Assembly (NCBI RefSeq): GCF_037076455.1
Contig: NZ_AP028679.1
Location: forward strand, 263,501-327,500
Direction of reading: 5' to 3'
Source of the DNA: Desulfoferula mesophila
GTDB lineage: Bacteria > Desulfobacterota > Desulfarculia > Desulfarculales > Desulfarculaceae
DNA length: 64,000 nt
Positions within the stretch are counted from its first letter, which is position 1. Each line of letters begins with the position of its first letter. The notes under the pieces were generated by a model. It was not told the DNA's origin. It was given only the letters and a program-made list of their open reading frames with translations, and made no database searches. The position numbers and the translations under genes were made by a program. Shown one piece after another: positions 1 to 64,000 of this stretch.

Positions 1-387
1 GTGGCCGAAACCCTTCCCTTTGCCGACGCCAGCTTCGACTACATACTGAGTGTCACCACCATTTGTTTTGTAGAAGATGCCAGAGCCATGATGGCGGAGG
101 CTCATCGCGTCCTTAAGAGGGACGGGAAGTTGGTGATCGGATTCATAGACCGCGGCAGCACCCTAGGCCGCGAATACCTGGAGCATCAGAACAAGAATGC
201 CTTCTACCGCGAGGCGAGTTTCTTCTCGGTCGATGAAGTGGAACAACTGCTGTTCGCCACGGGCTTCAACAAAATGCTATGGGTGCAAACCCTGGTCGGG
301 TGTCTGAGTGAGGTTTACGCCATAGAGCCCCTGCGTGAGGGCCACGGAGAAGCTGCCTTTGTTGTGGTGAGGGCTAGTTGTTTTTAA
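1..387 (+). CDS. Class I SAM-dependent methyltransferase, 3' part (truncated by window edge)
   Basis: The 128 visible residues match the C-terminal half of a Methyltransf_11-type enzyme. 'LPFADASFDYILSV' is the post-II segment (residues 4-17), and 'EAHRVLKRDGKLVIGFIDR' is the motif III strand and turn (33-51). The N-terminal SAM-binding GxGxG motif is missing because the gene starts left of the window, so the GTG at position 1 is probably an internal codon. The substrate cannot be told. The gene ends 71 bp before a superoxide reductase on the same strand. Base composition is lower in GC than the rest of the window, as in the other genes up to about 3.7 kb. Confidence 0.8.
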   Translation: MAETLPFADASFDYILSVTTICFVEDARAMMAEAHRVLKRDGKLVIGFIDRGSTLGREYLEHQNKNAFYREASFFSVDEVEQLLFATGFNKMLWVQTLVGCLSEVYAIEPLREGHGEAAFVVVRASCF

Positions 388-458
388 AAGCCGCGTCAAA
401 AGGGAAGCCCAAAATGACCGAGCAGGGCTTTAAAACAGGAAGGTGAAAGGAGAGAGCA

Positions 459-809
459 ATGGACTTTGCGGCAGTCATTAAGTCAGGCGATGACGAGGGT
501 AAGGAAAAGCACGTTCCCTATATCTCCCTGGACAAAGGCCACAAGGAGGGAAGAGACATAGTGCGAGTGGTGGTGGGGCACGAAGTGGAACATCCCAATA
601 CCCTGGAGCACCATATCGCCTGGATTGAACTTTACGGAGTCAAGAAAAGCAATGGACAGGTGCTTAACCTGGGACGCGCGACGTGGGCCCCGGTTTACTC
701 CAATCCCAACGTCCGCTTCCATATCAACCAGATCGACGAATTCAAGGCCTTTCACGCGTTAGCCTACTGCAATATCCATGGGCTTTGGGGCAACTCGCTG
801 GAAAGGTAG
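459..809 (+). CDS. Superoxide reductase (neelaredoxin type)
   Basis: The 116-residue protein has all ligands of the single-iron centre of class II superoxide reductases: the E16-K17-H18-V-P loop, H45 in 'EHPNT', H51 in 'LEHHI', and C104/H107 in 'YCNIHG'. There is no N-terminal rubredoxin-like desulforedoxin domain, so it is the neelaredoxin rather than the desulfoferrodoxin form. It reduces superoxide to peroxide in the cytoplasm without making oxygen, typical of strict anaerobes. The start is set by the ribosome site AAAGGAGAG ahead of ATG 459. No rubredoxin partner is encoded nearby. Confidence 0.93.
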   Translation: MDFAAVIKSGDDEGKEKHVPYISLDKGHKEGRDIVRVVVGHEVEHPNTLEHHIAWIELYGVKKSNGQVLNLGRATWAPVYSNPNVRFHINQIDEFKAFHALAYCNIHGLWGNSLER

Positions 810-1065
810 GTTCTAAGAGAGCGCGGGTGATCCCATGCGGTGAGGCGTAGGCGCACCGACTGAGCTACGGTTTTTACTGGGGTTTCATCGAGAAATCGCT
901 GCAAAAAATAGGTTGTGAAGTTTTTGAATGCTAACGGGGTGAGCCACGGGACTTACCAGAAGCGTTAGAAGGTCTGCCAAAGAAAAAGTGCAGATCTGCC
1001 GCATAGTTGGCTTAACTCTTCATAGCTTATTCAAACCCAAAATTGGGAGGCGAGGAGAAGTGACC

Positions 1066-1770
1066 ATGGTTGCCAACCAAGTACATAATCCGCCCATCCG
1101 CGTAGCCGATCTGATTGCATTCAAAAAGCAGGGAAAGAATGTCACTTGCGATATTGAGTTCGGTATCCACCAGGTTGAGTTCCGCGATCGGGATGCTCCC
1201 TATGACGCCTACCTTTTCTTCTGCTATTTCTCGGGCAAGATCGACGGCCAAGACTACAAGTTCCGCAAGTGCTACGCCAGAGGCTGCCCTAACAACCTTT
1301 GCCCACATGTAGCTCAGGCGGTAATGATTGCCAACCGCTATCTACAGCGGGATCAGGCGGCCTTGGCCCAGGCCGGCATCCAGGTGCCGGAACTGCTCTT
1401 TTCCCTGCCCGAGATGATGGTGAGTTTCCAAAATGCGGCCCAGGCCCAAGTGAAAGGAGAAGACCTAGACCATTTCCTGGCCCTGGCTAAGGAGGGAGAG
1501 AAGGTGGCCATCCAAGTGGAGCCGGAGTTCATGCCCGCCCATGAAAATTTCGAGGGGCGGAAAGAGGCTCAGGTCTTTTTGATAGCCAATTTCTCCATCT
1601 CACACCAGGGGTGCACCAGCGATCTGCAGCGCTGTTTCAGTTGTTTTCCGGTCCAGGAGGAGGGGGCCAAGAAGCCTTTGGCCCTCAGCCTTGCCCGGCA
1701 GAGGATGAGCGAGCTTTATCAGCAGTTCGAACGGTCCGGGGTTGATTACCATCCCCTTTTCTTAGATTGA
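1066..1770 (+). CDS. Uncharacterised protein with CX4CX4CxH motif
   Basis: I do not recognise the family. ATG 1066 is chosen because GGAGGCGAGGAG lies just upstream; an in-frame GTG at 988 would add 26 residues but has no such site. The 234-residue product has no signal peptide or membrane segment. A cysteine cluster, C69-x4-C74-x4-C79-x-H81 with C53 before it, could bind zinc or an iron-sulfur cluster. Further cysteines occur near 'GCTSDLQRCFSCFP' in the C-terminal third. It lies alone between the superoxide reductase and a decayed stretch, inside the low-GC accessory region. Confidence 0.65.
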   Translation: MVANQVHNPPIRVADLIAFKKQGKNVTCDIEFGIHQVEFRDRDAPYDAYLFFCYFSGKIDGQDYKFRKCYARGCPNNLCPHVAQAVMIANRYLQRDQAALAQAGIQVPELLFSLPEMMVSFQNAAQAQVKGEDLDHFLALAKEGEKVAIQVEPEFMPAHENFEGRKEAQVFLIANFSISHQGCTSDLQRCFSCFPVQEEGAKKPLALSLARQRMSELYQQFERSGVDYHPLFLD

Positions 1771-1920
1771 ACCAGACCATCTGAAAACTGTTTATTGTTC
1801 ACCTAGCTTGATAAACAAGAAAAATCCCCTTTCTTATGCGGTGAATTGTGCAATCTTAACTACGTGTGTTGCTGAGAGAAATGAGAAACCATCAAAATTA
1901 TTTTTTAGAAGGACGATGCC

Positions 1921-2130
1921 ATGGATTCTTAGCCTCAGTCCTCGGCTGACCTTGACCCCCTGGCACCCATGGCCAGTTTAAGCAGTGTCCAGATGGTGAG
2001 CGACGACAATGTCACCATGCTAGAAGACAAGGCCTTGGATGTCATTGGTTGTGTGTTCCTATGTGGATTGGGTTCCCAGCAAGTTATAAATCCGGGGGAC
2101 CACCTCTCAACTCCCGGCATTACAACATAA
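1921..2130 (+). pseudogene. Small reading frame with in-frame TAG at codon 4
   Basis: ATG 1921 follows AAGGA (1909-1913) at normal spacing. The frame reads Met-Asp-Ser, then TAG, then runs open for 65 codons to TAA at 2128. The downstream part includes 'VIGCVFLCGLG'. An internal ATG at 1969 would give 53 residues but has no ribosome site. It is probably a decayed gene. Amber read-through (pyrrolysine) is possible in principle, but nothing else here supports it. Confidence 0.3.
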
Positions 2131-2196
2131 CACTGCGGCATTTTCCTGCAGTTAACTCAGGACCGCCGTATAGGGATAGGTTTTAAAAACTGGCCG

Positions 2197-2310
2197 CACC
2201 TGGAAGGAGACAGATTTGGTGGATTCGCTCCGCCAATTTGGCTGATTTTTAGGTTGATGAAAAGGTCACAGATTCGCCCCCTTTCCGGTTCTTTCTTTGG
2301 TTCGGCAAGG
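2197..2310. repeat. Degraded direct repeat, copy A
   Basis: About 115 bp resembling 3067-3182, from 'CACCTGGAAGGAGAC' through 'GGCTGATTTTTAGGTTGATG' to a decayed hairpin. By eye the two copies agree at roughly 70% of positions. They flank the zinc-ribbon gene on both sides, which suggests an old segmental duplication. Confidence 0.5.
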
Positions 2311-2537
2311 TAGCTTCTTCTGGAGAATATACCCATCGGACTACCTTAAAATAACCCTTATAATTACCACTCTTCTCCCTGAAATTTGGTCATTTAAGAT
2401 GATTTCCTTCTTTACTCGGCTTTCATAAAGTGGAAATAGGTGGAAAGGTACTTAACGACTGAGATGATTATATTCGGCTCCCAAGTTTGGCAATGCTCTC
2501 GGCACGCTTATGAACATTAAGTGAAAGGAGCACCGAA

Positions 2538-2936
2538 ATGAAAGAATCGGATTATCGGGAACGAGTTTGCGCTCTTTGTGGGTACACGCCGAAAGACAAG
2601 TCGAGCGGAGATGTATGTCCGCAGTGTGGGTTGCGCTATTTCAAATGTAGCCACTGTGGCTTTATGATCCCCGCTGCTGCTCCACCGGCAGTCTGCCCAG
2701 AGTGCGGTGAACGAATCTGTGCTCTTTGTGGAAACTCGCCCAAAGACAAATTCAACGGAGCTATATGCCCACAGTGTGGGTTGAGCTATTTCAAATGTGG
2801 GCGTTGCGGGTTTATGATCACCGCTGCCGTTCCACCAACAGTTTGCCCTGAATGCGGTGGGAAGTGCGAATTCAAGGATGTGACCTGCTACACGCCAGAG
2901 TTCGGAGGCCCTGGAATGGTTGATACTCGCCTTTAA
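2538..2936 (+). CDS. Tandem-duplicated zinc-ribbon / rubredoxin-like protein
   Basis: 132 residues, start set by AAAGGAG ahead of ATG 2538. The protein is two copies of a unit of about 51 residues (about 7-57 and 58-108). Each copy has 'CALCG', 'CPQCGL.YFKC..CGFMI' and 'PPxVCPECG', so each carries about four CxxC pairs. A tail follows, 'CEFKDVTCYTPEFGGPG', of a kind I recall from small rubredoxin-like proteins of anaerobic deltaproteobacteria. It probably binds zinc or iron in the cytoplasm; redox or structural use is not known. The strong identity of the two halves suggests recent internal duplication. Neighbours are decayed sequence. Confidence 0.7.
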   Translation: MKESDYRERVCALCGYTPKDKSSGDVCPQCGLRYFKCSHCGFMIPAAAPPAVCPECGERICALCGNSPKDKFNGAICPQCGLSYFKCGRCGFMITAAVPPTVCPECGGKCEFKDVTCYTPEFGGPGMVDTRL

Positions 2937-3066
2937 TTGTGGAAACTATGAGAATACGGCTTTCGCTGTTGATCTTACGCCGGCGGGAATTATCAAGCGT
3001 CTGGATCTGGGACGGTCCATATACCAGAGAACTGCTGGATACTAAATACTACGGCAGGCCTGGCTT

Positions 3067-3182
3067 CACCTGGGAAGAGACCGAGTTAGTGGGTTAACTA
3101 CGCCAAATGGGCTGATTTTGAGGTTGACGAAAGCTTATTGATTCACCCCCCTTGTCGAGAACGCGTTTCGGCTCGGCGAGGG
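3067..3182. repeat. Degraded direct repeat, copy B
   Basis: Partner of 2197-2310, and the better preserved copy: it still carries a complete terminator hairpin at its right end. The pair brackets the zinc-ribbon gene. Confidence 0.5.
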
Positions 3183-3188
3183 GGTTTT
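3146..3188 (+). terminator. Rho-independent terminator
   Basis: Stem CCCCCTTGTCGAG paired with CTCGGCGAGGGGG around a loop of about 12 nt, followed by TTTT. It would end transcription coming from the zinc-ribbon side. Confidence 0.7.
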
Positions 3189-3611
3189 GTGAGGGGTTTG
3201 GCCCAGACAAAACCAAGACACATATGGGGCAGGTTGAAAGAACACTTAATCCCTGCAAAGTAGCTTAATAAACTGTAATTACGAGTAATATAAGTTTAAA
3301 TGATGGGTATTGGTTGAGGGCGGTGAGATGATTATGAGCCCTTTAATGGCTGATTGCGCCGCACGCCCTAAAGGTTGAATTTGGCCTCGGGTGTCTACTG
3401 CGGGTTGGGGGTGTCAACCACGCGCAACAGGCTTCGTTGAATGATATTCAACCAACCGCAATCCTCACAGCAGTTCATGTAGTAGGGCGACTTCGACCCC
3501 ATCTTCAGGTCACATATTAGGATGTGCATGGGGATGGTTGCCAAGGTCAGCCCGAAGTGCGGGCAAAGCTAGTTAATCGGGTACTAACCTGATTGTACGT
3601 CCTGCCAAACT

Positions 3612-3684
3612 TTGGACGTAAAATTGGACGTAAAGAGCGATGCAGTAAGGTGCATTTTGGTGCAAAAAGCTGCAGCATGGTGCA
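3612..3684. repeat. Short iterated motifs next to the tRNA fragment
   Basis: TTGGACGTAAA occurs at 3612-3622 and 3624-3634. GGTGCA occurs at 3649-3654, 3659-3664 and 3679-3684. Iterated short sites beside a tRNA 3' end are typical of integrase arm or accessory-protein binding regions. The role here is inferred. Confidence 0.4.
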
Positions 3685-3725
3685 GCTAAGTGCCTGAAAT
3701 TAGGCGAAGTGCGCATTATTAGATG

Positions 3726-3772
3726 GATTCGTAATCAGCAGGTCGTTGGTTCAATTCCTACCGCCGGCTCCA
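3726..3772 (+). other. 3' half of tRNA-Thr(CGT): probable attachment-site remnant
   Basis: The sequence runs from an anticodon loop TTCGTAA (anticodon CGT at 3730-3732) through variable loop, T-loop TTCAATT and acceptor strand CGCCGGC to discriminator T and CCA. The T-stem has one mismatch (GTTGG/CCTAC). The acceptor 5' strand and D-arm are absent upstream, so it is not a working tRNA. A 3' tRNA copy of this sort is what tyrosine integrases leave at the far end of an inserted island. The low-GC, gene-poor DNA to the left fits an island whose other end lies outside the window. Confidence 0.72.
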
Positions 3773-3780
3773 ATGATATC

Positions 3781-3815
3781 AAGCGGTTACGGTGATAAGC
3801 CGTAGCCGCTTTTTT
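3781..3815 (+). terminator. Terminator after the tRNA fragment
   Basis: AGCGGTTACGG and CCGTAGCCGCT form an 11-bp stem with one G-U pair, followed by TTTTT. It sits 9 bp after the CCA, as expected for a terminator that once belonged to the tRNA gene. Confidence 0.8.
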
Positions 3816-3932
3816 GTGCTGGGAAGCATATGGGAAGCTCACGGTCTCCAGTGGAAGTGAGTTATCGGAACAAACACTTTGAAGCGAGGTTTTGGAGCGC
3901 ACCTTATATTCTGATTGACAGTATTCAAATTT

Positions 3933-3950
3933 TATACTAAAAGTATACAA
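3933..3950. promoter_or_regulatory. Palindromic operator upstream of the GntR gene
   Basis: TATACT-AAA-AGTATA (3933-3947) is a perfect inverted repeat. AGTATACAAT overlaps its right arm and resembles the GTATAC-type core bound by FadR-subfamily GntR proteins. It sits 15 bp ahead of the GntR start, so autoregulation is likely. A TTGACA at 3915-3920 is badly spaced from either TATAC element, so I do not call a -35/-10 pair. Confidence 0.5.
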
Positions 3951-3964
3951 TCTGGAGTAAGGAA

Positions 3965-4627
3965 ATGGGCGGCTTCGGTAAAAGTAAGGAGTCCCTGGAT
4001 CATCGCATTCAGGAAGCCATCATTGCGGGGGTGTTGGAACCCGGCCAGTCGGTGACCGAGGCCTGGCTTTGCGATTACCTGAAGGTTAGTCGCACACCAG
4101 TCAGGGAGGCTTTGATCCGGTTGGAGTCAGCGGGACTGGTCAAGATTGTAAAGAACAAAGGGGCTTTCATCCGCGAGATCACTCCTCTGGACATTAGCGA
4201 GATTTTCGAATTGCGTATCCTGCTGGAAAGCCACGCGGCCAGGGTGTGCATCGACTTCATGGACCAGGACGAACTGCACCGCCTGGCTCAAGAGTTCAAA
4301 CAGGTCGTCCAGGATGGCAAGTCAGACTCTGAAAAGACCGCCATGGGTTACAAGTTGCACCAGTTCATCATGGAGTCTACCGGCAACCGCCGCCTCAAGT
4401 CCCTGGTGGGAATACTCAACACCCAGATCGTGTGGGTCCGCTCTTTCGCCACCATGGTTCCGGGCCGGGTGGACCGTTCCTTCCAAGAGCACCTGGAGTT
4501 GATACAAGCCTTAGTGGACAAGGACGGCGAACGGGCGGGCAAAGCCATGGAGGCCCACCTCACCCGCACCCGCGACGAGATGCTGGATCCGGCCCACATG
4601 CGCATATACCAAAGGATGCTCAAATAA
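3965..4627 (+). CDS. GntR-family regulator (FadR/FCD subfamily)
   Basis: 220 residues. A winged helix covers about 10-72 ('LCDYLKVSRTPVREALIRLESAGLV' spans the recognition helix, cited in part) and an FCD effector domain covers about 78-205 with His at 'KLHQF', 'QEHLE' and 'EAHLTR' that may bind metal or a carboxylate. Such regulators usually respond to a small acid and repress the operon next to them. It is the first gene of the catabolic cluster and is separated by 36 bp from glycerate 2-kinase, so it probably controls that set. Start supported by GGAGTAAGGA upstream. Confidence 0.9.
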   Translation: MGGFGKSKESLDHRIQEAIIAGVLEPGQSVTEAWLCDYLKVSRTPVREALIRLESAGLVKIVKNKGAFIREITPLDISEIFELRILLESHAARVCIDFMDQDELHRLAQEFKQVVQDGKSDSEKTAMGYKLHQFIMESTGNRRLKSLVGILNTQIVWVRSFATMVPGRVDRSFQEHLELIQALVDKDGERAGKAMEAHLTRTRDEMLDPAHMRIYQRMLK

Positions 4628-4663
4628 CCGACTACCTGATTTCTTTGGATACTCGGAGTTCGC

Positions 4664-6022
4664 ATGAGCAGAATCCAAAACCTCAATGATCTCTTGCGTA
4701 ATGGCCGCGGCCAAACCCGAGCCGTGGCCCTATCGTGCCTGGACGCCGCCCTGGATGCAGCCGACACCTATAAGGGAACCAAGAGAGTGGTCCACCGCCA
4801 AGGCGACCGGCTCACGGTGGGGGACCAAACTTTCGATCTAGCCGACCTGGGCGACATCTATGTGGTAGGGGCGGGCAAGGGCAGCTATCCCATCGCCCAA
4901 GCTCTGGACGAAATTCTTGGCGACGACATCAAGCAGGGTTTCGTCATGGTCAAAGAGACCGGCCGGCCGGCCCTCGAGCACATAGAGGTCATCGTCTCCG
5001 GTCACCCAGTCCCCAACCCGGCCAGCCTGGAGGGTGGGCTTCTCCTTGAAAAGCTGGCCGTCGGCCTCGGCCCCAACGACCTGGTTTTCGCGGCCATGAC
5101 CGGGGGCTGTTCGGCTCTGATGGCCTTGCCGGTGCCCGGAGTGACCCTGGAGGACAAGATCGCGGTCAACCGCCTGCTCTTGCGCACCGGGGCCCGCATC
5201 GGAGAAATGAATGCAGTGCGCAAGCACCTGTCCCTGCTCAAGGGCGGCGGCCTGATCAAGCTACTGCAACCGGCCACTGTGGTCACCCTGACTCAGGACA
5301 CCGCGCCCGACTCCCTGCCCTGGCCCGATCCCTCGCTTCCCGACCCCTCCACCTTCGCCGATGCCATGTCCATGCTCAAGTACTACGAGATTTGGGATCA
5401 AATGCCCCAGAGCGTTCGCGACCACCTTGAAAAAGGCCTGACCGATCCCGGCCTGGAGACACCCAAGAGCTTTGAGGGTTGGCGCACCTACATGTACGAC
5501 ACCGGCAACCAGCGGGACGCCTGCCTGGCCGCGGTGGCCAAGGCCCGGGAAATGGGCTACCAGGGGGCGGTGCTTTCCACCAAGTTGGAGGGCGAGTCGC
5601 GCGAGTTGGGCATTATGCTGGCAGGTATCGCCAAGGAGATACAGCTTTACGGCCGGCCCTTCACCGCGCCCTTCGTGCTGGCCAGCGCCGGCGAAAGCAC
5701 GGTTACCGTGCGCGGCCAAGGCAAGGGCGGTCCAAATATGGAAACAGTGTTGGGCTTCGCCCGTTACATCGAAGGTTATCCCGGAGTGGCACTGGCCTCC
5801 ATAGACTCCGAAGGTACCGACGGCCCCACCGACTTGGCCGGCGGCCTGGCCGACGACCTGACCCTGGCCCGGTCCCGCGAACTGAGCCTGGATCTCAAAG
5901 GCCTGCTCAAGGAAAACGACTCCCTCATCGGCCTGGAGGCCCTGGGGGACGCGGTGATAACCGGCGCCACCGGGACCAACGTGGTCAACCTCAGGGTGCT
6001 GGTGGTGGACAAGAGAGAGTGA
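4664..6022 (+). CDS. Glycerate 2-kinase (MOFRL family)
   Basis: 452 residues, the normal length for class II glycerate kinases. An N-terminal DUF4147 domain contains 'VVGAGKGSYPIAQALDEIL' (ATP and substrate region) and 'SGHPVPNPAS'. The C-terminal MOFRL domain contains 'SIDSEGTDGPTDLAGG'. The enzyme phosphorylates D-glycerate to 2-phosphoglycerate. The next gene, 5 bp away, is an enolase-family protein, so the two probably act in succession or on related 2-phospho acids. The hydroxyacid dehydrogenase at 13434 could supply glycerate. Confidence 0.92.
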   Translation: MSRIQNLNDLLRNGRGQTRAVALSCLDAALDAADTYKGTKRVVHRQGDRLTVGDQTFDLADLGDIYVVGAGKGSYPIAQALDEILGDDIKQGFVMVKETGRPALEHIEVIVSGHPVPNPASLEGGLLLEKLAVGLGPNDLVFAAMTGGCSALMALPVPGVTLEDKIAVNRLLLRTGARIGEMNAVRKHLSLLKGGGLIKLLQPATVVTLTQDTAPDSLPWPDPSLPDPSTFADAMSMLKYYEIWDQMPQSVRDHLEKGLTDPGLETPKSFEGWRTYMYDTGNQRDACLAAVAKAREMGYQGAVLSTKLEGESRELGIMLAGIAKEIQLYGRPFTAPFVLASAGESTVTVRGQGKGGPNMETVLGFARYIEGYPGVALASIDSEGTDGPTDLAGGLADDLTLARSRELSLDLKGLLKENDSLIGLEALGDAVITGATGTNVVNLRVLVVDKRE

Positions 6023-6027
6023 CCGCT

Positions 6028-7287
6028 ATGTTCATGCCGACCATAAAAAAGATCAACGCCCGTGAAATCATCAACGGCCGCGGGGTGCCGGCGGTAGAGG
6101 TGGAACTCACCACCGACCGTGGCCTGAGTGTGTGTGCCTCGGCGCCCAGCGGCGTCTCGGTCTCTTCCCACGAAGCGGTGGAGTTGCGCGACGGCGGCGA
6201 ACGCTATCTGGGCAAGGGGGTGCTGCGGGCGGTGGAGAACGTCGAGCAGGTGATCTCCCCGGCTCTGGCCGGTCTGGATGTCACCGACCAGGCCCTGGTG
6301 GATCAGCGCCTGCTGGAGGTGGACGGTACACCTGACAAGTCGCACCTGGGCGGCAACGCCATCACCGCGGTTTCCCTGGCCGCGGCCCGGGCCGGGGCCC
6401 AGAGCCTAGGCCTGGAACTGTACCGCTACCTGGGCGGCGTGGGAGCCAAGGGCATTCCAGTGATGTGCCCCAACATGCTTTCCGGCTCGAAAACGGCTGG
6501 CAACGAGTTGGACTTCGAGGACTACCTTCTGGTGCCTTATGGATTTGAGTCCATTGAGGAGGCCCTGCGGGCGGGAGTGGAGGTATTTCATCGCCTGCAC
6601 CGCAATCTGGAGAGTCGCTTCGGCCTCATCGCCCAGATCACCGCCCTGGCTCCGCCTATGCAGACCAGCGAAGAGGCCTTTGACATGATCCTGGAGGCGG
6701 TGGAGCAGGCCGGTTACGCCCGGCGCATGGGCTTGGGCATCGACGTGGCCGCAGGCAACTTCTACGACGTGGACAAAGGTCTCTATGCTCTGAGGGCCGG
6801 CGACACGGACGCCGACGGCATGATCTCCCTGTACCGCGAACTGACCGACAAATACCCCATCGTCTTCATCGAGGACGGCCTCATGGAGGAGGACTTCGCC
6901 GGATTCGCCCGCCTCACCGAGGCGGTGGACTGCCTGGTGGTGGGCGACGACCTTTTCGCCACCAACACCGAGCGCCTGGCCCTGGGCGCGGCCCAGGGGG
7001 CGGGCAACGCCATGCTCTGCAAGGTGAACCAGGCCGGCACCGTGAGCGAGGCCATGGCCGCCGCCTCGGCGGCCCAGCGCCTGGGCTACGACGTGGTGGC
7101 TTCGGTGCGCTCCGGCGAAACCGACGACCCCGCCCAGGCCGACCTGGCCGTGGCCGTGGGGGCCAGCCTGATGAAGATCGGCTGCCCCCTGCGCGGCGAG
7201 ATGATCACCAAGTACAACCGCCTTATGAACATTTCCCGCAGGCTGGGCCGCTCGGCGGTGTTCCACGGAGCGGAGTTCGGCTTTTAG
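6028..7287 (+). CDS. Enolase paralog with altered active site
   Basis: 419 residues, collinear with enolase. Mg ligands are kept: D239 ('GLGIDVA'), E282 ('FIEDGL'), D308 ('VGDDLF'). Also kept are the catalytic Lys K332 ('CKVNQAGT'), R361/S362 ('RSGETDD') and K395. By alignment to yeast enolase, however, H159 is T156, E168 is D165, the GDEGG loop with general acid E211 is shortened and carries I204, and H373 is V360. Canonical 2-phosphoglycerate dehydration is therefore doubtful. It may act on a related phospho-sugar acid. The ATG at 6028, 5 bp after the kinase stop, is chosen; the frame is open upstream only by chance. Confidence 0.88.
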   Translation: MFMPTIKKINAREIINGRGVPAVEVELTTDRGLSVCASAPSGVSVSSHEAVELRDGGERYLGKGVLRAVENVEQVISPALAGLDVTDQALVDQRLLEVDGTPDKSHLGGNAITAVSLAAARAGAQSLGLELYRYLGGVGAKGIPVMCPNMLSGSKTAGNELDFEDYLLVPYGFESIEEALRAGVEVFHRLHRNLESRFGLIAQITALAPPMQTSEEAFDMILEAVEQAGYARRMGLGIDVAAGNFYDVDKGLYALRAGDTDADGMISLYRELTDKYPIVFIEDGLMEEDFAGFARLTEAVDCLVVGDDLFATNTERLALGAAQGAGNAMLCKVNQAGTVSEAMAAASAAQRLGYDVVASVRSGETDDPAQADLAVAVGASLMKIGCPLRGEMITKYNRLMNISRRLGRSAVFHGAEFGF

Positions 7288-7311
7288 CCGCGCCTTGAGG
7301 GGAGGGGATCC

Positions 7312-8466
7312 ATGAACGTCAGCATCAACTACCCGGCCCGCGTCCAAAAGCTGCAAACCCTGCTGGCCCGCGAGGGCCTGGACGCCTACGTGGCCTCGCG
7401 CTTTTCCAGCCTTTCCTACCTGGCCGGCGTGTTCATCCCCTGGCGCAGCGCGGTGGTGGTCCCCCGCAGCGGCCAGCCCGTGGGCATCTGGTGGGAGCGG
7501 GACTACTCCCGCATCGTCCAGGACGGCTGGATGAGCCAAAATATCGCCTGGGGAGCCGATCCTGATTGGCACGAGGCCATCGCCGGGGTCTTGGAAGACC
7601 AAGGGGCCGGACAGGGCAGAGTAGCCTTTGAGTTCAGGGCCGCCGGAGGCCGGGTGGCCATGGGCATATTGCACGCCTTTGAATACCAGGAGCTCCTGGC
7701 CCGGCTGCCCCAGGTGGAGATGAGCGACGGCTGCCCTCTCCTGGATCAGGTCATGCTGATTAAGGAGAAACAGGAGATAGCCCTATTGCGCCAGGCCGCG
7801 GCCATCGCCGACGCCGGCTTCCTGGCAGCCAGGGAGGCCCTGCGCCCCGGAGTCAGCGAGAACCACGTGGCCGGGGTGGCCGAGGCGGCCATGCGCGACC
7901 TGGGCAACGAATTCAACTGGTCCCAGAGCGGCGGCACCGAGGTGGGCTCCGGCCACCGCACCGCCTACCTGGGAGGCGTTACCCAGCCCGCCACCCAGAA
8001 GATCATCCAGGACGGCGACAACATCATCCTGGATCTGCACCCCATGTACCGCCTGTACATGGCCGACGCCTGCTACAACTTGGTGGTGGGCAAGGCCGGC
8101 GCCGAGCAGCGGCGCCTGGCCGGGGTCTGGGAAAAGGCGGTTGAGACGCTGCTGGCCCAGAGCTGTCCGGGGGTGGCCATCTCCGCCGCGGCCAAGGCCG
8201 CTTATCAGGTCTTCGAGGAGGCCGGACTGGGCGAGTATGGGCTGCGCGCCTTTGGCCACGGCCTGGGAGTGGACACTCGGGTCACCCCTTCCATCGGGCC
8301 GGGCAACGACTCCCTTTTTCAAGAAAACATGGTCATCGCCGCAGGCGCCCACCTCTACGTCCCTGGGGTGGGTGGCATGCGCTTGGAACTGCCGACGCTG
8401 ATAACCGCTGACGGGGCCGAGCCCCTTTGCCGTTTCGCCCAAGAAGTGCACCTGATTTCAGGTTAG
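7312..8466 (+). CDS. Creatinase / M24-fold hydrolase, metal site incomplete
   Basis: 384 residues with the creatinase N-domain (about 1-140) and pita-bread M24 domain (about 150-384). Residues at the usual aminopeptidase positions include Asp in 'ILDLHP', Asp in 'YMADACY', His in 'FGHGLGVD' and Glu in 'MRLEL'. The Glu of the usual 'EPGxY' motif is Gly345 ('IAAGAHLY'), so a normal dinuclear metal centre is unlikely. Loss of metal ligands is known in creatinase, which hydrolyses C-N bonds without metal. Its place between the enolase-like gene and the TRAP genes suggests a role in opening the imported substrate rather than in peptide turnover. Confidence 0.8.
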   Translation: MNVSINYPARVQKLQTLLAREGLDAYVASRFSSLSYLAGVFIPWRSAVVVPRSGQPVGIWWERDYSRIVQDGWMSQNIAWGADPDWHEAIAGVLEDQGAGQGRVAFEFRAAGGRVAMGILHAFEYQELLARLPQVEMSDGCPLLDQVMLIKEKQEIALLRQAAAIADAGFLAAREALRPGVSENHVAGVAEAAMRDLGNEFNWSQSGGTEVGSGHRTAYLGGVTQPATQKIIQDGDNIILDLHPMYRLYMADACYNLVVGKAGAEQRRLAGVWEKAVETLLAQSCPGVAISAAAKAAYQVFEEAGLGEYGLRAFGHGLGVDTRVTPSIGPGNDSLFQENMVIAAGAHLYVPGVGGMRLELPTLITADGAEPLCRFAQEVHLISG

Positions 8467-8498
8467 GACGAATCATTCAGGAAGAGAGGTAGAAAGCC

Positions 8499-9479
8499 AT
8501 GAAAACCAAATTTGCCCTTATAGTGTTTGCCCTGGTTCTGGGTCTGGTCGGACTGATGCCCACCGGGCAGGCGGCCGCGGCCGTAGAAATCAAGGTCGCC
8601 CACGTGAATGCCAAAACCCACCCGGTGGGAGTGGGTCTGGAGCTTTTCAAGACCGAGGTGGAAAAGGCCTCCAAGGGGGCCATAAAAGTCAAGGTCTTCC
8701 ACTCGGCCGCCCTGGGCGGCGCGGGTGACATCATTCAAGGCGTGCAGCTGGGCAACATCCAGATGGGTACCACCACCTGCGGCGCCATGATCCCCTTCTG
8801 CCCCGAGTTCGACATCATGTCCTTGCCGTTCGTGTTCCGCGACGAAGCTCAACTACACAAGGCGATGGACGGCGAGCTGGGCAAAACGTTGGGCGCGGCG
8901 GCCCAAAAAAAGGTGGGGATTACCATCATGGGTTTCTCCACCGGCGGCATCCGCCAGATTGAATCGCGCACGAAAATCATGAACGTCTCGGAGATGAAGG
9001 GTCTTAAGATCCGCACCATGAACGACCCCGGCATCATCGAGGTGTTCAAGCTCTTCGGGGCCATCCCCACCCCCATCTCCTTCGGCGAGGTCTATACCGC
9101 GCTGCAGTCCGGCGTGGTGGATGGATGTGAAACCAGCTTCATCTCCTGGGTCAAGTCCCGCCTTTACGAAGTGGCCAAGTACGGCATCCAGGTCAACTAC
9201 ATGGATACCGGCCGGGTGTTTTTTGCCAACCCCAAGTTCCTGGCCAAGCTTTCGCCCGAAAACCGCAAGATCGTCGTAGACGGCATGACCACCGCGGTCA
9301 ACAAGATCCGCAACGAGTACATCACCCAGCAGCAGCAGATAGCGGCCAAGGCGACCTCGCTCGGCGGCGTCATCGTGCATCCCGACTTGGAGTCCTTCCG
9401 CAAGGCCGCGGCTCCCATTTACGACAAGTTCACCCCCACCCTGGGCAAGGCGTGGCTGCAAAAGATCAGGAACAACTAA
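8499..9479 (+). CDS. dctP: TRAP transporter solute-binding protein (DctP type)
   Basis: 326 residues with a Sec signal peptide (about 1-27, ending 'GQAAAA'). The mature protein shows the DctP fold, with 'MKGLKIRTMNDPGIIEVFKLF' around the carboxylate-binding Arg (cited in part) and 'ALQSGVVDGCE'. It binds an organic acid in the periplasm and passes it to the membrane subunits encoded next. Its place inside the sugar-acid-type enzyme cluster suggests an aldonate or aldarate-like ligand. AAGAGAGGT serves as ribosome site. Confidence 0.93.
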   Translation: MKTKFALIVFALVLGLVGLMPTGQAAAAVEIKVAHVNAKTHPVGVGLELFKTEVEKASKGAIKVKVFHSAALGGAGDIIQGVQLGNIQMGTTTCGAMIPFCPEFDIMSLPFVFRDEAQLHKAMDGELGKTLGAAAQKKVGITIMGFSTGGIRQIESRTKIMNVSEMKGLKIRTMNDPGIIEVFKLFGAIPTPISFGEVYTALQSGVVDGCETSFISWVKSRLYEVAKYGIQVNYMDTGRVFFANPKFLAKLSPENRKIVVDGMTTAVNKIRNEYITQQQQIAAKATSLGGVIVHPDLESFRKAAAPIYDKFTPTLGKAWLQKIRNN

Positions 9480-9533
9480 AACCACCGAACCACGGCGAGG
9501 GGGGGCTCCCCCTCGCCATCCCGGAGACGGATC

Positions 9534-10043
9534 ATGCCCGCCGTGTTATTCAGAATCTCCGCCTTTTTGCAGAAACAGGTCCTGGACACCGTCTGCGTGG
9601 CGCTTCTGGCCATGGTCCTGGTGGTGGTCACCTTCCAGGTGCTCAATCGTTTCATGCTGGGCCTGCCCATCGCCTGGACCGAGGAGGCCGCTCGCTACCT
9701 GTTCGTTTGGCTTAGCCTCTTGGGGGCGGTGCGCGGGGTGAGGGACAAGGCCCACCTGCAGGTGGACCTGATCGTGCGCATGCTGCCCGCTAGAGTCGAA
9801 AAAATTCTGGACCTCCTGGGAGGGATAGTGGTGGCGGTGCTTCTATGGGAAGTGGTTGAGTCAGCCCTCATCCTACTGCCGCTCACCTGGACCAGACGGA
9901 TAGCCACCATGAACGTACCCATTTTCTACCTGTACGTCGCCACTCCCCTGGCGGCTGGGCTCATGTTTCTGTTTACCCTACGCAACATCATGCAAGACGC
10001 GCGCTCCCTCCCGGGGAAGCCCGTTTCGGCCAACCAACCATAA
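9534..10043 (+). CDS. dctQ: TRAP transporter small permease (DctQ)
   Basis: 169 residues with four predicted membrane helices and the conserved segment 'RFMLGLPIAWTEEAARYLFV' of DctQ proteins. It forms the small membrane subunit with the DctM encoded 12 bp later. ATG 9534 follows GGAGACGG. Together with the solute-binding protein and large subunit it makes a complete sodium-driven TRAP importer. Confidence 0.93.
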   Translation: MPAVLFRISAFLQKQVLDTVCVALLAMVLVVVTFQVLNRFMLGLPIAWTEEAARYLFVWLSLLGAVRGVRDKAHLQVDLIVRMLPARVEKILDLLGGIVVAVLLWEVVESALILLPLTWTRRIATMNVPIFYLYVATPLAAGLMFLFTLRNIMQDARSLPGKPVSANQP

Positions 10044-10055
10044 GGATTGCACACT

Positions 10056-11354
10056 ATGGCCGAGTACGCCCTCCTCTCCATGGTCCTGGTGCTGTTTTTG
10101 CTGATTTTCATCAAAGTGCCCATCGGCTTCGCCCTGGGGTTCAGTTCCTTACTTTATATTTGGATGAAGGATGTCCCCCTGACCATCCTGGCGCAGTACC
10201 TGAACACCTATCTCGACTCATTCACACTCTTGGCCATTCCCCTGTTCATACTCTCCGGAGAGTTCATGAACCGGGGTGGCGTGACCCATCGTCTGATCAG
10301 CTTCGCCAACAGCCTGGTGGGGCACATCCCCGGCGGCCTGGCCCACGTAAACGTGGGCACCAGCATCCTCATGGCCGGCATGTCCGGCTCCTCCTCATCC
10401 GATGCCGCCACCACCTCCCTGGTGCTGGTGCCCCAGATGGAGCGGGAGGGTTACTCACGAGCCTTCGCGGCGGCCATAACCGCGGCCTCGGCCACCATCG
10501 GCCCGGTGATCCCGCCCTCCATCCACGTGGTGCTCATGGGCGGCATCAACGAGATATCCATCGGCCGCCTGTTCATGGGCGGGGTGGTTCCCGGCCTGCT
10601 GATGGGCGTGTCCATGATGCTCTACACCATCATGATCTCCAAGAAGCGTCACTTTCCCCGCAATCCGCGGGTGAGTTTCACCGAGTTCGTGACCTCCCTG
10701 ACGCGGGCCTTCTGGCCCTTGCTGACCCCGGTGATCATCCTGGGCGGCATGATGGTAGGCATCTTCACCCCAACCGAGGCCGCGGCCATCGCCGCCCTTT
10801 ACACCCTGTTCCTGGGTACGGTGCTCTACCGCAAGATAGGCTGGAAAGACCTGCTCCCCGCTTGTCTCAACACGGTTAAGGTCACCTCCAACATAATGCT
10901 CATCGTGGGCTTCGCCGGGGTGTTCGGCTGGATTTTGATCTCCGAGGAGGTGGCGCTGACCTTCACCCAGTGGATTCAGTCCTTCACCGACAACTGGGTC
11001 GTGGTGCTGATAATCGTCAACGTTTTGCTGCTGTTCCTGGGATGTTTTCTCAGCACCACCAGCCTCATCGTCATCCTTTCACCCATTCTGTTTCCCATGA
11101 TTGAAAAGTTCGGCATCGACCCGGTGCATTTCGGGATCATGATGATGCTGAACCTGGAAATAGGCCAGCTTACCCCGCCGGTGGGCATAACCTCTTTCGT
11201 GGTCATGGACGTGGCCAAGACCGACATCAAGAGCTTCATGCGGGAGATGATCCCCTTCCTTTACGTGTTGGGAGTGGTACTCCTGCTGACCACCTATGTT
11301 CCCCAGGTAGTAACTTTCCTGCCCAACCTAATTTTCGGCGCGTCGGGCAACTAA
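10056..11354 (+). CDS. dctM: TRAP transporter large permease (DctM)
   Basis: 432 residues with about 12 hydrophobic helices. 'MAGMSGSSSSDAATTSLVLV' and 'PPSIHVVLMGGI' are DctM signatures. ATG 10056 is preferred to the in-frame TTG at 10047 because AAGGA (10042-10046) is then well spaced. It is the ion-coupled transport subunit of the operon. The downstream enzyme genes follow within about 50 bp, consistent with cotranscription. Confidence 0.94.
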   Translation: MAEYALLSMVLVLFLLIFIKVPIGFALGFSSLLYIWMKDVPLTILAQYLNTYLDSFTLLAIPLFILSGEFMNRGGVTHRLISFANSLVGHIPGGLAHVNVGTSILMAGMSGSSSSDAATTSLVLVPQMEREGYSRAFAAAITAASATIGPVIPPSIHVVLMGGINEISIGRLFMGGVVPGLLMGVSMMLYTIMISKKRHFPRNPRVSFTEFVTSLTRAFWPLLTPVIILGGMMVGIFTPTEAAAIAALYTLFLGTVLYRKIGWKDLLPACLNTVKVTSNIMLIVGFAGVFGWILISEEVALTFTQWIQSFTDNWVVVLIIVNVLLLFLGCFLSTTSLIVILSPILFPMIEKFGIDPVHFGIMMMLNLEIGQLTPPVGITSFVVMDVAKTDIKSFMREMIPFLYVLGVVLLLTTYVPQVVTFLPNLIFGASGN

Positions 11355-11400
11355 AATCCGGCGGCGGGCGGCCAAGCGCAACCGCGACCAAGGAGCACCC

Positions 11401-12501
11401 ATGAAGATCACGGACATCAAGGTAACCAACTTCAGCCAGCCGATCCCTCCCATCCTGCGCAAGCGGGTCAAGGGACAGCAGGTCATCAGCCTGGTGCGGG
11501 TGGTGGGCGAGGACGGCCTGGAAGGTTATTCCATGGCCCGGGCCAACGGCGGCGTTTCGGGCGACGTGCTGGGCGAGGTCATCACCAAGACCCTCAAGCG
11601 GGCGGTGGTGGGCCAGGACATCGGCGACCGGGAAAAAATCTGGCAGCTAATGTGGCGCCAGGTGCAAATCAGCTATATCCCCATCTTCGCCCTGAGCGCG
11701 GTGGATGTGGCGGTGTGGGACCTGGCGGGCAAGCAGGCCGGGCTGCCGGTGCGCCACTTGCTGGGCGGCTTTCGCGACCAGATACCGGCCTATGCCAGCA
11801 GCGCCTTTCTGGACGAGCCGGAGGAGTACTTGGAAGACGCGCGCATGGCCGTAAGCAACGGTATCAAGCGTTACAAGATTCACCCCTTCCAAGACGCGGC
11901 CCGCGACATCGAGCTTTGCCGCGGCCTGCGCGCCGCGTTTGATCCCGAAATGACCTTCATGCTGGACGTGGGCGGCACCTACGACCGGCCCGAGGCCCTG
12001 CGGGTGGGCCGGGCGGTGGAGGAGTTGGGGTTCGAGTGGTATGAGGAACCTCTGCCCCACTACGACCTGGAAGGCTACAGGGAACTGAGCCGCGACTTGG
12101 ACATCCCGGTGATCGGGGCGGAGACGGTGCCTGGGGGGGTTTACTCCACCGCCCTTTACCTGCGGGCCAATGCCATGGACATGGTCCTGTGCGACACCTA
12201 TTGGCGCGGTGGCATCACCGGCATGATCAAGACCGCCCATCTGTGCGAGGCCATGGGGGTCAAGATAGTTTCGCACCATGGCGGCAGCCCCTTGATGAAC
12301 CTGGCCAACCTCCAGGTGCTCTGCGCCATGAAAAACGCGGACTACGTGGAACTGTTGGTGCCTGAGGACGAATACATCTACGGCATCAAGTCGCTGAGCC
12401 TGGTGGATGAGCAGGGCAACGCCAGGGCCCCGCAGTCCCCCGGCCTAGGGGGCGAGATCGATTGGGACTATATCGGCGACCACACCCTGAGCGAGCTCTA
12501 G
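11401..12501 (+). CDS. Mandelate racemase/muconate lactonizing-type enzyme 1 (sugar-acid dehydratase-like)
   Basis: 366 residues of the enolase superfamily: capping domain about 1-115, barrel about 125-340. Metal ligands D189, E215 and E241 are present. The second-strand motif is K159-I-H161, i.e. KxH instead of the KxK of racemases, and 'SHHGG' (H292/H293) sits at the seventh strand. KxH forms are known among acid-sugar dehydratases. It probably abstracts a proton next to a carboxylate and eliminates water from a sugar acid. Between the TRAP transporter and the FAH-family gene it would supply a 2-keto-3-deoxy acid. Exact substrate unknown. Confidence 0.88.
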   Translation: MKITDIKVTNFSQPIPPILRKRVKGQQVISLVRVVGEDGLEGYSMARANGGVSGDVLGEVITKTLKRAVVGQDIGDREKIWQLMWRQVQISYIPIFALSAVDVAVWDLAGKQAGLPVRHLLGGFRDQIPAYASSAFLDEPEEYLEDARMAVSNGIKRYKIHPFQDAARDIELCRGLRAAFDPEMTFMLDVGGTYDRPEALRVGRAVEELGFEWYEEPLPHYDLEGYRELSRDLDIPVIGAETVPGGVYSTALYLRANAMDMVLCDTYWRGGITGMIKTAHLCEAMGVKIVSHHGGSPLMNLANLQVLCAMKNADYVELLVPEDEYIYGIKSLSLVDEQGNARAPQSPGLGGEIDWDYIGDHTLSEL

Positions 12502-12532
12502 GGCCGCTGGTCGCGGGGAGAGGCTGCATCCG

Positions 12533-13411
12533 ATGCGCTTGGTGACTTATCGGTGGAATGGACGCCTTTGCTCCGGCATCCTTAGGGAGAAGTCGGTGTG
12601 GGAGTTGGGAAAGGCCTACCAGATTTTGGGCTTGAGCTCCCCTGCTCCCTCAGACCTCATGGCCCTGCTGGGGCAGGGGTCTGAGACCCTGGGAGAACTG
12701 ACGCGGGCGGCCGCGGACCTCCCCGCGGACCAGGCCGTCGTCCTCGATCAGGTGGAACTGCTTGCCCCTCTGCCCAACCCGGGCAAGATAATCGGGGTGG
12801 CCCGCAACTACCACGACTGGTTGGCCCAGGCCGGGGCCGCGGTACCGGAAGAGCCCACCCTCTTCGCCAAAACCGCCAATACGGTGGTGGGACCGGGACA
12901 GGCCGTGGTGCTCTCTCCGCCAGCCACCGAGGTGAGCTACGAAGCCGAAGTGGGGGTGGTGATGGGCGGGCGAGGCCGCGACATCGACCCCGGCGAGGCC
13001 ATGTCCCTGGTGGCGGGCTACACCATAGTCAACGACATCAGCGCCATTAACCTGATCAAACAGGACGGCAACATGTTCCGGGGCAAGAACTTGGACAGCT
13101 TCTTGCCCATGGGCCCGGCCTTGGTCACGGTCGACGAGGTGCCCGATCCAGGCGATCTGGCAATCACCCTCGCTAAAAACGGTCGGATTTTGCAGGACTC
13201 CAGCACTAGCCGGATGGTTATGAAGATTCCCGAACTCATCAGCTACATATCGCGCGGTTTTACTTTGGAGCCTGGCGACGTAATTGCCACGGGCACGCCC
13301 GCTGGCACCGCCAGCCTGAACAAACCTCCCACGTACCTCCGTCCCGGTGACGATATGGTCATAACCATCGATGGGCTGGGAGTGTTGAGCAACCCCGTTA
13401 CCCAAGCCTAA
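12533..13411 (+). CDS. Fumarylacetoacetate hydrolase family protein
   Basis: 292 residues with an N-terminal lid domain (about 1-75) and the FAH catalytic fold. 'GVARNYHDW', 'FAKTANTVVGPG', 'YEAEVGVVMG' (metal-binding Glu pair), 'KNLDSFLPMGP' and 'GDVIATGTPAG' are the family motifs. Members cleave or decarboxylate beta-diketo or 2-keto acids with Mg. Here it may hydrolyse a diketo-deoxy acid produced by the neighbouring dehydratase and dehydrogenase. It lies 31 bp after the racemase-type gene and 22 bp before the dehydrogenase. Confidence 0.9.
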   Translation: MRLVTYRWNGRLCSGILREKSVWELGKAYQILGLSSPAPSDLMALLGQGSETLGELTRAAADLPADQAVVLDQVELLAPLPNPGKIIGVARNYHDWLAQAGAAVPEEPTLFAKTANTVVGPGQAVVLSPPATEVSYEAEVGVVMGGRGRDIDPGEAMSLVAGYTIVNDISAINLIKQDGNMFRGKNLDSFLPMGPALVTVDEVPDPGDLAITLAKNGRILQDSSTSRMVMKIPELISYISRGFTLEPGDVIATGTPAGTASLNKPPTYLRPGDDMVITIDGLGVLSNPVTQA

Positions 13412-13433
13412 GGCGCAACTAGGAGAAGAGCTT

Positions 13434-14408
13434 GTGTCTCAGTTAACCGTGATGCTGACCAACCCCATTCACCCCAAGGCCCTGGCCATGCTGGATGCCC
13501 GCCATCGGGTGGTAACCAGCCCCGATACCTCGGCCGATACCTTGCGCAAGGTGGCCCAAGAGGCCGACGCTATCCTGGTGCGCACCCTGCTGCCCGGCGA
13601 CATCCTGGATCATGCCCCCCGGGTGCGGACCATGGTGCGCCATGGGGTAGGTCTGGATTTCATCCCTGTGGACGAGGCCACTAAGCGGGGAGTGCCCGTG
13701 GCCAACGTGCCCGGGGCCAACACTCTGGCGGTGGTGGAGCACGTCCTGGGCCTGATGCTGCTCATGGCCCGGCAGTATCACCGCTTGGACCAGCTTACCC
13801 GGCAGGGGGATTGGGAGTGCCGCAATCGCCTCACCTCCTTTGAGCTGAAGGGCGAGACACTGGGCATCCTGGGCATGGGCCGCATCGGTTGCGGTCTGGC
13901 CACCCTCTGCAATCACGGCTTGGGCATGAAGGTGCTGGGCTATGACCCCTTTGCCAAGGATATGCCCGAGGGGGTGCGGCCGGCCAGCGTGGAGGAGATA
14001 TTTCAGCAGTCGCGCTTCGTCAGCCTGCATGTGCCTCTGACGGCGGACACCAAGAACTTGGTGGATAATAGGCTGCTGGCCACCATGCGGCCGGAGGCGT
14101 ATCTCATCAACGCCTGCCGGGGCGCGGTGGTGGTGGAGGAGGACCTGATCCAGGCCCTCAACGATAAGATCATCGCCGGCGCGGCACTCGACGTGTTCAA
14201 CCAGGAGCCTCTGCCCTCGGACCACCCCTTCATGAAAATACCCAACCTGGTCATCACCCCTCACTCCGCCGCCTTGACCGACGGCAGCATCGTGCGGATG
14301 GGCACCGAGTCGGTGGCCGAATTGCTGAGCATCCTGGACCTCCAGAAACCCGTTAACCTAGTCAACCCCGATGCGTGGCCGGCCTATGTGGCCAAGTACG
14401 GGAAATGA
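13434..14408 (+). CDS. D-isomer-specific 2-hydroxyacid dehydrogenase
   Basis: 324 residues. The NAD-binding motif is 'GILGMGRIGCGLA' with Asp in 'GYDPF', which favours NAD. The catalytic Arg ('NACRGAVV'), Glu ('NQEPLP') and His ('TPHSAAL') are all present. It interconverts a 2-keto acid and a D-2-hydroxy acid; hydroxypyruvate to glycerate would connect to the glycerate kinase at 4664. GTG 13434 follows AGGAGAAG. Likely in one transcript with the FAH-family gene. Confidence 0.9.
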   Translation: MSQLTVMLTNPIHPKALAMLDARHRVVTSPDTSADTLRKVAQEADAILVRTLLPGDILDHAPRVRTMVRHGVGLDFIPVDEATKRGVPVANVPGANTLAVVEHVLGLMLLMARQYHRLDQLTRQGDWECRNRLTSFELKGETLGILGMGRIGCGLATLCNHGLGMKVLGYDPFAKDMPEGVRPASVEEIFQQSRFVSLHVPLTADTKNLVDNRLLATMRPEAYLINACRGAVVVEEDLIQALNDKIIAGAALDVFNQEPLPSDHPFMKIPNLVITPHSAALTDGSIVRMGTESVAELLSILDLQKPVNLVNPDAWPAYVAKYGK

Positions 14409-14517
14409 GCGGGCCGGCTTTTCAGGAATTGCTACTTTGTCCATGGCGCGCAGGCCTGTTACGGATGGGATAATGCGCTAACCATCGGCCCCGAGGCCGT
14501 TTCCTTAGGAGAAAGCC

Positions 14518-15660
14518 ATGAAAATCACCGATGTTAAAACCTACCAGCTCTCAGTGAAGGTGGATCAGCCCTTCACGTCCTCGCGCGGTTGGTGGTACGG
14601 CATGAAAAGCGCCATGATCATCAAGGTGGAGACCGACGAAGGCCTGGTGGGTTGGGGCGAGGCCTACGGCCCGGCCGCAGTATCCCGGGCGGTGATCGAG
14701 TCCCTTTTCAAAAAGCAACTCATCGGCCGGGACCCCTTCGACGTGGAGGTCATCTGGGAGCACCTATACAATCTCATAAAGGATTATGGTCTCAGCGGCA
14801 TGACCATCTCCGCCCTGAGCGCCGTGGACATCGCCATGTGGGATCTGATGGGCAAGGCCACCGGCAGGCCCATCCACAAGCTTCTGGGTGGCTGCTTCCG
14901 CAACCCGGTCACCGCCTACGCCACCGGCTTCTACTTCACCGACCTCGACCGCACCCTGGAGGACGCGGTGGAAGAGGCCCAGAAGTATCTGGCCCAGGGC
15001 TTCAAGGCCATGAAGATGAAGATCGGCTTGGGCGACCTGCGCAAGGATCTCAAGCGCATCGAGGCGGTTCGCCAGGCCGTGGGCGACGAGGTGAAGCTCA
15101 TGGTGGACGCCAACCATTGCTTCACCGTGCCCCAGGCCATAACCATCGGCCGTGAATTGGACAAGATGGGTATCTACTGGTTCGAGGAGCCCATCTCTCC
15201 CGAGGATCTGGACGGCTACCAGCAGGTGACCCAGGCCCTGGACCTGGCGGTGGCGGGCGGCGAGAACGAGTTCACCAAATTCGGCTTCAGGGAGATTATC
15301 GCCCGCAAGGCCATGGACATCGTGCAGCCGGACGTCTGTGCGGCAGGCGGCATTACCGAGTGCAAGAAGATCGCAGCTATGGCACAGGCCCACTGGGTTG
15401 AGTGCGTGCCTCATGCCTGGGGCAGCGCCATCGGTATGGCCGCCACCCTGCATTTCCTGGCCTCCCTGCCCGATTGTCCGCCCTGCCTGTGCCCGGTGCC
15501 TCCCTTGTTGGAGTTCGAGCAGACCTTCAACCCCTTCCGCGATGACCTGGCCACAGTGCAAATTACCCATGAGAACGGCCAGGTTGCGGTTCCCGAGGGA
15601 CCCGGTTTGGGCATCGAGATCAACCAGGAAGTGATCGACAAATACCTGGTCAAAAGCTGA
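14518..15660 (+). CDS. Mandelate racemase/muconate lactonizing-type enzyme 2
   Basis: 380 residues. K166-M-K168 at the second barrel strand, D197 ('MVDANH'), E223 and E249 as metal ligands, and H299 ('VPHAWGS') at the sixth or seventh strand give the full mandelate racemase-subgroup active site. This differs from the KxH enzyme at 11401, so the cluster has two distinct members. It probably racemizes, cycloisomerizes or dehydrates a sugar acid or lactone. AGGAGAAAGCC precedes ATG 14518; 109 bp separate it from the dehydrogenase. A terminator follows. Confidence 0.88.
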   Translation: MKITDVKTYQLSVKVDQPFTSSRGWWYGMKSAMIIKVETDEGLVGWGEAYGPAAVSRAVIESLFKKQLIGRDPFDVEVIWEHLYNLIKDYGLSGMTISALSAVDIAMWDLMGKATGRPIHKLLGGCFRNPVTAYATGFYFTDLDRTLEDAVEEAQKYLAQGFKAMKMKIGLGDLRKDLKRIEAVRQAVGDEVKLMVDANHCFTVPQAITIGRELDKMGIYWFEEPISPEDLDGYQQVTQALDLAVAGGENEFTKFGFREIIARKAMDIVQPDVCAAGGITECKKIAAMAQAHWVECVPHAWGSAIGMAATLHFLASLPDCPPCLCPVPPLLEFEQTFNPFRDDLATVQITHENGQVAVPEGPGLGIEINQEVIDKYLVKS

Positions 15661-15668
15661 TACGTAGT

Positions 15669-15695
15669 GGGGGCGGTTGGTTACCAATCGCCCCC
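15669..15695 (+). terminator. Terminator-like hairpin
   Basis: GGGGGCGGTTGG and CCAATCGCCCCC pair with one G-U and a 3-nt loop, followed by ATTACCTT rather than a pure T run. It follows the racemase-type gene by 8 bp and probably ends the first transcript of the cluster. Confidence 0.6.
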
Positions 15696-15862
15696 ATTAC
15701 CTTGTCAGCCGTATGAGTTAATGCCTTGCCCTGTATCCATGCCTAAACGGGTAGCACCACAAATCGACATTTCCGTGTTAATTATGCTTATTATGATGGC
15801 CTGATACTCTCTGCGACCATCGACCCGCGCGGCCGATTCTTTAAGGGACTGGAGCAGCTCTC

Positions 15863-17470
15863 ATGTCAAATGAAAACAGAGAACGTTATTTTTTCACAGA
15901 CAAGAGGGTGTCAGCCGATCCCGTCAGCGGCGAGACTCCGATCAAGCTTAGGTATCACGCCGGCGGCCAGTGGAAGGAATCGGCCACCGACAAGCACATG
16001 CCCTGCTACAACCCTTCCACCGGGGCGCTCATTGCCCTGGCGCCGCAATGCACCTCCGCCGAGGTGGAGGAGGCGGTACAGGCGGCGGTCAAGGCCTTCC
16101 CGGAGTGGTCCACGACCCCGGTGAGCAAGCGGGTGCAGGTGCTGTTTAAGATGAAGGCCTTGCTGGACGAGCACCTGGAGGAATTGACCGTCCTGTTGGC
16201 CAAGGAGATGGGCAAGAAGTACCAGGAGGCCATGGGCGACGTCCTCAAGGTCACCGAGGTGGTGGAGTTCGCCTGCGGGGCCCCGCACCTGATGAAGGGT
16301 GAGGCCCTGATGCAGGTTTCCGGCGGCTACGACACCGCTCTATACCGCGATCCGGTCGGGGTGTTCGCGGGCATCCCGCCCTGGAACTTCCCGGCCATGA
16401 TTCCCCACGGCTGGATGACCCCCATCTGCGTGGCCACCGGCAACTGCATGGTGCTAAAGGCGGCCAGCTTCGTGCCTCAGTCGGCCCTGCGCATCATGGA
16501 GCTGTGGCAAGAGGCGGGCATTCCCGACGGCGTGATCAACGTGGTCACCGCCGGGCGCGACCAGGCCGAGCTGCTGCTCCGGCACCCAAACATCAAGGGC
16601 ATAACCTTCGTGGGCTCCACCAAGGTGGGGCTGCACATCTATTCCACCGCCGCCTCCCACGGCAAGCGGGTGCAGGCCCTATGCGAGGCCAAGAACCACG
16701 CCCTGGTGATGCGCGACTGCAAGCTGGAGCGTACCGCCGGGGGGATCATGAACGCCTTTACCGGCTGCGCCGGGCAACGCTGCATGGCCCTGCCGGTAAT
16801 CGTGGTGGAAAACGACATCGCCGACCAGCTGGTGGCTTTGCTCATCAAAGAAGCTTCGCAGATAAACTTGGGCAAAGCCTGGCTGCCCGAGACGGGCATG
16901 GGCCCGGTGGTCAACGAAAGCCACCGACAGTTCGTAACGGGCTGGATCGACAAAGCCGAGCAGGAAGGGGCCACCATCGTGCTGGATGGCCGCGACCCAC
17001 AGCCCCCCGCAGGCTGCGAGAACGGCTTCTGGGTGGGCCCCACCATCATCGACCACGTGACTGAGGACATGGCATGCGGCCGGGAAGAAATCTTCGGTCC
17101 GGTGCTGTGTGTGAAACGGGTGGAGGATTTCGAGGAAGGCATCACCCTGATGAACAACAGCCCCTTTGGCAACGGCTCAGTGATATACACCCAGAACGGC
17201 TACTTTGCCCGCCAGTTCGCGCAGCGCACCCAGGCGGGCATGGTAGGGGTGAACGTGGGCATCCCAGTGCCGCTGGGCATCTTCGGATTCACCGGCCACA
17301 AGCAATCCTTCTTCGGCGACCTTCATGTCATGGGCCGCGACGGCTTCAACTTCTTCACCGAGAGCAAGTGCGTAACCCAGACCTGGTTCCCAGAAAGCGA
17401 AGAGGAGATGGCTTCCTGCAAGGTGGATACCTGGGACGGGACGATTACTTCCCTGCCCAAGGAAAAGTGA
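15863..17470 (+). CDS. mmsA: CoA-acylating methylmalonate/malonate semialdehyde dehydrogenase
   Basis: 535 residues, about 35 longer than usual at the N-terminus. It shows ALDH6 (MmsA) hallmarks: 'CEAKNHALVM' where other aldehyde dehydrogenases have the general base Glu, and the catalytic Cys in 'CAGQRCMAL'. 'PPWNFPAMIP' and 'TFVGSTKVG' line the NAD site. It converts malonate or methylmalonate semialdehyde plus CoA to acetyl- or propionyl-CoA. With the aminotransferase that follows it would degrade beta-alanine or 3-aminoisobutyrate. Confidence 0.9.
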   Translation: MSNENRERYFFTDKRVSADPVSGETPIKLRYHAGGQWKESATDKHMPCYNPSTGALIALAPQCTSAEVEEAVQAAVKAFPEWSTTPVSKRVQVLFKMKALLDEHLEELTVLLAKEMGKKYQEAMGDVLKVTEVVEFACGAPHLMKGEALMQVSGGYDTALYRDPVGVFAGIPPWNFPAMIPHGWMTPICVATGNCMVLKAASFVPQSALRIMELWQEAGIPDGVINVVTAGRDQAELLLRHPNIKGITFVGSTKVGLHIYSTAASHGKRVQALCEAKNHALVMRDCKLERTAGGIMNAFTGCAGQRCMALPVIVVENDIADQLVALLIKEASQINLGKAWLPETGMGPVVNESHRQFVTGWIDKAEQEGATIVLDGRDPQPPAGCENGFWVGPTIIDHVTEDMACGREEIFGPVLCVKRVEDFEEGITLMNNSPFGNGSVIYTQNGYFARQFAQRTQAGMVGVNVGIPVPLGIFGFTGHKQSFFGDLHVMGRDGFNFFTESKCVTQTWFPESEEEMASCKVDTWDGTITSLPKEK

Positions 17471-17589
17471 ATCCCTTCTACCATGCTGTCCGTTTCGAAA
17501 CCCTTGAGATGGAATGTGGAACTATTTTATAGGGACAGGCTAGGTGGAGCCTTTGGTTCACCATTAATCAAAGCATGTGAGGCTTAATC

Positions 17590-18930
17590 ATGAAATTTGT
17601 AGGGTTGCCTCCCTTTGACCATCAGCCGCGCCCCTATGCCGGACCGTCCTCTAGTGAGGTCCTCGCACTGCGCCAACGCTATCTTTCACCGGCGATAATG
17701 ACCTATTACAAAAAGCCCGTGATGATAGTGGAGGGCTCAATGCAATACCTCTACGACGATACGGGTAAGCGGTACCTTGACGGCTTCGCAGGTATTGTCA
17801 CCGTTTGCGCAGGTCACTGTCATCCCTACATCACCCAAAAAGTAATTGAACAGCTACGGACCTTACAACACACGACCACTATCTACTTGCACCCTACCAT
17901 TGCCGAATACGCAAAGATGCTGACCGAACGCCTTCCTGGAGATCTTTCCGTTTGCTACTTCGTGAACTCCGGTTCCGAGGCCAATGATTTAGCCTTAATG
18001 ATGGCTCGTCTATATACCGGCAATTATGAAACGATCGCATTGCGTAACGGTTACCACGGCGGCGCCGGCGCCTCGATGGGCCTTACCTCACACAGCACCT
18101 GGAAATATAACTATCCGCATGGGCAGGGTATTCATCATGCTATGGCTCCTGACTGTTACAGAGGGCCCTATGGCTACGATGATCTGCAAGCCGGAGCCAA
18201 ATATGCCTCGGATGTGGGAGATCTGATCTCCATGGCCACTCCGGGTGCGGTGGCGGCCTTCATTGCAGAAACCATTCAAGGCGTGGGAGGCACTGTACCT
18301 CTACCTTCTGGTTATCTAAAAAATGTTTATGAGCAAGTGCGTAATGCTGGTGGCCTGTGCATCGCGGATGAAGTGCAGACTGGTTTTGGCCGCACTGGAG
18401 AGCATTACTGGGGTTTTGAGGCGCAAGATGTGATTCCAGACATCGTGACCATGGCTAAGGGTATCGGCAATGGTTTGCCTCTAGCGGCGGTGGTGACCAC
18501 CCAGGAAATATCCCAAGCCTTGGCCCAGCGCATCCATTTCAACACCTTTGGTGGCAACCCAGTATCCTGCGCGGCGGGCAAGGCGGTGCTTGAGGTGGTG
18601 GATATGGAAAACCTACAGCAACGCTGCGCCCAGATGGGTGACCTTGTGTTTGCAGGTTTGAAGGAACTGATGGGGCGATATGAACTCATCGGCGATGTGC
18701 GGGGGCGGGGGCTCATGATCGGCGTTGAGTTGGTTGAGAACCGTGAGAGCAAAGAGCCGGCCACGGCCAAATGTGCCCAGGTGCTTGAGCGGGCCAAAGA
18801 ACTTGGGCTATTGATCGGCAAGGGCGGCTTTTACGGCAACGTCCTTAGAATCAAACCCCCCATGTGCATTACAGAGGCCGATGTTGATTTCATGTTGGCG
18901 GCATTGGATCTATCCTTTTCTGAACTGTAG
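17590..18930 (+). CDS. Class III aminotransferase (alanine-glyoxylate aminotransferase 2 type)
   Basis: 446 residues. The PLP lysine is in '[11 protein letters not shown]', the Asp in '[14 protein letters not shown]', and '[18 protein letters not shown]' is the fold-type I class III segment. The closest type is AGXT2, which accepts beta-alanine, 3-aminoisobutyrate or alanine with glyoxylate or pyruvate. It pairs functionally with the dehydrogenase 119 bp upstream. Its codon use is visibly richer in A/T than the neighbours, so it may have been acquired separately. Insertion-sequence debris follows. Confidence 0.9.
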
Positions 18931-19000
18931 GTAAAGAACGGGGGGCCATGCCGACTAGCTCCCAATATCGAGTTAAGATTTTGGAGCGAGATGCCCTCCC

Positions 19001-19026
19001 TGACCTGCCCCACTTCACCCGGTCCA
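19001..19026 (+). repeat. Solo insertion-sequence end
   Basis: TGACCTGC...GGTCCA matches the left terminal repeat of the IS at 19090 at both ends of a 26-bp motif, with a different middle. No transposase belongs to it, so it is probably the relic of a related element. Confidence 0.45.
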
Positions 19027-19163
19027 GATTTTAAGTTAGGATTTTGAGCCACTAGCCTCGAAATCAAGAGAATTGCGGATTTGGTCCTGTGACCTGCTTC
19101 CCGTAAACTGGTCCATGTCGGATGAGAAAATCTTCATAATTCTCATTTGACCAGGAAGACCGT

Positions 19164-19430
19164 ATGAAGCGCAGGAGGTACACCGAGCCCCAGATCGTTT
19201 TTGCCCTGCAGCAGGCTGACAGCGGCACCCCGGTGGCGGAGATCGTGCGCAAGATGGGGGTTAGCGAGGCCACCTTTTACCGCTGGAAGAAGAAATTCGC
19301 GGGCATGGGCGTGGCGGAGATCAGGCGCCTGAAGCAGCTTGAGGAAGAAAACCGCAAGCTCAAGCAGCTGGTGGCTGACTTGAGCCTGGACAAGGCCATG
19401 CTGCAGGACGTCATAAAAAGAAAACTATGA
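19164..19430 (+). CDS. IS3-family transposase OrfA
   Basis: 88 residues: a helix-turn-helix ('VAEIVRKMGVSEATFYRWKK', DNA binding) followed by a leucine-zipper segment ('LKQLEEENRKLKQLVADLSL'). The sequence is of the IS407/IS1222-like type. It overlaps OrfB by 4 bp (ATGA at 19427), the usual arrangement for production of the OrfAB transposase by frameshifting. Confidence 0.93.
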   Translation: MKRRRYTEPQIVFALQQADSGTPVAEIVRKMGVSEATFYRWKKKFAGMGVAEIRRLKQLEEENRKLKQLVADLSLDKAMLQDVIKRKL

Positions 19431-20500
19431 AGCCTGTCCGCAAGCGAGCTCTGGCCGGTTATTTGGAGAAGGTATTCGGGGTCAGTGAGCGGCGGGCCTG
19501 CCAGGTGCTCAAATTTGCCCGCTCCAGCCACCGGTACCAGAGTATTGCGGACAGGCAGAACGAATTGCGCATGCGGCTGAGGGACCTGGCCGCGGTCCGG
19601 GTCAGCTATGGCTACCGACGCCTGCATGTGCTCCTGAGGCGGGAAGGCTGGCTGGTCAACGCCAAGCGGGTTTACCGCCTTTATACCGAGGAGGGGCTGA
19701 CCATGCGCCGCAAGCGCCCCCGGCGCCGGGTGAGCGCGGCCCGCCGGGTGGTCAGCCAGCCAAAGCCCAAGAGGAGCAACGAGAGCTGGTCTATGGACTT
19801 TGTGTCCGATCAGCTTTATTCTGGGCATCAGCTCCGGGTGCTTACGATAGTGGACAACTTTAGTCGTGAGAGCCTTGCTTTGAAGGCTGGCCAGAGCCTA
19901 CGGGGCGATGATGTAGTGGCAGTGCTCAATCAGCTGGTCGCTGAACGCGGAGCCCCTAAATCCATCAAAGTGGACAACGGGAGCGAATTCACCTCCAAGG
20001 TGCTCGATCAGTGGGCTTACTGGAACAAGGTGGAGCTTGACTTCAGTCGCCCAGGAAAGCCCACGGACAACCCATTTATCGAGTCATTTAACGGACGTCT
20101 TCGGGAGGAGTGCTTAAACGAAAACTGGTTTGTGTCGGTGGTGGATGCCCAGGACAAGCTGGACACCTGGCGGCTGGATTACAACCAACATCGGCCACAC
20201 AGCTCCCTGGGTAACATGACCCCGGAGGCCTATGCCAAACAGATGGGATCTGCCCCCTGCATGGCCTCCCCCAGGCCTCCATCTCCAAGGAAGCAAACCT
20301 GGGAATCTCTCATCCCACCTGGACCCGAAACGGGTAGCACCTCAAAACCTGGGAATCTCTCATCCCACCTGGACCCGAAACGGGTAGCACCTCAGTTTTC
20401 CAGACGCAGGGACCGCACCTCGCCGCTGGTGGCCTGGCGCTTGGTGTCGCCCATCAGGCGACGCTTGCCGGCCTCCAGAAACTCCTTGCTCCAGCTGTAA
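19427..20500 (+). CDS. IS3-family transposase OrfB (DDE integrase core) with read-through tail
   Basis: 357 residues. DDE residues are visible in 'SMDFVSD', 'IKVDNGSEF' and 'NPFIESFNGRLREECLN'. The family normally ends near 'HSSLGNMTPEAYAKQ' (about residue 270). Here the frame runs on through the duplicated right end and into the adjacent disrupted element, adding about 80 unrelated residues. The catalytic core looks intact; whether the long tail is tolerated is unknown. Confidence 0.9.
   Translation: MKPVRKRALAGYLEKVFGVSERRACQVLKFARSSHRYQSIADRQNELRMRLRDLAAVRVSYGYRRLHVLLRREGWLVNAKRVYRLYTEEGLTMRRKRPRRRVSAARRVVSQPKPKRSNESWSMDFVSDQLYSGHQLRVLTIVDNFSRESLALKAGQSLRGDDVVAVLNQLVAERGAPKSIKVDNGSEFTSKVLDQWAYWNKVELDFSRPGKPTDNPFIESFNGRLREECLNENWFVSVVDAQDKLDTWRLDYNQHRPHSSLGNMTPEAYAKQMGSAPCMASPRPPSPRKQTWESLIPPGPETGSTSKPGNLSSHLDPKRVAPQFSRRRDRTSPLVAWRLVSPIRRRLPASRNSLLQL
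20295..20394 (+). repeat. Exact 50-bp tandem repeat (two copies)
   Basis: Unit 20295-20344 is repeated base for base at 20345-20394. Each unit begins AAACCTGGGAATCTC and ends in the IS right terminal repeat, so the element has two candidate right ends. Confidence 0.95.
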
Positions 20501-20664
20501 TAGAGATTGGGAGCTATGCCCTCACGACGGCAGAGCTCGGCGATGCTTTCCTCGCCCCTAAGAACCTCCAAAACGATCCGAATCTTCTCCTCGGACGAGT
20601 ACTTCCTGCGGGTCTTCCTCCGAATCTCCCGGACCTTGCCTTCCAATCCTTCAATCTGGCTCAT
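20395..20664 (-). pseudogene. Truncated OrfA of a second IS3-family element
   Basis: About 90 residues beginning 'MSQIEGLEGKVREIRRKTRR', then the helix-turn-helix 'ESIAELCRREGIAPNLYYSW'. It is a different IS3 subgroup from the element to the left. Its 3' end and OrfB are missing: the frame runs into the right end of the 19090-20394 element at 20394. AAAGGAGTGAGCC serves its start. Its outer end is probably near 20743 (TGTCAGAGCC on the minus strand). This shows one IS inserted into another. Confidence 0.82.
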
Positions 20665-20743
20665 GGCTCACTCCTTTGGGTGCCGATTCTACCCAGGAGT
20701 ATCCATTAGCTAAAACAACAAATCTGTCTCAGAGGCTCTGACA

Positions 20744-21013
20744 CCAAACAAGGATTTCCTGGACGCGGTGCGAAAATTCGAGCCGGACATCATCGGCATC
20801 TCCTCCCTGCTCACCTCTTCCTACGAAAACCTGCGTGACACCATCACCGTGCTGCGCGAGGCCATGGCCGAAAAGGGCCTCAAGGTGCCGGTGGTGATCG
20901 GCGGGGGCATGTCCGACAAGAAGGTCAGTGATTTCGTGGGCGCGGACTACTGGGCTCCGGACGCGGTGCAGGGGGTGCGGCTGTGCAAGGAGATAGTGGA
21001 CGCGGCCGGGTGA
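20744..21013 (+). pseudogene. Corrinoid (B12-binding) protein, 5' truncated
   Basis: 90 codons matching the last part of methyltransferase corrinoid proteins (MtaC/MtbC type): 'DFLDAVRKFEPDIIGISSLL', 'PVVIGGGMSD' and 'GADYWAPDAVQGV', the late half of the B12-binding Rossmann domain. The DxHxxG region that binds cobalt is absent, cut off where the second IS begins. No matching 5' piece is visible left of the IS nest, so a deletion went with insertion. Not functional. Confidence 0.82.
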
Positions 21014-21765
21014 CAAGGACGGTACGCCCAAGCAAGCGGTGGTAGGGCGCCGCTTGCGCCCCGGCCTTCCACCTCGGTTATAGGCCAGGGCGACTTATAC
21101 GATTTTAAAAAATTATTCGATCCTTCAGAAAAAACCTCAAACCTGTCCCCAGGGCTGTGACTACAAGCGCCATTGGTCGGCGGCCGGTCATAAAGCCTCA
21201 AATAAGTTTTTGTTATTAATTACTAAAAAGGGAAGGGCCCGGCAGGGGGGGGCAGGTCAGAGCGCTGGGGACGACGCCAAGCCTCTTTGAATCCCGGTGG
21301 AGTTCGTCCACATATTTTCCTGCCAAAGCGAGGTGCGGGAAATCACGCATCTTTAGCTGGGGGCGGTACAACGAGTAGCGCCCCCACGAGTCCCTCGCCA
21401 ACCCGACCCCAGTCGAATACCTCCCCCTAAATTCACCCGAAGTTTCTCCTGTTGACCGGCCCGAATCTTGGGAAGTTTACAACGGCTCGGAGCCGTGCCC
21501 GTTTTTTGTTTGCACGAACAGAGCAGGCGCTGGGGGCGCCGGTGTTGGGCCATGGCTCGCCCCGAGCCGGTCCGGGCCGGTAATGTGGCCTTTTTTCACC
21601 GAGTAAGCGATTCCGGGGGGTGGTCCCCAGCCTTGACAGCCTTGGCGTCAAATGTTAAGTGTACGAATATTTCGTGTTCAAAATATTTTCGGCGCGAATT
21701 GCCTGGGGCGCCTGGGGCCAGGCCCCGAGACTGCGGTTTTTCGTAAGAGGAGCCAAGCAGGGCCG
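21014..21765. other. Long intergenic region
   Basis: No convincing gene. It holds a hairpin at 21358-21386 (TGGGGGCG.TAC / GTA.CGCCCCCA, not followed by T) and an AT-rich stretch at about 21650-21695 with CGAATATTTCG that could be promoter or operator for the MarR gene. The sequence resembles neither the IS elements nor a coding region. Confidence 0.5.
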
Positions 21766-22263
21766 ATGGCCATAGACGAAAACATCCTGCGCTCCATCCG
21801 GCGCATCATCCGTGCGACGGACCTGCAAAGCCGCCGCCTGGCCAGCGAGCATCGCCTGACCACGCCCCAGTTGCTGTGCCTGCGCCTGTTGGCCCAGGAA
21901 GGGCCCCTGACCCCCGGGTCCATGGCCAAGGAAATGTATTTGAGCCAGGCCACCGTGACCGGCATTTTGGACCGCCTGGAAAGGCGGGGTCTGGTGGAGC
22001 GCCGCCGCGACCAAAGCGACCGCCGTAAGGTGAGTATCCACCTCACTCCTGGAGGCGATGACGCGATCAAGCGGGCGCCACGGCCCCTGCACGAGCGCTT
22101 TGCCGCCGGGTTGGAAACCTTGTCTCCCGCCGAGAGGGACGACATCGACCGGGTGCTGGCCAAGGTGGTGGAATTGATGGAGGCCCGCGACGTGGACGCC
22201 GCGCCCCTGATCGCACCCGGAGACCTGGGCGCTCCGGTGAAAACGCCGCGCAACGAGGACTAG
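21766..22263 (+). CDS. MarR-family transcriptional regulator
   Basis: 165 residues. A winged helix spans about 35-110 ('YLSQATVTGILDRLERRGLV', then 'RRRDQSDRRKVSIHLT' as wing). ATG 21766 is taken as start; an upstream in-frame ATG at 21652 has no ribosome site. The gene sits ahead of the betaine ABC transporter, separated by a hairpin, so control of that operon by osmotic or ligand signals is possible but not shown. Confidence 0.88.
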   Translation: MAIDENILRSIRRIIRATDLQSRRLASEHRLTTPQLLCLRLLAQEGPLTPGSMAKEMYLSQATVTGILDRLERRGLVERRRDQSDRRKVSIHLTPGGDDAIKRAPRPLHERFAAGLETLSPAERDDIDRVLAKVVELMEARDVDAAPLIAPGDLGAPVKTPRNED

Positions 22264-22320
22264 CCGAAAGCGAGCCTAAGCTTATTCGTCATGCACGTTA
22301 GCGAACCAGCATATCCTCTC

Positions 22321-22345
22321 TGTCCCCAGGGCCGTCCTGGGGACA
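22321..22345 (+). terminator. Terminator-like hairpin after the MarR gene
   Basis: TGTCCCCAGG and CCTGGGGACA form a perfect 10-bp stem with a 5-nt loop, followed by AGGTCTTT. It lies 58 bp after marR and before the transporter operon. Confidence 0.6.
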
Positions 22346-22496
22346 AGGTCTTTGGCGGGTGCTATTCCTGGCGCTTCACCTGGGCCGGCAGCACCTATCT
22401 AATCATCGACTGATCATCCCCCGTTCGCTTCCAAACGACCCTGTAAGGGCCGTCCTTAACTCATTTCGTCTTTAATCCGGGAAAAGAGCGTTGGCT

Positions 22497-23690
22497 ATGC
22501 CTGCGAAAATCGCTATTGAAAAACTTTTCAAAATCTTTGGGGAACACCCCAGCCGGGCCTTTCCCTTGCTGGAAAAGGGCGCCGGCAAGGAAGAGATCTA
22601 CAAGGAGACCGGCCAGGCGGTGGGTTTGGCCGATGTCTCCTTCGAAGTGACCGAGGGGGAAATCCTGGTGGTCATGGGCCTGTCGGGCAGCGGCAAGTCC
22701 ACCCTGATCCGCTGCGTAAACCGCCTCATCGAGCCCACCCTGGGCCAGATAAAGGTGGACGGCCAGGACATAACCAAGCTGGACCACCAGGAGCTGTTGG
22801 AAGTGCGCCGCAAGAAGTTCGGCATGGTGTTCCAGAACTTCGCCCTGTTTCCCCACCGTAGCGTGCTGGCCAACGCCGAATACGGCCTGGAAATCCAGGG
22901 CGTGGACCCCGAGCAACGGGCCCAGGCGGCCAGGACGGCCCTGAAGCAGGTAGGCCTGGAAGGCTGGGAAGAGGCCACGCCGGAACAGCTCTCCGGCGGC
23001 ATGCAGCAGCGGGTGGGCCTGGCTCGCGCCCTGGCGGTGGACCCGGACATCCTGCTCATGGACGAGGCCTTCAGCGCCCTGGACCCGCTGATCCGCCGCG
23101 ACATGCAGCACGAACTCATCGGGCTGCAGGCCACGGTCAAGAAAACCATCATGTTCATCACCCACGACCTGGACGAGGCGCTCAAGATCGGCGACCGCAT
23201 CGTGTTGATGAAGGACGGGCGGGTGGTGCAGGTGGGCACCCCGGAGGACATCCTCACCAATCCGGCCACCCGCTACGTGGAAAAGTTCGTGGAGGACGTG
23301 GACATGTCCAAGGTCCTCACCGCCGAGTCGGTGATGGTCAAGGCGCGGGTGGTGGCCTTCCCCGGCGACGGCCCGCGCACCGTCCTGCACAAGATGAAGG
23401 ACGAGGGCATCTCCAGCATCTTCGTGGTCAGCTCCGACTACCACCTGCTGGGCTACCTCACCGCGGACCAGGCCGCCGAAGCCATCAAGCTAGGCCAGAA
23501 GCACATCAAGGACCTGATAAAGCCGGTGCCCGAGGTGGTGCGCCAGGACGAGCCGGTGAACCAGATGTTCCCGGTGATGGCCGAGACCACCCTGCCGGTG
23601 CCGGTGTTGGACCAGCAAGACAAGCTCATGGGCGTGGTGGTCAGGGGTTCGCTCCTGGCCGGCCTGGCCGAAGGAGGCATTGAGCAATGA
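22497..23690 (+). CDS. Glycine betaine/proline ABC transporter ATPase (ProV/OpuAA type)
   Basis: 397 residues. Walker A 'GLSGSGKSTL', signature 'LSGGMQQRVGLARAL' and Walker B 'ILLMDEAFSALD' are intact. The C-terminal third (about 280-395) carries a CBS pair ('TADQAAEAIKLGQ', 'VMAETTLPVPVLDQQDKLMG') that in OpuA senses ionic strength. ATG 22497 is preferred over TTG 22491. It overlaps the permease gene by 4 bp. The complex imports betaine or proline-like osmolytes. Confidence 0.92.
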   Translation: MPAKIAIEKLFKIFGEHPSRAFPLLEKGAGKEEIYKETGQAVGLADVSFEVTEGEILVVMGLSGSGKSTLIRCVNRLIEPTLGQIKVDGQDITKLDHQELLEVRRKKFGMVFQNFALFPHRSVLANAEYGLEIQGVDPEQRAQAARTALKQVGLEGWEEATPEQLSGGMQQRVGLARALAVDPDILLMDEAFSALDPLIRRDMQHELIGLQATVKKTIMFITHDLDEALKIGDRIVLMKDGRVVQVGTPEDILTNPATRYVEKFVEDVDMSKVLTAESVMVKARVVAFPGDGPRTVLHKMKDEGISSIFVVSSDYHLLGYLTADQAAEAIKLGQKHIKDLIKPVPEVVRQDEPVNQMFPVMAETTLPVPVLDQQDKLMGVVVRGSLLAGLAEGGIEQ

Positions 23691-24526
23691 ACATGCCCCT
23701 ACCCCGCATACCCTTGGCCGAAATGATCGACCAGGGCCTGGAATGGCTCACCGATCACTTCGCCTTTATCACCAAGGCCCTCAGCAAGCTGACCGAGGTG
23801 GGCCTGGACGCCATGGTGGCCGGCCTGATGTGGCTGCCACCCTGGCTGACCATCATCCTGCTGGGGGCCCTGGCCTGGTGGCTGGCCGGGCGCAAGGTGG
23901 CCATCTTCACCGCCGTCGGCCTGGCCTTCATCTGGAACCTGGGCCTTTGGGGCCCCACCATGCAGACCCTGTCGCTGGTGCTCATCGCCACCGGCGTGGC
24001 GGTGGCCATCGGCCTGCCCCTGGGGGTGTTGGCCGCCTTGTACAAGGGCTTCTACCGGGTGATCATGCCGATCCTGGACTTCATGCAGACCATGCCCGCC
24101 TTCGTCTACCTGATCCCGGCCATCCCCTTCTTCGGCCTGGGTCCGGTGTCGGCCATCTTCTCCACGGTCATCTTCGCCATGCCCCCGGCCATCCGTCTGG
24201 CCTGTCTGGGCATCAAGCAGGTGCCCGAGGATCTCATCGAGGCGGCGGACGCCTTCGGCTCCACCAAGGGCCAGAAGCTGTTCAAGCTGCAACTGCCCCT
24301 GGCCAAGACCACCATCATGGCCGGGGTGAACCAGACCATCATGCTCAGCCTGTCCATGGTGGTCATCGCCGCCATGATCGGGGCCAAGGGCCTGGGCGGC
24401 GAGGTCTGGAAGGCCATCCAGCGCCTGGAGCCGGGCATGGGTTTCGAGGCCGGCCTGGCGGTGGTGATCCTGGCCATGATTTTGGATCGAATCACCCAAG
24501 CCTTGGGTGGCAAGCAAAAAGTGTAA
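23687..24526 (+). CDS. Betaine-type ABC transporter permease (ProW/OpuAB type)
   Basis: 279 residues, six or more membrane helices. The EAA-type loop is 'EDLIEAADAFGSTKGQKLFK' followed by the coupling segment 'LPLAKTTIMAGVNQTIMLSL'. Translation is coupled to the ATPase gene by ATGA overlap. It provides the membrane channel of the osmolyte importer. Confidence 0.93.
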   Translation: MNMPLPRIPLAEMIDQGLEWLTDHFAFITKALSKLTEVGLDAMVAGLMWLPPWLTIILLGALAWWLAGRKVAIFTAVGLAFIWNLGLWGPTMQTLSLVLIATGVAVAIGLPLGVLAALYKGFYRVIMPILDFMQTMPAFVYLIPAIPFFGLGPVSAIFSTVIFAMPPAIRLACLGIKQVPEDLIEAADAFGSTKGQKLFKLQLPLAKTTIMAGVNQTIMLSLSMVVIAAMIGAKGLGGEVWKAIQRLEPGMGFEAGLAVVILAMILDRITQALGGKQKV

Positions 24527-24539
24527 TCAGGAGGTTTTC

Positions 24540-25415
24540 ATGACGCGAAGCAAACTTTGGCGAATTCTATTGTCCACCGTCCTGGTCTCCGGACTGCTCC
24601 TGGGCCTGTGCGGTCCGGCCGCGGCCGGCGACAAGGGCAAGGTGGACCTTATCTACGTGGAGTGGTCCAGCGAAGTGGCCAGCACCAACGTGGTCAAGGC
24701 GGTGCTGGAAAATATGGGCTACGACGTGGAGCTTACCCCGGTTAGCGCCGCGGCCATGTGGCAGGGCGTGGCCTCGGGCGACGCCGACGGCCTGGTGGCC
24801 GCCTGGCTGCCCACCACCCACGGCCACTACCTCAAGAAGGTAGAGGGCAAGGTGGTGGACCTGGGCCCCAACCTGGTGGGCACCAAGATCGGCTGGGTGG
24901 TGCCGGATTACGTGACCATCGACTCCATCGCCCAACTCAACGCCAACGCCGCCAAGTTCGACGGCAAGATCATCGGCATCGACCCCGGGGCGGGCCTGAT
25001 GAGCAAGTCCGAGAAGGCCATGAAGGCCTACGACCTGAGCAAGTTCGAGCTGATGGACGGTAGCGGGGCCACCATGACCGCCGCCCTGGCCGACGCCATC
25101 AAGAACCACAAATGGATCGTGGTCACCGGCTGGACCCCCCACTGGATGTTCGCCCGCTGGAAGCTCAAGTACCTCAAGGACCCCAAAGACATCTTCGGCG
25201 GCGAGGAAGAGATCCACACCATCGTGCGCAAGGGCCTCAAGAAGGACAAGCCCGAGGTCTACTACGTGCTGGATCACTTCAAGTGGACCCCCGAGGACAT
25301 GGCCGAGGTCATGGTCTGGAACACCGAAAAGGGAGCCAGCCCCTACAAGAACGCCCAACGCTGGGTGAAAGAGAACCCGGACAAGGTCAAGAAGTGGCTG
25401 CCCCCGAGCAAGTAA
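24540..25415 (+). CDS. Glycine betaine-binding periplasmic protein (OpuAC/ProX type)
   Basis: 291 residues with a Sec signal peptide (about 1-26, 'CGPAAAGDK'). The OpuAC domain includes 'LIYVEWSSEVASTNVVKAVL' and Trp-rich segments 'VTGWTPHWMF' and 'DHFKWTPEDM' that could form the aromatic cage for a quaternary amine. ATG 24540 follows CAGGAGG; 13 bp separate it from the permease. It completes the ABC importer. Confidence 0.93.
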   Translation: MTRSKLWRILLSTVLVSGLLLGLCGPAAAGDKGKVDLIYVEWSSEVASTNVVKAVLENMGYDVELTPVSAAAMWQGVASGDADGLVAAWLPTTHGHYLKKVEGKVVDLGPNLVGTKIGWVVPDYVTIDSIAQLNANAAKFDGKIIGIDPGAGLMSKSEKAMKAYDLSKFELMDGSGATMTAALADAIKNHKWIVVTGWTPHWMFARWKLKYLKDPKDIFGGEEEIHTIVRKGLKKDKPEVYYVLDHFKWTPEDMAEVMVWNTEKGASPYKNAQRWVKENPDKVKKWLPPSK

Positions 25416-25535
25416 ACCTTTAAGCCGCGGGGCTGTCCGGCCCGCTGCCTACCTGGGCCGGATGGGGTAGCCCCGCGGGGATATCACGAAGAAATCGGCA
25501 TCACGAGGAAGAGGGAAAGGAGACTGGTTAACAAC

Positions 25536-26852
25536 ATGCGCAAACTGAGCCTGGTCTTGGGCTTGTGCGTGAGCTTGGTCGCGGCCGGCGCCGCGACCGC
25601 CTGGGCCGCGTCCAACGAGAACGCGGACGTGCAGATGCTCATGCAGGAGGTCAAGGCCCTCAAAGCCAAGCTGGCCGAGATGGACCAGCTGAAAAAGCAG
25701 GTGGCCGAGCTGGAGAAAAAGCTCGGCGAGAGCAACAAAAAGCAGGAAAAGCTGGCCGAGCGCTCTGCCCGGACCGAGGAGGTGTTGATCACCAAGGCTG
25801 AAAAGCCCAGCATCAACATCGGCGGCGCGTTGCGTTTCAACTACCGCGACTCCAGTTTTAACGACGCGCAGAAAGCCAAGGGCGGCGACGGACTGTTCGA
25901 CATCTTCCGCCTGAACGTGGACGGCAAGTACAACGATCTGATCATCAGCGCCGAGTATCGCTGGTATTCCTACATGAACGTCATCCACCACGGCTGGATC
26001 GGCTACGACTTCACCGAGAACACCCAGGGCCAGGTGGGCGTCACCAAGGTGCCCTTCGGCCTGCTGCCCTACGCCAGCCACAACTACTGGTTCGGCGTGC
26101 CCTACTACCTGGGCCTGGCCGACGACTACGACATGGGCGCCAAGCTCAAATACACCCCCGGTCCCTGGGACCTGCGCTTCGCCTTCTTCAAGAACGGCGA
26201 GTGGGGCAGCCCCAGCGACCTGGACCGCTACTCGTTTGACGTGGTCACCGTGGGCGACCAGCAGAACGAGGAGACCAACACCATCAACGCCCGCGTGGCC
26301 TACACCTTCAAGCCGGCCAAGGACACCAGCATCGAGGTGGGCGTGAGCGGCTTGGTGGGCCAGTTGTACAACAACACCACCGACGGCTTCGGCACCCGCT
26401 GGGCCGCCGGTCCCCACGCCAAGGCCCAGTTCGGTCCCTTCGGGGTGGAGGCGGAGGCCATCTGGTATCAGTACGATCCCAACAACCCCGCCGGGATCAG
26501 CGACGACACCGTGCTTCTGGGCGCCTTCGGCAGCTCCTATCTGGTGGCCAGCGAGGCCACGGTGCTGGTGGGCAACCTGAGCTACGACGTGCCGGTTGAG
26601 TGGGGCCCGGTCACCGGCCTGCAGTTCTACAACGACTTCAGCACCAGCCTGAAGGACCAGAGCGGCTGGGCGGACTCCTACATCAACACCCTGGGTTGCC
26701 TGATCTCCTCGGGCCCGGTCTACACCTATGTGGACCTGGTCATGGGCAAGAACATGGTGTGGCTGGGCGGGCCCAGCGACGCCCTGGCCCAGGGCGATCC
26801 CGACGCGGAGTGGACCGCCATGTTCAACGTCAACGTGGGCTATTATTTCTAA
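25536..26852 (+). CDS. Outer-membrane porin with N-terminal coiled coil
   Basis: 438 residues. Signal peptide about 1-25 ('ATAWAA'), then a heptad coiled coil (about 32-80, many Lys/Glu/Leu) like those of porins that attach to peptidoglycan, then a beta-barrel rich in alternating aromatic residues ending in Phe ('NVGYYF'). Such proteins (often annotated phosphate-selective or DcaP-like) allow passage of small anions. It follows the osmolyte ABC genes by 120 bp and precedes a strong terminator. Confidence 0.85.
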   Translation: MRKLSLVLGLCVSLVAAGAATAWAASNENADVQMLMQEVKALKAKLAEMDQLKKQVAELEKKLGESNKKQEKLAERSARTEEVLITKAEKPSINIGGALRFNYRDSSFNDAQKAKGGDGLFDIFRLNVDGKYNDLIISAEYRWYSYMNVIHHGWIGYDFTENTQGQVGVTKVPFGLLPYASHNYWFGVPYYLGLADDYDMGAKLKYTPGPWDLRFAFFKNGEWGSPSDLDRYSFDVVTVGDQQNEETNTINARVAYTFKPAKDTSIEVGVSGLVGQLYNNTTDGFGTRWAAGPHAKAQFGPFGVEAEAIWYQYDPNNPAGISDDTVLLGAFGSSYLVASEATVLVGNLSYDVPVEWGPVTGLQFYNDFSTSLKDQSGWADSYINTLGCLISSGPVYTYVDLVMGKNMVWLGGPSDALAQGDPDAEWTAMFNVNVGYYF

Positions 26853-26876
26853 GCCCGCCTCACGTTCCGCGAACCA

Positions 26877-26909
26877 AGACCGGGGCCAGATGGCCCCGGT
26901 CTTTTTTTA
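26877..26909 (+). terminator. Rho-independent terminator after the porin gene
   Basis: AGACCGGGGCC and GGCCCCGGTCT pair around a short loop and are followed by seven T residues. One of the clearest terminators in the window. Confidence 0.93.
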
Positions 26910-26991
26910 TGGCCTCGAGCGCCCCGAGGCAGGCCAAAGGCGCCGGTCCGCTCGGGACGATATCCAAGGTTGGCGGGAGGCAAAGACTCCC

Positions 26992-27021
26992 TTGCCAAGG
27001 AGATCGTTTGAGTCGCATAAT
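26992..27021 (+). promoter_or_regulatory. Sigma-70-type promoter for the small peptide gene
   Basis: TTGCCA (26992-26997) and CATAAT (27016-27021) with an 18-bp spacer. Transcription would begin near 27028, 25 bp before the peptide start. Confidence 0.5.
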
Positions 27022-27052
27022 TAACCAATTGACATAACTGGAGGAGTAAACC

Positions 27053-27145
27053 GTGGACAGCAAAAAGCAGTATCAAGAACCCGAGCTGACCGAGCACCAG
27101 AGCCTGCAGGAAATCACCGCCCAGGTCGCACCGTCGAATACTTAA
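27053..27145 (+). CDS. 30-residue peptide resembling a lasso-type RiPP leader
   Basis: GTG 27053 follows GGAGGAG with ideal spacing. The peptide contains 'KKQYQEPELTEHQSLQEIT', which fits the YxxPxL...T pattern that the RRE protein (B1) recognises in lasso-peptide leaders. Only about eight residues follow the conserved Thr, with no acidic residue to close a ring, so a classical lasso core is absent. No lasso cyclase, protease or RRE gene is visible nearby. It has its own promoter and is followed by a hairpin, i.e. a stand-alone transcript. It could be a RiPP relic, a peptide processed elsewhere, or a regulatory peptide. Confidence 0.6.
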   Translation: MDSKKQYQEPELTEHQSLQEITAQVAPSNT

Positions 27146-27188
27146 TAGAGACGCCTGGACAATAGCCAGGAACCGGAATCAACCACCC

Positions 27189-27215
27189 TGGGGGGGCGCC
27201 GCGCCCCCCCAAGGC
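27189..27215 (+). terminator. GC-rich hairpin after the peptide gene
   Basis: CTGGGGGGGC and GCCCCCCCAAG can pair. No T run follows, so termination is probable but not certain. Confidence 0.5.
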
Positions 27216-27342
27216 ATTACTACGCCCTCTCCCAAGCCTTTGCCAGCCGCCCGGTGGCAATCCCATCCCACCTAACGAATGAAAGCCGCCTCGCTCAAGC
27301 GGTTGACAAACGAACCAGCGCTGGGTTAGGGTGGCTTAGTAT

Positions 27343-27361
27343 CACCTAATATAACTAGGTG
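27343..27361. promoter_or_regulatory. Operator-like inverted repeat CACCTA-n7-TAGGTG
   Basis: Perfect 6-bp arms with an AT-only-but-one spacer, just downstream of the probable -35/-10 at 27303-27331. The position suits a repressor of the operon beginning at 27661. Confidence 0.4.
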
Positions 27362-27660
27362 TATACGGCGTAAAACCGAGGGGCTTGATCCCAACCCTGA
27401 CCACTTCTTGCTCGCTCATCCCATCCTGTGTTTCCACCATGCCCGGTGTCCCTCGCCAACGGGACTGCTATACACGCACGACCGGCGTGTTTTCGAAAAT
27501 TGAAATAGTGGGTCCACAGGAGCGCATTTTAAGGCACTAGCCGAAAAACAGCGGTATCCCGCCCGATCCATCATCTGAGAAACCTCCATCATGGCCAGGC
27601 GCCGGTTCCGGACGCCTGGCGGACGCGGCGGGGAGTCGCCAGGAAGGAGGTTCCCCGATC

Positions 27661-27999
27661 ATGTCTTCCCCACGAAACTCGCTTGTACGTTTGGTGATTT
27701 TGCTGGCGGTTTGCGGGCTGCTCATGGGGTCGGCGGGCCTGGTGGCGGCCAAGAGCGCCACCAAGCAACAGATGAACGCCGACCAACAAATGGCGGCCTA
27801 TGAACTCTACCAGCAGAAATGCCTGTCCTGCCACGACTCCATCGCCGATCCGGAGCGTCCCGGCAAGACCCGGGACGGCTGGACCGTGGTGGTGCGCTAC
27901 ATGAACGATCATTACGTGCAGCTCACCGACCAGCAGGCCGACCAGATCATCAACCTGCTCTACGCCCTGCGCAAGGGACTGGAAAAGGACCCGGGATAA
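27661..27999 (+). CDS. Small periplasmic monoheme c-type cytochrome
   Basis: 112 residues. Signal peptide about 1-30 (hydrophobic 'LVILLAVCGLLMG', ending 'LVAA'). One heme motif C54-L-S-C57-H58, with Met in 'VRYMNDH' a possible axial ligand. This matches small class I cytochromes that pass electrons in the periplasm. AGGAAGGAGG precedes ATG 27661. A Tat-exported metallohydrolase follows 65 bp later, so it may act with that protein. Confidence 0.85.
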   Translation: MSSPRNSLVRLVILLAVCGLLMGSAGLVAAKSATKQQMNADQQMAAYELYQQKCLSCHDSIADPERPGKTRDGWTVVVRYMNDHYVQLTDQQADQIINLLYALRKGLEKDPG

Positions 28000-28064
28000 A
28001 CGGCGCCCCGTAGCGCCGGATGAAATTCGGAACGCGCCCGATCATTTTAATGGAGGGATACAAG

Positions 28065-29162
28065 ATGAAGCGTAGAGATTTTCTCAAGGGCATGGCCGTG
28101 ACCGGAGCCGCCGCCGGGGTGAGCGGAGGCCTGGGTCTGTTGCCCAAGAGCGCCGAGGCCGCCGACAAGGTGGATTTCGGGCACGTCAAGGGCCTCAAGG
28201 TGGAGGTGCTCAGCGAAACCAGTTGGTTCGACAACGCCGTTTTCAAAAAGGACCTCATGGACTACGGCGGAGCCATGACCAACCAGTACAAGATACCTTG
28301 GCACTGGGACAACGCCGGCGGTTACATGACCAAGATCACGGTCTATCCCCTGGAGGGTGATCCCAAGATATTTTTGATGGACACCGGGTGGAACAACGGC
28401 TGGGTGGACTACATCTACGACGAGAAGAGCGACATGGGCAAGCTCTTGACCTCCAAGCAGGTGGACACCATGATCCTCTCCCACTGGCACCTGGACCATT
28501 ACTGGGGCGTCGAGTCCACCCTCAAGCGCAACCCCAAGATCACCATGTACGCCCCCAAGACCTACTACCCCGAGGACATGGCGCTCCTTAAGGGCGGCAA
28601 GAACGTGGCCAAGACCAAGGACGGCAAGGAGGTGGTGATCAACCAGAACAAGGTGCCCCACCAGGGCAAGCTGGTGCTCACCGCCCCGGAGGGAGAGAAG
28701 GGCACCGGGGTCTACCAGCTCATGCCCGGTGTGGCCTTGAAGATGTACGACGTACCCATCCTGCTAAGGGTGCGCGGCGAAAACGTGATGTACTTCAACG
28801 TCAAGGACAAGGGCATCGTCACGGTGACCGGCTGCTGTCACCCCGGCATCCTCACCCTGAACGCCTGGGCCCGGCGCAACGTGAAGGACTATCAGCCCTA
28901 CGGCTGCTACGGCGGGCTGCACATCACCCTGTTCGAGACCTGGGACCCCAAGTTCGACGACATCATCAAGGGGGTGAAAGCCTTCAAGCTGAAGAAGGTG
29001 GGCTGCAACCACTGCACCGGCTGGATCTGGGCCGAGAAGGCCGCCGAAGCCGGGGTGCCCATCGTCAAGGGCACCAACAAATTCAAGACCTACAAGCGCA
29101 CCTCTTCCGTGGCCAAGGACAGCAACGCCTTCTTGACCAACGGCGACACGGTAAAGTTCTAA
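28065..29162 (+). CDS. Tat-exported metallo-beta-lactamase-fold protein
   Basis: 365 residues. Tat signal 'MKRRDFLKGMAVTGAAAG' at the N-terminus. Zinc motif 'SHWHLDHYWG' (HxHxDH), later His in 'GCCHPGIL' and 'GCNHCTGW', and a 'YGGLHITLFE' segment as in the dihydropterin-type (MptA/DHPR-like) branch. ATG 28065 is chosen for GGAGGG upstream. Export by Tat implies that metals are loaded in the cytoplasm. Reaction unknown; hydrolysis of a phospho- or thioester is only a family-level guess. It is flanked by a cytochrome and an unknown membrane protein. Confidence 0.85.
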   Translation: MKRRDFLKGMAVTGAAAGVSGGLGLLPKSAEAADKVDFGHVKGLKVEVLSETSWFDNAVFKKDLMDYGGAMTNQYKIPWHWDNAGGYMTKITVYPLEGDPKIFLMDTGWNNGWVDYIYDEKSDMGKLLTSKQVDTMILSHWHLDHYWGVESTLKRNPKITMYAPKTYYPEDMALLKGGKNVAKTKDGKEVVINQNKVPHQGKLVLTAPEGEKGTGVYQLMPGVALKMYDVPILLRVRGENVMYFNVKDKGIVTVTGCCHPGILTLNAWARRNVKDYQPYGCYGGLHITLFETWDPKFDDIIKGVKAFKLKKVGCNHCTGWIWAEKAAEAGVPIVKGTNKFKTYKRTSSVAKDSNAFLTNGDTVKF

Positions 29163-29271
29163 GCGCCCAACCCCAAGCCAGGGGAGCGGGCCGGACGGCC
29201 CGTGGGCCCGCTCCCGGCCCTTATCCACGGGCCCGTTCTCCAAGGTCCAACCCATGGCAGGGGGTGAAACC

Positions 29272-30513
29272 ATGTCCGATGGCCGCGTAAACGGCGCCAA
29301 GTTCAACTATATCCTCGGCCTGATAAACCTGGCCGTGGTCTTCTGCATCGTCTGGTTGCTCTGGTACGTATTCATGCACGCCGACGGGGTGATGAGGCTC
29401 TACACCCCCATGTACGGCTTCTCGCTGGTGGCGGTCCTCTTGTCCGCGGTGATTCTGATCAGTCAGGTGCTGGGCTGGCCGGCCGACCCCGCCAAGCCTC
29501 TGGCCGCGGGCGCGGCCATCGCCCAGGGCATCCTGGGCGCGGTCCTGTCCCTGGCCGTGATGTTCGTGGTGTACTACCTGGTGTTCTGGCTGTTCATCGG
29601 CAAATACGGGGTGGCCTATTTCAGCGTGCCGGCCCTTTTGGCGGCGGGCGGCACCGGGGTGGAGGCCTACAACGTGCAGGAGTGGTCCTCCACCGCCATC
29701 CTCTATTTCTCCACCGCCTTCTTGTGGTGGGCCCTGGTGTGGAACCTGGGCTTCGGCCGCTGGCCCTGGCAGGACGACAACCGCTGGGTGGTCGGCTGGT
29801 CCCGGGTGTTCGTGGTGAGCTTTTTCTCCATCATCACCTTTGCCCTGCTGTTCCACCCCCACGTGTGCCTGTTGTTCCCCGAGGCCCAGAAGATGGTGGG
29901 AGCCAAGCCCTGGTGGGAAGGCTGGGCCGACACCAGCAGCGCCTTCTTCGGCCTGGGAGTGGTGTTGTGCACCCTGTGGTGGGTGGTGTTTTCCGACCTG
30001 TTCTGGGAGGGCCGCCCCTGGAGCTGGTTCAACCGCGAAGGCGAGGGCAACCTGCTCAAGGGGGTGATCACCTTCCTGGCCACCCTGGCCATGGGCCTGA
30101 TCACCGTCTACATCCTGACCGCCATTTTCAACGCCATCTGGATGGAGCCCTACGTGGGCGGGCAATACACCGACGGCCCGGACTGGCGCTTCATCCACAT
30201 GGGCGAGGTGGCGGGCTTCTGCGTGTTGTTCGCCTTTATCTGGAAATACTATTTCAACAACTGGCCCAACGGCCTGCCCCTGCTGCTGCGCGGCATAATC
30301 CGCACGATCATCGGAGTGGCCGGCGGCATGCTCATCTACTGGTTCTATTATTCCTCCCTGAGCAGGGCGGTGTTGGGCAAGGTGCCCGGCTGGGCCCAGC
30401 CCGGCGATTCGCCCCTGGTGTGGACCCTGCTGTTCCTGACGGTGGTGCTGATCCAGGGACAGTTTTTCCACAACTGGCCCCTGCGTTCGGCGGGGCGGGA
30501 GGAGGGGGCCTAG
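29272..30513 (+). CDS. Multi-spanning membrane protein, unknown
   Basis: 413 residues with roughly ten hydrophobic segments and very many Trp residues. 'LLFHPHVCLLFPEAQKM' and 'FIHMGEVAGFCV' contain His and Cys that could bind metal or heme, but I do not recognise the family. ATG 29272 is preferred to 29254 because AGGGGGTGA then sits at ribosome-site distance. It lies in a run with the cytochrome, the Tat hydrolase and two small unknowns. A role in an envelope redox or transport complex is inferred from context only. Confidence 0.7.
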   Translation: MSDGRVNGAKFNYILGLINLAVVFCIVWLLWYVFMHADGVMRLYTPMYGFSLVAVLLSAVILISQVLGWPADPAKPLAAGAAIAQGILGAVLSLAVMFVVYYLVFWLFIGKYGVAYFSVPALLAAGGTGVEAYNVQEWSSTAILYFSTAFLWWALVWNLGFGRWPWQDDNRWVVGWSRVFVVSFFSIITFALLFHPHVCLLFPEAQKMVGAKPWWEGWADTSSAFFGLGVVLCTLWWVVFSDLFWEGRPWSWFNREGEGNLLKGVITFLATLAMGLITVYILTAIFNAIWMEPYVGGQYTDGPDWRFIHMGEVAGFCVLFAFIWKYYFNNWPNGLPLLLRGIIRTIIGVAGGMLIYWFYYSSLSRAVLGKVPGWAQPGDSPLVWTLLFLTVVLIQGQFFHNWPLRSAGREEGA

Positions 30514-30539
30514 CGCCCGCTCCATGACAAGGAGGGCAA

Positions 30540-30806
30540 GTGGCTGATCAGAGCCGACGCGGCTTTTTCCGGGACCTCTTGCGCCAGGGGGCCAAGACCG
30601 TGGCCGCCTTCAACGAGGGCCGGGAAGAGATGCGCCTACGCCAGGAGCGCGAGGCCTTTTTCAGCTCCTACGAGTCCAGCTACGCCATGACCCTGTGCGA
30701 GGACGAGGTGCTCATGGATTCGGCCCGCATGGCCGGCATCGAAACCGAAGGCCGCGACCGCCTGGAGATCGCCAAGGAGCTGTTCGACCGGCAAGGGGAT
30801 TTTTAG
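30540..30806 (+). CDS. Small uncharacterised protein with Arg-Arg motif
   Basis: 88 residues, GTG start after GGAGGG. It opens 'SRRGFFRDLLRQGAKTVAAF', similar to a Tat motif but without a hydrophobic core, so secretion is doubtful. The rest is helical and charged ('EEMRLRQEREAFF'), with one Cys in 'TLCEDEV'. It may be a maturation chaperone or a peripheral subunit for the adjacent genes. Function unknown. Confidence 0.7.
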   Translation: MADQSRRGFFRDLLRQGAKTVAAFNEGREEMRLRQEREAFFSSYESSYAMTLCEDEVLMDSARMAGIETEGRDRLEIAKELFDRQGDF

Positions 30807-30812
30807 GCCGCT

Positions 30813-31700
30813 TTGGAAAACACGCTACGCAATATGGTGGACGCCCTGTGGCTCTCGGCCACCTGGGTGGAGCGCCTGCGGCGCGAATTGGGCCTGGCCG
30901 GCATGCACCAGGTGTGGGGGGACCGCCCCGCCTGGTATGTGTGGACCAGCGACGCGCCGGGGGCCTATGGCCTGGAGCTGCTGCACGCCGAAGGGGAGGG
31001 CGGCCTGGTGCGCGGCCTGCTGGGCATCAAATACTACCCCTCGCCGAGCGAAGACCTGAGGGCGGCTTTTTCCCAGGAAGAACGAGATACCGTGGCGGGG
31101 GTGCGCTTCGATCCCAGCGGCACCCCCGCCTTCGAGGCCAGGGACGAGATTCCCGCCCACCTGTTCCAGGTGGGGGCCTTGGAGATCGTCGGCGACCTGG
31201 AGCGCAACTGGTGCGGTTTCAGCCTGGCGGCCTTGAGCGCCTGCCGCAAGGTGGGCCCGGACGGCGGCCTGCTGCGCCGGCCGCCCGGCTGGCGGCTTAG
31301 CCACGTCCTGTTCGCCAAGCTGTTGGGCCTGCACGCCTACGCCAGCAAGCACACCCCGGTGCTGGCCGCCTTCAGCCAAGAGCCGGGCCTGGAGCTGGCC
31401 CCGGCCCCTGGGGGATGCGATGAGGCCCGGCCCTGCGCCCTGAACCAAGCCTACGGCCTCGGGGTGCTCTTCGGCCCCGAGCCGGGGAATCTCCCCTTGA
31501 GCCGGGAGGCCTGGCTGGAGTTGCTGCCCGAGGTTTCGCCGGGGGGCCATCGCTGGGAAAAGGCCTTTGCCTGCCGCCACTACCACCCCTGGGAGGCGGC
31601 GGTGGACGGCCGTCCGGCGCTCGATCCCCAGTGGTGGCGCCTGGCCCAAGTGGGCTACACCTCCGAGCTGGCCTCGGCCTGCGGCTGCGCCCACTGCTGA
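30813..31700 (+). CDS. Uncharacterised protein ending in a Cys-rich tail
   Basis: 295 residues from TTG 30813; ATG 30834 is an alternative start. No signal peptide or membrane segment. Soluble, Trp-rich, with Cys in 'RNWCGF', 'LSACRKVG', 'GGCDEARPCAL' and a closing 'ACGCAHC'. The terminal CxCxxC may bind metal. It lies 6 bp after the small protein, so the two are probably translated together and work together. I do not recognise the family. Confidence 0.65.
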   Translation: MENTLRNMVDALWLSATWVERLRRELGLAGMHQVWGDRPAWYVWTSDAPGAYGLELLHAEGEGGLVRGLLGIKYYPSPSEDLRAAFSQEERDTVAGVRFDPSGTPAFEARDEIPAHLFQVGALEIVGDLERNWCGFSLAALSACRKVGPDGGLLRRPPGWRLSHVLFAKLLGLHAYASKHTPVLAAFSQEPGLELAPAPGGCDEARPCALNQAYGLGVLFGPEPGNLPLSREAWLELLPEVSPGGHRWEKAFACRHYHPWEAAVDGRPALDPQWWRLAQVGYTSELASACGCAHC

Positions 31701-31800
31701 TCCCCGTCACCCCCGCTCATCCTCTACCAAGGTTCGGCCGCGCCGGGCCAGGCGGCGAAGAGCCCTGGGCGTCACCGTCCGGCCTGGATCAAATACTCAT

Positions 31801-31829
31801 TTGACCAAATCCCATCCTCTTTATAGAGT
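31801..31829 (+). promoter_or_regulatory. Sigma-70-type promoter
   Basis: TTGACC (31801-31806), then TATAGA (31823-31828) at 16-bp spacing, about 65 bp ahead of the aminotransferase start. A small hairpin GGAGCC/GGCTCC lies in the leader at about 31845-31861. Confidence 0.5.
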
Positions 31830-31897
31830 TGAGGCCTGACGGGAGCCGGTGGGCGGCTCCGGGCCATGTGTGTTTCAACCAGCCAAGGTGCGGCAAT

Positions 31898-33025
31898 ATG
31901 CAGTTCATCGACCTGAAGGCGCAGCAGCAGCTGATTCGCCAAAAAATAGAGGACAACATCAAGCGGGTGCTGGACCATGGCCGCTACATCATGGGCCCGG
32001 AGATCGCCGAGTTGGAGACCAGGCTGGCCGCCTATGTGGGCACGAATAACGCCCTGGGCTGCGCCTCGGGCACCGACGCCCTGGTGCTGTCCCTCCTGGC
32101 ACTGGAGATAGGCCCCGGCGACGCGGTGTTCACCAGCCCCTTCACCTTCTTCGCCACCGGCGAGGTCATCGCCTTGCTGGGGGCCACCCCGATCTTCGTG
32201 GACATCGATCCGGTCACCTTCAACCTGGACCCGGCCTTGCTGGCTCCGGCCATCCGGGCGGTGAAGGAGCGCGGCGACCTGGAGCCCAAGGTGGTCATGC
32301 CGGTGGATATCTTTGGCCTGCCCGCCGACTACGCGGCCATAAACAAGGTGGCGGCCGAGCACGGCTTGGCGGTGGTGGAGGACGCGGCCCAGGCCATGGG
32401 CGGCGAGTACCACGGCAAGAAGGCCTGCTCCCTGGGCACTCTGGGCTGCACTTCCTTTTTCCCGGCCAAGCCCCTGGGCGGCTACGGCGACGGGGGAATG
32501 GTCTTTTGCGACGACGAGGGGCTGGACCGCCTGTTGCGCTCGCTGAGGGTGCACGGCCAGGGCGAGGACAAGTACGACAACGTGCGCCTGGGCATCAACG
32601 GCCGCCTGGACACCCTCCAGGCAGCGGTGCTCCTGGCCAAGCTGGAGCTGTTACCCGACGAGCTGGCCCAGCGCCAGCAGGTGGCCGGGCGCTACGCCGC
32701 GCTGATCGCGGACTCGGGCGCCGCCCTCACCGCGCCCCGGGTGCCCGACGGCTACGTGTCGGCCTGGGCCCAGTACTCGGTGCTGGCCGAGAGCGAGGCG
32801 GCCCGGAGCGAGTTCCTTGGCCGTCTGCAGGGCGCGGGCATCCCCAGCGCCGTCTATTATCCCCGGCCGTTGCATCTGCAGACCGCCTTCGCCTACCTGG
32901 GCCACCAGCCGGGCGATTTCCCCCACAGCGAGGCGGCGGGCCAACGCATCTTCAGCCTGCCCATGCACCCCTACCTGGCCCTGGAGGACCAGGAAAAGAT
33001 CGTGGCCGTCCTGGCCGGGGCATAG
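31898..33025 (+). CDS. DegT/DnrJ/EryC1/StrS aminotransferase
   Basis: 375 residues. 'MQFIDLKAQQ' at the start, 'GCASGTDAL', 'SPFTFFATGEVI', 'VEDAAQAMG' and the PLP lysine in 'FFPAKPLGGYGDGG' place it among sugar aminotransferases (WbpE/ArnB-like) that aminate nucleotide-keto sugars. ATG 31898 is taken; the frame is open upstream without a good start. No other sugar-nucleotide genes adjoin it, so its pathway partners must be elsewhere. Confidence 0.92.
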   Translation: MQFIDLKAQQQLIRQKIEDNIKRVLDHGRYIMGPEIAELETRLAAYVGTNNALGCASGTDALVLSLLALEIGPGDAVFTSPFTFFATGEVIALLGATPIFVDIDPVTFNLDPALLAPAIRAVKERGDLEPKVVMPVDIFGLPADYAAINKVAAEHGLAVVEDAAQAMGGEYHGKKACSLGTLGCTSFFPAKPLGGYGDGGMVFCDDEGLDRLLRSLRVHGQGEDKYDNVRLGINGRLDTLQAAVLLAKLELLPDELAQRQQVAGRYAALIADSGAALTAPRVPDGYVSAWAQYSVLAESEAARSEFLGRLQGAGIPSAVYYPRPLHLQTAFAYLGHQPGDFPHSEAAGQRIFSLPMHPYLALEDQEKIVAVLAGA

Positions 33026-33089
33026 GCTTTCGCCTCCGGCTTCGCCCGCCGGTCGGAGGTTGGAACAAACCTCCTGAGGAGTAAGGACC

Positions 33090-33833
33090 ATGGCCGCGCT
33101 GAGCGTGCGCTTCCTGGGCTCCGGCGACGCCTTCGGCCACGGCGGGCGCCTGCAGGCCTGCATCCTGCTGGAGTGGGCCAACCGCCGGGTGCTTTTGGAT
33201 TGCGGGGCCACGGCTCTGGTTTCCTTGCAGCGCCACGGGGTGGAGCCGGACTCCATCGACGGCATCCTGATCTCCCATCTGCACGGCGACCACTTCGGCG
33301 GGCTGCCCTACTTCATCCTGGACGCCCAGCTTCACTCCAAGCGCACCAGGCCCCTGCCGCTGGCCGGGCCCCGGGGCCTGGCCGCGCGCCTGGAGCAGGC
33401 CCTGGAGGTGAACTTCCCCGGCTCCAGCCGGGTCCAGCGCAAGTTCACCACCCCCATCACCGAACTGGCGGCCGGCCCGGCCCGTGATTGGTGCGGAATG
33501 TCGGTGCGGGCGGCCGAGGGGCTGCACGCCTCGGGCGCGCCGGCCTTGGCCCTGAGGCTGGAGGCGGCGGGCAAGAGCGTGGCCTACACCGGCGACACCC
33601 AGTGGGTGGACGGGCTCATGCCCCTGATGGGCGGAGCGGACCTCCTGATCGCCGAAGCCTATTTTTACGAGCGGCCCATCAAGTATCACCTGAGCGCCGC
33701 CGACGTGCTCACCCGCCGCGAGGCGCTGGCCCCGGGGCGCCTGGTGTTCACCCACATGGGTCCGGACATGCTGGCCCACGCAGACGAGTTTCCCGGCGAG
33801 ACGGCGGACGACGGCCTGACCCTGGTGCTTTAG
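33090..33833 (+). CDS. MBL-fold metallohydrolase (RNase Z/phosphodiesterase-like)
   Basis: 247 residues. 'LDCGATALVSL', 'SHLHGDHFGGLPYF' (HxHxDH zinc motif), 'YTGDTQW' and 'FTHMGPDM' are in the order of the ribonuclease Z/arylsulfatase-like branch. It lacks the flexible arm of tRNA RNase Z, so a small-molecule phosphodiesterase or lactonase is equally likely. Cytoplasmic, no signal peptide. It follows the aminotransferase by 64 bp; GAGGAGTAAGGACC precedes the start. Confidence 0.88.
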   Translation: MAALSVRFLGSGDAFGHGGRLQACILLEWANRRVLLDCGATALVSLQRHGVEPDSIDGILISHLHGDHFGGLPYFILDAQLHSKRTRPLPLAGPRGLAARLEQALEVNFPGSSRVQRKFTTPITELAAGPARDWCGMSVRAAEGLHASGAPALALRLEAAGKSVAYTGDTQWVDGLMPLMGGADLLIAEAYFYERPIKYHLSAADVLTRREALAPGRLVFTHMGPDMLAHADEFPGETADDGLTLVL

Positions 33834-33924
33834 CGGGTCCGAAACCAGCCGCCAAGGGCATATGCACGGAGGCCGCCTCCGGGGGAGCCCCGGCGGCGGC
33901 CTCGCAGGTGCGAACCCGAGTGGG

Positions 33925-34317
33925 CTAGCCGATGATGCGCTGCACCTCGGCCAGTAGTTCCTCGGGCTCGGGGGGCTTTTCGATGTAGCCCTCGGGCTCG
34001 GGCACGCTCTGGCCCTTGAACTGGTCCAGGACCTTTTGGGAGTGCAGGAAGGTTTTGCGGGCCAGGCCGCTGATGATCAGCACCGGCACCGAGGCGTATT
34101 CGGGGTTGGTCTTGATGTCGCGGTACATCCTGATGCCGCTCTGTTTGGGCATCATCACGTCCAGGGTGACCAGGTCCGGCTTGGTCTCCTGAAACTTCCG
34201 CCAGCCCTGCTCGCCGTTTTCCGCCACCAAGGCCTTGTAGCCGTTGCTGTCCAGCAGGGTGGTGATAAAGGTGCGAACGTCCATCTCGTCGTCCACCACC
34301 AAAACTCTCTTGGGCAT
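33925..34317 (-). CDS. Single-domain response regulator (receiver)
   Basis: 130 residues, only a CheY-like receiver. Acidic pocket 'VDDEMD', phospho-acceptor Asp in 'LVTLDVMMP', and 'YIEKPPEPEE' with the switch Lys. The segment between 'LIISG' and 'GYIEK' is longer than usual. With no output domain it likely relays or sequesters phosphate from the kinases upstream. Last gene of the minus-strand signalling operon that starts at 38302. Confidence 0.92.
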   Translation of the reverse strand: MPKRVLVVDDEMDVRTFITTLLDSNGYKALVAENGEQGWRKFQETKPDLVTLDVMMPKQSGIRMYRDIKTNPEYASVPVLIISGLARKTFLHSQKVLDQFKGQSVPEPEGYIEKPPEPEELLAEVQRIIG

Positions 34318-34333
34318 GCTTTCCCTCCCTGGG

Positions 34334-34804
34334 CTAAAGGGTGTAGGTGCGTTCGGGGTTGCGGATGGCCATCACGTGGCAGGGGCAGCGCTTGGCCACC
34401 TGCTCCACCGTGCTGCCGTAGTGGGTGTCCTCCCTTACGGAGGCGCCCTCCATGCCCATGACCACCAGGTCCACGTCGTTTTCACGCACGTAGCGCAGTA
34501 TCTCCACGAAGGGGGTGCCCGCCAGCACCACCCAGACCACGTCGATGCCCTCCACCTTGGCCGCGTAGCGGGCCTTGAGGTCCTCGGTGATCTTGGCCAA
34601 GAGCTCCGGCGAGGCGTAGGTAACGTCGCCGGGCTCGGCGCCCTCGTCGGTCTCGGTGGGCATGTAGCGCATGGTGGAATGGGGGCAGTGCAAAATGTGC
34701 AGCTTGGCCCCGTGGCGGCGCGCCAGATCCACCGCGTGGTGCAGGGCTATCTCCGCGTCCTCGGAGAAGTCGGTGCAGTAGAGAATGTTCTTGTATGCGA
34801 TCAT
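34334..34804 (-). CDS. Universal stress protein (UspA family)
   Basis: 156 residues. N-terminal 'YKNILYCTDFSEDAEIAL' and ATP-loop motif 'VVMGMEGASVREDTHYGSTV' (a G-2x-G-9x-GS variant) indicate an ATP-binding Usp. It sits between the two response-regulator-type genes, so its level probably follows that signalling operon. Only 16 bp separate it from the receiver gene. Confidence 0.92.
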   Translation of the reverse strand: MIAYKNILYCTDFSEDAEIALHHAVDLARRHGAKLHILHCPHSTMRYMPTETDEGAEPGDVTYASPELLAKITEDLKARYAAKVEGIDVVWVVLAGTPFVEILRYVRENDVDLVVMGMEGASVREDTHYGSTVEQVAKRCPCHVMAIRNPERTYTL

Positions 34805-34832
34805 CGGGTCACCTCCCGTAATTTATCCGTAC

Positions 34833-36002
34833 CTAGTCCGCGTATTTCAGATAGGCCGCGCGCCCGGCGGCGGGCAGCACCAGGCTGAACAGGGCGCCGC
34901 GCGTGGGCGAGGTGTTGAACTCCACCCGGCCGTGGTGCTCGCTGGCCGTCTTGTGGGCCACCATGAGCCCCAGGCCGGTGCCCGAGGAGCCCTTGGTGCT
35001 GTAGAAGCCCTTGAAGATGTGCTCGATGGCCTCGGGGTCCAGGCCCGCCCCGTTGTCGCGCACCATCAGGCACACCTCCCGCGAGTCGCCCCCGGCGCTG
35101 ATGACCACCTTGCCGTCGATCATCTCCGAGGCCGCGTCTATGCCGTTGCTCACCAGGTTGAGAAAGGCCTCCAGGATCATGCGGTGGTCGGCCATGGCCA
35201 ACGGGCCTTCGCCATGGGGCAGCTCGGTCTGGAGGATCACCCCCTTGCTCTCGGCCTCCGAAGCCATGATGCGCGCCGCTTCTTCGAGCAGCTCCTTGAG
35301 GGACAGCGGGGCCAGGTCCGGGACCCTGGGTTTGGCGATGGTCATCAGGTCGCCCACCAGGTCCTGCACCCGCCCCAGGTTGCGCTCCAGCATGCGCATG
35401 CCCTCGTCGGTGATGGGTTTTTGCGAGCTGGTGATCCCCTGCTCCACCATGTAGATGCCGCCCTTGAGCCCGGCCAGCATGTTTTTCAGCGAATGAACCA
35501 GGGCGCTCACCGTCTCGCCCACCGCGGCCAGGCGCTCGGCGGCCACCACCTTGGCCGCGGCCTCGGCCACCCGCCGCTCTAGATCCCTGGTGTAGCCGTG
35601 GAGCTGGGCCTTGAGGGTCAGGCGCTCGGCGGCCCGCTTGAGGGCCACCTCCAAGGCCTGCTCGCTCACCGGCTTGGTGACGAAATCGCTGGCCATGAGC
35701 TGCAACGAGCGCACCGCCAGGTCCATGTCGCCGTGGCCGGTGATGACGATCACCTCGGTGTCCGGGCTCATGGACTTGATGCGCTTGAGCACCTCTATGC
35801 CGTCCAAGCCGGGCATCTTGATGTCGGTGAGCACGATGTCGGGCTTTTGCTCCTCAAAAACCTTGAGGCCCTCGGTGCCGTCGGCGGCGGTGCGCACCGT
35901 GTAGCCGTCGGCGCCCAGCGACAGGGCCATCATGCTGCGGATGCCCTCCTCGTCGTCGATGACCAGCAGGCTGGGATAGGGGGGAGGGGGGTGCTCGCTC
36001 AT
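34833..36002 (-). CDS. Receiver-histidine kinase hybrid
   Basis: 389 residues. Receiver about 10-125 (Asp in 'IVLTDIKMPGLDG'), coiled linker, dimerization helix with a His in 'SALVHSLKNMLAGL' (about 178), and HATPase with N-box 'LNLVSNGIDAA', 'DNGAGLD' and 'GTGLGL'. The input domain is thus a receiver, so this kinase can be driven by another kinase, most likely the heme-motif kinase whose stop codon overlaps its start. Confidence 0.92.
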   Translation of the reverse strand: MSEHPPPPYPSLLVIDDEEGIRSMMALSLGADGYTVRTAADGTEGLKVFEEQKPDIVLTDIKMPGLDGIEVLKRIKSMSPDTEVIVITGHGDMDLAVRSLQLMASDFVTKPVSEQALEVALKRAAERLTLKAQLHGYTRDLERRVAEAAAKVVAAERLAAVGETVSALVHSLKNMLAGLKGGIYMVEQGITSSQKPITDEGMRMLERNLGRVQDLVGDLMTIAKPRVPDLAPLSLKELLEEAARIMASEAESKGVILQTELPHGEGPLAMADHRMILEAFLNLVSNGIDAASEMIDGKVVISAGGDSREVCLMVRDNGAGLDPEAIEHIFKGFYSTKGSSGTGLGLMVAHKTASEHHGRVEFNTSPTRGALFSLVLPAAGRAAYLKYAD

Positions 36003-38302
36003 GTCTTGGCCTCCTGGCGCAACGGGAAGCCGAGCCGGAAGGTGGCGCCCTGGCCGGGACGGTTGTCCACCTTGATGCCGCCGCCGAAGTCGCGCACGAT
36101 GCCGTAGGAAATGCTCAGGCCCAGGCCGGTGCCCTTGCCCACCTCCTTGGTGGTGAAAAAGGGCTCGAAGATGCGGTCCAGGTTTGGCGCCGGGATGCCC
36201 CCGCCGTTGTCGGACACGGTGACCACCGCCTGCCCTTGGTCCACGAAGCTGGCTATGGCGATGCGCCCCTGCAGCTCGGGCAACTCGCGCCGGCGCTCCT
36301 CGATGGCGTCGCGGGCGTTCATGATCAGGTTGATCAACACCTGCTCCAGGCGGTTGGCATCGCCCAGGATCAGCGGCAGGTTGGCGTCGAGGTTGGTTTC
36401 CACCTCAATATTATGCACTCTGAGCTGTTGGCCCAACAAACCCAAAACGCCCTGGATGGGCTGATTCAGGGACACGTTCTCGGTCCTGACCTCGTGCTTG
36501 CGCCCGAATTCGCGCAAATGATCGATGATACGCCGGGCCCGCTCCACCTGTTGGGTCATTTCCCGGGCCACCTGCATGAGCTGCTCAGGGGTGGGGTTTT
36601 GTCCCCGGGAGAGCAGCTTGCTCAAAAAGCCCGAGCCGGCGGCGATGACGGTCAGCGGCTGGTTGAGTTCGTGGGCCACCCCGGCGCTCATCTCGCCCAG
36701 GGTGGCCATCTTGGCCGCCTGGATGAGCTGCTGCTCGGTTTGCAGGCGCTCGGTCATGTCCGAGGTGGTGGCGATCACCGCCTTGCGGCCCATGTGCTCG
36801 CCGTAGCTGGCCCTGAGGTTGACGAAAAACACCTCGCCCCCGGCCCGCTGCTGGCGCACCGTGGAGAGGAAGGCCCCCTTGAGGGACAGGAAGTTGCGCA
36901 CCTGGGCGCGGTCGGAGGCGGGGGTGAGGTCCAAAAAGGAGCGGCCGATGAGCTGGGGCAGGGGATAGCCGTATTCGTCGGCCGCGCGGTTGTTGGCGTC
37001 CAGTATCTCCATGGTGGCGTCGTCGAAGACGAAGATGGGGTTGGGGTCGTTGTCGAAAAACAGGCGGTACTTTTCCTCGGAGCGCTTGAGCTCCTCCTTC
37101 AGGCGCACCACGTCGGTGATGTCGGTGGCCATTTCCATCACCGCCAGGATCTCCCCCTCCCGGTCGGTGATGGGCGAGGTCAGGTTGAGGAAATAGCGGG
37201 GGGTGCCGTCGGCCCCGATCACCTTTTCCTCGGCGCTGTGCACCCGGCCGTCGGCCAGGGTCTTGGCCACCGCGCAGTTGGGGCAGCGCGAGTCGCGGCC
37301 CTTGTAGGCCTGGTAGCAGTGGTGCCCCACGCTGTGGCCGAAGTCCTTCTCGAAGCGCTTGTTGTGGGCCACCAGGATGAAGTCCGCGTCCTGCACGCTG
37401 ATGTAGCAGGGCACCTCCTCGAACAGGCGCTGGTATTGCAGGCGGCCGCACTCCAGGTCGTCGGTCTTTTCCTTGATGCCCCGGCGCATGAGGTCGAAGG
37501 CCTCGGCCACCGCGCCGATCTCGTCCTTGGTGCGGGGCACTATGGGCTGGTCGTAGTCGCCGGCGGTGATGCGCCGGGTGGCCCCCAACAGGCTGGTCAG
37601 GGGGCGGTTGACGAACAGGAAGGTGAACACCGCCACCACCGCGCAGATCACCGCCGAGAGAACCGCCGCGTAGAAAACCACCTGGCGGGTGGTGGAGGCC
37701 ACCTCCCGGTCCACCTGGCCCAGGGACAGGGCCACGTCCAGGACCCCCAGCACCTTTTGTTCCGGCGGGTGCACGTGGCAGGGGTCGGTGTAGCAGGCGG
37801 GTTCGGTGTAGATGGGGTTGACCACCCCCAGCACCCGGTGGCCCGGCTCCGTGGCGTTGCCGGCCAGGCTGAAGATGCGGCTGCGCTCGGCGATGGCCAG
37901 GCGCTCCAAGGGGCGGTCCTTGAAGTGGCAGCCGAAGCAGGCCTCGCTCTCCATGTCCACCATGCGGCCGATCTCCCCGGCCCGGCTGCTGAACATGATG
38001 CGGCCCTTTTTGTTGAGCACCCGGATCGACTCCACCCCCGGCTGGCGGCCCATGGCCTCGATCACCTGATGCAGGCTTTGGCGCTGGTCCTTGAGCATGT
38101 CGTAGCGGGTGGCCCGCTTTACCGTGTCGCTGAACCAGTTGCCGGCCTGGCGCATCCTCTCGATGGAGCTTCTCTCCTGCTGGCGCACCGCCCAGTAGGC
38201 CGAGGCGGTGGTCAACACCAAAAGGCTCACTCCCACCCAGACCGTCAATTTGAAGGCCAGGCGGTTGGTCAGCTTGATTTGGTGCCGGGGCAGAGAAGCC
38301 AT
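35999..38302 (-). CDS. Membrane histidine kinase with periplasmic heme motifs and PAS domains
   Basis: 767 residues. Two membrane helices (about 18-38 and 208-232) enclose a periplasmic domain with C122-F-G-C125-H126 and C170-x4-C175-H176, typical of c-type heme-binding sensor domains. Then HAMP (about 232-285), two PAS domains (the first with '[20 protein letters not shown]'), HisKA ('[13 protein letters not shown]') and HATPase ('[11 protein letters not shown]'). It probably senses redox state or a gas at heme and signals to the following kinase and receiver. Overlaps the next gene by 4 bp. Confidence 0.92.
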
Positions 38303-38341
38303 CTTGCCTATCCCGAGTTAGTCAGGTGGTTCACTGTGGTG

Positions 38342-38359
38342 AAGCACAACTCGCGCCAA
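38342..38359 (-). promoter_or_regulatory. Sigma-54 (-24/-12) promoter for the kinase operon
   Basis: Read on the minus strand: TTGGCGCGAGTTGTGCTT. It matches the YTGGCACGrnnnTTGCW consensus at nearly all positions (A to G at -22, first T of TTGC to G). It lies 40 bp ahead of the kinase start. Confidence 0.72.
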
Positions 38360-38430
38360 ACGGCCCAAAAATTATATATCAATAATATGCGTGGGTTAAA
38401 TCACTAAGTTGTTTTGGGGGGGTTTTGAGG

Positions 38431-38550
38431 TGTTGCGCCGCGGCGCAACAGTGGCGCAACGTTTCGGCTCGTGGTCCGGCTTGCGGCCCCAATTGTCGGC
38501 TTATAATGGTGTTGCGCCTGCTGCAACAGTATCGTTGCGGCTATGCAACG
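38431..38550. promoter_or_regulatory. Three palindromic activator sites (GTTGC-n-GCAAC)
   Basis: 38431-38450 is the perfect palindrome TGTTGCGCCGCGGCGCAACA, followed by a half site GCGCAAC ending 38460. Two more inverted repeats are TGTTGC...GCAACA (38510-38528) and CGTTGC...GCAACG (38533-38550). They lie 70-190 bp upstream of the -24/-12 promoter, the place for enhancer sites, and next to the end of an activator gene that is the likely binder. Confidence 0.7.
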
Positions 38551-38556
38551 CTCGGC

Positions 38557-39867
38557 TCAGGGCTTGGCGATGTCCAGGCGCTTCATGCGCCGCCACAGGG
38601 TGGTGCGGTTGATGCCCAGCTCCGCCGCGGCCTGGGTCTGGTTCCAGTTGTGGCGCTCAAGAAGCTGAAACAGCTCATCTTTTTCCCGGTGGGTCTCTTC
38701 GGGTGCCAGGCAGGCGGCCTCCCGATCCAGATCCTTGGGCAGATGGTGCAGCTTGATCACGTCGCCCCGGCACAACAGGCAGGCGTGCTCCAAGATGTTC
38801 TCCAGCTCGCGCACGTTGCCCGGATAGTCGTGGTTGAGCAGCACGTTGAGGGCCTCGGGCGAAAAGCGGCAGATGTAGGTGCCGTTCTCCACGTTTTTGC
38901 GCTGGATGAATTTGCGGATGAACAGGGGGACGTCCTCGCGGCGCTCCCTGAGCGGGGGCACGGTGACTTTGATCACGTTGAGGCGATAATAGAGGTCCTC
39001 GCGGAACAGGCCCTTTTCCACCTGGCGGTGCAGGGGCTTGTTGCTGGCGGCCAGGATGCGCACGTCCACCTTGGTGACCGCGCGGGCCCCCAGGGGGAAG
39101 AACTCCTGCTCCTCTAACACCCGAAGCAGCTTGGCCTGCAGGGCCAGGGGCAGCTCGCTGATCTCGTCCAGGAACAGGCTGCCCCCGTCGGCCAGCTGGA
39201 AACGGCCCGGCTTGTCGCGCTCGGCCCCGGTAAAGGCCCCCTTGGCATAGCCGAACAGCTCGCTTTCCAAGAGGTTTTCCGGCAGGGCCGCGCAGTTGAC
39301 CTTGATGAGCGGCTTGGAGGCCCGGGGGCTGTTGTAGTGGACGAGCTGGGCCAGGAGGTCCTTGCCCGTGCCGGTGTTGCCCTCAAAGAGCACGGTCACC
39401 TTGCTGGGCGCGGCCACCTTGAGGGTGTCGAAGATGCGCCGCACTCCGGGGCTCTCGCCGATGAAGTCCTCCCAGCGGCGTCCCTCCTGCTCCTGGTGGG
39501 CCAGTTGGCCGCCCAGGTGCAGGCTCTGCAGGGTCTCCACCCCGCCCACGACGTCCCCGTCCTCATTGAAAAGCGGCGCGGCGCACACCCGGACCGGCAC
39601 CACCGAGCGGCCGCGCTGGCGGATGAACACCGCCTCCAGCCCCTCCTGCTCCTCGCCGTTTTCCATGGCCCTGAGCACCGGGCAATACTCGTCGCACAGG
39701 GTGGACTGGAGCACCTCGCCGCACAGGCGGCCCAGGGCCTGCTCCCGGCTCACCCCGGTGATCTGCTCCGCGGCGCGGTTGAAATAGGTCACCCGGCCGT
39801 GGCGGTCCATGGCCAAAACCCCCAGGGAGATGGATTCCAGGATCAGGTTAAGCCGGGTGGGTAGCAT
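38557..39867 (-). CDS. Sigma-54-dependent activator with PAS domain (Fis family)
   Basis: 436 residues. PAS about 5-115 with Cys in 'GRLCGEVLQSTLCDEYCPVL', AAA+ domain with Walker A 'GNTGTGKD', the sigma-54 loop 'GAFTGA' and 'DEISELPL', and a Fis helix-turn-helix ('TQAAAELGINRTTLWRRMKR'). It opens sigma-54 promoters in response to a PAS signal. Tandem with the kinase operon on the same strand; it probably binds the three palindromes just after its own stop codon. Confidence 0.94.
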   Translation of the reverse strand: MLPTRLNLILESISLGVLAMDRHGRVTYFNRAAEQITGVSREQALGRLCGEVLQSTLCDEYCPVLRAMENGEEQEGLEAVFIRQRGRSVVPVRVCAAPLFNEDGDVVGGVETLQSLHLGGQLAHQEQEGRRWEDFIGESPGVRRIFDTLKVAAPSKVTVLFEGNTGTGKDLLAQLVHYNSPRASKPLIKVNCAALPENLLESELFGYAKGAFTGAERDKPGRFQLADGGSLFLDEISELPLALQAKLLRVLEEQEFFPLGARAVTKVDVRILAASNKPLHRQVEKGLFREDLYYRLNVIKVTVPPLRERREDVPLFIRKFIQRKNVENGTYICRFSPEALNVLLNHDYPGNVRELENILEHACLLCRGDVIKLHHLPKDLDREAACLAPEETHREKDELFQLLERHNWNQTQAAAELGINRTTLWRRMKRLDIAKP

Positions 39868-39998
39868 GCGCCTCTCGCGAGCCGGTGTTCTTCAACGATC
39901 GGTAAATTAGTTAATTTTTAATGATGACAAGATGTTTCCTTACCCAGCCCCGGGCGGGCTGTCAAGAAAATTGCTATACCCTACTTGAGTACTTGCCT

Positions 39999-40015
39999 CT
40001 GGCGCAACCGTTGAG
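39999..40015 (+). promoter_or_regulatory. Possible -24/-12 promoter
   Basis: CTGGCGCAACCGTTGAG fits the sigma-54 pattern except GTTGA for the -12 TTGC. It lies about 60 bp ahead of the small CxxC gene. Weak evidence. Confidence 0.3.
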
Positions 40016-40075
40016 CTACAGTAATCCGGTCGAAATAGCAGGCGTAGCACTCTTTACGGCAAGCGAGGAGCGCAC

Positions 40076-40342
40076 GTGACGCCAGATCGTACTTGCAAGC
40101 GGTGTTCGGTGGCCAGGGTCAACGCTCTGGTGAGAGCGTACCAAAAAGCCCAGGAGGGCGATTCGTCCACCCTGGGCCGCTTGAAGGAACTGGCCAACCT
40201 GGTCCAGGGCCGGGGGTTGCATCAGGCGAGAGGCCTGTTGACCCCAGGCCACCGGGACAAGGAACTGCGGGCCATCTGCTGGAACATTTCTTCCTTTTTG
40301 GAGGACAGCGAGGTGGAGCGCATCCTGGGCCAGAAGGTTTAG
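40076..40342 (+). CDS. Small CxxC protein, unknown
   Basis: 88 residues, GTG start after GAGGAG. 'TCKRCSVARVNALVRAYQKA' followed by helical sequence loosely recalls the iron-sulfur end of NuoF-type proteins, with only part of the Cys set, so this is tentative. No membrane segment. It lies alone between two sigma-54 activator genes and may be a target or partner of one of them. Confidence 0.55.
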   Translation: MTPDRTCKRCSVARVNALVRAYQKAQEGDSSTLGRLKELANLVQGRGLHQARGLLTPGHRDKELRAICWNISSFLEDSEVERILGQKV

Positions 40343-40422
40343 CCGGCCGTCTTTCCTACCATTATCCTTGATTAAAACGCCTATTGGTGTAGTCTGTCCT
40401 GGTGCAGTGCGCAGGAGAAGGC

Positions 40423-42156
40423 ATGCCCTCCGGTGAACCAGAATTCCAGGTTATGAGCGGCGAGGCGGTGGTGGCCGTGGACGGCGCCCACCGCATAATG
40501 GGGGCCAACCGCGCCGCCCTGCAGCTCATGGCCGGTGAGATGGCCGTGGGCGAGGTGCTGGGACTGTCGGGCTTTTTAGAGGGCCCGGACCTGGCCCTGG
40601 CCCAGAGCGCCCTGGACGCGGCCCTGGGCCGAGGCGAACCGTCCCACCAGATCCAGGCCCAGGCCCGCGACGCCGCCGGGCAGGAGTTCACCTGTGAATA
40701 CTCCATCAATCCCCTCTTCGGCCCCGGCCGCCAGGTGGTGGGGGCCATGATCAACCTGCGCGACCTGGACTTCGCCCCCCTGAGCAGCGGCCGCCTGGAG
40801 CCGGGGGAGTCCCTGCCCCGCATGCCGCGGCTGGGCTACCAGTCGCTGGTGGATAACCTGGCCGAGGGGATCTTCACCATCAACACCCGCTGGCGCATCA
40901 CCTCCTTCAACCAGAAGGCCGAGGAGATAACCGGCTACCGCAGCTCCGAGGTTTTGGGCCGCTATTGCTGGGACATCTTCCGCTCCGACCTGTGCGGCGC
41001 GGGCTGCCCCCTGCGCACCACCTTGGAGACCGGGGTGACCCGCATGGACCAGGACGTGCGCATGCTGGGCAAGGGGGGCAAGCGCCTGGGGGTCTTGGTA
41101 AACACCAGCGTGGTGCGCGACCGGGCGGGCTCGGTGGTGGGCGCGGTGGAGAGCTTTAGGCCCCTGGCCGGGCTGGACAGGAACCTGCTGCCCGAGACGG
41201 GCTCCAGCTTCAGCGACATCGTGGGGGCCAGCGAGCCCATGCGGCGGCTGTTCAACATGCTGCCCGACGTGGCGGTGAGCGGGGCCAACGTGCTCTTGCA
41301 GGGCGAGAGCGGCACCGGCAAGGAGCTGTTCGCCCGGGCCCTGCACCACCACTCCGCCCGGCGCGAGGGCCCCTTCGTGGCCGTGAACTGCTCGGCCCTG
41401 GCCGAGAGCCTGCTGGAGAGCGAGCTGTTCGGCCACGAAAAGGCGGCCTTCACCGGGGCGGTGCGCTCCAAGGTGGGGCGCTTCGAGCTGGCCAAGGGCG
41501 GCACCATCTTCCTGGACGAGATCGGCGAGCTCAAGCCGGAGCTGCAGGTCAAGCTGCTCAGGGTCTTGGAGCAGCGGGTCTTCGAGCGGGTGGGCGGCAC
41601 CCGGCTCATCCCCATGGACGCGCGCATCATCGCGGCCACCAACCGCGACCTGGCCGAGGCCATGGCCCAGGGCGTCTTTCGGGAGGATCTCTTCTACCGC
41701 CTGCGCACCGTGCCCCTGACCCTGCCGCCCCTGAGGCAGCGCAAGGACGACATCCCCATGCTGGTGGGCCATTTCATCAAGCAGCTCAACCAGCGCTACG
41801 CCAAGCAGGTGCGCTCCGTGGACCCCAAGGTGATGCGCATGTTCATGAACTACGACTGGCCGGGCAACGTGCGCGAGCTGGAGCGGGTCATGGAGCACGC
41901 CTACGTCTTCGTGAAAGGCCCCGTGATCCTGCCCGCCTATCTTCCGGCGCTCAGCGAGTTCTGGCACGAGCGGGGCGCGGCGGCGGCTGGCGGCCAGGCC
42001 CCGGCGGAGGCGGCGGAGGGCCCCAGGGACGACGAGCGCCGGGCCATCCTGGAGGCCCTGGAGCAGAGCGGCGGCCGCCGCCAAAAGGCGGCCGAGCTGT
42101 TGGGCATGAGCCGCACCTCCCTGTGGCGGCGCATGAAGGAGCTGGGCCTGAGCTAG
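40423..42156 (+). CDS. Sigma-54-dependent activator with two PAS domains (Fis family)
   Basis: 577 residues. Degenerate PAS about 10-110; second PAS about 140-250 with '[20 protein letters not shown]'. AAA+ domain with 'GESGTGKE', '[15 protein letters not shown]' and 'DEIGELKP', and Fis helix '[20 protein letters not shown]'. The loop that contacts sigma-54 is AAFTGA instead of GAFTGA, a rare change. ATG 40423 is chosen because AGGAGAAGG precedes it. Its target may be the NADH operon at 43655, next on this strand. Confidence 0.93.
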
Positions 42157-42161
42157 CCCGC

Positions 42162-43324
42162 CTAAGGTTTCTCGTAAGTAATGCGGTAGATTGCCCCGGC
42201 CCGGTCGTCGCTGACCAACAGGGCGCCGGTGCGGTCCACCAGCACGTCCACCGGGCGGCCCCAGGCGCTGGCCCCCCCCAGCCATCCCGTGGCAAAGGGC
42301 TGGTAATCCACCGCCTTATCGCCTTCCAGACGCACCAGACTCACCCTGTAGCCGATGGGCTTGCTGCGGTTCCAGGAGCCGTGCTCGGCGATGAACACGG
42401 CCCCCCGAAAGGCCGGCGGGAACATCTCGCCGGTGTAAAAGCGCATGCCCAGAGCGGCCACGTGGGCGGGCAGCTTGCGAGCGGCCGGGGCGAAGCGGGC
42501 GCAACCCCGATCCTGGTTCAGCTCCGGGTCGGGCACCCCGGCGTGGCAATAGGGGAAGCCGAAATCCAGCCCCGGCCGGGGGGCCCGGTGCAGGCTGTCC
42601 GGGGGCTCGTCGTCGCCCATCCAATCGCGGTCGTTGTTGGTGAACCACAGCACCCCGCTGCCGGGCCGCCAGTCCAGGCCCACCGAGTTGCGGATGCCCC
42701 GGGCGAACACCTCGTAGCCGCCCTGGTCATCCATGCGGATGATGCTGGAAAAGGGGTCCGGGGCCTCGCACACGTTGCAGGGAGCCCCCACCGCGATGTA
42801 GAGCAGGCCGTCGGGACCGAAGGCGGCGTAGCGCCAGCCGTGGTGGGAGTCGCCTGGCAATTGGTCGGTAATCAGCACCGGGGCCGGGGGCGCGTCCAGG
42901 TTGTCCTCAATTTTCGGTAGGTTGTACACCTTGTCCACCGCCGCGACGTACAGGTCGCCGTCCCTGAGGGCCACCCCGTTGGGCTGGCGCAGGCCCTGGG
43001 CCAGGGTGAGCACCTCACCCGCCCGGCCCAGCCCGCCTTCGCGCACCGCGAACACCTTGTCCCCGCGAGTGCCCACGATCAGCGTGCCCTTGGGGCCCAG
43101 CGCCAGGGAGCGCGCCCGGGCACCCTGGCGTGCAGGCTTATGGCGAAGCCGGGGGGCAGCTTGATCTGCTCCAGGGGCAGGCCCTCGCCCCAGGTGGGGG
43201 CGGGGGGCACGGGAGCCAGGCCCATGAACCAGCCCGCTACCAGCCCGAGGGGAACCAACAGCAGCAAAAACAGCCATTTTCCGCGTCCACGCAAAGTTGT
43301 CCTCCTTGCCGGCGTCCTAATCAA
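42162..43324 (-). pseudogene. PQQ-dependent aldose/sorbosone dehydrogenase-like protein, frameshifted
   Basis: A six-bladed propeller of the Gdh/YliI family: 'GPDGLLYIAVGAPCNVCE', 'GLDWRPGSGVLWFTNNDRDW' and 'FIAEHGSWNR' are in order. The N-terminus, with a membrane anchor ('WLFLLLLVPLGLVAG') and 'LPPGFAISLHARVPG', is in another frame from the rest ('ARSLALGPKGTLIVGTR'). One base is missing at the GGG run at 43115-43117 (minus strand). It is either a real frameshift or a sequencing error; all else is well preserved. It would oxidise sugars in the periplasm. Confidence 0.82.
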
Positions 43325-43376
43325 ACATTATGGCACAGGCGACCGGCCCGACGAAAAAACGGCCCGGTCCGGGGCT

Positions 43377-43419
43377 GAAACGTTTCGCAATGTTTCATAT
43401 GTTTCATTAAATCGTTTCA
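43377..43419. promoter_or_regulatory. Iterated GTTTC/GAAAC sites
   Basis: GAAACGTTTC palindrome at 43377-43386, then TGTTTCA at 43391 and 43400 and CGTTTCA at 43413; one inverted TTGAAAC at 43494. The clustering is like binding sites of an activator, possibly one of the neighbouring sigma-54 regulators. Confidence 0.5.
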
Positions 43420-43464
43420 AATGGTTTATTTATGTGCTATATCGCTATGATAAGCGGTGTGAAC

Positions 43465-43493
43465 CCCGCCGGAACACGCCCGTTCCCGGCGGG
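43465..43493 (+). promoter_or_regulatory. Hairpin in the operon leader
   Basis: CCCGCCGGAAC and GTTCCCGGCGGG pair with one bulge. TTGAAACAATTTTTTG follows, so it could act as a terminator or attenuator ahead of the operon. Confidence 0.45.
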
Positions 43494-43654
43494 TTGAAAC
43501 AATTTTTTGTTTCCCCGGTCCGGCCCTGTGGAGGAATATTTGGCGAAAGCGCAGTCAATTCAGCCTATTGACCGTTATGGCCCGACTATTGCTTTTCAAA
43601 AGGCCAAGGAAAGCTCCGCGGCATGACCGCGTTTCAGTTAATGAGGAGGAAATC

Positions 43655-44125
43655 GTGGCTCAAACAGCGATAGACATCGATATCGACGAAATCATAGAGC
43701 GCTACCCCGGCAAACCGGAATACCTGATCTTCCTGTTGCAGGATATCCAGGCCGCCTTCAACTACATCTCGCCCGAGGCCCTCACCCTGGTCTGCGACCA
43801 TACCGGGGTGCCGGAGTCCCAGGCCTACGCGGTGGCCACTTTTTATAATTCCTTCAGCCTGGAGCCCAAGGGCGAAAACATCGTCCACGTGTGCCTGGGT
43901 ACCGCCTGCCACCTCAAGGGCAGCGGGCTCATCGCCGAGAACCTGATGCGCAAGCTGGGCCTGGACGGCCCCGGCACCACCGAGGACCTCAAGTACACCG
44001 TGGAGACGGTCAACTGTCTGGGCGCCTGCGCCCTGGCCCCGGTGGCGGTGGTGAACGGCGAATACCAGCCCAAGGTGACCTCGCCCAAGCTGATGAAGAC
44101 CGTGCAAAAGCTCGGCGACGAGTAA
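43655..44125 (+). CDS. NuoE/HndA-like [2Fe-2S] subunit
   Basis: 156 residues from GTG 43655, placed by GAGGAGGA. Thioredoxin-like fold with cluster ligands C80, C85, C121 and C125 ('HVCLGTAC', 'NCLGAC'). It is the 24-kDa type subunit that carries one [2Fe-2S] cluster beside the flavin subunit. In soluble NAD(P)-linked hydrogenases and Hdr-linked complexes it is encoded directly before the NuoF-like subunit, as here (12 bp). Confidence 0.93.
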   Translation: MAQTAIDIDIDEIIERYPGKPEYLIFLLQDIQAAFNYISPEALTLVCDHTGVPESQAYAVATFYNSFSLEPKGENIVHVCLGTACHLKGSGLIAENLMRKLGLDGPGTTEDLKYTVETVNCLGACALAPVAVVNGEYQPKVTSPKLMKTVQKLGDE

Positions 44126-44137
44126 GGAGTGGATGGC

Positions 44138-46024
44138 ATGCAAGCTACGGCAAAGGACACCACTGAGCTGAGGCTGGGCTCCCTGGAGGAGTTGGAGAAG
44201 TTGCGCGGCGAGCTGCGGGCGGCCGAAGACCCCGACCAGACCAGGATCATCGTCTGCCACGGCACCGGCTGCGTGGCCAACGGCAGCCCCGGCGTGACCC
44301 AGGCCCTCAAGGACGCCCTGGCCGCCGCCGGCGAGCAGGTGGAGGTGATGCCCGGCATCAAGACCACCGGCTGCCACGGCTTCTGCTCCCGCGGCCCCCT
44401 GGTCATCATAAAGCCCAAGAACATCTTCTATCAGCAGGTAAAGCCCGCCGACGCCGAGGAGATCGTGCAGCAGACGATCGTCAAGGGTGAAACGGTGGAG
44501 CGTCTGCTCTACAAGCTGCCCCAGAGCGGCGAGGCCGTGGAGACCACCGAGGATATCCCCTTCTACGCGGGCCAAGAGCGGGTGGTGCTCAAGAACATCG
44601 GCCAGATCGACCCCACCAAGATCGACGACGCCATCCGGGCCGGGGCCTACGCCGGCGCGGCCAAGGCCTTGACCACCATGGAGCCCCAACAGGTCATCGA
44701 CGAGGTGATCAAATCCGGCCTGAGGGGCCGGGGCGGCGCGGGCTTCCCCACCGGCGTCAAGTGGAACCTGGCCGCCAAGCACCAGGGCGGGCAAAAGTAC
44801 GTGCTGTGCAACGCCGACGAAGGCGACCCCGGGGCCTTCATGGACCGCTCCGTGATGGAGGGCGACCCCCACGCGGTGGTGGAAGGCATGATCATCGGCG
44901 GCTACGCCATCGGGGCCGACACCGGTTACGTGTACGTGCGCGCCGAATACCCCCTGGCCATCAAGCACCTGGAAAAGGCGCTGGCCGACGCCCGGGCCCT
45001 CGGCCTGCTGGGCGAGAACATCCTGGGCAGCGGCTTCAACTTCGACATCCGCATCAACCGCGGCGCGGGCGCCTTTGTCTGCGGCGAGGAAACCGCCCTC
45101 ATGCGCTCGGTGGAGGGCAAGGTGGGCGAGCCGGTGCCCCGGCCTCCCTATCCCTCCGACAAGGGCCTGTTCGGCAAGCCCTCCGTGCTCAACAACGTGG
45201 AGACCTGGGCCAACGTCAGCCGCATCCTGGACCGGGGCGCGGATTGGTTCGCTTCCCTGGGCACCGAGAAGTCCAAGGGCACCAAGGTCTTCGCCCTGGT
45301 GGGCAAGGTCAACAACGTGGGCCTGGTGGAAGTGCCCATGGGCATCAAGCTGAAGGATATCGTCATGACCATCGGCGGCGGGGTGCCCGGCTCCGACCGC
45401 TTCAAGGCGGTGCAGACCGGCGGCCCCTCCGGCGGCTGCCTGCCCTGGGAAGACGCCGAGTTGCCGGTGGACTTCGACTCGCTTATCGCCGCGGGCTCCA
45501 TGATGGGCTCCGGCGGCATGATCGTCATGGACGACCGCGACTGCATGGTGGACGTGGCCAAGTACTTCCTGGGCTTTTTGGAGGAGGAATCCTGCGGCAA
45601 GTGCTTCCCCTGCCGCCTGGGGGTGCCCCGCCTGCGCGAGACCCTCAATCGCTTCTCCAAGGGCGAGGGCACGATCGAGGACATCGACGACCTCTACAGC
45701 ATGGCCGAGGCCATCAAGGCCGGCTCCCTGTGCGCCCTGGGCGGCACGGCGCCCAACGCGGTGCTCAGCACCCTGCGCTACTTCCGCGACGAGTACGAGG
45801 CCCACATCCTGGAGCACCGCTGCCCGGCCGGCGTTTGCAAGGACCTTATCACCTACAGCATCGACCCCGAGGCCTGCACCGGCTGCCACGCCTGCTTCCG
45901 GGCCTGCCCCCAGAACGCGGTCAGCGGCGAGAAGAAAAAGCCGCACACCATCGACGAGAGCTTGTGCATCCGCTGCGGCATGTGCCTGGAGTCCTGCAAG
46001 TTCGGCGCGGTCCAAGTCCAATAG
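44138..46024 (+). CDS. NuoF/HndC-like NADH-oxidising flavin subunit
   Basis: 628 residues. N-terminal thioredoxin-like [2Fe-2S] domain (about 30-120, 'CHGTGC', 'TTGCHGFC'), FMN/NADH domain ('GRGGAGFPTGVKW', 'CNADEGDPGAF', 'GAGAFVCGEETALM'), SLBB, the [4Fe-4S] motif 'ESCGKCFPCRLG', and two ferredoxin clusters at the end ('CTGCHACFRACP', 'CIRCGMCLESC'). This layout is that of bifurcating HndC/HydB-type proteins. It takes electrons from or gives them to NAD. ATG 44138 fits TAAGGAG better than GTG 44129. Confidence 0.95.
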   Translation: MQATAKDTTELRLGSLEELEKLRGELRAAEDPDQTRIIVCHGTGCVANGSPGVTQALKDALAAAGEQVEVMPGIKTTGCHGFCSRGPLVIIKPKNIFYQQVKPADAEEIVQQTIVKGETVERLLYKLPQSGEAVETTEDIPFYAGQERVVLKNIGQIDPTKIDDAIRAGAYAGAAKALTTMEPQQVIDEVIKSGLRGRGGAGFPTGVKWNLAAKHQGGQKYVLCNADEGDPGAFMDRSVMEGDPHAVVEGMIIGGYAIGADTGYVYVRAEYPLAIKHLEKALADARALGLLGENILGSGFNFDIRINRGAGAFVCGEETALMRSVEGKVGEPVPRPPYPSDKGLFGKPSVLNNVETWANVSRILDRGADWFASLGTEKSKGTKVFALVGKVNNVGLVEVPMGIKLKDIVMTIGGGVPGSDRFKAVQTGGPSGGCLPWEDAELPVDFDSLIAAGSMMGSGGMIVMDDRDCMVDVAKYFLGFLEEESCGKCFPCRLGVPRLRETLNRFSKGEGTIEDIDDLYSMAEAIKAGSLCALGGTAPNAVLSTLRYFRDEYEAHILEHRCPAGVCKDLITYSIDPEACTGCHACFRACPQNAVSGEKKKPHTIDESLCIRCGMCLESCKFGAVQVQ

Positions 46025-46054
46025 GCCTTTAGCCCATATTTGGGAGTCTGCATA

Positions 46055-46660
46055 ATGTTGAGTTTGACCATAGACGGAAAGAAAGTCGAAGCCGAGGCCG
46101 GTTGGACGCTACTGGACACGGCGCGCCAATACGGCATCGAAATACCCACCCTGTGCTACCACGAGGCCGTGGAGCCCTTCGGGGCCTGCCGGCTGTGCGT
46201 GGTGGAGCTCAGGCAGGGCAACGCCTCGCGCCTGGTGGCCTCCTGCGTGTATCCGGCCGAAGAGGGCCTGGAGGTGCACACCGCCAGCGAGAAGGTGAAC
46301 AACGTACGCCGCTGGATTCTGGAGATGCTCATGTCCGAGTGTCCGGCCAGCCAAGAAATAAAGGAAATGGCCGCCCAGTACGGGGTGGAGACCACTCGCT
46401 TCGAGATCAATGACCCGGAGCAGGAGTGCATTCTCTGCGGGCTGTGCGTGCGGGCCTGCGCCCAGGTGGTGGGGGCCAACGCCATCAGCACCGTGGGACG
46501 CGGCGCGCAAAAGGAAATCGGTTCCCCCTACCTGGTTCCAGGCGATGCCTGCGTGGCCTGCGGCACCTGCGTGACCGTGTGCCCCACCGGAGCCATGAGG
46601 GCTCGCTTCGAACGGGTGCGCGGGGTTCCCTCCGTGGTCATGGCCCGGTCGGTCAAGTGA
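46055..46660 (+). CDS. NuoG-type N-terminal iron-sulfur protein
   Basis: 201 residues. Plant-type [2Fe-2S] domain ('PTLCYHEAVEPFGACRLC', later 'ASCVYP'), a short NuoG-like middle without the expected His-Cys set, and two [4Fe-4S] motifs ('CILCGLCVRAC', 'CVACGTCVTVCP'). It resembles HoxU or the truncated NuoG of soluble complexes, without a catalytic domain. It would wire the NADH site to the HdrA-like protein encoded 18 bp later. Confidence 0.92.
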   Translation: MLSLTIDGKKVEAEAGWTLLDTARQYGIEIPTLCYHEAVEPFGACRLCVVELRQGNASRLVASCVYPAEEGLEVHTASEKVNNVRRWILEMLMSECPASQEIKEMAAQYGVETTRFEINDPEQECILCGLCVRACAQVVGANAISTVGRGAQKEIGSPYLVPGDACVACGTCVTVCPTGAMRARFERVRGVPSVVMARSVK

Positions 46661-46678
46661 TAGTGAAGGAGGATAGAC

Positions 46679-49105
46679 ATGGCTAACCAAAGCAAGATAG
46701 GCGTCTTCCTCTGCGAGTGCGGCCGCCGCATCGCCCCCCTGGTGGAGTTGGATACGCTGAAGAAGCAGCTGGAAGGCGACCCCCTGATCAGCTACGTGGG
46801 CGTGGAGCCCTTCTCCTGCCTGGCTCCGGGCATGGCCGACATCAAGGCGGCCGTGGCCGAGCACGGCCTGGACCGGGTGGTGGTGGCCGGCTGCGAGGCC
46901 CGGGTGATGCTCAGCAAGTTCGAGCACGAGCTGGAGGGCAGCGGCCTGGAGGCGGGCCAGATCGACATCGTCAACCTCAGGGGCCACGTGGCCCAGGTCA
47001 GCGATCTGAGCCCCGAGGAGAAGGCGGTCAAGGGCTTCAAGCTCATCAAGGCCGTGGCCGCGGGCCTGGAGGCCCTGGCCCCCTCGCCCCTGGAAAAGGT
47101 GGAGTTCAACGGCCCGGTGATGATCCTGGGCGGAGGCATCGCCACCTACAGCGCGGCCCAGGAGCTGTCGCGCCGGGGCATCGAGTGCATCGCCGCGGTG
47201 GCCACCGACGAGTGGGAAGACGAGATCCGCATGCTGCACGAGCACTACCCCGGCGAGCGCCACTACTACGACCGCCTGGAGGCGATCATGCGGGAGGTGG
47301 ACTCCAGCCCCCTGGTGCGCCGCATCACCGTGGGCGAGCTTACCTCCATGACCGGGCGCACCGGCGACTATCACGTCACCTTCAGCGACCCCATGGGCGG
47401 TCCGCCCCGGGTGTACGAGGTGGGGGCCATCATCGCCGCGCTGGACGGACAGATGCTCAACCAGGGCAGCAACTTCGGCCATGACGGCCGCAACGTGATC
47501 TGCCACACCGAGGCCGAGGAGATGCTCTGGACCCTGGGCGCCCCCGAGGGCAAGGTGCTGTTCTGGCTCAACGACTACGAGGCCGGCCACCCCGAGTATT
47601 CCTACCTCTCCAGCCGGGCGGCCTGGTCCATGGCCCGCTACATGCGCGAGAGCTCGCCGCTCACCGAGGTGACCATCCTCTACAACCATCAGATGTCCGT
47701 GCCCCTGTCCGCCGGCGAGCGGGCGGCCAGCCGCAAGCTGGGCATCGCCTGGCTGCCCTACGACGGCGCGCTTAGGCCCACGGTGCAGGCGGGCTTCGTC
47801 ACCTACTGCGACCCCGTTAGCCACCTGGAGCAGGAGATGGCTTGGGACAAGCTGATCCTCAGCCCCCGGCGCAGCGTGGGCCACGAGGCCACCAAGGTGG
47901 CCCATATCCTGGGCCTGGAACACGAGGAGGGCACCTTCTTGGAGGAGCCCAAGCAGCGGGTGCGCCCGGAGCAGGTGGGACGCGACGAGGCCTATCTGGC
48001 GGGCAGCGCCCGCTACCCCTGCGACCTGCACGAGTCCCTGCGCCAGGGCCGCCGGGCGGCCACCAAGACCGCCGAGATCGTGGCCAAGGCCGAGGCGGGC
48101 GAGCTTTTCGCCCCGCGCATGGTCTGCGTGGTGGACCAGAGCAAGTGCATCGGTTGCGGCCTGTGCAAGGAAATCTGCGACTGCGGAGGCATCGAGCCGG
48201 TGGAAGGCCCCGGCGGCAACATCCCCCGCCATGTGGACCCCATGGTCTGCACCGGCGGCGGCACCTGCGCGGCGGCTTGCCCCTACCACGCCCTGACCAT
48301 TCAGAACAACACCACCACCCAGCGCGAAGCCAGGGTCAGCACCCTGGCCAACGCCCTGGCCCCCGACGAGGTGGTGGCCTTCGGCTGCGCCTGGGGCGGT
48401 CTGGCCGCGGCCGACAACGCCGGGGTCAAGGGCATGACCTACGATCCGCGTCTGTACATGCTCCGGGTAAGCTGCATCGGCCAGTTGGATCCATCGGTGT
48501 TGGCCCGCGCCTTCCTGGAGGGCGCCAACAGCCTGCTACTCATCGGCTGCCCCCCCGAGGACTGCCACCACTCCTTCGGCCTGGACCACACCTGGAGCCG
48601 GGTCAACCTGATGAAGAAGCTGTTGTCCCTGTGCGGCTTCGACCGCCGGCGCATCGCCTTGGCCCATGCCGACCTGAACCGGCCCGAGGAGTACATCCAG
48701 ACCGTTAACAGCTTCATCGCGGCCATGGCCGAGCTGGGGCCCATCGAGCGCACCCCGGAAAACCAGGAGAAGCTGGCCGGGCTCTACGCCACGGTGAACA
48801 GCCCCCGGGTCCGCTGGGTGCTGGGCGCCACCCTGCGGCGCCCCTGGGAAGATGTCTATCCCGGCAACCAGCGCAACGCCCTGGCCTTTGACCGCGACAT
48901 GATGGGCGTGGTCAGCGAGGAGTTCATCAAGGCGCGGGTGGCCAACCTGCTCAAGGAGCAGGCGCGGCCCTTCCAACTGCGCGAGCTGGCCGCCGCCCTG
49001 CACACGGACGAGAAGCCCCTCATGGAAAGCCTGCGCGAGATGGTGGGCGAGGGGGTCGTCGGCCGCATGCACAAGGACGGCGTGGCCCACTACGTCATGC
49101 GCTAG
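46679..49105 (+). CDS. HdrA-like flavoprotein fused to MvhD domain
   Basis: 808 residues. N-terminal 'FLCECGRRI' domain, FAD-type fold with 'MILGGGIATYSAAQEL' (about 143), two ferredoxin motifs ('CIGCGLCKEIC', 'CTGGGTCAAACP') and a C-terminal MvhD domain ('VAFGCAWGG', 'VSCIGQLDPS', 'IGCPPEDCHH'), then a short winged tail. The segment after the GGG motif lacks the Cys cluster that canonical HdrA carries there ('PTxDC'). It probably passes electrons between NADH-linked subunits and a partner such as HdrBC, ferredoxin or formate dehydrogenase. Last gene of the operon; a terminator follows. Confidence 0.9.
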   Translation: MANQSKIGVFLCECGRRIAPLVELDTLKKQLEGDPLISYVGVEPFSCLAPGMADIKAAVAEHGLDRVVVAGCEARVMLSKFEHELEGSGLEAGQIDIVNLRGHVAQVSDLSPEEKAVKGFKLIKAVAAGLEALAPSPLEKVEFNGPVMILGGGIATYSAAQELSRRGIECIAAVATDEWEDEIRMLHEHYPGERHYYDRLEAIMREVDSSPLVRRITVGELTSMTGRTGDYHVTFSDPMGGPPRVYEVGAIIAALDGQMLNQGSNFGHDGRNVICHTEAEEMLWTLGAPEGKVLFWLNDYEAGHPEYSYLSSRAAWSMARYMRESSPLTEVTILYNHQMSVPLSAGERAASRKLGIAWLPYDGALRPTVQAGFVTYCDPVSHLEQEMAWDKLILSPRRSVGHEATKVAHILGLEHEEGTFLEEPKQRVRPEQVGRDEAYLAGSARYPCDLHESLRQGRRAATKTAEIVAKAEAGELFAPRMVCVVDQSKCIGCGLCKEICDCGGIEPVEGPGGNIPRHVDPMVCTGGGTCAAACPYHALTIQNNTTTQREARVSTLANALAPDEVVAFGCAWGGLAAADNAGVKGMTYDPRLYMLRVSCIGQLDPSVLARAFLEGANSLLLIGCPPEDCHHSFGLDHTWSRVNLMKKLLSLCGFDRRRIALAHADLNRPEEYIQTVNSFIAAMAELGPIERTPENQEKLAGLYATVNSPRVRWVLGATLRRPWEDVYPGNQRNALAFDRDMMGVVSEEFIKARVANLLKEQARPFQLRELAAALHTDEKPLMESLREMVGEGVVGRMHKDGVAHYVMR

Positions 49106-49124
49106 AGCCAAGCAACCCACACCA

Positions 49125-49157
49125 GGGCGGCGGTCCTCCGGGGCCGCCGCCCTTTTT
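49125..49157 (+). terminator. Rho-independent terminator of the NADH/Hdr operon
   Basis: GGGCGGCGG and CCGCCGCCC pair perfectly around a 10-nt loop, followed by TTTTT; 19 bp after the HdrA stop. Confidence 0.92.
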
Positions 49158-49459
49158 GGTGCCTCGAGTTTGGGCTGGACGCTTTATTTCGTATAATTCG
49201 AAGAGGTCGGCCGTTAAAGGAAAAATCATTGTGGTTTATGCAGCCGTTTATAAAAAGAGAGTTACCCTGTAATAGGAAATGCGACGCGGTTTGAAGTCCG
49301 GCACAGCCAGCCGCCGGCAAACAAGGCGTCTGGCGAGCGAGGACCGCAGGCGTAGCCAATGCTACGTCGAGGTCCGAGCGCAGCCAGCAACACCGTATGC
49401 CGGTGGCTGGCGCAGCCGGTCGTCACGGATGAAACAAACGATCTGGACGGATACATGCC
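49158..49459. other. Intergenic region with nested hairpin
   Basis: The left part (49180-49290) is AT-rich and featureless. 49307-49410 folds as an outer stem CCAGCCGCCGGCA / TGCCGGTGGCTGG enclosing smaller inverted segments (GCGTAGC/GCTACG, GGACC/GGTCC). The pattern is that of a dispersed REP-like palindromic element. Confidence 0.55.
49307..49410. repeat. REP-like palindromic element
   Basis: Outer stem 13 bp with one G-U pair (49307-49319 with 49398-49410). The inner part has the AGGACCGCAGGCGTAGC type of sequence that I associate with intergenic repeats in deltaproteobacteria. Only one copy lies in this window, so its dispersed nature is inferred. Confidence 0.45.
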
Positions 49460-50443
49460 ATGAAACCCAAAGTACTGGTAACCCGCGGCCTGCCCGAGCC
49501 GGTCATGGAATTTCTGCGGGAGAATTTCCAGCTGAGCGTCAACCCCCGCGAGCGGGCCTTTACCCGCGAGGAGTTCCTGGCCGCCGCCAGGGGCATGGAG
49601 GGCATCCTGCCTCTACTCACCGAGCGCATCGACGGCGAGGCCCTGGACGCCGCCGGGCCGGGGCTAAAAATCGTGGCCAACTACGCGGTGGGCTACAACA
49701 ACATCGACCTGGACGCGGCCACGGCGCGGGGAGTGGCGGTAAGCAACACCCCCGGGGTGCTCACCGACACCACCGCCGATTTGGCCATGGCCCTGATCCT
49801 GGCCGTGGCCCGGCGGGTGCCCGAGGGCGACCGTCTCTGCCGCACCGGCGGCTTTCCCGGCTGGAGCCCCCAGTTCATGCTGGGCGCGGACGTGCACCAC
49901 AAGACCCTGGGGCTGGTCGGCCTGGGCCGGGTGGGCCGGGCGGTGGCCAGGCGTGCGGCGGGATTCGACATGGAGCTGATCTACGCCCCCCATGGGGCTT
50001 GCCCGGCGGGCGGGGTGGACCCCGAAAGCGGGGCCCGGTGCCTGCCCCTGGCCGAGGTGCTGGCCCGGGCCGATTTTCTGAGCCTGCACGTGCCGCTCAC
50101 CCCCGAGACCCGCCATTTGCTGGGCGCGGCCGAACTGGCCCTGATGAAACCCGGCGCCTTTTTGATCAACACCGCCCGGGGCGAGGTGGTGGACGAGGCG
50201 GCCCTGGCCCGGGCCCTGGCCTCCGGCCGCCTGGGCGGGGCGGGCCTGGACGTGTATGAGAACGAGCCCCGGGTGCATCCGGGGCTGGTGAGTCTGGACA
50301 ACGTGGTGCTCCTGCCCCACGTGGGCAGCGCCACCGTGGAGACCAGGGTGGCCATGGGCAAAAAGGCGGCGGACAATCTCGTCGCCCTGCTCTTGCGCGG
50401 CCAGAGGCCGCCCGACTGCCTCAACCCGGAGGTCCTGGGCTGA
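49460..50443 (+). CDS. D-2-hydroxyacid dehydrogenase (glyoxylate/hydroxypyruvate reductase type)
   Basis: 327 residues. NAD(P)-binding 'GLVGLGRVGRAVARRAAGF' without an acidic residue at the end of the next strand ('LIYAPHG'), which may favour NADPH. Catalytic Arg in 'NTARGEVVD', Glu in 'ENEPRVH' and His in 'LLPHVGSAT'. 'NYAVGYNNIDLDAATARGV' is typical of GRHPR-type enzymes. It stands alone between a repeat and the convergent transglycosylase gene. Confidence 0.92.
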   Translation: MKPKVLVTRGLPEPVMEFLRENFQLSVNPRERAFTREEFLAAARGMEGILPLLTERIDGEALDAAGPGLKIVANYAVGYNNIDLDAATARGVAVSNTPGVLTDTTADLAMALILAVARRVPEGDRLCRTGGFPGWSPQFMLGADVHHKTLGLVGLGRVGRAVARRAAGFDMELIYAPHGACPAGGVDPESGARCLPLAEVLARADFLSLHVPLTPETRHLLGAAELALMKPGAFLINTARGEVVDEAALARALASGRLGGAGLDVYENEPRVHPGLVSLDNVVLLPHVGSATVETRVAMGKKAADNLVALLLRGQRPPDCLNPEVLG

Positions 50444-50449
50444 GGGGCT

Positions 50450-51937
50450 CTACTTCTTTTTCATCGCCTCGAAACGCTCCTGCCGTTGCTTGTCGGCCTG
50501 GAGGTAGGCCACGTAGTACTTGTAGATGTTGCCCACGTACTGCACGGTTTCGCGCCCGATGACCTTGGCCGCGACCACCTCCACGTTATGGAACCAGACG
50601 TTGGGGTCCAGCTCCATCTTGGCCGCCCGTTGGCGCAGATTGGCCACCTTGCCCGGACCTGCGTTGTAGGAGGCAAAGGTGAACAGCACCTTGTTCAGCT
50701 GGTCCATCTTGGGGTCGTCCTTGAAGTAGCGGTCGAAGATCCAGCGAAGGTACTTGGTGCCCGCGTGGATGTTGTTCTCCAGCTTCTTGTATTGAGCGAT
50801 GGATACCGGCGGATTGGCGGCGGTCTTGGGCATTATCTGCATCACCCCCACCGCGCCCACGTGGCTCACCTTCTCGTTGTCCAGGCCGGATTCCTGAAAA
50901 GCCAGGGCGGTGAGCATCAACCAGTCGAAGCCGTACTGGGAGGCGTATTTCTGGAAAAACTTGGTGGTGCGGTTGAAACGCTGGATGTTCTCTTCGTTCA
51001 GGGCCTCCCGGGCCCACTTGGTGTCCTGGTAGTAGCGCTTGGTCAAGATGTTGCCCATCAGGGTGCCTTGCTTGTGGGTCTTCACAAAGGCGTTGATGGA
51101 TTTCACCAGCTTGGGGCTGTTTTTGCGCACCGCCCAGGCGATGCGGCCGCCGGTGCGCACGGCCAGTTGGTGGTGCACCTGGATTTTCTTGAATATCTTG
51201 GCCCAAAAATCGGCCAGGTGGCTGTCGGCGATGGTGATGGGCACCAGGCCGGCGTTGGCCATTTCCAGGATGTCCTCGGTCTCCAGGTTTTCGTCGGCAA
51301 ACTCGATTTTTACCGGTTTGAGCTTCTTTTTCTTCAGAGCGGCGTTGAGCTTGATCAGGCTCCCGTAATAGCTGCTGGACTTGCGCACATACACCGCCCG
51401 GCCGGACAGGTCGTCCAGGCTCTTGAGGGCCGGGGCGCCGGGGCCGGTCACCACCACCTCCTTCACGTTGTCGGCGAAGGGGGCGCAAAATTCCACCTCC
51501 TTGCGCCGGTAGGAGGTGATGGTCAGGTTGGCGGCGGCGATGTCTCCCTTGCCCTGGATCAGGTAAGGAATCAACTTGTCCCTGGCCACGGGGATGATGA
51601 TTACGTGAACCCTGAGATGCTTCTGCCTCTTGCCCCTCTTGGCCAGCTCCTTGTTGAGCTCATCTTGGTACATCTGGAGGGCTTCGTAGGTGACCCCGCG
51701 CTCCCGGCCCCCGTCCAGAAAATAGTTGGTTTTGTTGTAGGCCACCAGGGCGCGGATGGCCCGCTCCTTTATCATGCTGGGCAGGTCGCCGGTCCGGGGT
51801 CGTTTTATCTGCTGGATGAATTCCTCGGATAGGGCTTCATCCGTATTGGCGTGCGCCGGGGGGCACCACGGCAGGCAAGCGAGGGCGATGAGCATGCCCG
51901 AGAGGCAGGCTATGGATCTTTTCAAAAGTTTTCCCAA
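50450..51937 (-). CDS. MltF-like lytic transglycosylase with solute-binding domain
   Basis: 495 residues. Signal peptide about 1-30 ('PPAHAN'), then a periplasmic binding domain (about 55-300, 'YLIQGKGDIAAANLTIT', 'LDDLSGRAVYVRKSSSYYGS'), then an SLT domain with catalytic Glu in 'ALAFQESGLDN', plus 'GAVGVMQIMP' and 'ASYNAGPGKV'. MltF proteins cut peptidoglycan, regulated by muropeptide binding to the first domain. It lies on the opposite strand from its neighbours. Confidence 0.92.
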   Translation of the reverse strand: MGKLLKRSIACLSGMLIALACLPWCPPAHANTDEALSEEFIQQIKRPRTGDLPSMIKERAIRALVAYNKTNYFLDGGRERGVTYEALQMYQDELNKELAKRGKRQKHLRVHVIIIPVARDKLIPYLIQGKGDIAAANLTITSYRRKEVEFCAPFADNVKEVVVTGPGAPALKSLDDLSGRAVYVRKSSSYYGSLIKLNAALKKKKLKPVKIEFADENLETEDILEMANAGLVPITIADSHLADFWAKIFKKIQVHHQLAVRTGGRIAWAVRKNSPKLVKSINAFVKTHKQGTLMGNILTKRYYQDTKWAREALNEENIQRFNRTTKFFQKYASQYGFDWLMLTALAFQESGLDNEKVSHVGAVGVMQIMPKTAANPPVSIAQYKKLENNIHAGTKYLRWIFDRYFKDDPKMDQLNKVLFTFASYNAGPGKVANLRQRAAKMELDPNVWFHNVEVVAAKVIGRETVQYVGNIYKYYVAYLQADKQRQERFEAMKKK

Positions 51938-52222
51938 GTTGCCTTCTCCAGCTGGTGGGTCCGCGGAAATCCTCTATTGAGCATAAGGCTCCCTAGCCCG
52001 TTCGCCTCATACCTCACCGTATGTATCATCAAAGCGTCACAATTGTCCAACCACGGGGCGGCCGCAATATCGGCGCCGCGGCGGTGGTGCAAAAGTTCCC
52101 TTGTCTGCTGGCTGTAATATGGGTTACAAATGATAACGATTACATTGTAGCCGTCCGCACCTCCAACCGAAGTCTTGGGAGATTTATTAGGTGGCTGTTT
52201 GCCTGTCATCCGGAGAGCGTGC

Positions 52223-52753
52223 ATGAATACCCTAAAAAGGTTGGCTAACGGCATAGACAGGATTAACCAGGCGGTAGGCCGCTTTGTCTCCTGGATCACC
52301 GCCCTGCTGGTGCTGGTGGTCTTCGCCGACGTGGTTATGCGCTACGTGTTCCAGATCAGCTTCGTGTTCACCCAGGAATTGGAGTGGCACCTGTTCGCCT
52401 TCATCTTCCTGATGGGCGCGGGCTACACCCTACTGCACGACGGACACGTGCGGGTGGACATCATCTACCAAAAGCTGGGGCCCAAGGCCCAGGCCTGGAT
52501 CAACTTCCTGGGCTGCCTGCTGTTCCTCTTCCCCGGCTGCTTCCTCATCATCTACACCTCCTGGGGTTTCGTGGAAAACTCCTTTGCCATCATGGAGGGG
52601 TCGCCGGACCCCGGCGGCATCCCCCTGCGCTTCATCCTCAAGAGCATGATCCCCTTGGGTTTCGTCCTGGTGTGGTTGCAGGGCATCAGCCTTTTCATCA
52701 ACAGCTTCCTGGTCATCACCGGCCGCCAAGAGACCAATAGGGAGGCCGCCTGA
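52223..52753 (+). CDS. dctQ: TRAP transporter small permease (DctQ), second system
   Basis: 176 residues, four membrane helices, DctQ motif 'MRYVFQISFVFTQELEWHLF'. ATG 52223 follows GGAGAG; the frame is open further upstream but without a ribosome site. It overlaps dctM by 3 bp. It belongs to the TakP/lactate-like branch by its partner proteins. Confidence 0.92.
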   Translation: MNTLKRLANGIDRINQAVGRFVSWITALLVLVVFADVVMRYVFQISFVFTQELEWHLFAFIFLMGAGYTLLHDGHVRVDIIYQKLGPKAQAWINFLGCLLFLFPGCFLIIYTSWGFVENSFAIMEGSPDPGGIPLRFILKSMIPLGFVLVWLQGISLFINSFLVITGRQETNREAA

Positions 52754-54090
52754 TGTTTGAGGAGTACATGGCGGGCTGGATGTTCCTGGCCTTGACCATC
52801 TGGTTGATGGCGGGCTTCCCGGTCACCTTCACCCTCATGGGCACCGCCCTTTGCTTCGGCCTCATCGGCTCGGGGTTCGACTTCTTCAACCTGCTGCCCA
52901 TGCGCATCTGGGGAGTGATGAACAACGTGGTGCTCATCGCGGTGCCCCTGTTCATTTTCATGGGGGTCACCCTGGAGCGCTCGGGCCTGGCCGAGGAGTT
53001 ATTGGACACCATGGGCCGCCTGTTCGGGCGCATGCGCGGCGGCCTGGCCATCTCGGTGGTGGTGGTGGGGGCCCTGTTGGGCGCTTCCACGGGCATCGTG
53101 GGGGCCACGGTGGTGACCATGGGCCTGTTGGCCGTGCCCACCATGCTTCGGCGCAACTACCAGAAAGAACTGGCCTGCGGCACGGTGGCCGCCTCGGGCA
53201 CCCTGGGCCAGATCATCCCGCCCTCTATCGTGTTGGTGCTTTTGGGCACCATCGTGCAGGTGCCGGTGGGCGACCTGTTCATGGCCGCCATCTTCCCCGG
53301 CCTGATTCTGGTGGCCCTGTACATCATCTACATCATCGTGATCACCATGATCAGGAAGGACATCGCCCCGCCCATTCCCCGGGACGAAGAGATGGACGGC
53401 CTGAGCCGCACCCAGTTCTTCATGCGGGTGGCCAAGGCCCTGTTCCCGCCCCTGTTTTTGATCGTGGCGGTGCTGGGTTCCATCTTCGCCGGGGTGGCCT
53501 CGCCCACCGAGGCGGCGGCGGTGGGCAGCGTGGGCGCGGTGCTCTTGGCCATCTGGAACAAGAAGTTCAACATCACGGTGCTGCGCGAGGTCATGGACGC
53601 CACCACCAAGCTAACCTGCATGGTGTTCATCATCCTGGTGGGCGCGGCGGCCTTCGGCCTTACCTTCCGCGAGCTCAACGGCGACGACCTGGTGCGCAAT
53701 TTCCTGACTCACGTGGCCCACATGTACAGCCATCAGATGGTGCTGGTCATCGTCATGGCGGTGATCTTTTTGGTGGGTTTCGTGCTGGACTTCATCGAGA
53801 TCACCTTTATCCACGTGCCGGTCCTGGTGCCCATCCTGATCGAGGAGTTCAACTTCGACCCTTTGTGGATTTGCGTGCTGCTGGCGGTGAACCTGCAGAC
53901 CTCTTTCATGACGCCGCCCTTTGGTTTCTCACTGTTCTATTTGAAAGGGGTGACCCCGCCGGAAGTGAGAACCGGCCACATATACCGGGGCATCATTCCC
54001 TTTGTGGCCTTGCAACTCATAGGCCTGTTCATCGTGGCGTATTGGCAGGAGTTGTCCACTTGGCTGCCCCGGGTCGTCTATAGCAACTAG
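52753..54090 (+). CDS. dctM: TRAP transporter large permease (DctM), second system
   Basis: 445 residues, about 12 membrane helices. 'GASTGIVGATVVTMGLLAVP' and 'GTLGQIIPPSIVLVLLG' mark the DctM family branch with larger loops. Its start overlaps the small subunit stop (TGATG), so synthesis is coupled. It is followed by a solute-binding protein gene after 160 bp. Confidence 0.94.
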   Translation: MFEEYMAGWMFLALTIWLMAGFPVTFTLMGTALCFGLIGSGFDFFNLLPMRIWGVMNNVVLIAVPLFIFMGVTLERSGLAEELLDTMGRLFGRMRGGLAISVVVVGALLGASTGIVGATVVTMGLLAVPTMLRRNYQKELACGTVAASGTLGQIIPPSIVLVLLGTIVQVPVGDLFMAAIFPGLILVALYIIYIIVITMIRKDIAPPIPRDEEMDGLSRTQFFMRVAKALFPPLFLIVAVLGSIFAGVASPTEAAAVGSVGAVLLAIWNKKFNITVLREVMDATTKLTCMVFIILVGAAAFGLTFRELNGDDLVRNFLTHVAHMYSHQMVLVIVMAVIFLVGFVLDFIEITFIHVPVLVPILIEEFNFDPLWICVLLAVNLQTSFMTPPFGFSLFYLKGVTPPEVRTGHIYRGIIPFVALQLIGLFIVAYWQELSTWLPRVVYSN

Positions 54091-54250
54091 GTTGTTCAGC
54101 AATCCGGGGTTGTGCCGGACGGGCTTTTTGTATTACACATTATGAACACTTTGAGCGGGGGCGTAACTTGGGGTGTGCGCCCTCCCAGCAAGCGGATCAA
54201 CCGCGCCCAGCGCGGAAGTACGTCTATCTAAACTCTTAGGAGGAGAGCGC

Positions 54251-55354
54251 ATGAAAAGACGCGACTTCTTGAAAAAAGCCGGTGCCGGAGCGGCGGTGGC
54301 CGCGGCGGCCACGGCGGTATCGGCCCCGGCGGTCTTGGCCAAGAAAAAAATCAAATGGAAAATGGTCACCACCTGGCCGCCCAAGCTGCCTTATCTGCAG
54401 ACCGGGGCGGAGCGCTTGGCCAAACGGGTCAAGGAGATGTCGGGCGGTGAGTTCGACATCAAGGTCTACGCGGCCGGCGAGCTGGTACCCGCCTTCGGCT
54501 CTTTCGAGGCGGTGAGCAACGGCACGGTGCAGGCCGGCAGCGGCGCGGCCTACTACTGGGCGGGCAAGTCCCCGGCGGCCCAGTGGTTCGCGGCGGTGCC
54601 CTTCGGCCTCAACGCGGTGGGCATGGCCGCCTGGTTCTGGGGCGGCGACGGCCTGAAGCTGTGGGAAGAGACCTACGCCCCCTTCAACCTGGTGCCCCGT
54701 CCGGCGGGCAACACCGGCGTGCAGATGGGCGGCTGGTTCAACAAAAAGATCGAGTCCATCAACGACTTCAAGGGCCTGAAGATGCGCATCCCCGGACTGG
54801 GCGGCAAGGTGCTGGCCAAGGCCGGCGGCACCGTGGTGCTGACCCCGGGCGGCGAGATCTTCACCAACCTGGAGCGCGGGGTCATCGACGCCACCGAGTG
54901 GGTGGGCCCCTTGCACGACTACATCATGGGCTTCTACAAAGTGGCCAAGTACTACTACTATCCCGGTTGGCATGAGCCGGGAACCGTGCTGGAGAACTTC
55001 TTCAACAAGAAGGCCTACGACGCGCTGCCCAAGGAGTACCAGGTCATGCTGGATATGGCCTGCGCCGAGACCTACAACTGGATGCTCTCGGGCTTCAACG
55101 CCGACAACGGCGCGGCCCTGGAGAAGCTGATCACCCAGCACCATGTGAACCTGGTGCGCTTCCCCGCCGACGTGATGGCCCAGCTCAGAAAGCTGGCCTA
55201 CGAGACCTTGGACGAGATCGCGGCCAAGGACAAGCAGGCGGGCAAGGTCCACGCGGCCTTCAAGAAGTTCCAGAAACAGGTGGGCGTCTGGGGCGAGGTC
55301 TCCGAGAAGGCCTACTACGACGTCATCGCCGAGAAGTTCAGCCTCAAGGGCTAA
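54251..55354 (+). CDS. dctP: TRAP solute-binding protein with Tat signal (TakP type)
   Basis: 367 residues. Tat signal 'MKRRDFLKKAGAGAAVAAAA'. The mature part has 'WPPKLPYLQTGAERLAKRVK', 'GLKMRIPGLGGKVLAKAGG' (ligand Arg) and 'ATEWVGPLHDYIMGFY', as in TakP-type proteins that bind 2-keto acids or lactate, often with a metal ion. GGAGGAGAGC precedes the start. With the two permease genes it makes a second, distinct TRAP importer. Confidence 0.92.
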   Translation: MKRRDFLKKAGAGAAVAAAATAVSAPAVLAKKKIKWKMVTTWPPKLPYLQTGAERLAKRVKEMSGGEFDIKVYAAGELVPAFGSFEAVSNGTVQAGSGAAYYWAGKSPAAQWFAAVPFGLNAVGMAAWFWGGDGLKLWEETYAPFNLVPRPAGNTGVQMGGWFNKKIESINDFKGLKMRIPGLGGKVLAKAGGTVVLTPGGEIFTNLERGVIDATEWVGPLHDYIMGFYKVAKYYYYPGWHEPGTVLENFFNKKAYDALPKEYQVMLDMACAETYNWMLSGFNADNGAALEKLITQHHVNLVRFPADVMAQLRKLAYETLDEIAAKDKQAGKVHAAFKKFQKQVGVWGEVSEKAYYDVIAEKFSLKG

Positions 55355-55376
55355 CGACCGGCCCGACCTCGAATAC

Positions 55377-55410
55377 CGCCGGGGGCTCCACACGGGGCCC
55401 CCGGTTTTTT
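55377..55410 (+). terminator. Rho-independent terminator of the second TRAP operon
   Basis: CCGGGGGCTCC pairs with GGGGCCCCCGG and is followed by six T. It lies between convergent genes and could serve both. Confidence 0.88.
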
Positions 55411-55427
55411 GCGGCCTGGAGCGGGGC

Positions 55428-56627
55428 TCAGGCCGGCTTCATCTTGGCGGTAACCCCGATGAGGGCCACGATGGCCAACAGCACCAGGGCGGTGAAGGCG
55501 GCGATGCCCAGGTATACCGCGCTGAGCCCCCAGGCCTCCTGCACCAGTCCGGCCAGCTCCACGGCCAGGGCCCCGATGCCGAAGGTGAGGACGAACTTGA
55601 CCCCATAGGCCGTGTGCTGAAAGGCGGGCGGGCTCAGGCGGCTGACCAGGATGTTTTCCATGGGCTGCATGCCGATGAGGAAAAAGGCGTAGACCAAGGC
55701 CAGCAGGGCCAGGGGCAGGTTGAAGGCCCAGACCATCAACAGCACCGCGGGCCAGCTTATGGCGTGGAAGGTGAAGTAGCCCCAGCGGGGGTCCACCCGC
55801 TCGCCCAGCCAACCACCGGCCAACTGGCCGAAGGCCCCCACCGTGAAGATGCCGCTGGTGATGATGGTGGCCATGAGGTTGCCGGATATCCCGGCCCCGC
55901 CCACCGCCTGGAACCAGGCCAACAACTCGTCGCCGCGCAGCTCCAGATAGGCGGGCAGGGTCACGGTCATGCCCCGGTAGGTGAAGCCGCCCAGCATCAT
56001 GGCGCACAGCAGGATGAGGAAGGGCCCCACCAGCCCTTGGGCGCTGCGGGCCTGATGCCCCTGGGCCCGGGGAGGCTCGTCCACCCTAAGCAAGGCCATG
56101 GACACGAATCCCAGGAAGTTGAGCGCCGCCAACACCACGAAGGCGGCCCGAGGCCCCCACAGCCACACCGCCACCCCGGTGAACAAGGGCGCCGCGCCCA
56201 GGCCCAGGTTGCCGAAGATGCCGTTGTAGGCCATGCCCTTGGCCAGGCGGTTGATCCCCCTAGCCACCAGGCCCAGCCCGGCGGGGTGGTAGCAGCCCGA
56301 GAACAGGCCCACCCCGGCCAGGGCCAGGGTGAGCAGAAATGGGTCGGTGATGACCAGGGCGGCGGCCAGGCCGCTGAGGGCGGCCCCCAGGAAGAACAGC
56401 ACCAGCAGGGGCTTGGCCCCGAAGCGGTCGCAGGCCAGGCCCCAGGGCAGGGCGCTGACCCCGAACAGCAGGTATTGGTAGAGACTCAGCGGCAGCACCG
56501 CGCCCAGGGGCAGGCCCAGCATGGCCGCCAGGGGCACCGTCACCGAGGGGAACACCAGCATGTTGTAGTGGGACAGGAAGTGGCCGAAACAGGTTACCGC
56601 CAACAGCCGTTTTTCTTCAGGGTTCAC
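55428..56627 (-). CDS. MFS transporter
   Basis: 399 residues, about 12 membrane helices, with the loop 2-3 motif 'GLACDRFGAKPLLVLFFLG' of the major facilitator family and a repeat in the second half ('GGWLGERVDPRWGYF'). No substrate signature that I recognise. It is convergent with the TRAP operon and preceded by a 260-bp gap without features. Confidence 0.9.
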   Translation of the reverse strand: MNPEEKRLLAVTCFGHFLSHYNMLVFPSVTVPLAAMLGLPLGAVLPLSLYQYLLFGVSALPWGLACDRFGAKPLLVLFFLGAALSGLAAALVITDPFLLTLALAGVGLFSGCYHPAGLGLVARGINRLAKGMAYNGIFGNLGLGAAPLFTGVAVWLWGPRAAFVVLAALNFLGFVSMALLRVDEPPRAQGHQARSAQGLVGPFLILLCAMMLGGFTYRGMTVTLPAYLELRGDELLAWFQAVGGAGISGNLMATIITSGIFTVGAFGQLAGGWLGERVDPRWGYFTFHAISWPAVLLMVWAFNLPLALLALVYAFFLIGMQPMENILVSRLSPPAFQHTAYGVKFVLTFGIGALAVELAGLVQEAWGLSAVYLGIAAFTALVLLAIVALIGVTAKMKPA

Positions 56628-56886
56628 GCGCGCCTCGCTCAGGGGGTTGCCAAAACCTAACCGGCAGGGCCCACCTTACCGTTTGGTGAAACCGGAGGCA
56701 AGGGGGTGGACGCGGCGGCGGATCGGGAGGCGGGAAGCAGCTTTTGGCCATGGTTGTCCGGACCATGCCGAGGGGCCAAACGATTGCCCGGCCCCGGATC
56801 GAGGCATATTATTCGGGCAAAAAATGCGCTAGGTTAGAATAGGTGGCAAGAAGGCTGGAGGCTCCTCTGCTCATGGGATCTGATCA

Positions 56887-57618
56887 TTGAACATCCACGT
56901 GTTCGGCAACCAAGGGCAAAACGTGCTCTATCAGCGGTTTTTCCGACCGTCCTTGTGCGATGAATGGAACGTCGTCTACCACGAGCTAAAGACCAAGGCG
57001 GCGGCTGATTTCGCCACCCAGTCCTTCAAGCGGATCATCCACGAGAAGGTTTCCCGGCTGGTCAACGAAATCCTGAGCAGCGAAGACCCGCAGGGCGCCT
57101 TTCTGCTGAGCGACATCGACATACAGTTCTTCGGGCCATGCGACTCCGTGGTGCAAGAAAAACTGGCCCGCCATGACATCGTCTTCCAAAAGGAGCAGGC
57201 GTCCGGCCCCGAGGTGAACACGGGCTTCATCGCCATGCGGCCGACGCCGCAGGTGAAGGATTTGTGGTCCGAGGTGGAGCGCCGCCTGGCCCAAAGCCTG
57301 GAAGAGGACGAGTTCGTGAACGAACAACAGCTGGTCAACCTGCTGCTGCCGACCCGGACCTCCCTCAATTGGTCTACTTTCCCCGATGAAATCTGGGCTT
57401 GGAGCAACCGCAACATCCACCTGAACTCGGAAAACTTCCCCCACATCTTGTTGCACCACGCCAACTGCACGGCCCCGGAAGGCAACAAGACCAGCCTGGA
57501 GTTGAAGATCGAGCAGATGGAGTTGGTCAGGCAGAGGCACGAACTCTGGAGCGACACGGCCCGGTCTCGCGCGCGGCGGCTGGGGATTCGGCTGTTCTTA
57601 AGGCTGCACGGCGAGTGA
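56887..57618 (+). CDS. Nucleotide-diphospho-sugar transferase (GT77-like)
   Basis: 243 residues. D76-I-D78 in 'LLSDIDIQFFGP' is a DxD motif for metal and sugar nucleotide, followed by 'EVNTGFIAMRPTPQVKDLW', as in Nucleotid_trans/GT77 proteins. TTG 56887 is the earliest start; the next in-frame candidate is a GTG 12 bp later. It is AT-richer at its edges and stands alone, so it may be a transferred surface-modification gene. Acceptor unknown. Confidence 0.75.
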   Translation: MNIHVFGNQGQNVLYQRFFRPSLCDEWNVVYHELKTKAAADFATQSFKRIIHEKVSRLVNEILSSEDPQGAFLLSDIDIQFFGPCDSVVQEKLARHDIVFQKEQASGPEVNTGFIAMRPTPQVKDLWSEVERRLAQSLEEDEFVNEQQLVNLLLPTRTSLNWSTFPDEIWAWSNRNIHLNSENFPHILLHHANCTAPEGNKTSLELKIEQMELVRQRHELWSDTARSRARRLGIRLFLRLHGE

Positions 57619-57685
57619 AACGCCCCGTTTTTTCCGGAGGCTCCGCCCTGAACATGCCTTGCCGCGCCGGGCTGCGGCCGGCCGC

Positions 57686-58471
57686 CTAATAGGCGTAGGG
57701 CTCCTGTTGCCTGATCTCGAACATGTAGGGCACGGCGGGCGGCTCCAGGGGCACCACCTTGTCGGCCTGGAAATAGTAGCGCTGGTTGATGGCGCTCACC
57801 CGGTTGGTGCGGCTGTCCAACTGGGCCTCGCTCTTTTGCGGCGCATTGGGGCGGGGCTCCAGGCGGCCGTATACCGATACCCAGGAGCCCATGGGCGGAA
57901 AGACGCCGTCGGCGGGCGCGGCCAAAAAGCCCACCCACACCGCGTCGGCCAGGCAGCAATACACGCTTAGGCGCACCAGGGCGAAGCGGCCCTGGCTCTT
58001 GAGGTTGGGAGTATCGACCACCTGGGCCCGGAGCACGTAGCGCTGGTCCAGCTTGGCCTGGTCGCCCTCCTCGGCCACCACGAACAACTCGGCCAAGTTT
58101 ATCTTCACGTACTCGTGGCCGCCCCGGCTCACCCGCGAGGCGATGCGCTCTTGTTGGCTGCGGGTGAAGGGCGCGGCTCCGGGGGACACGCCGGGCTGGG
58201 AAAAGGCCCCCTGGTCCCAGGCCAGGCACACCACGAGCAGGGCGGCCAGCACCAGGGTCTTGAGCGGCCCGGAGCGGCGGCCCGTGGCCAGGGCGGCCAC
58301 CAGGCCGCACAGGGTCAGCAGCCCCCCGGCCCCGCCGGTGAGCCAGCGGAACTTGGGGTTCAGGAGCATCCAGTAGTCCTGGCTGAAGGACAGGGTGAGC
58401 ATGAACAGCCCCAGTCCGGCCAGGATGAGGGCCTCCAGGGAGGCGAACAGGCGGTTGGGGCGAACTACCAC
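57686..58471 (-). CDS. TIGR03943-type membrane protein (partner of permease)
   Basis: About 261 residues. The N-terminal half has membrane helices ('ALILAGLGLFMLTLSFSQDY', 'LKTLVLAALLVVCLAW'); the C-terminal half is a soluble domain with 'RLSVYCCLADAVWVGFL', containing a Cys pair. It matches the proteins encoded next to ArsP_1-type permeases in zinc-linked operons. The start is a GTG overlapping the permease stop (GTGGTGGTAG); 58474 is equally possible. Probably a subunit or metallochaperone for metal export or import. Confidence 0.82.
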   Translation of the reverse strand: MVVRPNRLFASLEALILAGLGLFMLTLSFSQDYWMLLNPKFRWLTGGAGGLLTLCGLVAALATGRRSGPLKTLVLAALLVVCLAWDQGAFSQPGVSPGAAPFTRSQQERIASRVSRGGHEYVKINLAELFVVAEEGDQAKLDQRYVLRAQVVDTPNLKSQGRFALVRLSVYCCLADAVWVGFLAAPADGVFPPMGSWVSVYGRLEPRPNAPQKSEAQLDSRTNRVSAINQRYYFQADKVVPLEPPAVPYMFEIRQQEPYAY

Positions 58472-59427
58472 CACAGCCACCCCCAGACGATGGACAGCGC
58501 GAAGACCATGACCGTGGGAACCACCGCCAACACCAGCACCACCCGCCTGCGGAAGGCCCCCCCGAACATGGCCAACAGCTTGAGGTCCAGCATGGGCCCC
58601 AAGGCGATGAAGGCCAGTTGGGCCGCGCCGGGGAAGCCCAGGAAGGAGGCGGCCACAAAGGCGTCGGCCTCGGAGCACACCGACAAAAGCACCGCCAGGG
58701 CCATCAGCGCCAAAACGGCCACCACCAGGTTGTCCTGCAGCGCGGTGAGCACCGACACCGGCAAGAAGGCCTTGCTGGCCCCGGCGGCCAGGGCCCCGGC
58801 CAGCAGGTACATGGACATGTGCATGAATTCTTCGGCGGTGCGTACCAGCAGGTGTTTGATACTTTTCTCGCCGCCGGTGTGGTCGTGGCCGCAGCCGCAG
58901 GCGCAGCCCGCCGGATGGGCCGCCTCGCCGGGGAGCATCAGGCCCAGGGGCTGGATTTGGGCCGAGCCCGGCAGGGGCGCGGCGGGGCGCACGATTTCGC
59001 TCAGGGAACGGCGGCTGAAGTAAAAGCCCACCACGGCGGCGGTGATGGCCACCACCGCCACCCGGCCCAGGACCATGGACAGCCGTCCCTGGAAGGCCAC
59101 GTAGGTGGAGATGAGCACCACCGGGTTGATCACCGGGGCGGCCAGCATGTAGGTCATCGCGGTGGTGGGGGTGACTCCCTTGTCCAGCAGGCGGCGCACC
59201 ACCGGCACCACCCCGCACTCGCAGGTGGGCAGGATCATGCCCGCGCCCAGGCCCAGGAGCACCGCGCCGACCTGGCCCTGGGGCAGGTGGCGGGCCAGGA
59301 ACTCCCGGCTGACGTAGCACTCCACCACCGCTCCCACCAGCGAGCCCAGGAGCAAAAAGGGCGCCGCCTCCCAGAACAGGGCCAGGACCAGGGAGAAGAA
59401 AAGATCGAGCTGGGCTGGTTCAGTCAT
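58465..59427 (-). CDS. ArsP_1/DUF318-type permease with Cys-His loop
   Basis: 320 residues with about eight membrane helices. 'GMILPTCECGVVPVVRRLL' and 'LSVCSEADAFVAASF' are the conserved Cys segments of the family, and the middle loop has 'GCACGCGHDHTGG', a likely metal-binding stretch. ATG 59427 is chosen; the open frame reaches the preceding stop. The ZnuA-like gene ends 30 bp upstream and the TIGR03943 gene overlaps downstream, so zinc or another soft metal is the probable cargo. Confidence 0.87.
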   Translation of the reverse strand: MTEPAQLDLFFSLVLALFWEAAPFLLLGSLVGAVVECYVSREFLARHLPQGQVGAVLLGLGAGMILPTCECGVVPVVRRLLDKGVTPTTAMTYMLAAPVINPVVLISTYVAFQGRLSMVLGRVAVVAITAAVVGFYFSRRSLSEIVRPAAPLPGSAQIQPLGLMLPGEAAHPAGCACGCGHDHTGGEKSIKHLLVRTAEEFMHMSMYLLAGALAAGASKAFLPVSVLTALQDNLVVAVLALMALAVLLSVCSEADAFVAASFLGFPGAAQLAFIALGPMLDLKLLAMFGGAFRRRVVLVLAVVPTVMVFALSIVWGWLWW

Positions 59428-59456
59428 GTTGGGGCCCGGCCCCCCTAAGGGAATGG

Positions 59457-60350
59457 TCAACGCAGGTCCTGGGCCAGCTTGGCGGCCAGGGAGCGCATAT
59501 TGTTCAGGTAATCATAGGCCAAGGGGTTCAGACTTACCACCACCCCGCCGATGGCCGATGCCACGGTGGCCGCGCTGGCCGGGTTGAACTGGGGCTGCAC
59601 GAAGATCACCTTGATGTGCTCGGCCTTGGCCTGGTCGATCAGCTCGGCCAGGCGGCGGGGGCCCGGCTGCTTGCCCTCCAGCTCCACCGCTTCTTGCTTC
59701 AGGCCGTAGGCGCTGAGCAGGTAGCCGTAGGCCGGGTGATAGACCAGCACGGTGCGGCCCTTGAGGGGAGCCAGGGTGCGGGCCAGCTCGGCGTCCAGGG
59801 CCTCGAGCTCGGCCAGCACCTTCTTGAGATTGGCCTGGTACCCGGCGGCGTGGGCCGGGTCGATCTTGGCCAGGGCCCGGGCGGTGTTGCGGGCCATAGT
59901 TTGCATCTGGCGCGGGCCCAGCCACACGTGGGGATCGGGCGCCCCGGCCTCGTGACCCGGCAGGGGCTCCTTGTGGCCCTTACCCTCCTCGTGGTGGTGG
60001 CCCTCCAGGCGGCGCAGCTTTATGCCCGCCTGCATGGGCACCACCGGCAAGCCGGGCAACTGGGCCCGCAGGCGAGGCAAAAGCACCTGCTCGAAGGGCA
60101 CGCCTATGGCCAGGTAGAGCTTGGCCTGGCCAAGCTCGGCCAGCTTGCGGGGACCGGGATCGTAGGTGGCCGGGCTGGCGCCGGGGGGCAGGAGCACCAG
60201 GGGCTTCACGTATTCGCCGCCCACCTGCTTCACCAGCCAGGCCTGGGGGGGGATGGACACCCCCACGATGTAGGGCTGGGCGGCCGGGGCCCAAGAGGCG
60301 GTGAGGGTCAGAAGGGCCGCGATCATCAGAAAGCGCGATATGAGCCGCAT
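59457..60350 (-). CDS. ZnuA-like metal-binding periplasmic protein, divergent site
   Basis: 297 residues. Signal peptide about 1-24. Cluster A-I fold with a His-rich loop ('EGHHHEEGKGHKEPLPGHE') and site His residues in 'DPHVWLGP' and 'YHPAYGYLL'. The first ligand of ZnuA ('PHTYEP') is replaced by Ala61 ('SPATYDP'), and the late Asp by Asn ('SLNPL'). No ABC ATPase or ZnuB-type permease is nearby; the next genes are the ArsP_1-type permease and its partner. It may deliver metal to that system. Confidence 0.85.
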   Translation of the reverse strand: MRLISRFLMIAALLTLTASWAPAAQPYIVGVSIPPQAWLVKQVGGEYVKPLVLLPPGASPATYDPGPRKLAELGQAKLYLAIGVPFEQVLLPRLRAQLPGLPVVPMQAGIKLRRLEGHHHEEGKGHKEPLPGHEAGAPDPHVWLGPRQMQTMARNTARALAKIDPAHAAGYQANLKKVLAELEALDAELARTLAPLKGRTVLVYHPAYGYLLSAYGLKQEAVELEGKQPGPRRLAELIDQAKAEHIKVIFVQPQFNPASAATVASAIGGVVVSLNPLAYDYLNNMRSLAAKLAQDLR

Positions 60351-60371
60351 GGGTGTCTCCCGCAATGAGTA

Positions 60372-60388
60372 GTATTACATAATAATAC
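60372..60388. promoter_or_regulatory. Zur/Fur-like palindrome
   Basis: GTATTA-n5-TAATAC, perfect arms, 22 bp ahead of the ZnuA-like start on the minus strand. Position and AT-rich form fit a metal-responsive operator. Confidence 0.5.
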
Positions 60389-60671
60389 CAGAAAGGCCGT
60401 TGGTGTGAATGCCTCCTCTAGGAGTGGACGTTTACCGTTCGAGGGAGCGCGGGAGAGGGGTAGGCGGCGCTGAACTCTGCCCCTGTCCTGCCTAACCTCA
60501 GATTAGCGTAGGTTGGGTAGAGCGAAGCGAAACCCAACAATTCCCATTGCCTGGTCACGCCTCTGTCGCTGGGGCGATGCCGCCCCACCCGGGGGAAGTC
60601 GAAGATCACCACGTCGCATCTACCCGGAGATGCTCCTCGTGATGACGGCTATTACTGGCAGGAGAGGGATC

Positions 60672-62033
60672 TCAGACGATGTCGGTCCTGAGGTTGATGC
60701 CGTAGTCCTTGATGCGCTTCCACACCGTGACCCGGCTGACCCCCAACACCCGGGCCGCCTGGGACTGGTTGCCTCCGCACTGCCTGAGCACTTCCACCAG
60801 GTGCTGGCGGTCCAGGGAGGGCCGGCCCCGGCGGTGGGCCGGGGCGCTTTCGCCGCCGGCGATCTTGGGGGGCAGGTGCTCGGCGGCGATGAGCCCGCCG
60901 GGGCAGAGCACAAAGGCGTACTCCACCGCGTTGATCAGCTCGCGCACGTTGCCCGGCCAGGGATAGGCCAGCAGGCGCTCCATGGCGCCGGGGGTTACTC
61001 CGGTGATGGGCTTGCCGCTCTTGAGGGCGATGCGCTGGATGCCGTGGTGGGCGATGAGCGGGATGTCTTCCAGACGCCGCCGGAGGGGCGGCACGTTCAG
61101 GGGCACCACGTTGATGCGGTAAAAGAGGTCCTCGCGGAACTCGCCCTGGGCGATGAGGCTGTCCAGATCCTGGTTGGTGGCGGTGATGATGCGCACGTCC
61201 ACGTCGATGGGCTGGTGGTCGCCCACCCGCTCTATCTCGCGGTTTTCCAGCACCCGCAGGAGCTTGACCTGGGTGGCCAGGGGCACGTCGCCGATCTCGT
61301 CCAAGAAGATGTCGCCCCCGTGGGCCGCCTCGAAGCGCCCCACCCGGGTGCGCTCGGCCCCGGTGAAGGCCCCGCGCACGTGGCCGAACAGCTCGCTTTC
61401 GAGCAGGCTCTCGTTAAGGGCGGCGCAGTTCACCTTGATGAAGGGCTCCTCGCGGCGGGGGCCAAGTTGATGGATGGCCCGGGCCACCAGCTCCTTGCCG
61501 GTGCCGCTTTCCCCGTGGATGAGCACCGGGGCTTCGCTGGCGGACACGTTTTCGATGAGGTCGAACAGGCGCTGCATGGCCTCGCTGCGCCCCAGGATGC
61601 CGTAGCGGCCGTCTTCCTGGCCCCGCAGGGTGCGGCGCAGGTCGGTGATCTCCTGCTCCTTCTTGGCCAGCTCGCTGATGTCGATGAGCGTCTCCACCGC
61701 GCCCAAAGCCTGGCCGTTTTCGTCCTTGAGCACCGAGGCCCGCTTGATGACGTCCACCTGTTGGCCGTCCTTGTTGGTGATGGTGCAGCGCTTGGCCCTT
61801 ACCGAGCCGTCCACGAAAAGCTGGCACCACTTGGGCCCGGGCCCTTGGCCCACGATGCTGCATCCGGTGCAGCCCAGCACCTTGCAGTTGCGGCCCACCA
61901 GCTCGCCTTGCGAATAGCCGGTGAGCTCCTCGGCCGCCGGGTTCATGGCCACTATGGAGCCGAAGTCGTCCACCACCAGCAGGCCGTCCTGCATGGTGTC
62001 CATCACCGTCTTCCAATAGGGGGTCAAATCCAT
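60672..62033 (-). CDS. Sigma-54-dependent activator with PAS domain (Fis family)
   Basis: 453 residues. PAS about 5-125 with an unusual Cys-rich loop ('GRNCKVLGCTGCSIVGQG', then 'KWCQLF'), AAA+ with 'GESGTGKE', 'GAFTGA' and 'DEIGDVPL', and Fis helix 'QAARVLGVSRVTVWKRIKDY'. The Cys residues could bind iron-sulfur or sense sulfur or redox species. It is divergent from the selenoprotein gene, with GTTAAC repeats and a -24/-12 promoter between, so that gene is the probable target. Confidence 0.94.
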   Translation of the reverse strand: MDLTPYWKTVMDTMQDGLLVVDDFGSIVAMNPAAEELTGYSQGELVGRNCKVLGCTGCSIVGQGPGPKWCQLFVDGSVRAKRCTITNKDGQQVDVIKRASVLKDENGQALGAVETLIDISELAKKEQEITDLRRTLRGQEDGRYGILGRSEAMQRLFDLIENVSASEAPVLIHGESGTGKELVARAIHQLGPRREEPFIKVNCAALNESLLESELFGHVRGAFTGAERTRVGRFEAAHGGDIFLDEIGDVPLATQVKLLRVLENREIERVGDHQPIDVDVRIITATNQDLDSLIAQGEFREDLFYRINVVPLNVPPLRRRLEDIPLIAHHGIQRIALKSGKPITGVTPGAMERLLAYPWPGNVRELINAVEYAFVLCPGGLIAAEHLPPKIAGGESAPAHRRGRPSLDRQHLVEVLRQCGGNQSQAARVLGVSRVTVWKRIKDYGINLRTDIV

Positions 62034-62061
62034 AGCCAGCCGCCAGTGTTAATTAATAACT

Positions 62062-62086
62062 GTTAACTTAATGGTTAACCGTTAAC
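62062..62086. promoter_or_regulatory. GTTAAC repeats beside the activator gene
   Basis: Three GTTAAC palindromes (62062-62067, 62074-62079, 62081-62086) start 29 bp from the activator's start codon; a fourth is at 62324-62329. They are likely binding sites of the activator for autoregulation and for the divergent gene. Confidence 0.5.
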
Positions 62087-62489
62087 GCTCCGCTTCAAGG
62101 CTTGGCCCAGGCGTTTGCCATAAAATACAGATACTTGACTGCAAGAGCCTGGCCGGGGGACGCGGGGGTCACGACCCGCCATTGCTGATAAAAGCAAAAC
62201 ACCTGCCAACTTTGCCGACCCTTTCGTGCTTTTAATGCTTCCCCACTCCGTGGCCCTGGTTGGGGTGGGTATATATCCGCTTTAATTAAAAAGATAAATA
62301 GTCTTCTCCATCAACGGGGCCGGGTTAACTCAAAGCTTCTCCAGCGGCTTACTAGGCGTTCAATTCACACTTGTTATATTAACACATGTTCAAAAACTTA
62401 ACATAAAGTTCCTTTGTCCTGGGTGTTTTAGGGACACAAAATAGACATAATCAACTGAATATCAATCAATTAAACGAGAAACCCGATAA

Positions 62490-62505
62490 TGGCATGGGTG
62501 TTGCT
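62490..62505 (+). promoter_or_regulatory. Sigma-54 (-24/-12) promoter of the selenoprotein gene
   Basis: TGGCATGGGTGTTGCT matches TGGCACGrnnnTTGCW with one change (C to T). Transcription would start near 62517, leaving a leader of about 110 nt. Confidence 0.75.
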
Positions 62506-62626
62506 GTGTTTGCCCTTACCGCCTGGCCGCCCCCAAGTGAGCAGGCGTTAAGTCGCGATTTACAGGTCGGGACGGGATTGGCAGCCGCCCGGCAGGTAAG
62601 CCATATCAACTCACGGAGGTAGACAC

Positions 62627-63997
62627 ATGATTGCTAAAGCCCTTAGGCGCGCCTCTTTGCTGGCCCTGCTTTTGGTCGCGGGGGTGGGCGCCTCCCTGGT
62701 CCCGGCGGCCCCGGTCCAGGCCGAGGTGATGGCCAACCAGAAATGCTTGAAGTGCCACGCCGAGCTCAAGGACATGGAAAACGTGGTGGCCGGCGACTTT
62801 CAAAGCCGCTCGGGCAAGGCCAAGTCCATTTCGGTGATGGTGGCTCCGGGCAAGAACATCATCCTCAAGTTCACCCCCGAAACCACGGTGGAGAACGTCC
62901 CCAATATCAAGGCCCTCAAAAAGCCCATCCCGGTGCAGGTCACCTACAAGAAGGTGGGCTCGGACCTGGTGGCCACCGAGATCGTGGCCAAGCCGGTGAT
63001 CAAGGTCTCCGACAAGCAGCTCATCAAGGTGGACGAGCTGGCCGCCTTGGTGGCCCAGGGGCCGGACAAGGGCGGTTACACCCTGGTGGACTCCCGTCCG
63101 CCCATCCGCTTCAACGAGGGCCACATTCCCACTTCCATCAACATGCCCTTCCCCAAGATGCCCGACATGATGGGCAAGCTGCCCAAGGACAAGAGCAAGC
63201 TGGTCATCTTCTACTGTGAAGGCTTCAGATGAGTGCTCTCGCCCATGGCCGCCAGGTTGGCGGAAAAAAAGGGTTACACCAACGTCAAGGTCTTCCACGC
63301 CGGCATGCCCGCCTGGAAGAAGGCGGGCCATCCCGCCCTTACCACCTCTGATTTCGTCAAGAAACGCTTGGGCTACATCGTGGTCATCGACACCCGCGGG
63401 GTCGAGGCCGCCAAAAAGGGCCACGTGCAGGGCGCGGTGGCCATACCCAAGGCCAAGGTCATCGCCGAGCGCGAGCAGTTCCCCCTGGACACCAAGGCCT
63501 ACATCGTGCTCTACGGCCAGAACACCGACATGGCCGGTCTCAAGGATATCGCCAAGACCATCGGCACCTGGGGATATCAGAACGTGGCCATCCTGCAGGG
63601 CGGCTACGACGGCTGGGTAAAGGACAACGGGCCCATCCAGAAGGACCTGGTCAGCACCCAGATCTTCTATCTGCCCCGTCCCCACCCGGGCGAGATCACC
63701 GGCGACGAGTTCATGAACATCGTGCGCAACCATCCCCAGGGCAAGCTGATCCTGGACGTGCGCACCACCGCCGAGGCCGCCGGAGGCATGCTGCCCGGCG
63801 CGGTGAACATCCCGGTGGACGAACTCAGCGCCCGCCTGGGCGAGCTGCCCAAGGACAAGGAGATCATCACCCATTGCCGCACCGGCCTGCGCGCGGAGAT
63901 GGGCTACAACATCCTCAAGAACGCCGGATACAACTCCCGCTTCTTGAACGACAAGGTCACCATTCTCCAGACCCAGGTTTTCTGCTGCTATAAGTAG
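62627..63997 (+). CDS. Selenocysteine-containing triple-rhodanese protein with heme c motif
   Basis: Read through TGA at 63230-63232 this is a single 456-residue protein. Signal peptide about 1-32; C40-L-K-C43-H44, a c-type heme motif; rhodanese domain 1 (about 135-235) with active loop 'YC197EGFR-U202-VLSPMAARL', where U is the TGA codon at a place usually held by Cys; domain 2 (about 240-335) without an active-site Cys ('VLYGQNTD'); domain 3 (about 355-445) with C417 in 'THCRTGLRAEM'; final 'FCCYK'. A hairpin CCGCC-AGGTT-GGCGG starts 16 nt after TGA, as in bacterial SECIS elements. Likely a periplasmic sulfur or selenium transfer protein. ACGGAGGT precedes the start. Confidence 0.86.
63249..63263 (+). 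promoter_or_regulatory. SECIS-like hairpin
   Basis: Stem CCGCC/GGCGG, loop AGGTT with the GG(U) found in bacterial SECIS apical loops, 16 nt downstream of the UGA at 63230. Distance and loop fit SelB recognition. Confidence 0.7.
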
Positions 63998-64000
63998 CGG

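Follow-up and report, generated by a model that had tools for sequence, protein, structure and literature searches.

PMC13188914 already lists rhodanese-like selenoproteins of the UxxS and UxxxxU types, in agreement with the earlier note on this DNA, which had described such proteins as reported in deltaproteobacteria; because these forms are listed, the novelty that the note claimed for combining one of them with a heme motif, a signal peptide and a dedicated promoter is smaller than stated. The protein analysed here is encoded in a window of 64,000 nucleotides (the whole stretch of DNA that was analysed), and its family may include the listed 'rhodanese-like form 1 (UxxS)', WP_010941598.1, judged by motif only. 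Form 1 is a rhodanese with selenocysteine (Sec) and its UxxS fits the U202-V-L-S of the window protein and the UALS and UGMS of relatives, whereas a three-domain or heme architecture is not described for it in the available part of PMC13188914. No curated NCBIfam family was found that covers the window protein. TsoB (NF045694, rhodanese/DsbD fusion-like) shares the spacing of its UxxxxU motif with the C-x4-U of the window protein and gives a weak HMM match in domain 1, but TsoB has two Sec residues and a different second half, and the score of the window protein, 77.5 bits, falls far short of the cut-off (805). The rhodanese-related (seleno)protein family NF041203 (CxU) also comprises rhodaneses with Sec variants, but its motif spacing is unlike that found here and the score of 66.6 bits is far below the cut-off of 115. 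Weak NCBIfam matches to MoeB, PspE and similar proteins were attributed to the common rhodanese fold.

Exported and multi-domain rhodaneses are also known. ExtH of Geobacter sulfurreducens (GSU2940) is an exported rhodanese of ~49 kDa encoded in porin/cytochrome clusters (PMC5877670, PMC6148476); it differs from the window protein in its published description, which makes it a lipoprotein rather than a selenoprotein. ExtH is placed upstream of extI-extKL, and no genes of that type were found beside the window gene. Sud of Wolinella succinogenes (PDB 1qxn, there named sulfide dehydrogenase) is a periplasmic rhodanese-like protein and a sulfur donor for polysulfide reductase (PMC10092268), a role comparable to the one proposed for the window protein, but it is a single-domain, 137-residue chain whose sequence match to the window protein is at chance level (E 0.08). 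YnjE and EanB, which were fold matches to the model of the window protein, hold several rhodanese domains per chain; however, their whole-chain superposition is poor (TM about 0.2) and no Sec is reported for them.

The triple-rhodanese gene and its catalytic loops

The gene lies on the forward strand (62627..63997), ends in TAG and has a sole in-frame TGA at codon 202 (63230..63232), so that reading through the TGA gives a protein of 456 residues with Sec at position 202, in keeping with full-length and aligned relatives in which this codon aligns with TGA or TGC/TGT. What seems to be a stop-broken gene is almost certainly that of a conserved, selenium-containing exported protein of a sulfate-reducer-like bacterium. 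The standard gene reading cuts it into two at the TGA, and the family is therefore probably misannotated in many genomes. PADLOC gave no match.

Profile comparison with the rhodanese family PF00581 (143.2 bits) placed three stretches spanning both sides of the TGA, in agreement with the three domains that had been read from the sequence. Domain 1 (63008..63334) has the catalytic loop C197-E-G-F-R-U202 (C-x4-U), in which Sec is the last of six residues. Cys197 (63215..63217) occupies the canonical rhodanese catalytic position and is Cys in 48 of the 49 proteins of the main alignment (window protein included), and the TGA stands, as had been proposed, at the place of the second Cys of a C-x4-C loop, where 14 relatives have Cys. 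Bovine rhodanese has Thr at this second loop place, and the C-x4-C form is a known loop type, present in the solved rhodanese BH2092 (3nhv/3o3w). An AlphaFold model of the window protein (pLDDT 88.9, pTM 0.74) puts C197 and U202 at opposite ends of this loop, C197 directly after strand 192-196 and U202 before helix 204-214. The middle domain (63347..63634) is catalytically empty, as the earlier note had described, with Cys missing from the catalytic place in 48 of 49 proteins. The third domain (63689..63961) does have the Cys assigned to it, Cys417 in an HCRTGLR loop, which is present in all 49, and its sequence matches in the PDB are persulfide-reductase rhodanese domains. The N-terminus (residues 1-33; 62627..62725) reads as signal-peptide-like, with a predicted helix at residues 2-24, and a Cys-Cys pair at the C-terminus (residues 453-454 in FCCYK; 63983..63988) is kept only in the 15 aligned proteins nearest the window protein.

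Selenocysteine at position 202 and the SECIS hairpin

The genome containing the window (searched as one contig of 4.48 Mb) holds all four genes for which a search had been proposed: selA (612 bits), selB (393 bits), the tRNA-Sec gene selC (71.8 bits) and selD (377 bits, C1:3726958-3727884). The selD gene has an in-frame TGA and probably encodes a selenoprotein too, as is known elsewhere.

Of 21 genomes examined from the order (the window's own included), 12 encode the full-length protein with one TGA each, and a phylum sample (395 genomes) together with one class (277 genomes) yielded many more relatives, with TGA or TGA-free. Alignment of homologs at position 202, as the earlier note had suggested, showed Sec (TGA) in 35 proteins and Cys in 14, two of the latter having a loop shorter by two residues. 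At least five Sec/Cys changes are required on a maximum-likelihood tree of 47 proteins, and the sequences describe a phylum-wide family of predicted exported triple rhodaneses in which Sec and Cys have been switched at least five times. Geobacter-like bacteria and Desulfarculaceae supply Sec and Cys orthologs that form natural pairs for testing what selenium contributes to extracytoplasmic sulfur-transfer chemistry, a step in sulfur respiration about which little is known.

The view that codon 202 reflects a pseudogene or a sequencing error, for which nothing speaks beyond the in-frame stop, is refuted by conservation and has a vanishingly small probability, as the same TGA recurs in 35 proteins of the alignment, which represent many genera and families, and the coding-type substitution pattern continues past it, third-position changes being in excess both before and after the TGA when close relatives are compared. 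The GTG directly after the TGA in the window would allow two translationally coupled genes, the second starting from this GTG; however, many Sec relatives carry GCC, GCG, GGC or CCG in its place, and this reading is excluded because the codon after the TGA is often no start codon. The split would also fall inside domain 1, so that over half of the chain would lack a signal peptide, the Cys relatives are single proteins, and a SECIS is present. Homologs ending at the TGA with a separate start after it, which the earlier note had named as evidence against Sec, were not seen among the relatives (order, phylum samples and alignment). Refuted by the relatives, the two-gene reading is left with a very slight probability.

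The SECIS-type hairpin core (63249..63263, forward strand) begins 16 nt past the TGA, where a stem-loop with a GG-containing loop had been noticed, and consists of a stem (63249-63254 / 63258-63263) closed by a GGU loop (63255-63257) that lies 22 nt past the UGA. In nearly all Sec relatives the apical loop starts 21-22 nt past the TGA and its first two positions are G; this distance and the leading Gs fit the published SECIS model for bacteria (PMC13188914). On folding, which had been proposed as a check, the energy of the window hairpin taken by itself is unexceptional (z -1.17, with 26 of 200 shuffles equally good), whereas conservation and covariation support the element. For the 23 distinct Sec sequences that could be aligned gap-free from the TGA, stem covariation was 0.205 compared with 0.102 in a shuffle control that ignores relatedness (0 of 500 shuffles as high), and did not exceed 0.09 in slid versions. 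A mean of 5.7 of the 6 core stem pairs form in Sec relatives versus 2.6 of 6 in Cys relatives (relatedness uncorrected). Judged from these alignments, the putative SECIS hairpin is kept with paired changes in Sec relatives and lost in Cys relatives. Rfam returned no SECIS family match, a result of little weight given how variable these elements are among bacteria. The Sec genes of the genome, the Sec/Cys alignment and the covariation of the hairpin all support the proposal that the TGA is read as Sec, and from sequence evidence it is nearly certain that codon 202 specifies Sec, is conserved in this function and is served by a SECIS.

The heme motif and the predicted role in sulfur transfer

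The CxxCH heme c motif claimed for the protein is present at residues 40-44 (62744..62758) and in most relatives, with CX4CH in one clade, so that 38 of the 49 aligned proteins have one form or the other. A real heme is favoured because the two heme-type spacings drift with the His kept; cytochrome c assembly genes are present in the window's own genome, and no conserved second heme ligand was identified. A functional heme in the window protein is probable on these grounds. The special device coupling Sec to heme that the earlier note envisaged is not borne out across the family, in which 27 proteins have Sec and the heme motif, 8 Sec without it, 11 Cys and the motif and 3 Cys without it (n=49; relatedness uncorrected). 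Sec and the heme motif vary independently and are therefore separate traits; coupling is no defining feature, although it could still occur in the window protein.

Clusters around Cys relatives encode a LysR regulator, a DUF3373 protein (presumably an outer-membrane protein), the triple rhodanese and a PhsA-like enzyme, along with a small exported protein, an iron-sulfur subunit and a membrane subunit; the PhsA-like proteins score 502 and 569 bits versus the NCBIfam PhsA cut-off of 694. The window's own genome has a sigma-54-headed operon (L179, C1:3376377-3382865) encoding a PhsA-like enzyme, cytochromes c and b561, a triple rhodanese that has Cys only and contains two C-x4-C loops, and a rhodanese/thioredoxin-like fusion resembling TsoB. 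The Sec forms are mostly solitary save for an activator gene, and no reductase gene adjoins the window gene. In some Geobacter-like genomes (L162, L168, L173) the Sec gene is found near sulfate-assimilation-like genes.

The Cys-relative clusters, whose gene context bears on the window gene indirectly, and the operon in the window's own genome favour a partnership with a Phs/Psr-type system, to which sulfane sulfur would be passed or with which it would be reduced, and such a role in the periplasm is, by a small margin, the likelier one for this exported protein. Taken overall, the best explanation, and a fairly probable one, is a selenoprotein that is exported, belongs to a phylum-wide family of triple rhodaneses and has a putative activity in sulfur transfer or reduction. 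In the periplasm, polysulfide, thiosulfate or a persulfide would be the source of sulfane sulfur, which would be taken up as a Cys persulfide (on C417 and/or C197). Sec202 could then attack the C197 persulfide, releasing sulfide and leaving a C197-Sec202 selenenylsulfide, a step that is put forward tentatively and falls somewhat short of an even chance; alternatively, a Phs/Psr-type reductase would receive the sulfur. In proteins that have a c heme, it would supply or take electrons. The most elaborate form of this proposal, an uncharacterised phylum-wide class of exported triple rhodaneses in which the loop-end Sec acts as the resolving residue for the catalytic persulfide and electrons are drained or fed by a c heme on the same chain, is unlikely; if true, proteins with both Sec and a c heme would form a class of self-contained sulfane-sulfur reductases or oxidases.

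Two other roles are each improbable to a similar degree. The first is handling of selenium or tellurium oxyanions rather than sulfur (for example as a perselenide carrier), as suggested for the Geobacter ext cluster, where loss of extI impairs selenite and tellurite reduction (PMC5877670). The Cys-relative clusters, with their LysR regulator and predicted outer-membrane protein, resemble extH/extI loci (PMC6148476, PMC5877670), and an ExtKL-family multiheme cytochrome (NF040886) with an in-frame TGA is encoded in the window's own genome (C1:1430310-1431470), and an ExtKL-family selenoprotein adjoins a relative in one further genome (G302). However, the same Cys-relative clusters hold PhsA-like enzymes, ExtKL lies apart from the window gene, and most sampled ExtKL loci are without a triple rhodanese, which was found in 3 of 18 stretches fetched mostly around ExtKL, those three having been preselected by a known relative. 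A close link to the ext cluster is unsupported by this sampling. The second is a thiol-disulfide redox or persulfide sensor or repair protein rather than a sulfur supplier, in which C197 and Sec202 would form a redox pair linked to the heme. The C-x4-U loop as a possible redox pair, the heme motif in 38 of 49 proteins and the several Cys in the PAS domain of the activator are compatible with this role, but the invariant Cys417 sits in a classical rhodanese loop, and heme and Sec are uncorrelated.

The sigma-54 promoter and the divergent activator

The proposal of a sigma-54 promoter upstream of the gene was upheld: the window contains a single exact match (expected number 0.02), the site TGGCATGGGTGTTGCT (62490..62505, forward strand), which is conserved upstream of the gene in relatives, some of which have the full consensus. 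Nine exact sites were found in the genome, and none with the reversed control pattern. A divergent sigma-54 activator gene (60672..62033, reverse strand), encoding PAS, AAA+ (with GAFTGA) and Fis-type HTH domains, adjoins the gene in 5 relatives as well, and a sigma-54-like site with one mismatch (62193..62208, reverse strand) faces the activator gene and is found at the same position in 3 relatives. The several Cys of the activator PAS domain are conserved and may serve in metal, iron-sulfur or redox sensing. Three GTTAAC repeats lie a short way upstream of the activator gene, at 62062-62087; similar TTAAC motifs occur in relatives and are possible binding sites of the activator.
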